DNA of 21,860 nucleotides from a virus. The notes under the pieces are model-generated. The model was not told the DNA's origin and ran no database searches. It was given only the letters and a program-made list of their open reading frames with translations. The first letter of the stretch is position 1. Every line of letters begins with the position of its first letter. The translations under genes were made by a program, and so were the position numbers. The DNA is taken from IMG/VR virus record IMGVR_UViG_3300031198_000009, positions 1 to 21,860 of that record; one strand, given 5' to 3'. Positions 1 to 21,860 of this stretch are shown one piece after another.

Positions 1-96
1 AACGAAACCCGGCGACAAACGATCGTCGCCGGGAATACACTTACAGCAATGACACGTAAGCAACCGGCGATTGTGTCGGTTTTTTCTGGTGGGTGA
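1..96 (+). CDS. possible C-terminal end of an upstream gene (partial)
   Basis: Frame 1 is open from the first base to a TGA at 94-96, one base before the ATG of the next gene. That spacing fits the tight packing of the rest of the window. The residues (about 31, ending IVSVFSGG) match no family I recognise. By synteny the upstream gene should be a capsid or capsid-associated gene. Against it, a perfect 9-bp hairpin lies inside the frame, and the other two frames close at 51 and 59, so either could be the true end of the upstream gene. Low confidence. Confidence 0.3.
   Translation, partial: NETRRQTIVAGNTLTAMTRKQPAIVSVFSGG
8..33 (+). terminator. strong 9-bp hairpin, possible terminator or processing site
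   Basis: CCCGGCGAC at 8-16 pairs perfectly with GTCGCCGGG at 25-33 across an 8-nt loop. No T-run follows directly. A weaker AACCG/CGGTT stem at 62-81 leads into six T residues at 80-85. The pair could separate the upstream capsid transcript from this operon, or the first hairpin could be coding sequence. The function is inferred from structure alone. Confidence 0.4.
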
Positions 97-97
97 T

Positions 98-433
98 ATG
101 CCAAAGATCGAATTTATCGAGGACGCCGAATACGAAGTCGCGAACGAAGACGGGACCCGAAAGGCTACCAGAATCGCTAAGGGGACGATCCAGGACGTCA
201 ACGAAGCCACGGCTGCGCGGTGGGAACGTCGTGGTAAGGTGAAGCGGGTTATTTCCCGGATCGAGCACGCGATGAATGCCCCGGTGGCGCCAGCCGCACC
301 CGTTGCACCTGTCGCTCCACCAGCACCACCAGCCGCCAGTGTGCTCGCCGCGCCGGTAGCTCCGCCCGCGCCGGCACCAGAACCGGAGAAGCGTGGACCC
401 GGACGGCCGCCCAAGATACCGGGAAACGCATAA
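98..433 (+). CDS. small head-module protein with Pro/Ala tether and AT-hook-like C-terminus
   Basis: This is a 111-residue protein. I start it at ATG 98, with GGTGGG at 88-93 as ribosome-binding site, rather than at the TTG at 71. Residues 1-50 form a compact domain of the kind seen in small phage proteins next to capsid genes and in the FluMu/HI1506 N-terminal fold: a beta-rich start, then a segment like ATAARWERRGKVKRV. Residues about 66-100 are a low-complexity Pro/Ala/Val linker. The end, KRGPGRPPK, matches the GRP core of an AT-hook. A slippery G GGA AAC lies in phase four codons before the stop, so ribosomes probably also make a longer fusion with the next reading frame. The biochemical role is unknown. 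The position fits a capsid- or neck-associated protein. Confidence 0.75.
   Translation: MPKIEFIEDAEYEVANEDGTRKATRIAKGTIQDVNEATAARWERRGKVKRVISRIEHAMNAPVAPAAPVAPVAPPAPPAASVLAAPVAPPAPAPEPEKRGPGRPPKIPGNA
421..427 (+). other. predicted -1 ribosomal frameshift site (G GGA AAC)
   Basis: In the frame of the gene at 98 the codons read CCG GGA AAC GCA TAA, so positions 421-427 are an X XXY YYZ heptamer in the correct phase. Slipping back one base gives codons CGC ATA AGC and joins the frame of the next gene, which has no ATG, GTG or TTG before 499. The same heptamer occurs in phase in the tail chaperone gene (13537-13543), where frameshifting is expected. Predicted fusion: 110 plus 220 residues. Confidence 0.65.
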
Positions 434-446
434 GCGCGTCCGCACG

Positions 447-487
447 CACGCCAGCCGGCGAGCGAGACACGTTCCCGGACTGGCGTG
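447..487 (+). other. stem-loop downstream of the frameshift heptamer
   Basis: CACGCCAG at 447-454 pairs with CTGGCGTG at 480-487. Past a bulged A at 479, CCGG at 455-458 also pairs with CCGG at 475-478, giving 12 pairs around a 16-nt loop. It starts 19 nt after the heptamer, further than the usual 5-9 nt. A small GCGT/ACGC hairpin at 436-447 is nearer. It could stimulate slippage or slow initiation at TTG 499. Confidence 0.45.
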
Positions 488-498
488 GGGAAACCGTC

Positions 499-1089
499 TT
501 GGTTCTCGGCGCTGGTATGTCGGCGAAGACGGTGGCCGATACGCTCCGGCCGGGAGCGGTGCGGGTGATCGCGATAAACCGGTCATTCGAATTGATGCCA
601 TCGGCCGAAGTCCTTTACGCGGCCGATTCAGGTTTCTGGCGCGCGTACCCGCGCGCACGCAAGTTCGATGGTTGGCGGTTCTGCGCCGATGATCACATTC
701 GTTATTTGGACTCAGGCGTCTACCCTGTGACCATTGCGAAGGGTCCGACAAAACTTAGGCTAACAGAAATGATCAGGCAGCCGGTCGGCACCGTCGGTTA
801 TGGTGGCAATTCAGGATTTCAGGCGGTTAATCTTGCGGCGCAGTTTGGGGCGTCTAAGATATTGCTATGTCTGGATTATTGCGGGGCGCACTGGCATCCG
901 GACCATGGGCCGGGACTTCGCAATCCAAGTGCTTTTGAATTTAAGAAATGGGCGAACGACCTCGACCGGCAAGCTGGAATTCTAAGATCTTGGGGCATTG
1001 AAGTCTTAAACGTCGCACGAAATAGTATTTTGAGAGCTTACCCTTATGCCGACTGCGGTTTGTTTAATAAGAACGAGTGTGCATTATAG
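499..1089 (+). CDS. Rossmann-type enzyme, phage 'norphogenetic'/MptE-like group, probably the frameshift partner of the upstream gene
   Basis: From TTG 499 the product is 196 residues. The real N-terminus probably lies upstream. The open frame encodes FPDWRGETVLVLGAGMS across the TTG, and GETVLVLGAG is a complete first Rossmann strand and glycine loop, which TTG initiation would shorten. Later hallmarks are YGGNSGFQAVNLA (about 101-113), GASKILLCLDY (117-127) and HWHPDH (131-136). In my memory these match phage proteins related to the MptE/DUF115 group, which use nucleotide or nucleotide-sugar-like substrates. The 3' end overlaps the first glycosyltransferase by 44 nt. Weak initiation at TTG 499 (GTGGGG upstream) remains possible. 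Exact reaction unknown. Confidence 0.75.
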   Translation: MVLGAGMSAKTVADTLRPGAVRVIAINRSFELMPSAEVLYAADSGFWRAYPRARKFDGWRFCADDHIRYLDSGVYPVTIAKGPTKLRLTEMIRQPVGTVGYGGNSGFQAVNLAAQFGASKILLCLDYCGAHWHPDHGPGLRNPSAFEFKKWANDLDRQAGILRSWGIEVLNVARNSILRAYPYADCGLFNKNECAL

Positions 1090-1834
1090 GCACGAAGCTT
1101 TTATAAAAGGGCTCGCGGCCGCCGGTTACATCGTAACTACCAAACCGCTTAGGAAGATCGACCGCGACGACATTCTTGTTATCTGGAATCGCGGCAGTCA
1201 ATTTCAGTATGAAGCGCGGCGGCATGACCATGCACATTCTCGGATCATCGTCGCCGAGAACGGCTATACGGACGCGGTCGACCAGGACGGCCATCAATGG
1301 TTCAGCCTGGCGATCGACCATCACAACGGGTGCGGTCGCTGGTATCAGGGGGAAACCGCGCGTTTTCCGCTCATGGGCCAAAATCTGAGGCCGTGGCGGG
1401 AGGAAGGCGGTTTCATCCTGGTGTTGCCGCAACGTGGCATCGGTGCGCCTGGCGTGGCCATGCCGGCGAGCTGGCCGCGCCTGATCGTCGAGCGTTTGAA
1501 GAAGGTGACGCGGCGCGAGATCCGGGTTCGGCCTCACCCTGGATTGAAGTCGCTCGCCAAGCCGCTGGCGCCCGCGCTCGCGGGATGTCACGCCGTGGTG
1601 ACTTGGGGTTCGGGCGCGGCGCTAAAATCCATCATGCTCGGCGTGCCGGCGTTTTATGAGCTTCCCGGCTGGATAGGTGCGCCGGCTGCGCGGTTCGGGT
1701 TCGACACGATCGAGAACCCGTTCCTCGGCGATCGCGTGCCGATGTTTGAGCGTATGGCATGGTCACAATGGACGGTCGCCGAGATCTCCAGCGGTGAACC
1801 TTTCCGGATGCTTATGAAGGTGCCCAAGAAATGA
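1046..1834 (+). CDS. GT-B-like glycosyltransferase, paralog 1 of 3
   Basis: A 262-residue protein related to the products at 1831 and 2777. Shared landmarks: a central strand plus glycine turn VAENGY (69-74), an IRVRPHPG segment (159-166), and VVTWGSGAALKSIMLGVP (184-201). The last is typical of the nucleotide-sugar side of GT-B and capsule-synthesis-type enzymes. It ends with the MAWSQWTVAEI segment that all three share. I start at ATG 1046 (GAGAG at 1032-1036), overlapping the previous gene, because the N-terminus then aligns with its paralogs. It likely transfers a sugar in the cytoplasm. Donor and acceptor cannot be read from the sequence. It lacks a full second Rossmann domain by length, so it may be a reduced fold. 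Confidence 0.7.
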   Translation: MPTAVCLIRTSVHYRHEAFIKGLAAAGYIVTTKPLRKIDRDDILVIWNRGSQFQYEARRHDHAHSRIIVAENGYTDAVDQDGHQWFSLAIDHHNGCGRWYQGETARFPLMGQNLRPWREEGGFILVLPQRGIGAPGVAMPASWPRLIVERLKKVTRREIRVRPHPGLKSLAKPLAPALAGCHAVVTWGSGAALKSIMLGVPAFYELPGWIGAPAARFGFDTIENPFLGDRVPMFERMAWSQWTVAEISSGEPFRMLMKVPKK

Positions 1835-2658
1835 AAGTCGCTCTTTACGCCTTCCCGCAAAACGGCCGTGCCAACCATATCGCGGATGCCATGCAGATAG
1901 GGTTGACCGTGCATGGCATCCGCGCGCCAATCTTAAGGCGGTGGACCGGTGACGTGGTCGCCGATGTTGTCATCGCATACGGCTGGAACCACGAAGCGGT
2001 TTTTACCGCATATCGGCGAGCGGGCGGCCATTTCGCTTATTTCGACATGGGTTATTTCAACCGCAAGCCGGTCGGCGACAAGGGCGGCGCGCGGGAGGGA
2101 CATCACCGGCTTTCGGTGGATGGTTGGGACACCGCCGACACCATGGCGCGCGGCATGCCGGCCGATCGGTGGGATGATCTGGGAATCGAGGTCGCGCCGA
2201 ACCGCACCGGCGAGCAGCCGGGCGCGGTGCTGGTCGCCGGCATGTCTGGCAAGGCGGCCGGAACCCATGGGTTCAAGCCGCTAGAGTGGGAACTTCGCAC
2301 GGTTGCCCAGATCAAGAAAGAATTTCCCACGGTCGAGGTGATCTATCGACCCAAGCCGGCGAGCTTGGACGCGATCGAGCCGATTGCCGATGTTCTTAAG
2401 CGCGTTGGCATGATCGTCACCCATCATTCAAACGTCGCGGTCGATGGCTTGGTTGCGGCGGTACCGTCATGGGCGGCGAAGGGTGTCGGCAAAATGGTGT
2501 CGGTGCCGTCGATGCTCGACGCGGTCGCGCAGCGCGCGCCGGTACTGTCGCTCGACGAACGCCGGGCCCTGCTCGCCGATGTCGCTTATGCGCAATGGGC
2601 GCCGTCGGAGATGCGCTCCGGCGCGGCCTGGGAACATATCCGGAGGATCATCGAGTGA
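1831..2658 (+). CDS. GT-B-like glycosyltransferase, paralog 2 of 3
   Basis: 275 residues, starting at an ATGA overlap with the previous gene (GAAGGTG upstream as ribosome-binding site). It shares the family layout: YFDMGYF (70-76), EVIYRPKPAS (169-178), IVTHHSNVAVDGLVAAVP (195-212) and VAYAQWAPSEM near the end. Relative to paralog 1 the loop before the C-terminal helix differs (THHSN instead of TWGSG). This suggests a different acceptor or donor, or lost activity. It is translationally coupled on both sides, so the paralogs are likely made in similar amounts. Confidence 0.7.
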   Translation: MKVALYAFPQNGRANHIADAMQIGLTVHGIRAPILRRWTGDVVADVVIAYGWNHEAVFTAYRRAGGHFAYFDMGYFNRKPVGDKGGAREGHHRLSVDGWDTADTMARGMPADRWDDLGIEVAPNRTGEQPGAVLVAGMSGKAAGTHGFKPLEWELRTVAQIKKEFPTVEVIYRPKPASLDAIEPIADVLKRVGMIVTHHSNVAVDGLVAAVPSWAAKGVGKMVSVPSMLDAVAQRAPVLSLDERRALLADVAYAQWAPSEMRSGAAWEHIRRIIE

Positions 2659-2777
2659 GGTGGTGGCTTGGTCGGCTATGGATGTGGTTTCGCGGTGATC
2701 GTGGATGCGGCGGTGAGGGGTTCACCCTCGACAAGCAGAATCTTCCGGTTCCGTGTTTTAAACGAGGGTGTCACTGA
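2655..2777 (+). CDS. 40-residue coupled small protein, Cys/Trp-rich (hypothetical)
   Basis: This fills the gap between two glycosyltransferase genes exactly. GTG 2655 overlaps the upstream stop (GTGA), and its own TGA (2775-2777) overlaps the next ATG (TGATG). A strong GGAGG lies at 2642-2646, 8 nt before the GTG. The product begins with a basic Trp-rich stretch (MRWWLGRLWMWF) and ends with three cysteines and a final His (GCGG, PCFKRGCH), perhaps a small metal site or a membrane-surface peptide. No family recognised. The case rests on ribosome-binding site and junctions rather than on homology. Confidence 0.55.
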   Translation: MRWWLGRLWMWFRGDRGCGGEGFTLDKQNLPVPCFKRGCH

Positions 2778-3637
2778 TGAAGTTCGTTTTCTACATCGCG
2801 GAAGGCAAGTCGCGCGAAGCACCCCTTTGCGAAGCTTGGGTGAAAGGGTGCCGCATAACTGGCGATCATGTCACGGTCGCGCCGAACAGGGGGAACCCTA
2901 TCCCGGCTGATGTCGCGATTATGGTCGGGCTCAAGTCGATCGTGCTGCGTGAAGCCTGCGTCGCGGCCGGTCAACGGGTCCTGATCTTCGACAAAGGATA
3001 TGATCGCCGGGATGATTGGTGGCGCATGGCGATCGACGCGCACCAGCCGACTGACTATCTCGGCAAAATCCCGCGCGACTACGCGCGTGCGGCCGCGCAA
3101 GGATGGAACCCAAAACCATGGCGTCAACCGCACCCCGCTTCCCCTGTGATCATCGCGGGCGGTGGCCGTAAATATTACATCACGCATGATCTTCCGGAGC
3201 CGGCCGAATATGTCGCCGAGATTGTGCGTGATATTCGTGCGGCAGGATGCACGCGCAAGATTTGGTATCGTCCCAAGCCTTCGATGTCCGACGTGGTACC
3301 AGTTGCGGGAACGACCTTGTCTCGGCATAAATCAATTTACGAGATCTTGGACGATGCACATGCGCTGATCACTTACGGCTCGAATGCTTGCTTTGAGGCG
3401 ATGCTTGCCGGCGTGCCGTCGATCGTGCTCGGCGACGCGATCGCGGGTCCCATATCGTCGCGCCAGATCGACGACATAGAGGACCCGCTACTTGCACCAG
3501 ACGGGGGGCGTCTATCGCTGCTTGCCAGTCTAGCTTACTGTCAATTTCGCGCAAGTGAGATCGCGAGCGGATGGGGCGTCAATGAAATTAAAACGCAATT
3601 ACGCGAAGTTGTACCGGGAACATCACGCGACATATGA
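2777..3637 (+). CDS. GT-B-like glycosyltransferase, paralog 3 of 3
   Basis: 286 residues from ATG 2777, preceded by GAGGG at 2764-2768. The GTG at 2768 is in frame but poorly placed. Family landmarks: LIFDKGYD (69-76) followed by a Trp-rich WWRMAID, KIWYRPKP (161-168), LITYGSNACFEAMLAGVP (197-214) and LAYCQFRASEI. The THDLPEPAEYVAEIV region fits a helix of the nucleotide-binding half. The last 56 nt overlap the start of the methyltransferase at 3582. The C-terminus runs about 12 residues past the end of its paralogs into that overlap, which suggests the downstream gene was joined here by recombination. Function is inferred by family. Confidence 0.7.
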   Translation: MKFVFYIAEGKSREAPLCEAWVKGCRITGDHVTVAPNRGNPIPADVAIMVGLKSIVLREACVAAGQRVLIFDKGYDRRDDWWRMAIDAHQPTDYLGKIPRDYARAAAQGWNPKPWRQPHPASPVIIAGGGRKYYITHDLPEPAEYVAEIVRDIRAAGCTRKIWYRPKPSMSDVVPVAGTTLSRHKSIYEILDDAHALITYGSNACFEAMLAGVPSIVLGDAIAGPISSRQIDDIEDPLLAPDGGRLSLLASLAYCQFRASEIASGWGVNEIKTQLREVVPGTSRDI

Positions 3638-4109
3638 AAAACATTTCTCTGGTAAAGTAAGTCAGGCACAAATCAGAGAAATAAGAAAATTAGTCGAGTG
3701 GTCGAAACCTGATCGATTGCTAGATTATGGATCTGGTAAAGGCTACCAATACTTAGAAAAACGGATTCATGATCAATGGGGCGGCCTCCTTCCTTATTGC
3801 TATGATCCGGGTGTTCTACAGATCGGCAATAAACCAGACGGTACATTCGGCGGTGTCATCTGTACCGACGTCATGGAACACATTGACCCGGACGATGTCG
3901 ACATGATCCTTGCCGACATTTTCGGGTCTTTGCATCAGACCGGACCGGTGTTCGCTTATTTTCACATCAGCACCAGGCTTGCCGGAAAGGTGTTCGACAA
4001 CGGCGAAAACGTTCACCTCACCGTGCAACCGTCGAGTTGGTGGGATGCCAAATTGAATCGTTTCGAGACGCGGCCGGATCTCATCATACGGGCGACCTAT
4101 GCAGATTAG
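3582..4109 (+). CDS. class I SAM-dependent methyltransferase, 'DYG' pair member 1
   Basis: 175 residues from ATG 3582 (GGGGC about 6 nt upstream). The GTG at 3555 is a weaker option. SAM-binding motif I is LLDYGSGKG (46-54). An acidic post-motif CYDPGV (73-78) and motif GVICTDVMEHID (91-102) follow, then a conserved NVHLTVQ..SWW (143-154). The paralog at 6442 has the same order. The first 180 bases are rich in A and T while the rest is GC-rich, so the gene looks like a mosaic. The short compact domain without a DNA- or rRNA-recognition insert fits a small-molecule or sugar methyltransferase. The substrate is unknown. Confidence 0.75.
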   Translation: MKLKRNYAKLYREHHATYEKHFSGKVSQAQIREIRKLVEWSKPDRLLDYGSGKGYQYLEKRIHDQWGGLLPYCYDPGVLQIGNKPDGTFGGVICTDVMEHIDPDDVDMILADIFGSLHQTGPVFAYFHISTRLAGKVFDNGENVHLTVQPSSWWDAKLNRFETRPDLIIRATYAD

Positions 4110-4905
4110 AATCGTCAGCACATGCAACGCGGAAGGCTGGAAACAGACCGGCCGGCGTATGGCGGAAACCTTCGTCGAGCACTGGCCGAAGCAGGCGACG
4201 CTTGAGGTTTACGCCGAAGGGTTCACGGTCGACGTTGCCGGCGTCGTCCAACGCCAGTTGCCGGAATGGTTTGAAGCTTGGAAGGTCCGGCACGCCGACA
4301 ACCCGGACGCGCACGGGCGGAACAAAGCGCGGTTCGGCAAGATCGACCTGCGTAAGGGCAAGCCGTATAGCTATCGCCGCGATTGCGTTCGGTTCGCGCA
4401 CAAGGTCGCGGCGCTGACTGACGCGGCCGCGCGGCCGCCGGCCGCGCCGGGTTGGTTGATCATGTGCGATGCGGACGTGGTGACACACGCAACCGTGACG
4501 CTCGATTGGCTGCAATCCCTGGTGAAGGACCCGGCGTTTTACATGGCCTGGCTCGATCGTGCGGCCTGGTATCCAGAATGCGGGTTCGTGGTGTTCAACG
4601 AGACGCACCCGGCGCATGTGCCGTTCATGACCTGGTTTCGCGACGTCTATGCGACCGATTACGTTTTCAAGTTCCAGGAAACCCACGACAGCTTTGTGTT
4701 GCAACAGCTTGTTGCGCGTGCGGTCGCGCGGGGGGACTTTCCTAAACCTGTCAGCCTATCCGGCAACGATATGGCGCGGCGGTCGTCACATCCGTTCGTT
4801 TATTCTCGGCTGGCCGAACGTCTCGACCACGCCAAAGGGAAATTCAAAGCCGGCGGTCGCACGCCGCGCGGATACGTGAAGCGCGGTGAGGCGCATTGGC
4901 AATGA
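4099..4905 (+). CDS. GT-A-type glycosyltransferase with DxD motif
   Basis: 268 residues, overlapping the methyltransferase stop by 11 nt. It begins with a Rossmann-like strand IRIVSTC and carries LIMCDADVVTH, whose DAD at 124-126 is the probable metal and nucleotide-sugar site. YPECGFVVFN (158-167) and a QETHDSF segment follow (193-199), together the layout I know from phage GT-A enzymes. The DYRFD-like stretch around residues 90-100 (YSYRRDCVRFAHKV) precedes the DxD as usual. It probably transfers a hexose onto a phage or host acceptor in the cytoplasm. The next gene starts in its stop codon (ATGA). Confidence 0.75.
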   Translation: MQIRIVSTCNAEGWKQTGRRMAETFVEHWPKQATLEVYAEGFTVDVAGVVQRQLPEWFEAWKVRHADNPDAHGRNKARFGKIDLRKGKPYSYRRDCVRFAHKVAALTDAAARPPAAPGWLIMCDADVVTHATVTLDWLQSLVKDPAFYMAWLDRAAWYPECGFVVFNETHPAHVPFMTWFRDVYATDYVFKFQETHDSFVLQQLVARAVARGDFPKPVSLSGNDMARRSSHPFVYSRLAERLDHAKGKFKAGGRTPRGYVKRGEAHWQ

Positions 4906-5513
4906 AGTTTGTGGATTACGATCGGAAGATGCAGAAAATCCTTGCGGCACCCGAACCTTACCAGGGCGATCGGTTGGCGCGGGCATTGCCGTTCTGTCGT
5001 CAGCGTCGCCATGCGCTCGACGTGGGTGCAAACATTGGACTTTGGACGATTCAACTTGTCGCCGTCTTTGAGTGGATAACAGCTTTCGAACCGCATCCGG
5101 ATAGTGTTATCGCGCTACGCGAAAATGTCATCAATCGACCGTCGGTGAAGGTTTCGTCAGTTGCGATCGGCAATCTAAACGGGATTGCATATTTGGATAA
5201 CTTAAAACACCCGTTTGGTTCGCATATTTCACCGGCTGATGTGCGTGGTGAAGTTGAAATCGACATGCGGACTCTTGATGATTTTAAGTTGACGCAGGTC
5301 GACTTCATCAAAATTGATGTCGAGGGGTTCGAAACATTCGTCGTCGAGGGAGGCGAAGAAACAATTCGCCGCGACCGGCCGGTGATAGTGGTCGAGCAGA
5401 AACATGAAAGTCGGTATGGTTTGGAACAACGCGCCACTGTGACCATGCTAGAGAAGTGGGGCGCAACGGTCGAATGGAAGATTAAACACGATTTCTGTAT
5501 GAGGTGGAAATGA
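4902..5513 (+). CDS. FkbM-family methyltransferase, copy 1
   Basis: 203 residues from ATG 4902, which overlaps the preceding TGA (GTGAGG upstream). ALDVGANIGLW (38-48) is SAM motif I and AFEPHP (61-66) the acidic loop. VDFIKIDVEGFE (133-144) and RPVIVVEQK (159-167) are the FkbM signature. FkbM enzymes typically O-methylate hydroxyls on sugars or polyketides, so methylation of a transferred sugar is the natural reading next to glycosyltransferases. It is closely similar to residues about 80-266 of the protein at 7223. Confidence 0.85.
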   Translation: MKFVDYDRKMQKILAAPEPYQGDRLARALPFCRQRRHALDVGANIGLWTIQLVAVFEWITAFEPHPDSVIALRENVINRPSVKVSSVAIGNLNGIAYLDNLKHPFGSHISPADVRGEVEIDMRTLDDFKLTQVDFIKIDVEGFETFVVEGGEETIRRDRPVIVVEQKHESRYGLEQRATVTMLEKWGATVEWKIKHDFCMRWK

Positions 5514-5845
5514 CTGTTCCATATACAAAAACTAACGTTGGTAACAAGTTGTTTACGATCGAATGGGATCTTGAATTGACTGACGCCATGGGTTCTGTTT
5601 CTGGAGATGTTTTCGAAGCTGTCGATTGTGAATTGCTTTCAATTCATGCGACAACTTTAGGTGTTGGTGCGTTGAGTAAGTTCAATTTCAGTAATAAAAA
5701 TTCCGCGAGTGTTTCGATAAATATTGGAAACCCTGACAACAATATAATTATCGAACCTCCGTTTCCTTCCGTTCGTTTCTACAGCCCAACTCTCGAAGAA
5801 GCGGAAGCGACTTTGGCTGTTGCTCTGTTGTTCAAGGAAATCTAA
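5510..5845 (+). CDS. AT-rich, beta-structured probable virion protein (hypothetical)
   Basis: 111 residues from ATG 5510, overlapping the FkbM stop (ATGA), with GAGGTGG upstream. The sequence alternates hydrophobic and polar residues with many Asn, Ser and Thr, and it has no catalytic motif. That is usual for small decoration or fibre-associated proteins. Codon use is clearly richer in A and T than the genes before it, and this composition continues through the next two genes. It is followed after 3 nt by a methyltransferase. The pairing of a virion-like protein with a methyltransferase recurs at 10742-11986. No family recognised. Confidence 0.6.
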   Translation: MTVPYTKTNVGNKLFTIEWDLELTDAMGSVSGDVFEAVDCELLSIHATTLGVGALSKFNFSNKNSASVSINIGNPDNNIIIEPPFPSVRFYSPTLEEAEATLAVALLFKEI

Positions 5846-5848
5846 AAC

Positions 5849-6442
5849 ATGATAGTTTATCCGCGTGTTGTCGTCGAACGTATTGGTAAAGTAATTGGTA
5901 ACACGCGGGTAGACCAAGCGACCATTCAGTTTGAATGTATGAAGCCTGTTATTGAAAAACTTGCACCACATTCGCTTTTAGATTTGGGTTGCGGTTGGGC
6001 AATCATCGATATTTTCATTGCTCAACATGCGCCGGTTACTGAAATCCATCTGGTTGATGGTACAGGCGACGGTACTGTGGAAAAGCGGTCCGGTTTCAAG
6101 GATGATACCAAGGCTTGGAATGATGTTCGGTTCGGCGCGGCGATCGTGAGGGAGAACCTTGGTCATTCGGTGGAAGTGTTCGAACATTTCTCAGAACCTG
6201 AGAAGATTAATACTCAAGTTGATTTGATTATTTCCTGTCGTTCTTGGGGTCATCATTACCCGATTTCCATTTATTCCGAAACCGTGATGCGTTGTGTTAA
6301 GCCGGGTGGTTTTGTAATTACGGATATACGGACAAATACCGACGGATTAGAACAACTTAAGAAAATGGGTCTGGAGATCGTCGAACAAATACCTGACAAA
6401 TCTTCTAAGTGTACCCGTTGGCTGCTTAAGGATATGAGATAA
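5849..6442 (+). CDS. class I SAM-dependent methyltransferase, 'SWGHHYP' family member 1
   Basis: 197 residues, ATG 5849 with AAGGA at 5834-5838. SLLDLGCGWA (42-51) is SAM motif I and IHLVDGTGDG (66-75) the acidic strand. A conserved WNDVRFGAAIVRENL (90-104) follows, then ISCRSWGHHYPISIY (128-142) and a KPGG turn. Two further copies lie at 10167 and 10742 and share every motif. The SWGxHYP block takes the place of the usual motif IV and probably forms the acceptor pocket. The gene is AT-rich, unlike its GC-rich paralogs, so the copies did not arise by recent local duplication. Confidence 0.75.
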   Translation: MIVYPRVVVERIGKVIGNTRVDQATIQFECMKPVIEKLAPHSLLDLGCGWAIIDIFIAQHAPVTEIHLVDGTGDGTVEKRSGFKDDTKAWNDVRFGAAIVRENLGHSVEVFEHFSEPEKINTQVDLIISCRSWGHHYPISIYSETVMRCVKPGGFVITDIRTNTDGLEQLKKMGLEIVEQIPDKSSKCTRWLLKDMR

Positions 6443-6990
6443 TGCCTAAACCGTTTCGTTATGACGACCTGGTTTCCCCTGGTTATTGCGAACTACTACA
6501 TGAAATGCATCAGTCGATGCCATGGGGAAACAAAGGTTATAAGTACGGTAATGACATTATTGAATTTATGAGTTCGCTTGGTGATGAAGGCGGACAAATG
6601 TCGATAATTGATTATGGTTGCGGACAAGCGACTTTAATTGAACATTATCCGGATTTGAATATTCGGTGTTATGATCCTGGTGTTATTGAATTTTCAGATA
6701 TGCCGGAGCCTGCGGACCTTGTGATTTGCACGGATGTTCTAGAGCATATCGAACCGGAGCTTTTATATAATGTTCTCCGGCATATAGCCGAGCTTGCACA
6801 GATGGGAATTTATTTGCACATCGCGACGAAGCCGGCGAAGCAACAGCTTCCCGATGGGCGAAACGCGCATCTGATTGTTCAAGGTCTGGAATGGTGGCGC
6901 GATAAGCTCGCGACAATTTCGGATCATTGGCAGATCCGGGACATGATTGAGGGTTCGAAGTCTTTGACTTTTTGGTTAGTGAGGAACTGA
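6442..6990 (+). CDS. class I SAM-dependent methyltransferase, 'DYG' pair member 2
   Basis: 182 residues, starting in the TAATG junction. IIDYGCGQA (55-63), RCYDPGV (75-81), LVICTDVLEHIEP (93-105) and NAHLIVQGLEWWRDKL (141-156) match the protein at 3582 motif for motif. The first half of the gene is AT-rich and the last third more GC-rich, again suggesting recombination. An in-phase G GGA AAC at 6525-6531 leads to a stop within four codons after slippage and is probably chance. Confidence 0.75.
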   Translation: MPKPFRYDDLVSPGYCELLHEMHQSMPWGNKGYKYGNDIIEFMSSLGDEGGQMSIIDYGCGQATLIEHYPDLNIRCYDPGVIEFSDMPEPADLVICTDVLEHIEPELLYNVLRHIAELAQMGIYLHIATKPAKQQLPDGRNAHLIVQGLEWWRDKLATISDHWQIRDMIEGSKSLTFWLVRN

Positions 6991-7226
6991 TGAAACACGC
7001 GCGCCCAGACTATGACCGCATTCAAGATCCGGCCGGGCTCATACCGGACGATGAACCCGTTTTCCTGGTCCGTGGTTCCGATGCGGTCGCCGCGCGGACA
7101 GTTCGTTTTTGGGCGAACGAGGCGGAAGCCAAGGGCGCGGCGCCGAACATCGTCGAGGCTGCTCGCCGGCAAGCCGAGCTTATGGACGCTTGGCCGATTC
7201 ACAAGGTTCCGGACATGCCGGCATGA
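6990..7226 (+). CDS. small conserved phage protein with RIQDP..IPxDEPVFL motif
   Basis: 78 residues from ATG 6990, with GAGGA at 6980-6984 and a TGATG junction. I prefer it to the upstream start at 6972. The pattern RIQDPAGLIPDDEPVFLVRG, then VRFWANEAEAKGAAPNIVEAA, then a basic/aromatic end is one I have seen in small proteins of many phage genomes. These are usually left as hypothetical and often sit near such enzyme clusters. No catalytic residues are obvious. It may be a regulator or adaptor of the neighbouring enzymes. That role is a guess. Confidence 0.7.
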   Translation: MKHARPDYDRIQDPAGLIPDDEPVFLVRGSDAVAARTVRFWANEAEAKGAAPNIVEAARRQAELMDAWPIHKVPDMPA

Positions 7227-8023
7227 GCACTTGGATGTGTCCGAAATGTGGGTTCGTGCAAGGCTACCTGACCTTGCGTGCGCGTGACGGCGCGATCGGT
7301 GAGTCGCGCGGACCGGAAATTAAGTTGTGCCCAAACGATGATACGGAGCTTTATGAAATGCGCATAGTCGAAGGAATTTCCTTACCTTTGGGGGATACCC
7401 ATTTCGCCGAGCATCTTGCAAAGGGTCCGGCATTCGAAGGCAAGGGAACCTATCAGTTCAGCAAGATCGAGCGCGCGTTAGAAGTGGCGACCAGGCGCGG
7501 GCTTGCACTCGACGTGGGTGCGCATATCGGGCTTTGGTCGCGCGTGCTCGCGCATTCGTTCGCGCGGGTGATCGCCTTTGAGCCATTGCCCGCGTTGCAT
7601 CCGCATTTTCGGATCAACACGGAAGATTGCCCCAACGTCAAGCTGATCGAATGCGCGGTCGGCGCCGAGTGCGGCGAGCTGGACATCGTCACGGTGGCCG
7701 ATAATTCCGGCAATGGTCACGTCGCACCGGTGGGTGTCTCCGGCGCGTGCATCGCGCATGTCGAGGCGGTGACGATCGACAGCCTGAATTTGCACGGCGT
7801 TGACTTCATCAAGATCGACGTCGAGGGGTTCGAGCTTCCTGTTGTCCAGGGCGGCGCGCGCACGATTCAACGTGATCGGCCGGTCATGGTGGTCGAGCAG
7901 AAACCCAACAATGCGGAGCGCTACGGGCGCGGCCAGTTCGCGGCGGTCGACCTGCTCAAGGCATGGGGATATGTGGTCGCCTGGGAAAAGGCGGGCGATT
8001 TCTGTCTGACGTGGGCGGCATGA
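7223..8023 (+). CDS. FkbM-family methyltransferase, copy 2, with N-terminal zinc-ribbon-like segment
   Basis: 266 residues from ATG 7223 (ATGA junction). Residues 6-9 are CPKC and 36-39 CPND, a degenerate zinc-ribbon with three cysteines and an Asp. RIVEGISLPLGDTHFAEHL (47-65) is the usual start of this phage FkbM group, so the ribbon is an added module. ATG codons at 7351 and 7358 are possible internal starts. Methyltransferase motifs: ALDVGAHIGLW (95-105), AFEPLP, VDFIKIDVEGFE (193-204), RPVMVVEQKP. It likely O-methylates a sugar. The ribbon may dock it to a partner. Confidence 0.85.
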   Translation: MSTWMCPKCGFVQGYLTLRARDGAIGESRGPEIKLCPNDDTELYEMRIVEGISLPLGDTHFAEHLAKGPAFEGKGTYQFSKIERALEVATRRGLALDVGAHIGLWSRVLAHSFARVIAFEPLPALHPHFRINTEDCPNVKLIECAVGAECGELDIVTVADNSGNGHVAPVGVSGACIAHVEAVTIDSLNLHGVDFIKIDVEGFELPVVQGGARTIQRDRPVMVVEQKPNNAERYGRGQFAAVDLLKAWGYVVAWEKAGDFCLTWAA

Positions 8024-8217
8024 TGGCGCCGGCCGATGAGACGTTCTGCGAATTGAACGTCGAAAAAGAGGGCGAACGGTTTGTCGTCCGTGATCAAGAC
8101 GGGCGTAGGGTTCGCGGTGTGCGTGCGGTTTCCGTGAATCAGCGCATGCGAGAAGTGACTACGGCCACGGTGGAATTTATCGTGTTCAAGTCCGGCACGC
8201 CGGAAGCGGTCAAATGA
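8020..8217 (+). CDS. small hypothetical phage protein, 64-65 residues
   Basis: ATG codons at 8020 and 8023 both overlap the preceding TGA (ATGATG). The product has one short beta-rich domain: FCELNVEKEGERFVVRD, then RVRGVRAVSV, then TTATVEFIVF. This pattern of strands suggests a small barrel or sandwich. I recognise it only as a type of small phage protein. It is coupled at its end (ATGA) to the next small gene. Confidence 0.65.
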   Translation: MMAPADETFCELNVEKEGERFVVRDQDGRRVRGVRAVSVNQRMREVTTATVEFIVFKSGTPEAVK

Positions 8218-8390
8218 GCGAGTGCGTTAAAGGCGAGCGAGTGCCGCGCCGGAGCATAGGGGTGTGGCTTTGGGATGCCTTAATCAATACCGGCGAGGGT
8301 TCGGCGCTCGCCGGTATGGGCTGGACTGAACCAGATCCAACCGGGAGCTGTCCGAAATGTGGCGCAAAGCCGGGGGAAGTCCATAAATGA
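8214..8390 (+). CDS. 58-residue small protein with CPKCG zinc-binding-like end
   Basis: Starts at ATG 8214 in the upstream stop (ATGA) and ends with TGA 8388-8390 inside the next start (ATGA), so it is coupled on both sides. The product begins MSECVKGERVPRRS, has a Trp-containing hydrophobic middle (IGVWLWDALI) and ends with SCPKCGAKPGE. One CxxC plus the N-terminal Cys could bind zinc, alone or as a dimer. An 11-bp perfect hairpin lies within the gene (8287-8317). No family recognised. Confidence 0.6.
   Translation: MSECVKGERVPRRSIGVWLWDALINTGEGSALAGMGWTEPDPTGSCPKCGAKPGEVHK
8287..8317 (+). repeat. perfect 11-bp inverted repeat inside the small CPKCG gene
   Basis: ATACCGGCGAG at 8287-8297 is the reverse complement of CTCGCCGGTAT at 8307-8317, with a 9-nt loop. 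No T-run follows. It could be a translation-control hairpin in the polycistronic message, an RNase site or a protein-binding site. Function unproven. Confidence 0.6.
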
Positions 8391-9112
8391 GACAGTCGAT
8401 TTTTATCGGTTTCGACCATCGCCACGCGGCCGCGCACGCCGTTTGCCGGCATAGTATCGAGCGGCGTTTGACTCGACCGACATCGGTGCGCGGCGTGGTG
8501 CTGGCCGATCTGCGCGCGATGGGGCTCTATACGCGGCCAACGGAGATGCACGAGCACGACCAGCTATGGGACGTGATCAGCGAAGCGCCGATGTCGACAG
8601 AGTTTGCCATCAGCCGATTCCTGACGCCGCATCTCGCCGGCATCGGCATGGCCGCGTTCATGGATTGCGATATCCTGGCGCGGGTCAATCTCGGCAAACT
8701 GTTCAACGAGATCGACCCGCGTTACGCAGTGACATGTGTCAAGCATCAACACGCGCCAGTTGAGGCGGTGAAGATGGACGGTCAAATACAGACCGTATAT
8801 TCGCGCAAAAATTGGTCTAGCGTCATGGTCTTCAACTGTGATCATCCTGCCAATGCGGCGTTGACCGTCCAACTAATCAACAGTGTACCCGGTCGAGATC
8901 TACACGCTTTTTGCTGGCTTAAGGATGAGGAAATCGGCGAGCTTCATCCGCGTTGGAATTATTTGGTGGGACACACGAAGCTCTATCAGGAACATAACGG
9001 AGACAGTCCGGCGCTGGTGCATTGGACCGACGGATATCCGCTGTTAAAAGGATACGAAACAGCGGAATATGCGGGGGAATTCTTTGCCGAATTGACCTCA
9101 TGGGCCAAGTGA
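8387..9112 (+). CDS. GT8-like GT-A glycosyltransferase
   Basis: 241 residues. STEFAISRFLTPHL (70-83) is followed by AAFMDCDILARV (89-100), whose DCD at 93-95 is the metal/nucleotide-sugar motif. Then come CVKHQH, YSRKNWSSVMVFN (138-150), WLKDEEIGELHPRWNYLVG (177-195) and VHWTDGYPLL (211-220). This is the glycogenin/galactosyltransferase-type (GT8-like) layout that I know from phage enzymes of Alphaproteobacteria. It probably uses a UDP-sugar. Coupled to the small gene before it (ATGA) and to the head-tail connector after it (TGATG), it ties the enzyme island into structural-gene expression. Confidence 0.8.
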   Translation: MRQSIFIGFDHRHAAAHAVCRHSIERRLTRPTSVRGVVLADLRAMGLYTRPTEMHEHDQLWDVISEAPMSTEFAISRFLTPHLAGIGMAAFMDCDILARVNLGKLFNEIDPRYAVTCVKHQHAPVEAVKMDGQIQTVYSRKNWSSVMVFNCDHPANAALTVQLINSVPGRDLHAFCWLKDEEIGELHPRWNYLVGHTKLYQEHNGDSPALVHWTDGYPLLKGYETAEYAGEFFAELTSWAK

Positions 9113-9810
9113 TGTTTGTCGAAGTTCTTGAGCAGCCTGGTGATCGTATGGTCAGCCTCGCCGAGATGAAGGCGCACTTGCGGGTTGATCACACCGACGA
9201 TGATTCCTTGATCGAGGTTTATACGATCGCGGCCGAACAGCGGGTCGATGGTCCGTTCGGTATCACCGGCCGTGCGTTCCGGCCGCAACGGCTGCGTGCG
9301 TCGTTCGGTAGTTTCGGCGCCAAGATCTGTTTGCCGTTTCCGCCGCTGATCAGCGTGGATAGCATTGCCTATTTGGACACCAACGGCGCCGAGCAGACAT
9401 TCGCCGAGGCGGGCAACTGGCGGGTGATCGGCGCCGGGACCGAACGTGGCGGCGAGATCGTTCCGCTTTACGGTGTCGCATGGCCGTCATTGCTCGCTAC
9501 CTCTGATGCGGATCTCGTGCGCGTCACCTTCACAGCCGGCTATTATTCGGCGGCCTCGCCGGAGAACGACCGCGTGCCGGAGATCGTCAAGGCGTGCGTC
9601 AAGCTGATCGTCGCGGATTGGTATGAGTTCCGCCCGTCGAGCGTGATCGGTGCCAACGCCGCGCCGACACCGCACGGCGCCGAGATGATCATCGCCCCGT
9701 TCCGCGTGGCGGGCGCTTACATCGCGCTGGACGATACCGGCGGCGGCTACGGAAGCGGGCAAGTGAACATAGACAGCAACGCCGGTTGGGGCTGTGGCTC
9801 CGGCTGCTAG
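9112..9810 (+). CDS. head-tail connector (HK97 gp6-like)
   Basis: 232 residues from ATG 9112 in the TGATG junction. An in-frame ATG at 9100 would add four residues. The opening VSLAEMKAHLRVDHTDDDSL and the helix with AAEQRVDGPFG match the gp6-like connector family, which forms the ring below the portal. LPFPPLISVDSIAYLD is the usual beta segment and PEIVKACVKLIVADWYE the C-terminal helix. The C-terminus adds a Gly/Cys-rich tail (GWGCGSGC) that is not typical of the family. Confidence 0.85.
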   Translation: MFVEVLEQPGDRMVSLAEMKAHLRVDHTDDDSLIEVYTIAAEQRVDGPFGITGRAFRPQRLRASFGSFGAKICLPFPPLISVDSIAYLDTNGAEQTFAEAGNWRVIGAGTERGGEIVPLYGVAWPSLLATSDADLVRVTFTAGYYSAASPENDRVPEIVKACVKLIVADWYEFRPSSVIGANAAPTPHGAEMIIAPFRVAGAYIALDDTGGGYGSGQVNIDSNAGWGCGSGC

Positions 9811-9819
9811 GGGGATATC

Positions 9820-10170
9820 ATGCCAGCACAGTTGCAAGCCGGCGACCTCGACCGGCGGATTACCCTCCAGCGCGCCACAGTGACCACGAGCACGCCGTAT
9901 AACGAACCGGTGGAGGTGTGGGGCGACATCGGCACAATATCGGCGCAGCGGGCTGACGCGAGCGCGGCGGAAGGCTATCGAGCGGCTGAGGTGGGTGCAC
10001 AGATTTCGACCCGGTTCACGGTCCGCTATTGGAGCCTCACGCGGGGCTTGACGCCGAAAGACCGTATCAGCTTCGAAGGCAAGTTGTACAATATCACCGC
10101 TACGCGCGAGCGGGTCGGCACAACGCGGCAATGGATCGAGATCGACGCCGTAGCGAGTGCGGACAAATGA
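9820..10170 (+). CDS. head-tail adaptor / head closure protein
   Basis: 116 residues, ATG 9820 with AGGGGGA just upstream. GDLDRRITLQRAT near the start, EVWGDIGTISAQR, TRFTVRYW and LTPKDRISFEGKLYNIT are the hallmarks of the SPP1 gp16 / phage head-tail joining family. It would sit between connector ring and tail and close the DNA exit channel. The methyltransferase cargo that follows starts inside its stop codon. Confidence 0.88.
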   Translation: MPAQLQAGDLDRRITLQRATVTTSTPYNEPVEVWGDIGTISAQRADASAAEGYRAAEVGAQISTRFTVRYWSLTRGLTPKDRISFEGKLYNITATRERVGTTRQWIEIDAVASADK

Positions 10171-10751
10171 TATTTCCTGATGAGGTCGCGGCATTCCTTC
10201 TGAAAAACAAAACCAATGACGTCTTTGCACGTCAGATTGCCCGCGCACACAAGCAAGCCGGAACGCTCGCCGAGCTGTTCACCGAATATCGGCCGCGTAC
10301 TCTGCTCGATATCGGGTGCGGCCTGGGTATGGCGGCGATCGTGCTTGCGGTTCGGTTCAACCTCGACGCAATCCACCTACTCGACGGTGACGGATCCGGC
10401 GATATCTTCCATGACTATCGCGCGGGTGCGGCTCCGTGGAATGATGTTCGCCTTGCGGGCGCGCTCGCGCGCGCCAACCTACCACCCGCATGTGCGGTGA
10501 TCGAGCACCCGTCGGACCCTGATTTGACGATACCGGTCGACGTCATCGTGTCGTTCAAATCGTGGGGAACGCATTATCCGATCTCGACATATCTGCCGCT
10601 CGCCGCGCGCTCGCTCAAACCGGGCGGCCTGATCGCGGTTGACCTGCATCCGTCGGACCGGCTGCATGGCGAGCAGGCGAGCGAGATCCAAGCCGCCGGC
10701 TTCGACCTGGTCGAACAGTACGGCCGCCGACACGTTTTTCAATGTCGATAG
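10167..10751 (+). CDS. class I SAM-dependent methyltransferase, 'SWGHHYP' family member 2
   Basis: 194 residues from ATG 10167 (ATGA). TLLDIGCGLG (45-54), IHLLDGDGSG (69-78), WNDVRLAGALARANL (91-105), VSFKSWGTHYPISTY (128-142) and LKPGGL repeat the layout of the protein at 5849. The block reads SWGTHYP here, so His-4 of SWGHHYP is not invariant while the HYP triad is. The gene is GC-rich like the structural genes. It overlaps the next paralog by 10 nt. Confidence 0.78.
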   Translation: MIFPDEVAAFLLKNKTNDVFARQIARAHKQAGTLAELFTEYRPRTLLDIGCGLGMAAIVLAVRFNLDAIHLLDGDGSGDIFHDYRAGAAPWNDVRLAGALARANLPPACAVIEHPSDPDLTIPVDVIVSFKSWGTHYPISTYLPLAARSLKPGGLIAVDLHPSDRLHGEQASEIQAAGFDLVEQYGRRHVFQCR

Positions 10752-11347
10752 TTTGGCCCGACCAGGTCCGCGACTATCTGATCCGGACCGGGCGGGATCT
10801 CGATTACAGTTGCCCGCTGATCGAACTGGCGGCCGTGCAAAAGTTCGCCGCGCTCTGGCCAGTGCTCGCCGGCCGGCGGCCGCCGGAGTCGCTGCTCGAT
10901 ATCGGCTGCGGCCTGGCGCTGATCGATGTGCATCTCGCGCGCGCTTGGCCGGGCGTGCGTGTCCATCTGCTCGATGGCGACGGCACCGGCGCGCAGGATA
11001 GGGGCTTCAAGCAAACGATGACCGCGTGGGGTGACGTGGCGGCCGGCGCGGCGATGATGCGCGCGAACGTGCCGGCCTGTCCCCCTGTGACCATCCACGC
11101 GCCGCGTCCGTTTCACCTGGCGGTTGATCTGATCATTTCTTCGCGGTCGTGGGGCCATCATTATCCGGTTAGCGTATATGCCGAATCGGTGGTTCGGTCG
11201 CTCAATCCCGGTGGCCTGGTCGTGCTCGACATTCGTACCGGCACGTCGGGATTGACACAGCTTGCCGCGCTTGGTTTCGAGGTCGTTTGTCGGATACCTG
11301 ACCCGTCGGAAAAGTGTGGTAGATTCGCGCTCGAATATGCACCGTGA
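10742..11347 (+). CDS. class I SAM-dependent methyltransferase, 'SWGHHYP' family member 3
   Basis: 201 residues. SLLDIGCGLALIDVHLA (50-66), VHLLDGDGTG (74-83), WGDVAAGAAMMRANV (96-110) and ISSRSWGHHYPVSVY (132-146) place it nearer the protein at 5849 than its tandem neighbour. Both also share the DIRT.T.GL..L..LG..EV end. The tandem pair is therefore not a simple local duplication. It carries one copy of the repeated 12-mer CCCTGTGACCAT (11083-11094). Confidence 0.78.
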   Translation: MSIVWPDQVRDYLIRTGRDLDYSCPLIELAAVQKFAALWPVLAGRRPPESLLDIGCGLALIDVHLARAWPGVRVHLLDGDGTGAQDRGFKQTMTAWGDVAAGAAMMRANVPACPPVTIHAPRPFHLAVDLIISSRSWGHHYPVSVYAESVVRSLNPGGLVVLDIRTGTSGLTQLAALGFEVVCRIPDPSEKCGRFALEYAP

Positions 11348-11362
11348 CATAAGGATGGTCAC

Positions 11363-11986
11363 ATGCCAGCCGCCCGTATTGCCATAACGGCATTGGAACA
11401 TATCCGAGATGACGAACTATTCTTACAACTCGGACAAGGCTATCATGAAGGTGCATTAAGAGTTATTCAAGCGGGAACGCCTCCAGAAGATTTATTGTTC
11501 AGATATTTGGACACGAACGGCGATGGTTCTGGAACTAAAAATGCAAATGGTGACTATAGTTCAGTAGCTCAAGATTTTAAAATTACAACTCAACCCGGAA
11601 TTTCTAGTAATTTAATACAAGCGTTGAACATACATATTCGAGATGGTTCGGCGTTATCTGCTAATGAATATGGAAATATCGCGGCATTGACGAACGGTGT
11701 TAGTGTAAAAATTCACAATGCTTCAAATGTTGCCGTGATAGATTTAACAGATGGAATTCCTGTTAAGTCAAATGCTGGATGGTCGAGGGGTGCGTTTAAT
11801 ATGCGTGCTGATGATTTTGGCAGTGGTGATAATTTTGTTTCTGCTCAATGGCATTTCAATGACCCTGGTTCATGGATATCGTTACCAATAGGTTATTCGC
11901 TTCGTGTTCATTTGAACGATAATCTTACCGGTTTGGTTGATCATTACTTTTTTGTAACCGGTCATGTACACAGGACAGGTGGTTAA
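11363..11986 (+). CDS. AT-rich probable virion (decoration or neck) protein
   Basis: 207 residues, ATG 11363 with AAGGATGG upstream. The order FRYLDTNGDGSGTKNANGDY, then TNGVSVKIHNASN, VIDLTDGIPVKSNAGW and LRVHLNDNLTGLVDHYFFVTG matches a beta-rich phage protein group I remember from head-tail or fibre regions. It has no assigned function that I know of. The gene is much richer in A and T than either neighbour, a sign of separate acquisition. It sits directly after two methyltransferases and before the gp10-like gene. Confidence 0.7.
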   Translation: MPAARIAITALEHIRDDELFLQLGQGYHEGALRVIQAGTPPEDLLFRYLDTNGDGSGTKNANGDYSSVAQDFKITTQPGISSNLIQALNIHIRDGSALSANEYGNIAALTNGVSVKIHNASNVAVIDLTDGIPVKSNAGWSRGAFNMRADDFGSGDNFVSAQWHFNDPGSWISLPIGYSLRVHLNDNLTGLVDHYFFVTGHVHRTGG

Positions 11987-12399
11987 TGGTCGAGCGGGTC
12001 AAGGTCGAGGGTTTCAGCGCATTGAACGCCAAGCTTAAACAGCTTCCCAAGGGCGTTGCTAAGGGCGTTCTCCAGCGTGTCGGCAAAAAGGTGATGCAGC
12101 CGATTGCCGACCATGCCGAAGAGTTGGCGCCGAAATTGTCCGGAACGCTTAAGCGGTCGATCCATGTTGGCACGCGGTTGTCGAAGCGCCAGCGCTCGTT
12201 GCACAAGGGGGAAGCTGGCGACGTCGAGATCTTCGCGGGTGCGGGTCCGTTGCCGCAGGCGAGCTTGCAGGAGTTCGGCACATCCGAGTTTCACGCGCAA
12301 CCGTTCATGCGACCGGCATGGGACGCGGGTAAGGTCAAGCTGCTCGCCGATATCGAGACGGAGCTTTGGGCGGAGATCCGGAAAGCATTGGGGGGCTAG
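11986..12399 (+). CDS. HK97 gp10-like head-tail/tail component
   Basis: 137 residues in a TAATG junction. VEGFSALNAKLKQLPKGVAK, ELAPKLSGTLKRSI, a basic loop, and the end motif EFGTSEFHAQPFMRPAWD are diagnostic of the HK97-gp10 family, which acts in neck and tail completion. The length is typical. Confidence 0.88.
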   Translation: MVERVKVEGFSALNAKLKQLPKGVAKGVLQRVGKKVMQPIADHAEELAPKLSGTLKRSIHVGTRLSKRQRSLHKGEAGDVEIFAGAGPLPQASLQEFGTSEFHAQPFMRPAWDAGKVKLLADIETELWAEIRKALGG

Positions 12400-12801
12400 G
12401 TGGAAGCGGCAATCATCAGCATGTTGCTCGCGGATGCCAGTGTCGCGGCGATCGTTGGCACGCGCGTTTATCCGTTGTCGCGGCCGCAAGGTTCGGCCTT
12501 TCCGTCGATCAGTTTGTTTTCCGTCGACGGCGGGCCGGAGTACGCGGACGATGGCGAGACGGGTCACGAAGTCCGGCGGGTGCAGGTCGACGGTTGGGCG
12601 ATGACCTACACTGAAACGAAAGCGATTGCGGCGGCCGTGCGGAACGTGTTGAGTTTCTTTTTCGGAACAGCGTTCGGTGTTTTCTTCGCTGTGATCATCC
12701 TTGAAGACGAACGGGATTTTCGCGAAGGTGGTGGCGATCAGACCGAATATCCGTTTCATGTGACTTTGGATTTCGTCGTAACAACAGGGGAAGCCCCATG
12801 A
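12400..12801 (+). CDS. tail terminator / tail completion protein (DUF3168-like)
   Basis: 133 residues beginning at GTG 12400 directly after the preceding TAG. ADASVAAIVGTRVYPLSRPQGSAFPSISLF, then VQVDGWAMTYTETKAIAAAVRNVL, and a final strand HVTLDFVV fit the DUF3168 tail-terminator layout. This protein caps the growing tail tube before it joins the head. The hydrophobic FFFGTAFGVFFAVI stretch is unusually phenylalanine-rich. Confidence 0.82.
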   Translation: MEAAIISMLLADASVAAIVGTRVYPLSRPQGSAFPSISLFSVDGGPEYADDGETGHEVRRVQVDGWAMTYTETKAIAAAVRNVLSFFFGTAFGVFFAVIILEDERDFREGGGDQTEYPFHVTLDFVVTTGEAP

Positions 12802-13193
12802 CGGCACGAGTAGGACGGCAAGTCGATTTCTTCTTCGGTGGTAATTCCCCTGGTGATCAAGTCCAGGGTGTTCGCGAAAAGGGAGTCGAGTGCAACGGTG
12901 AAGCGATCGACATCACCAGCGATGAAGACGACGGCGTTCGCACATTGTTGACGATACCGGCCGAAGACCAGGTGAATATCACACTTAGTGGTGTCACCAA
13001 GGATACGCGGATGAAAGCCGCGTGGTTCGCGCGCGAGCGTATGAATAACATCACTCTGCGCTATCCGGATGGCTCGACGATCTCCGGTGATTTCTTCATG
13101 ACAACTTACACCGAAGGCGAGAATTATAAGGAAGCCACAACCTTTCAATCGACGTTGCAATCGTCCGGCGTCGTCACCTTCACGCCGGGATAA
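12798..13193 (+). CDS. major tail tube protein
   Basis: 131 residues, ATGA junction. RVGRQVDFFFGG, VECNGEAIDITSDEDDGVRTLL, EDQVNITLSGVT and the end TTFQSTLQSSGVVTFTPG match the tube-protein fold of siphovirus and GTA major tail proteins. These polymerise into hexameric rings along the tape measure. Position between terminator and chaperone supports it. Confidence 0.87.
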   Translation: MTARVGRQVDFFFGGNSPGDQVQGVREKGVECNGEAIDITSDEDDGVRTLLTIPAEDQVNITLSGVTKDTRMKAAWFARERMNNITLRYPDGSTISGDFFMTTYTEGENYKEATTFQSTLQSSGVVTFTPG

Positions 13194-13195
13194 TC

Positions 13196-13594
13196 ATGTT
13201 TGAAGCAGTTGACCTAATTTGGGGTGAAGAAGTTTACACGATCGCACCGGATAAGATCCTCGGTGCGATCGCAATCATAGAAGAACATTATACATTTCAA
13301 GATCTCGCTGACGCCAACCAGAAGCAAAAGCTTTCCCTTGTTGGTCTCGCGCGTGCATATGGCGATGTGATGCGTTATGCTGGCGCGAAAATCACAGATG
13401 AACAAGTGTATGTCGGCATGTTTAGCGGCAACATGTCCAGCAACGTTCGTAATTCTGTTAACACTTTACTTGCCATGATGATTCCACCGTCTGTCATTGC
13501 TGCGGCCAATCAACCAGGGGCAGGAGGCGCGGCAAGGGGAAACCTAAAATCGTCAAAGGCGTCTATCAAGCGCTCGTCTGCACGGGGAAAATAG
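13196..13594 (+). CDS. tail assembly chaperone, short form
   Basis: 132 residues. The N-terminal half (VDLIWGEEVYTIAPDKILGAIAIIEEHY, then LVGLARAYGDVMRYAG and ITDEQVYVGMF) resembles the gp10/gp13-type chaperone of GTAs and siphoviruses, which binds the tape measure during assembly. The final 20 or so residues are basic and low in complexity, as expected for a short form whose function lies in the folded N-terminal part. A slippery G GGA AAC at 13537-13543 is in phase. Confidence 0.85.
   Translation: MFEAVDLIWGEEVYTIAPDKILGAIAIIEEHYTFQDLADANQKQKLSLVGLARAYGDVMRYAGAKITDEQVYVGMFSGNMSSNVRNSVNTLLAMMIPPSVIAAANQPGAGGAARGNLKSSKASIKRSSARGK
13537..13543 (+). other. -1 ribosomal frameshift site of the tail assembly chaperone
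   Basis: Codons read AGG GGA AAC CTA, placing G GGA AAC in slippery phase. After slipping, the next codons are CCT AAA ATC. A second heptamer, G GGA AAA at 13585-13591, sits directly before the TAG and leads into the same -1 frame. The first site is preferred because the residues it adds (VYQALVCTGKIAPSAFW) match the expected extension from its beginning. Confidence 0.85.
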
Positions 13595-13737
13595 CACCGT
13601 CCGCATTTTGGGCATTGCAACCGGGTGAGGTGTGGTGGTGGATAGAACACCTCAAACCGGCGCCGGACTATGCCGGCATGTCAGAGGATGAGGTAGCCGC
13701 GATCTATAGCGAGGCATATGGCGATGGCGACGACTAG
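13543..13737 (+). CDS. tail assembly chaperone, frameshift extension (long form)
   Basis: The -1 frame from 13543 runs to a TAG at 13735-13737 and adds 64 residues. These include KGVYQALVCTGKIAPSAFW, then LQPGEVWWWIEHL and MSEDEVAAIYSEAY. The G..AP.AFWAL.PGE pattern is the usual C-terminal domain of GTA/siphovirus chaperones. The long form would be about 180 residues, starting at 13196. It overlaps the tape measure start by 20 nt. This is the equivalent of lambda gpG and gpGT. Confidence 0.82.
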   Translation, partial: PKIVKGVYQALVCTGKIAPSAFWALQPGEVWWWIEHLKPAPDYAGMSEDEVAAIYSEAYGDGDD

Positions 13738-15496
13738 CGAAATTGGGTCATTGCGGGTTCGCCTGGCGCTGGACGCGGCGGAATTCATCAAGGGTGGCAA
13801 GTCGGCGGAAAGCGCAATGGAAGCGCTGGCCGCCAAGGCTTCCGAGATTGGCGCCACGATCGGCACGGCGCTTAAAGGCGGCCTGGTCGCCATCGGCGCG
13901 GGCCTCACGCTCGCCGGCATCAAGGCGGCCGCCGACAGTCTCCACGACCTTGCCAAGACGGCGGACGGTATCGGGATCACCACCGACCAATTGCAAGAAT
14001 TGGGACATGTCGCGCTGCAAGCCGGCATTAGTCACGAGACGTTCAACGAAACACTCAAGACGTTCAAAGATCGGCTTAAGGAAGCATTCGACGGAAGTGG
14101 TGAACTTGTCGATAAGCTGAAAGAAAACGATCTTGCTTTTCTGAATACCTTGCGTGGAACAAAAGATGTTTCTGACGCGCTCAAATTATTGGCCGATCAT
14201 TACAACGAGCTTACCGATAACGCCAAACGAAGTGAACTTGCGAATGCTGCTTTTGGTGCGAACACTGAGGAACTGACACGCTTTTTAGAAAATGGAAGCG
14301 CCGGCATAAAGAAAATGTCGGATGAGGCGAGCGGTCTCGGTCTTGTCGTTTCAAAAGCGAGTGTTCAAACAGGTACGGAATTTGCCGAGGCTATCCGAAA
14401 ATTAACTGTCGCCGCTGATGAATCATCTGAGGCATTCGGCGTAACTCTTAAGAACGCGATCATTTTAGTTGCGCCGCTGCTAATCGATCTCGTCAATATC
14501 GCGACACAAGTCATTGTCAGCATTCAAGGAATTAGCACGGCGATCAAGGAAGCGTTTAGCACGACAGCCGCCGAGCAGGTCACACAGCTAACAGTGAAGG
14601 TCACGGACGCGGCGAATGCGCTCGCTGAGGCTGAGGCGAAGCTTGCCAAGCAACCCGGCGCCGTGGGGCTGGAAAATATCGTGAAAACGCGGCAGGGCCA
14701 ACTTGACGCGCTTAACCAGCAACTTGCCGTTGCGCAAGGCGAGCTTGATCGTACCACCTCCGGTATAATGGGACCCAAGCCGGCTGACACACCCGTCAAG
14801 CTTCCGGATATCAAAGAAACGGATGACGAAAAGGCTAAGCGGTTGCAGGCGGAGCATGAAGCGCAACGAATAATGAATCAAGAACTTGATCGATACAACA
14901 CGCTCCGGCGCGAAGGCAAAAAGATCATCGACGAGACGGCCACGCCTGAAGAGGCGATGTTAGACCGGCAAGACAAACTGAATCGCCTGCTTCAAGCTGG
15001 TGCGATCGATGCGGACACCTACGGCCGTGCGATGCAGAAAGCAACGCTCGTTGCCGTAGGTGCCTATGCTGGTATGGCATCGGCGATCGCCAGCAACCTG
15101 GAAAAGGTGTTCAGCAATTCCAAGGCGGTGGCGATCGCCTCGGCGCTGATCAACACCTTTGAGGGTGCCACGAAGGCGCTCGCCGCGTACCCGCCACCGT
15201 TCAACTTTGCGGTTGCCGCGTCGGTGGTGGCGGCCGGGCTCGCACAGGTCGCGAACATCCGCAAGACGTCCAAGGGCAGCACGGGAGGCGGTGACAGCGG
15301 GAGCGGAGCCACCGCCAGCGCTGATACCGGGACCGGGTCGGGCTCGACCTCGACGCAAGGGGGTGTGAACCAAACGCTTTTCGTCCAAGGCATTTCACCT
15401 ACGCAAATGTTCAGCGGTGACGTGGTGCGCAATTTCGCTGAATCATTGCTTGCTTACCAACGCGATGGCGGCAAAGTGATCCTTGACCGGGCATAG
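13718..15496 (+). CDS. tail tape measure protein
   Basis: 592 residues from ATG 13718. ATG 13724 has better spacing from GAGG at 13711-13714. The start (SLRVRLALDAAEFIKGGKSAESAMEAL) is the classical tape measure N-terminus. Hydrophobic segments lie near residues 50-70 (LVAIGAGLTLAGI), near 245-270 (NAIILVAPLLIDLVNIATQVIV) and in the last fifth (FAVAASVVAAGLAQVANI), with a long helical, Gln/Ala/Lys-rich stretch between. At roughly 1.5 angstrom per residue the tail would be near 90 nm, an estimate only. The C-terminus has a Gly/Ser/Thr linker. Confidence 0.92.
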   Translation: MAMATTSEIGSLRVRLALDAAEFIKGGKSAESAMEALAAKASEIGATIGTALKGGLVAIGAGLTLAGIKAAADSLHDLAKTADGIGITTDQLQELGHVALQAGISHETFNETLKTFKDRLKEAFDGSGELVDKLKENDLAFLNTLRGTKDVSDALKLLADHYNELTDNAKRSELANAAFGANTEELTRFLENGSAGIKKMSDEASGLGLVVSKASVQTGTEFAEAIRKLTVAADESSEAFGVTLKNAIILVAPLLIDLVNIATQVIVSIQGISTAIKEAFSTTAAEQVTQLTVKVTDAANALAEAEAKLAKQPGAVGLENIVKTRQGQLDALNQQLAVAQGELDRTTSGIMGPKPADTPVKLPDIKETDDEKAKRLQAEHEAQRIMNQELDRYNTLRREGKKIIDETATPEEAMLDRQDKLNRLLQAGAIDADTYGRAMQKATLVAVGAYAGMASAIASNLEKVFSNSKAVAIASALINTFEGATKALAAYPPPFNFAVAASVVAAGLAQVANIRKTSKGSTGGGDSGSGATASADTGTGSGSTSTQGGVNQTLFVQGISPTQMFSGDVVRNFAESLLAYQRDGGKVILDRA

Positions 15497-15507
15497 GCGA
15501 GGGCACA

Positions 15508-16356
15508 ATGAGCGTCGTAATATCGAGCAGTTTGGTTGTCAGCCTCACCCGGTCGATCATCGGTGACAGCCTCAATGGCAATAGTCCGCTTGTTGGCTAT
15601 CAAAACCTGGTCACGATTTCCAATATCAGCACCACTTCCGAAGATCCTAATAACCCGGCTGTGAACCTGGCGAACCCGGCGACGCATCTGGTATGGGTCG
15701 GTCTCAACGGTTCGCCGACGGGTGACGAATATATCACGGTTGTGCTCGATACCACCGAAGACGTCGATTATGTCGGGATCGCGCGGCACAATTTCGCAAC
15801 CGGTCTCATCCCGGTGTCGGTCGAGATCCAATCACAGAACGGCGGTTCATGGGTCGAGGTGATCGCGGACTCATTCTTGCCTACGGATGGCCCTGTGATT
15901 TTCCGGTTTGAGCCGCAAGCCTTGTACGCGGTCCGGGTGCGCCTCCAGCCTTCGCGAGCGTCAACGCCGGTCGCGCCGACGGCGGCCGTGGTTTATGTCG
16001 GGAAGCTGTTGCTTTTGCAGCGGCGCATTTATGTCGGACATACGCCGATTCCCTATGGTCGCTCGCCGCGCATCGTCGCGGGCAAGAGTGAGAGCGGTAA
16101 TTTCCTTGGCCGCATCCTGATCGGTGCAAGTCGGATGACCGGTGTTGATCTCGCAAACCTAACGCCGGCATGGTACCGCGCTTACATGGACCCGTTCATA
16201 GACGCCGCGCAGTTGAACCCGTTCTTTTTCGCGTGGCGACCGCTCGATTACCCTTATGAAGTTGGTTACGGTTGGATTACTGACGAGCCGCAACCAACGA
16301 ACCAACGTTCTAATGGGATGATGCAAATCAGCTTCAAAATGACTGGTATCGTTTAA
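15508..16356 (+). CDS. distal tail protein with galactose-binding-like domain
   Basis: 282 residues. PNNPAVNLANPATHLVWVG, then EYITVVLDTTEDVDYVGIARHNF and FRFEPQALYAVRVRLQ is the pattern of a discoidin / galactose-binding-like sandwich in the first 160 residues. The second half (KLLLLQRRIYVGHTPIPYGR, GNFLGRILIGASRMTGVDL, then a Trp/Pro-rich end) resembles distal tail proteins located just after the tape measure. It likely forms the ring at the tail tip and may contact cell-surface glycans. Confidence 0.72.
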   Translation: MSVVISSSLVVSLTRSIIGDSLNGNSPLVGYQNLVTISNISTTSEDPNNPAVNLANPATHLVWVGLNGSPTGDEYITVVLDTTEDVDYVGIARHNFATGLIPVSVEIQSQNGGSWVEVIADSFLPTDGPVIFRFEPQALYAVRVRLQPSRASTPVAPTAAVVYVGKLLLLQRRIYVGHTPIPYGRSPRIVAGKSESGNFLGRILIGASRMTGVDLANLTPAWYRAYMDPFIDAAQLNPFFFAWRPLDYPYEVGYGWITDEPQPTNQRSNGMMQISFKMTGIV

Positions 16357-18674
16357 TGACCGGCGAGGGCAAGCGATCGTTGACATATGTCGAGGTCGAT
16401 ATCGATCATTGCGCGAACACCTATGGAATCGCGCCTTGCACGGCGGCCGTCGGTGTGACTGGTACAGACAAATGCTTCAACAGCCTGAAGACGTGCCAAG
16501 ATCGGGTGCATTTCATCAATGACCCTGTGACCATCCGGTTTGCCATCGATTGCGATTATCTTCCGACCGATATCCCGGCGATACCCTCGATTGGTGGTGT
16601 CTCGTTCTCGCCGGCAACGATTAGCCTCGGTAAGGACTTGGGTCAGCGCGCAACGTTGAATGTTAAGTTCAGGGATCATCCACACAGTGATACGGGTCCC
16701 GGTTTTGATAAATACTACGCCGAACGGTCTTACAATCCATTTGAGCAGGGATCGTTTTGGGGCAAATGGCGTGCGCGTCAACCGTTCCTTAAAGGTCGAG
16801 CAATCCGGTTGATCCGTGGGTTCATTGGTCAAACGCTCGCCGAGATGGACACACGGCACTATATCATTGAATCGTTCGATGGTCCGACACCGGCCGGTGA
16901 ATATAGCCTGATTGGTAAGGATGTCTTGAAGCTTGCCGATGGCGATCGTGCGCAAGCGCCGACTGTGTCGAACGGGTTTCTTGTCGCCGGCATATCGGCT
17001 GCGGCCTTGTCGGCAACGCTTTCACCGTCCGGTATTGGTGCGGCGGAATATCCCGCATCGGGATATGTCGCCATCGGCGGCAGTGAGATTATGAGTTTTA
17101 CGCGCGTCGGTGACGTGCTGACGATCGTGCGTGGGCAATTGGGAACGACGGCCGCCGCACATGACGTGCAAGACCGGGTTCAGCTTTGTTTGCAATATGT
17201 TGGTCAAGATCCGGCTGACATCATTTATGATTTGTTCACGACCTATGCGCTGGTACCACCGTCATATATCATTTTGAACGATTGGACGAATGAGACGGGA
17301 TCGTTTCTGCAACGGTTGTATGGTGCAACGATCGCGGAGCCGACGGACGTTAACACCCTAGTTAGTGAGCTGATCGAGCAGGCCGCCCTTGCGATGTGGT
17401 GGGATGACGTCAACCAAAAGATCAACCTTAAGGTGCTGCGCGCGATCTCGGTGGACGCTTTCACGTTCGACGATGAGAACACCTTGCAGGGTTCATTGCA
17501 GGTCACCGAACAGCCGAACCTTAGAGCATCGCAAATCTGGACCTATTACGGCCAGCGCAACCCGCTCCGGCCGATCGACGAGCCGGACAATTTCCGCTCG
17601 ACCCTTGCGACAGTCAATCTGCAAGCCGAGACGGACGAAGGCCAAGCGGCAATCCTGAAAATCTTCTCGCGCTGGATACCTGCGTTTGGCCGCGATACCG
17701 CCGAGCGGTTGAACGATATCCAGCTCGGTCGGTTCCAGGTTCCACCGCGTCGGTTCACCTTTGAGGTGTTCCGCGATTCGGTCGACGATCCGGTGTTAGG
17801 CGGTGGGTACCAGGTCGGCAATTGGTCAATACAGGATGCTTTTGGTGCGCGTGCGCTCGCGCCAATTCAGATCACCAGGTTGAACGGTGTTGCTGAAAAG
17901 TTCACGGTCGAAGCTGAGGAAATGCTTTTCGAAGCGCTCGACCCGGCGGACTTGATCGACCGAACCATCATCATCGACAGCAACATAAACAATGTGAATC
18001 TGCGCACGATCCATGATGGTATTTTCCCGGTTCCGGTTGCGTTCGAGTCCCCTTCGATCACCGTGACATGCATTATTGAAAGTGCGGTGATCGTCGGTTC
18101 AGTCGACACCGCCACGCCATCATTCGACGTCGGAACATGGCCCGGCGGTGTGTCCATCCATCTCGTAAACAATGGCGAGATACGCGGCGCGGGTGGCGCG
18201 GGCGGTGTTGGCGGTAATGCCAACGGTTCTAACACCGGTTCGCCGTTGAATGGCTTTCCCGGTGGTACGGCGCTTTATACGCGATATCCGATTACTTATG
18301 AGGACGCCGGTTCGATCACTTATGGTGGCGGCGGCGGTGGTGGTGGTGGTGGGTATCGCGGCGGCGGTGGTGGTGGCGGTGCGGGTGTTGTGCCGGGTCT
18401 CGGTGGTGATGTCACCACGAGCACGTCAAGCCCGTCACCGGGCGACCCTGGAACGCAGGACGCGGGCGGCCTGGGTGGTGACGGCGGTGGTGCTACGGAT
18501 CTCGACGGCGGTAACGGCGGCACACCTGGCGTCGTTGGTAATGATGGTCAAAGCTTGCCGGCAAGTTCACTGTTCGGTGGCAATGGCGGCGCGGCCGGTG
18601 CCGCGATTGACGGTATCTCGTTTGTGACGCAGGTTGGCGCGGTGGGCAGTCGTTTGGGCGGACAGGTGAATTAG
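16356..18674 (+). CDS. tail hub/tip protein with four-cysteine N-terminus and glycine-rich adhesin-like C-terminus
   Basis: 772 residues, TAATG start. Cysteines at 19, 28, 40 and 47 have spacing x8, x11, x6. The outer gaps (x8, x6) are those I recall for the iron-sulfur cysteines of lambda gpL, so a metal cluster or two disulfides is plausible. The middle (about 95-560) is hub-like, with a FIGQTLAEMDTRHYIIESFDG strand set and repeated beta segments. From about residue 592 (SIHLVNNGEIRGAGG) to the end the protein is glycine-rich, with the form of T-even gp38-type polyglycine adhesins. It probably both builds the tail tip and contacts the host. Confidence 0.75.
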   Translation: MTGEGKRSLTYVEVDIDHCANTYGIAPCTAAVGVTGTDKCFNSLKTCQDRVHFINDPVTIRFAIDCDYLPTDIPAIPSIGGVSFSPATISLGKDLGQRATLNVKFRDHPHSDTGPGFDKYYAERSYNPFEQGSFWGKWRARQPFLKGRAIRLIRGFIGQTLAEMDTRHYIIESFDGPTPAGEYSLIGKDVLKLADGDRAQAPTVSNGFLVAGISAAALSATLSPSGIGAAEYPASGYVAIGGSEIMSFTRVGDVLTIVRGQLGTTAAAHDVQDRVQLCLQYVGQDPADIIYDLFTTYALVPPSYIILNDWTNETGSFLQRLYGATIAEPTDVNTLVSELIEQAALAMWWDDVNQKINLKVLRAISVDAFTFDDENTLQGSLQVTEQPNLRASQIWTYYGQRNPLRPIDEPDNFRSTLATVNLQAETDEGQAAILKIFSRWIPAFGRDTAERLNDIQLGRFQVPPRRFTFEVFRDSVDDPVLGGGYQVGNWSIQDAFGARALAPIQITRLNGVAEKFTVEAEEMLFEALDPADLIDRTIIIDSNINNVNLRTIHDGIFPVPVAFESPSITVTCIIESAVIVGSVDTATPSFDVGTWPGGVSIHLVNNGEIRGAGGAGGVGGNANGSNTGSPLNGFPGGTALYTRYPITYEDAGSITYGGGGGGGGGGYRGGGGGGGAGVVPGLGGDVTTSTSSPSPGDPGTQDAGGLGGDGGGATDLDGGNGGTPGVVGNDGQSLPASSLFGGNGGAAGAAIDGISFVTQVGAVGSRLGGQVN
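18320..18390 (+). repeat. glycine-codon simple repeat (GGT/GGC runs)
   Basis: Runs of GGT and GGC codons encode GGGGGGGGGGYRGGGGGGG in the tail hub. Such tracts can change length by slippage, which would vary the adhesin. Slippage is inference. The runs are seen directly. Confidence 0.7.
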
Positions 18675-20573
18675 ATGGCCTTGGCAAGATGGCAAGCGAC
18701 TATCGTCGACGAGGACGGGACGATCCTTCCCGGCGCAAGCGTCGAGGTTCGGCAGGAAACTGGCGGTTCGCCGCTCGCGGTGTTGTTCAGCGATCGAAGC
18801 GGCCTGGTCTCGATCGGGAACCCTTTCGTTGCCGATGCGGAAGGTTTTGCCGCGTTCCACGTCATTGGAGGCGCCTATAAGATCACAGCGACGTCAGGGA
18901 CGTTCTCGCGGACATGGCGTTATGTCGGCATTGGAACTGCAAGTGAACATGATGATGATTCGGACGATCCATTATCAGGAATAGCGTTGGATGCCGGTGC
19001 ATCAATAAATTGGAATTTGGGTGATGTTACAATTACCCATGTTTTAAGTGGATCACCTTTTGAAAGTTCATTGGCTTTTACTGGTGCCGAGGGTGGTTAT
19101 AGTTTTGATGACGATATTTTACAACCATCTAAAGGCACTCATGGTTTATGGACGGACGTTTCGCCTTTCGTAAGTATTGCTAAGTTGGATAGGGTGTTTG
19201 TAGGTTCGGCTGATAGTTGCACCGGATCATTTAATGCTAATGACCAAGGTGGAATTGTTCCTACAGTTGCCAGCGGTGCAAGTTATCTTGCTGTTCACGC
19301 GCAATTACTTTCATACGCTCGAAATGGTGGATATGGTATTGTTGGAGGTTCGCGTTCATCTGATCAGTTCGGCACATCCGGGAGCATCGGTGTTTCTGGT
19401 TTCCTGATCAATGACAAGGCATCTGGTATTGGTTGGGCGCTCTATTCTGATTTGCAGCACGAGAGCGGTGCGCTGTCCAGCTATGGACTTGAAGTTGCTG
19501 CAAAGAATAAGGGAAGCAATGTCAACCCTGACCCATATAACATGGGTGGTGCCGGTGTCATTGGTGTATGGCTTGCTGGTGGTGGAGATAATGCTTACGG
19601 TGGGAATGCTGCGAACCCATCGGCCAATGCCATCGGCATTCTTAAGAATGCACATACCTGGAATAAAGGTATTGTGTTTCGAAGTGATGCACTGACGGGA
19701 ACAGATGGCGTTACTGGTGTCGGCGAGGCTATCTCGCTGGCGCGCGGTCATCAAATCAACTGGTACTATGCAGGGAGTAATTTTGGCGCCGGTATTCAAT
19801 CGATTGTCGATGCATCGTCTAGTTCGTTACTTCAAACATTTGACGATAAAACAGTTTATTGGGTAAGTGCTACAAGTAAACTTGCATTTCAGATAAGTTA
19901 TAACGCAAGCGCTGTAAATTATCTGACTGTCACATCGACCACGACAGGCAACGGGCCAATAATTGGCGTCGCTGGTGATGACACTAACATATCCTTAAAC
20001 TTGACCGGCAAGGGTTCTGGAACCATTCTTGCTGACAGGCAAATAACTGCAACATTAAGCAGCACGTTTGCTATTCCGCTTCAAGCTGTCAGTACGGATG
20101 CAAGTGCAAGCGCTGGACCATTCATAAATCTATTCCGCAACTCGGCGTCACCGGCGGCTAATGACCTTATCGGTTCTTTCCTTTGGCAAGCTCGCAATAG
20201 CACACCGGCGACAATCAACGCAATCCAACTTGCGGGAACACTGCTTGATCCAACGGCCGGAAGCGAAGATACTCAACTTGATCTCACTTTGTTTGTTGCC
20301 GGTGCCACATCGGCCGCCATGTCTTGGGCAAATGGCGTTACCATCGGTGCGCCGACTGGAGGTTTTCAAGGCGCTGGAACGCTCAATATGGATAATGCAA
20401 TCTACCGCGACGGGACACAAGTTGTCGCAACGCGTGTTACAGGTTGGAATGCTCCTGGTGCTGGTGCTACGAGAGGAACATTCAATGTGGCCGGAGCAAC
20501 CGCCGCAACATGCGCAGGGGCGATTGCTGGATTGATAGAAGACCTGCGTTCTCATGGATTGATAGGAACATAA
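18675..20573 (+). CDS. tail fibre protein
   Basis: 632 residues, starting directly after the hub stop. Residues 1-90 (RWQATIVDEDGTILPGASVEVRQETGG, GNPFVADAEGFAAFHVIGGAYKITATSG) are a carboxypeptidase-regulatory-like beta domain that I know as the N-terminus of fibres in alphaproteobacterial phages and prophages. The long middle and C-terminal part is beta-rich with many Ser, Thr, Asn and Gly. It ends AGAIAGLIEDLRSHGLIGT, a C-terminal helix common in fibre proteins. Base composition turns AT-rich shortly after codon 90 (near 18945), marking a domain joint. It is expected to bind the host surface. Confidence 0.82.
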   Translation: MALARWQATIVDEDGTILPGASVEVRQETGGSPLAVLFSDRSGLVSIGNPFVADAEGFAAFHVIGGAYKITATSGTFSRTWRYVGIGTASEHDDDSDDPLSGIALDAGASINWNLGDVTITHVLSGSPFESSLAFTGAEGGYSFDDDILQPSKGTHGLWTDVSPFVSIAKLDRVFVGSADSCTGSFNANDQGGIVPTVASGASYLAVHAQLLSYARNGGYGIVGGSRSSDQFGTSGSIGVSGFLINDKASGIGWALYSDLQHESGALSSYGLEVAAKNKGSNVNPDPYNMGGAGVIGVWLAGGGDNAYGGNAANPSANAIGILKNAHTWNKGIVFRSDALTGTDGVTGVGEAISLARGHQINWYYAGSNFGAGIQSIVDASSSSLLQTFDDKTVYWVSATSKLAFQISYNASAVNYLTVTSTTTGNGPIIGVAGDDTNISLNLTGKGSGTILADRQITATLSSTFAIPLQAVSTDASASAGPFINLFRNSASPAANDLIGSFLWQARNSTPATINAIQLAGTLLDPTAGSEDTQLDLTLFVAGATSAAMSWANGVTIGAPTGGFQGAGTLNMDNAIYRDGTQVVATRVTGWNAPGAGATRGTFNVAGATAATCAGAIAGLIEDLRSHGLIGT

Positions 20574-20574
20574 A

Positions 20575-21003
20575 ATGGCAAGCAATCTTTTCGTATTACC
20601 ATTCAATGGCTTATTCCCTCCATTGTCTTTGGCCATCAGGGAAAAATCAGAAGATATAATCTGGGCATCTATTGATTGCCAAGGGATAGATTTTGCAAGT
20701 GCTGCCGTTGGTTACATCGAGAATGACACACTAATTCGTGACGTCGTTCTGGTTGCAAATTATGTTGATGCCTCAAACTATGCAATAAAATTAGACACTA
20801 GCATATATGTTGGTCAAAAATATACGGTTATTGCTTCCGCTACCGTGTTTCCTGCTGCTGGAGATATTGAGGTATTTCTTGACCCTCAGGTTAGATTAAT
20901 TGACGGAAATTCAAGTGTCATCATTCCCCGTGGAACAGCGAAAACATTTATTCCTGTAGCCTGGGACTCGATCAACTCAGTGAATATTTGGGCTGCTATC
21001 TAA
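20575..21003 (+). CDS. hypothetical small virion-like protein, AT-rich
   Basis: 142 residues, beginning one base after the fibre stop. It starts MASNLFVLPFNGLFPPL and continues as alternating hydrophobic strands (DVVLVANYVDASNYAIKLD, YTVIASATVFPAAGDIEVFLD). No catalytic motif and no family recognised. The position after the fibre suggests a fibre-associated protein or chaperone. The gene shares the AT-rich composition of the fibre's distal part. Confidence 0.6.
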   Translation: MASNLFVLPFNGLFPPLSLAIREKSEDIIWASIDCQGIDFASAAVGYIENDTLIRDVVLVANYVDASNYAIKLDTSIYVGQKYTVIASATVFPAAGDIEVFLDPQVRLIDGNSSVIIPRGTAKTFIPVAWDSINSVNIWAAI

Positions 21004-21317
21004 TGAACAAAGAACTTCAACGCGCCCAAGACATGCTTGCAGCGATGCAGGCACAGCGCGACAATGCCTTGAACGCCGTTGTCATGATGCAAGCCGATCT
21101 CGCCGACGCTCGCCGTGTCGTGGACGCGGCAAACAACGAAATGACGGAATTGCGTGCCCATCTCGCCGCGTCACAGGCCGCATATATCGAGATCATCAAA
21201 CCATTCGAGCCTGACCATAGGGGAACGACGCTTCCGGCTGGCAATGAACAAACGCTTAACGGAGGGGTTGTTTCGTCACAGGTCGATGATATCCAAATAG
21301 GTGTACCGACGATTTAG
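21003..21317 (+). CDS. small coiled-coil protein (hypothetical)
   Basis: 104 residues from ATG 21003 in a TAATG junction. The TTG or GTG further upstream is not needed. Residues 1-65 are helical and Ala/Gln/Asp-rich with regular hydrophobic spacing (LQRAQDMLAAMQAQRDNALNA, then AASQAAYIEII), which indicates a coiled coil. The rest is a short flexible tail. It may be a lysis accessory or a tail-associated trimer. Confidence 0.55.
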   Translation: MNKELQRAQDMLAAMQAQRDNALNAVVMMQADLADARRVVDAANNEMTELRAHLAASQAAYIEIIKPFEPDHRGTTLPAGNEQTLNGGVVSSQVDDIQIGVPTI

Positions 21318-21351
21318 CCTAGTGACGCAACGCCTTGAGAATGTTAAAATT

Positions 21352-21756
21352 ATGCCAGAAACCGAAAAGGTGGAACACCGACTAGACAGTCTGGAACTTC
21401 AAGGCGTGGAACAGAAAAACCGGCTTATCCACGTCGAACGGTCACTCGGCGAGGTTGCGCGAAATGTGACCGAATTAGGAAGCAAGCTAGACACAGTCGT
21501 TACAGCCGTGACAACGGTTACGGCACAGCCAAAGTTAGACGTTTACAAGGTCGTGCCGCTCATTGTTGCAATTACTATTCTAATCGGTGCGGCCTCTACT
21601 GCGATCACTTATATTTCGAGCAATATCAACGCCGCTGAAATGGCGCGACAAGCCGAACGACTCGCATTTGTCAAAGAACGTCTCGATAACGGTTGGTTCA
21701 AGCCAACCGTTATGCAGATACGCGCGCCAGGCGGCGCGGTAATACCCTCACCCTAG
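21352..21756 (+). CDS. membrane protein with coiled coil, holin-like or XhlA-like
   Basis: 134 residues from ATG 21352. An in-frame GTG at 21322 or 21301 would add 10 or 17 residues, and no ribosome-binding site clearly decides between them. Residues 1-60 are a coiled coil (VEHRLDSLELQGVEQKNRL, then ERSLGEVARNVTELGSKLD). Residues about 67-88 (VVPLIVAITILIGAASTAITYI) are a single membrane span. A basic amphipathic stretch follows. That layout, just before an endolysin, suggests a holin or anchor for lysis. It could instead be a virion-associated membrane protein. Confidence 0.6.
   Translation: MPETEKVEHRLDSLELQGVEQKNRLIHVERSLGEVARNVTELGSKLDTVVTAVTTVTAQPKLDVYKVVPLIVAITILIGAASTAITYISSNINAAEMARQAERLAFVKERLDNGWFKPTVMQIRAPGGAVIPSP
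21686..21713 (+). repeat. perfect 11-bp inverted repeat near the end of the holin-like gene
   Basis: ATAACGGTTGG at 21686-21696 and CCAACCGTTAT at 21703-21713 pair perfectly around the 6-nt loop TTCAAG. The hairpin lies about 60 nt before the next ATG. It could act as a processing or attenuation element ahead of the endolysin. No T-run follows. Confidence 0.65.
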
Positions 21757-21770
21757 GGGACCCTGTGACC

Positions 21771-21860
21771 ATGACGACTGGACGACTTTCGCAGGCTGGA
21801 GCGGCCTTCTCGGCGGCGCATGAGGCGTTGTATCTTTACGCCTACCCTGACCCTGGAACC
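21771..21860 (+). CDS. endolysin (lysozyme-like), 5' part only
   Basis: An open frame from ATG 21771 (AGGGGA at 21755-21760) to the window end gives 30 residues. They end in HEALYLYAYPDPGT, in the manner of phage lysozymes in which a Glu precedes a short span leading to AYPDP (GH24 type). The catalytic Glu is probably at residue 18 of this fragment. Position after a holin-like gene supports it. The gene continues past the window. Confidence 0.62.
   Translation, partial: MTTGRLSQAGAAFSAAHEALYLYAYPDPGT

Follow-up and report, generated by a model that had tools for sequence, protein, structure and literature searches.

How is an enzyme made when its reading frame offers no usable start codon? 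The question is raised by the viral record IMGVR_UViG_3300031198_000009 of IMG/VR, of which we analysed positions 1 to 21,860 (this whole stretch of 21,860 nucleotides is hereafter the window). Near its 5′ end a small gene of the head module overlaps the frame of a glycosyltransferase-like enzyme of the PmgO/phrog_4603 family. On the evidence of sequence alone, we consider it probable that a programmed -1 frameshift in the window fuses the post-capsid protein to this enzyme. Moreover, an enzyme without a usable start appears, from comparison of loci, to be made by such a slip in dozens of phages and prophages that are only distantly related.

Layout of the overlap

Gene 1 (98–433, + strand) encodes a small post-capsid protein of the head module, whose 0-frame product of 111 aa has the C-terminus ...KIPGNA and stops at TAA 431–433. 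The 3′ end of the gene reads CCG GGA AAC GCA TAA and contains, one codon ahead of the stop, the heptamer G GGA AAC (421–427, + strand); it is in exact X XXY YYZ slippery phase, as an earlier note on this DNA had claimed. The -1 frame, open from 238 to 1089, runs unbroken into the enzyme reading frame (427–1089, + strand, -1 relative to gene 1), which encodes a Rossmann enzyme of the phrog_4603 family, with weaker MptE-like and GT42-like resemblances. The same note was also right that no ATG, GTG or TTG precedes the Rossmann strand; the first standard start in the enzyme frame is TTG 499–501 (+ strand), inside beta strand 1. Its estimate of about 330 residues for the -1 product agrees with the computed length of 330 aa, and its proposal that the enzyme is tethered through a Pro/Ala linker fits the order of an N-terminal domain of gene 1 followed by a Pro/Ala-rich disordered linker. 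The junction has to be amended: it had been given as IPG to KRISAS, and the residue is more likely Asn than Lys because AAC would be decoded before slippage, giving IPGN-RISAS. A strong RNA hairpin (447–488, + strand; z of -3.83 and -3.74 in two computations) begins 19 nt past the heptamer and is a possible stimulator.

The tail assembly chaperone gene (13196–13594) does hold the identical heptamer in phase, at 13537–13543 on the + strand, with a -1 extension that ends at TAG 13735–13737. This locus (13196–13737) is a textbook G/GT arrangement, the -1 extension beginning WWWIEHLKPAPDYAGMSEDEV. From the window alone a chance occurrence of the heptamer remains plausible and its presence is weak evidence, with GGGAAAC observed 6 times where 3.2 would be expected, a count that is reached in 10 of 100 shuffles. 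A sequencing error was considered and rejected; L001 carries the window sequence with 1 difference in 6086 bases and is identical here, and the layout is the same in L009, in ‘Tetraselmis’ virus S20 and in isolates. Paracoccus denitrificans DSM 413 and Ensifer sp. MPMI2T also have this layout.

Close relatives and alternative start sites

The nearest relative, L002, encodes an enzyme that is 94% identical. The end of its gene 1 reads ACG GAA AAA CCA TAG, in which there is no heptamer and only an in-phase A_AAA tetramer, and this sequence counts against a frameshift in the window. The -1 frame of L002 is open for no more than a few codons ahead of the stop, and only an ATA precedes its enzyme. 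Re-pairing of tRNA-Asn from AAC to AAA is not among the best bacterial slips, which also counts against the window site.

The window too has an ATA, unmentioned in the earlier note. It is the only near-cognate start codon (430–432, + strand) and overlaps the stop of gene 1 (ATAA). The enzyme could thus be a separate protein, with initiation at ATA 430 linked to the termination of gene 1 at the stop it overlaps, in the manner of ATGA overlaps, and with the purine run GGGAAA as a weak Shine-Dalgarno sequence. ATA likewise overlaps the stop in L002 and L009 (ATAG in both), L003 has ATG at that place, and many start-bearing relatives use ATGA overlaps. However, such an overlap is partly a by-product of a TAA or TAG stop preceded by A, and there is neither a stop overlap nor an ATA in S20, Psp6, L018, L049 and others; in-phase slippery sites are present in the first three. 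Nor does a start at ATA explain the in-phase heptamers of the family or the in-frame fusion of L061 described below. ATA is a very poor start codon. We therefore regard separate initiation as unlikely, while it remains the main rival in the window because the nearest relative lacks the heptamer.

Initiation at TTG 499 would yield a truncated enzyme; alternatively, the start has been lost and the gene is in decay. Both seem very improbable. TTG 499 is the only standard start in the frame, but it cuts beta strand 1 and is replaced by CTA in L002, and was rejected as a start. Decay is at odds with a coding sequence that is intact and 94% conserved between contigs, and that L001 confirms.

Further from the window, L009 (62% identity) reads GAC CCT TTG GCC CAA TAG, where C CCT TTG is in phase and the only candidate start is ATA. 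Start codons for the enzyme are found in L003 (ATG), L004 (GTG), L010 (ATG) and L013, a Bradyrhizobium plasmid phage (TTG), and three of these (L003, L004 and L010, with ATG or GTG) belong to the window's own clade, a further point against a frameshift here. The earlier note held that relatives with an independent start before the Rossmann strand would refute a frameshift. Such relatives do exist, but they are interleaved with start-less ones on the enzyme tree and therefore do not refute it. In L013 (1361–3021; Bradyrhizobium plasmid pUSDA31-2) and L085 the adjoining upstream gene encodes, or ends in, collagen-like GKDG repeats, and the enzyme begins at an overlapping TTG or GTG.

Phase of slippery motifs across the family

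An alignment of related phages had been proposed to look for a conserved heptamer and an absent start codon; the two do recur together in many start-less relatives, though not in L002. Loci were taken from scans of viral and isolate collections and analysed by one script. A first genome scan gave no relatives, whereas a second scan with closer alignment did, and searches with full-length gene 1 were swamped by Pro/Ala patterns. Removal of near-copies at 85% identity left 112 non-redundant relatives. In 52 of these the enzyme has no start and overlaps gene 1, taken as the 0 frame, and the enzyme is always in the -1 frame. Of the remainder, 29 combine a start with a -1 neighbour, 30 have a start in some other arrangement, and 1 is an exception. 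An enzyme frame without any ATG, GTG or TTG and without a -1 upstream gene is found in L046 / L047 (2465–3139), an unexplained exception that counts against the frameshift reading.

Within the overlaps of the 52 start-less loci, XXXYYYZ motifs number 34 in the slippery phase, compared with 2 and 4 in the two others, and a chance origin of the heptamer was rejected for the family on this skew. The corresponding counts in start-bearing loci are 0 against 3 and 2. C CCT shows the same bias in the start-less loci (40 in the slippery phase, 1 and 4 in the others). In-phase heptamers are present in 31 of the 52 and C_CCU in 38, and the commonest slippery site among the relatives is C CCU UUN. C_CCU_UUN heptamers, as well as C_CCY and U_UUY tetramers, shift in E. 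coli (PMC4066793), and every one of the 52 loci has at least one member of the motif class that is shift-prone in this bacterium. Tetramers are common and each is weak evidence taken singly; the family argument rests on the phase skew and not on any one site. In the first set of 36 loci the count was 25 slippery against 8, at a rate 8.8 times the in-phase background inside the enzyme gene (p ~1e-10). Named isolates show the same pattern. Transcriptional slippage, or some other recoding route, could also restore the frame, and polymerase slippage does make similar fusions, but sites such as G GGA AAC and C CCU UUN lack the long A or T runs that the polymerase requires, and a motif held so strictly to one codon phase indicates the ribosome rather than the polymerase, leaving these routes scarcely credible.

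Distant relatives show where the -1 frame becomes usable. In S20 (L014) gene 1 reads GAT GAT GAT GAC CCT TTG GGG; TGA stops follow one another in the -1 frame until the heptamer, and from exactly that point the frame is open and continues, without a start, into the enzyme, while gene 1 itself extends more than 50 codons past the heptamer. The -1 frame opens at the motif or 0–5 codons before it in S20, L018, L049, L051, L060, L135 and L151. S20 is recorded with an algal host; its head maturation protease, phage-type genes and assignment to Caudoviricetes mark it as a bacteriophage. Psp6 has the heptamer T TTT TTG and an enzyme without a start. In PMG1 and D3 the in-phase motif is C CCA AAG, which is very efficient in E. 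coli, and one upstream GTG is in frame with the enzyme. Both D3 and Psp6 are cultured phages. The orf7 of D3 has been annotated from an ATC codon. At 1192–1910 of the D3 locus (L159), gene 6.5 holds the in-phase C CCA AAG and orf7 lies in the -1 frame; judged from this layout, the real product may be a gp6.5–gp7 fusion.

We did not find a conserved 3′ hairpin across the family (mean z -0.94). A strong hairpin follows the site in the window, S20, L035 and L110.

A natural in-frame fusion

In L061 the gene 1 part and the enzyme form a single in-frame ORF, from the ATG at 2306 to 3115, which sits between an HK97-type capsid gene and a head–tail adaptor gene (names judged from translations). Profile matches assign the N-terminus of this ORF to gene 1 (E 5e-5) and the remainder to the enzyme (E 2e-78). 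On a quick tree of the enzyme, the distribution of fused and start-bearing states needs 20 changes, at least 8 of which are forced by well-supported branches. On this sequence tree, then, the fused and separate-start states interconvert. A similar interconversion of states has been described for Ig-like extensions (PMC5009743).

The encoded proteins and their gene neighbourhood

The conserved N-terminal domain of gene 1 (98–262, + strand), its first 55 residues, was modelled with AF2 at pLDDT 84–88 as a beta-rich fold (bbbb-a-b), with the disordered linker following it. Among solved structures the best phage match is the C-terminal domain of lambda gpFI (2lsm; Foldseek prob 0.99, TMt 0.59, E 0.34). 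An E of 0.34 is not significant, and the predicted likeness to gpFI is a lead only. Gene 1 directly follows the major capsid gene in Psp6, PMG1 and D3; in L002 the order is protease, major capsid, a 168 aa ORF, gene 1 and enzyme.

The enzyme is modelled as a Rossmann fold at pLDDT 91.7, and its residues 28–208 match the phrog_4603 profile (E 1e-26). MptE-like (PF01973) is matched at E<0.01 by 48 of 59 relatives; the Pfam cut-off is not met among those with scores listed (15–26 against 34.6 bits), and the enzyme of the window has no match to PF01973. The fold match to the Pasteurella sialyltransferase 9c08 is moderate (Foldseek TM 0.50, prob 0.97, E 0.013; catalytic residues were not compared), and no sequence match to solved sialyltransferases was found.

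Several glycosyltransferase-like and methyltransferase-like ORFs lie downstream of the enzyme. They form a dense island within the head/connector module (1046–8023 and 10167–11347), which contains two FkbM, several class I and one weakly GT8-like ORF. The homologues in PAJU2 (gp10, L025) and in Klebsiella phage Eowyn (L118) were labelled ‘structural protein’ by their depositors, a label whose basis is unchecked and which hints at presence in the virion.

Proposed mechanism

Under a -1 frameshift, most ribosomes would terminate at 431 and release the 111-residue protein, while a fraction would slip at G GGA AAC (421–427) once Asn is in and resume at CGC, yielding 330 residues. The fusion would consist of a capsid-module domain, the Pro/Ala linker and the glycosyltransferase-like Rossmann enzyme, and slippage would keep the enzyme-bearing form scarce relative to the bare protein. 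The hairpin at 447–488 may assist the slip, despite its distance of 19 nt and its lack of conservation. For G_GGA_AAC there is a precedent in an archaeal tailed virus (PMC5009743). What can be read directly from the DNA, and it is this that favours the frameshift, is the phase and frame, an enzyme lacking any standard start, the conservation of the arrangement in other phages and the natural in-frame fusion. That slippage takes place in this host, and how often, is inferred. Binding of the small domain to the capsid or procapsid, by which each head would carry few enzymes, is likewise an inference, from gene position and a weak fold likeness and without binding data. We further infer that the enzyme and the sugar and methyl transferases encoded nearby act together on the virion, or on something it touches during assembly; the substrate is unknown. 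Tentatively, and with more doubt than confidence, we suggest a widespread but unrecognised class of phage heads, in which a few copies of a capsid-docked glycosyltransferase made only by frameshift would decorate the assembling virion by way of the adjacent sugar/methyl-transferase island, slippage fixing the number of enzymes per head.

Relation to known systems

Frameshifting in phage structural genes is known from tail chaperones and from Ig-like capsid extensions. The arrangement proposed here resembles lambda gpG/gpGT in that a small virion-assembly gene has, close to its end, an X XXY YYZ site at which a -1 slip extends a minority of the protein C-terminally, and in the window the two genes share a heptamer; it differs in adding an enzyme, in its head-module position and in the unrelated proteins involved. 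Slippage also gives a minority of head-protein copies a C-terminal domain in the Ig-like extensions (T3 gp10, Lactobacillus phage A2, Listeria phages; PMC5009743), and some relatives are fused in frame. Here the added domain is a Rossmann enzyme rather than an Ig-like fold, and its carrier is a small post-capsid protein rather than the major capsid protein. P1 PmgO, P7 HdmB and D3 Orf7 (phrog_4603, labelled alpha-2,3-sialyltransferase) belong to the same enzyme family by profile and tblastn; PmgO differs in having its own ATG, and D3 orf7 is annotated as separate, yet has the frameshift layout. Lambda gpFI is, like gene 1, a small protein adjoining the capsid gene with which a weak fold likeness is shared, but it carries no enzyme. 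We found no report in the open-access literature of an enzyme added to a phage structural protein by frameshift, the supplements of predicted frameshifts (Sharma 2014 / Antonov 2013 clusters) being unchecked.

If correct, our reading would extend the known uses of slippage in structural genes to a conserved frameshift of the head module whose extension is an enzyme. It would also explain the impossible or truncated start annotations of D3 orf7 and of the S20 and Psp6 homologues. Dozens of public genomes would miss the product, since annotators call two genes. Moreover, it leads to a testable proposal, that the amount of a modifying enzyme tethered to the virion is set by slippage.
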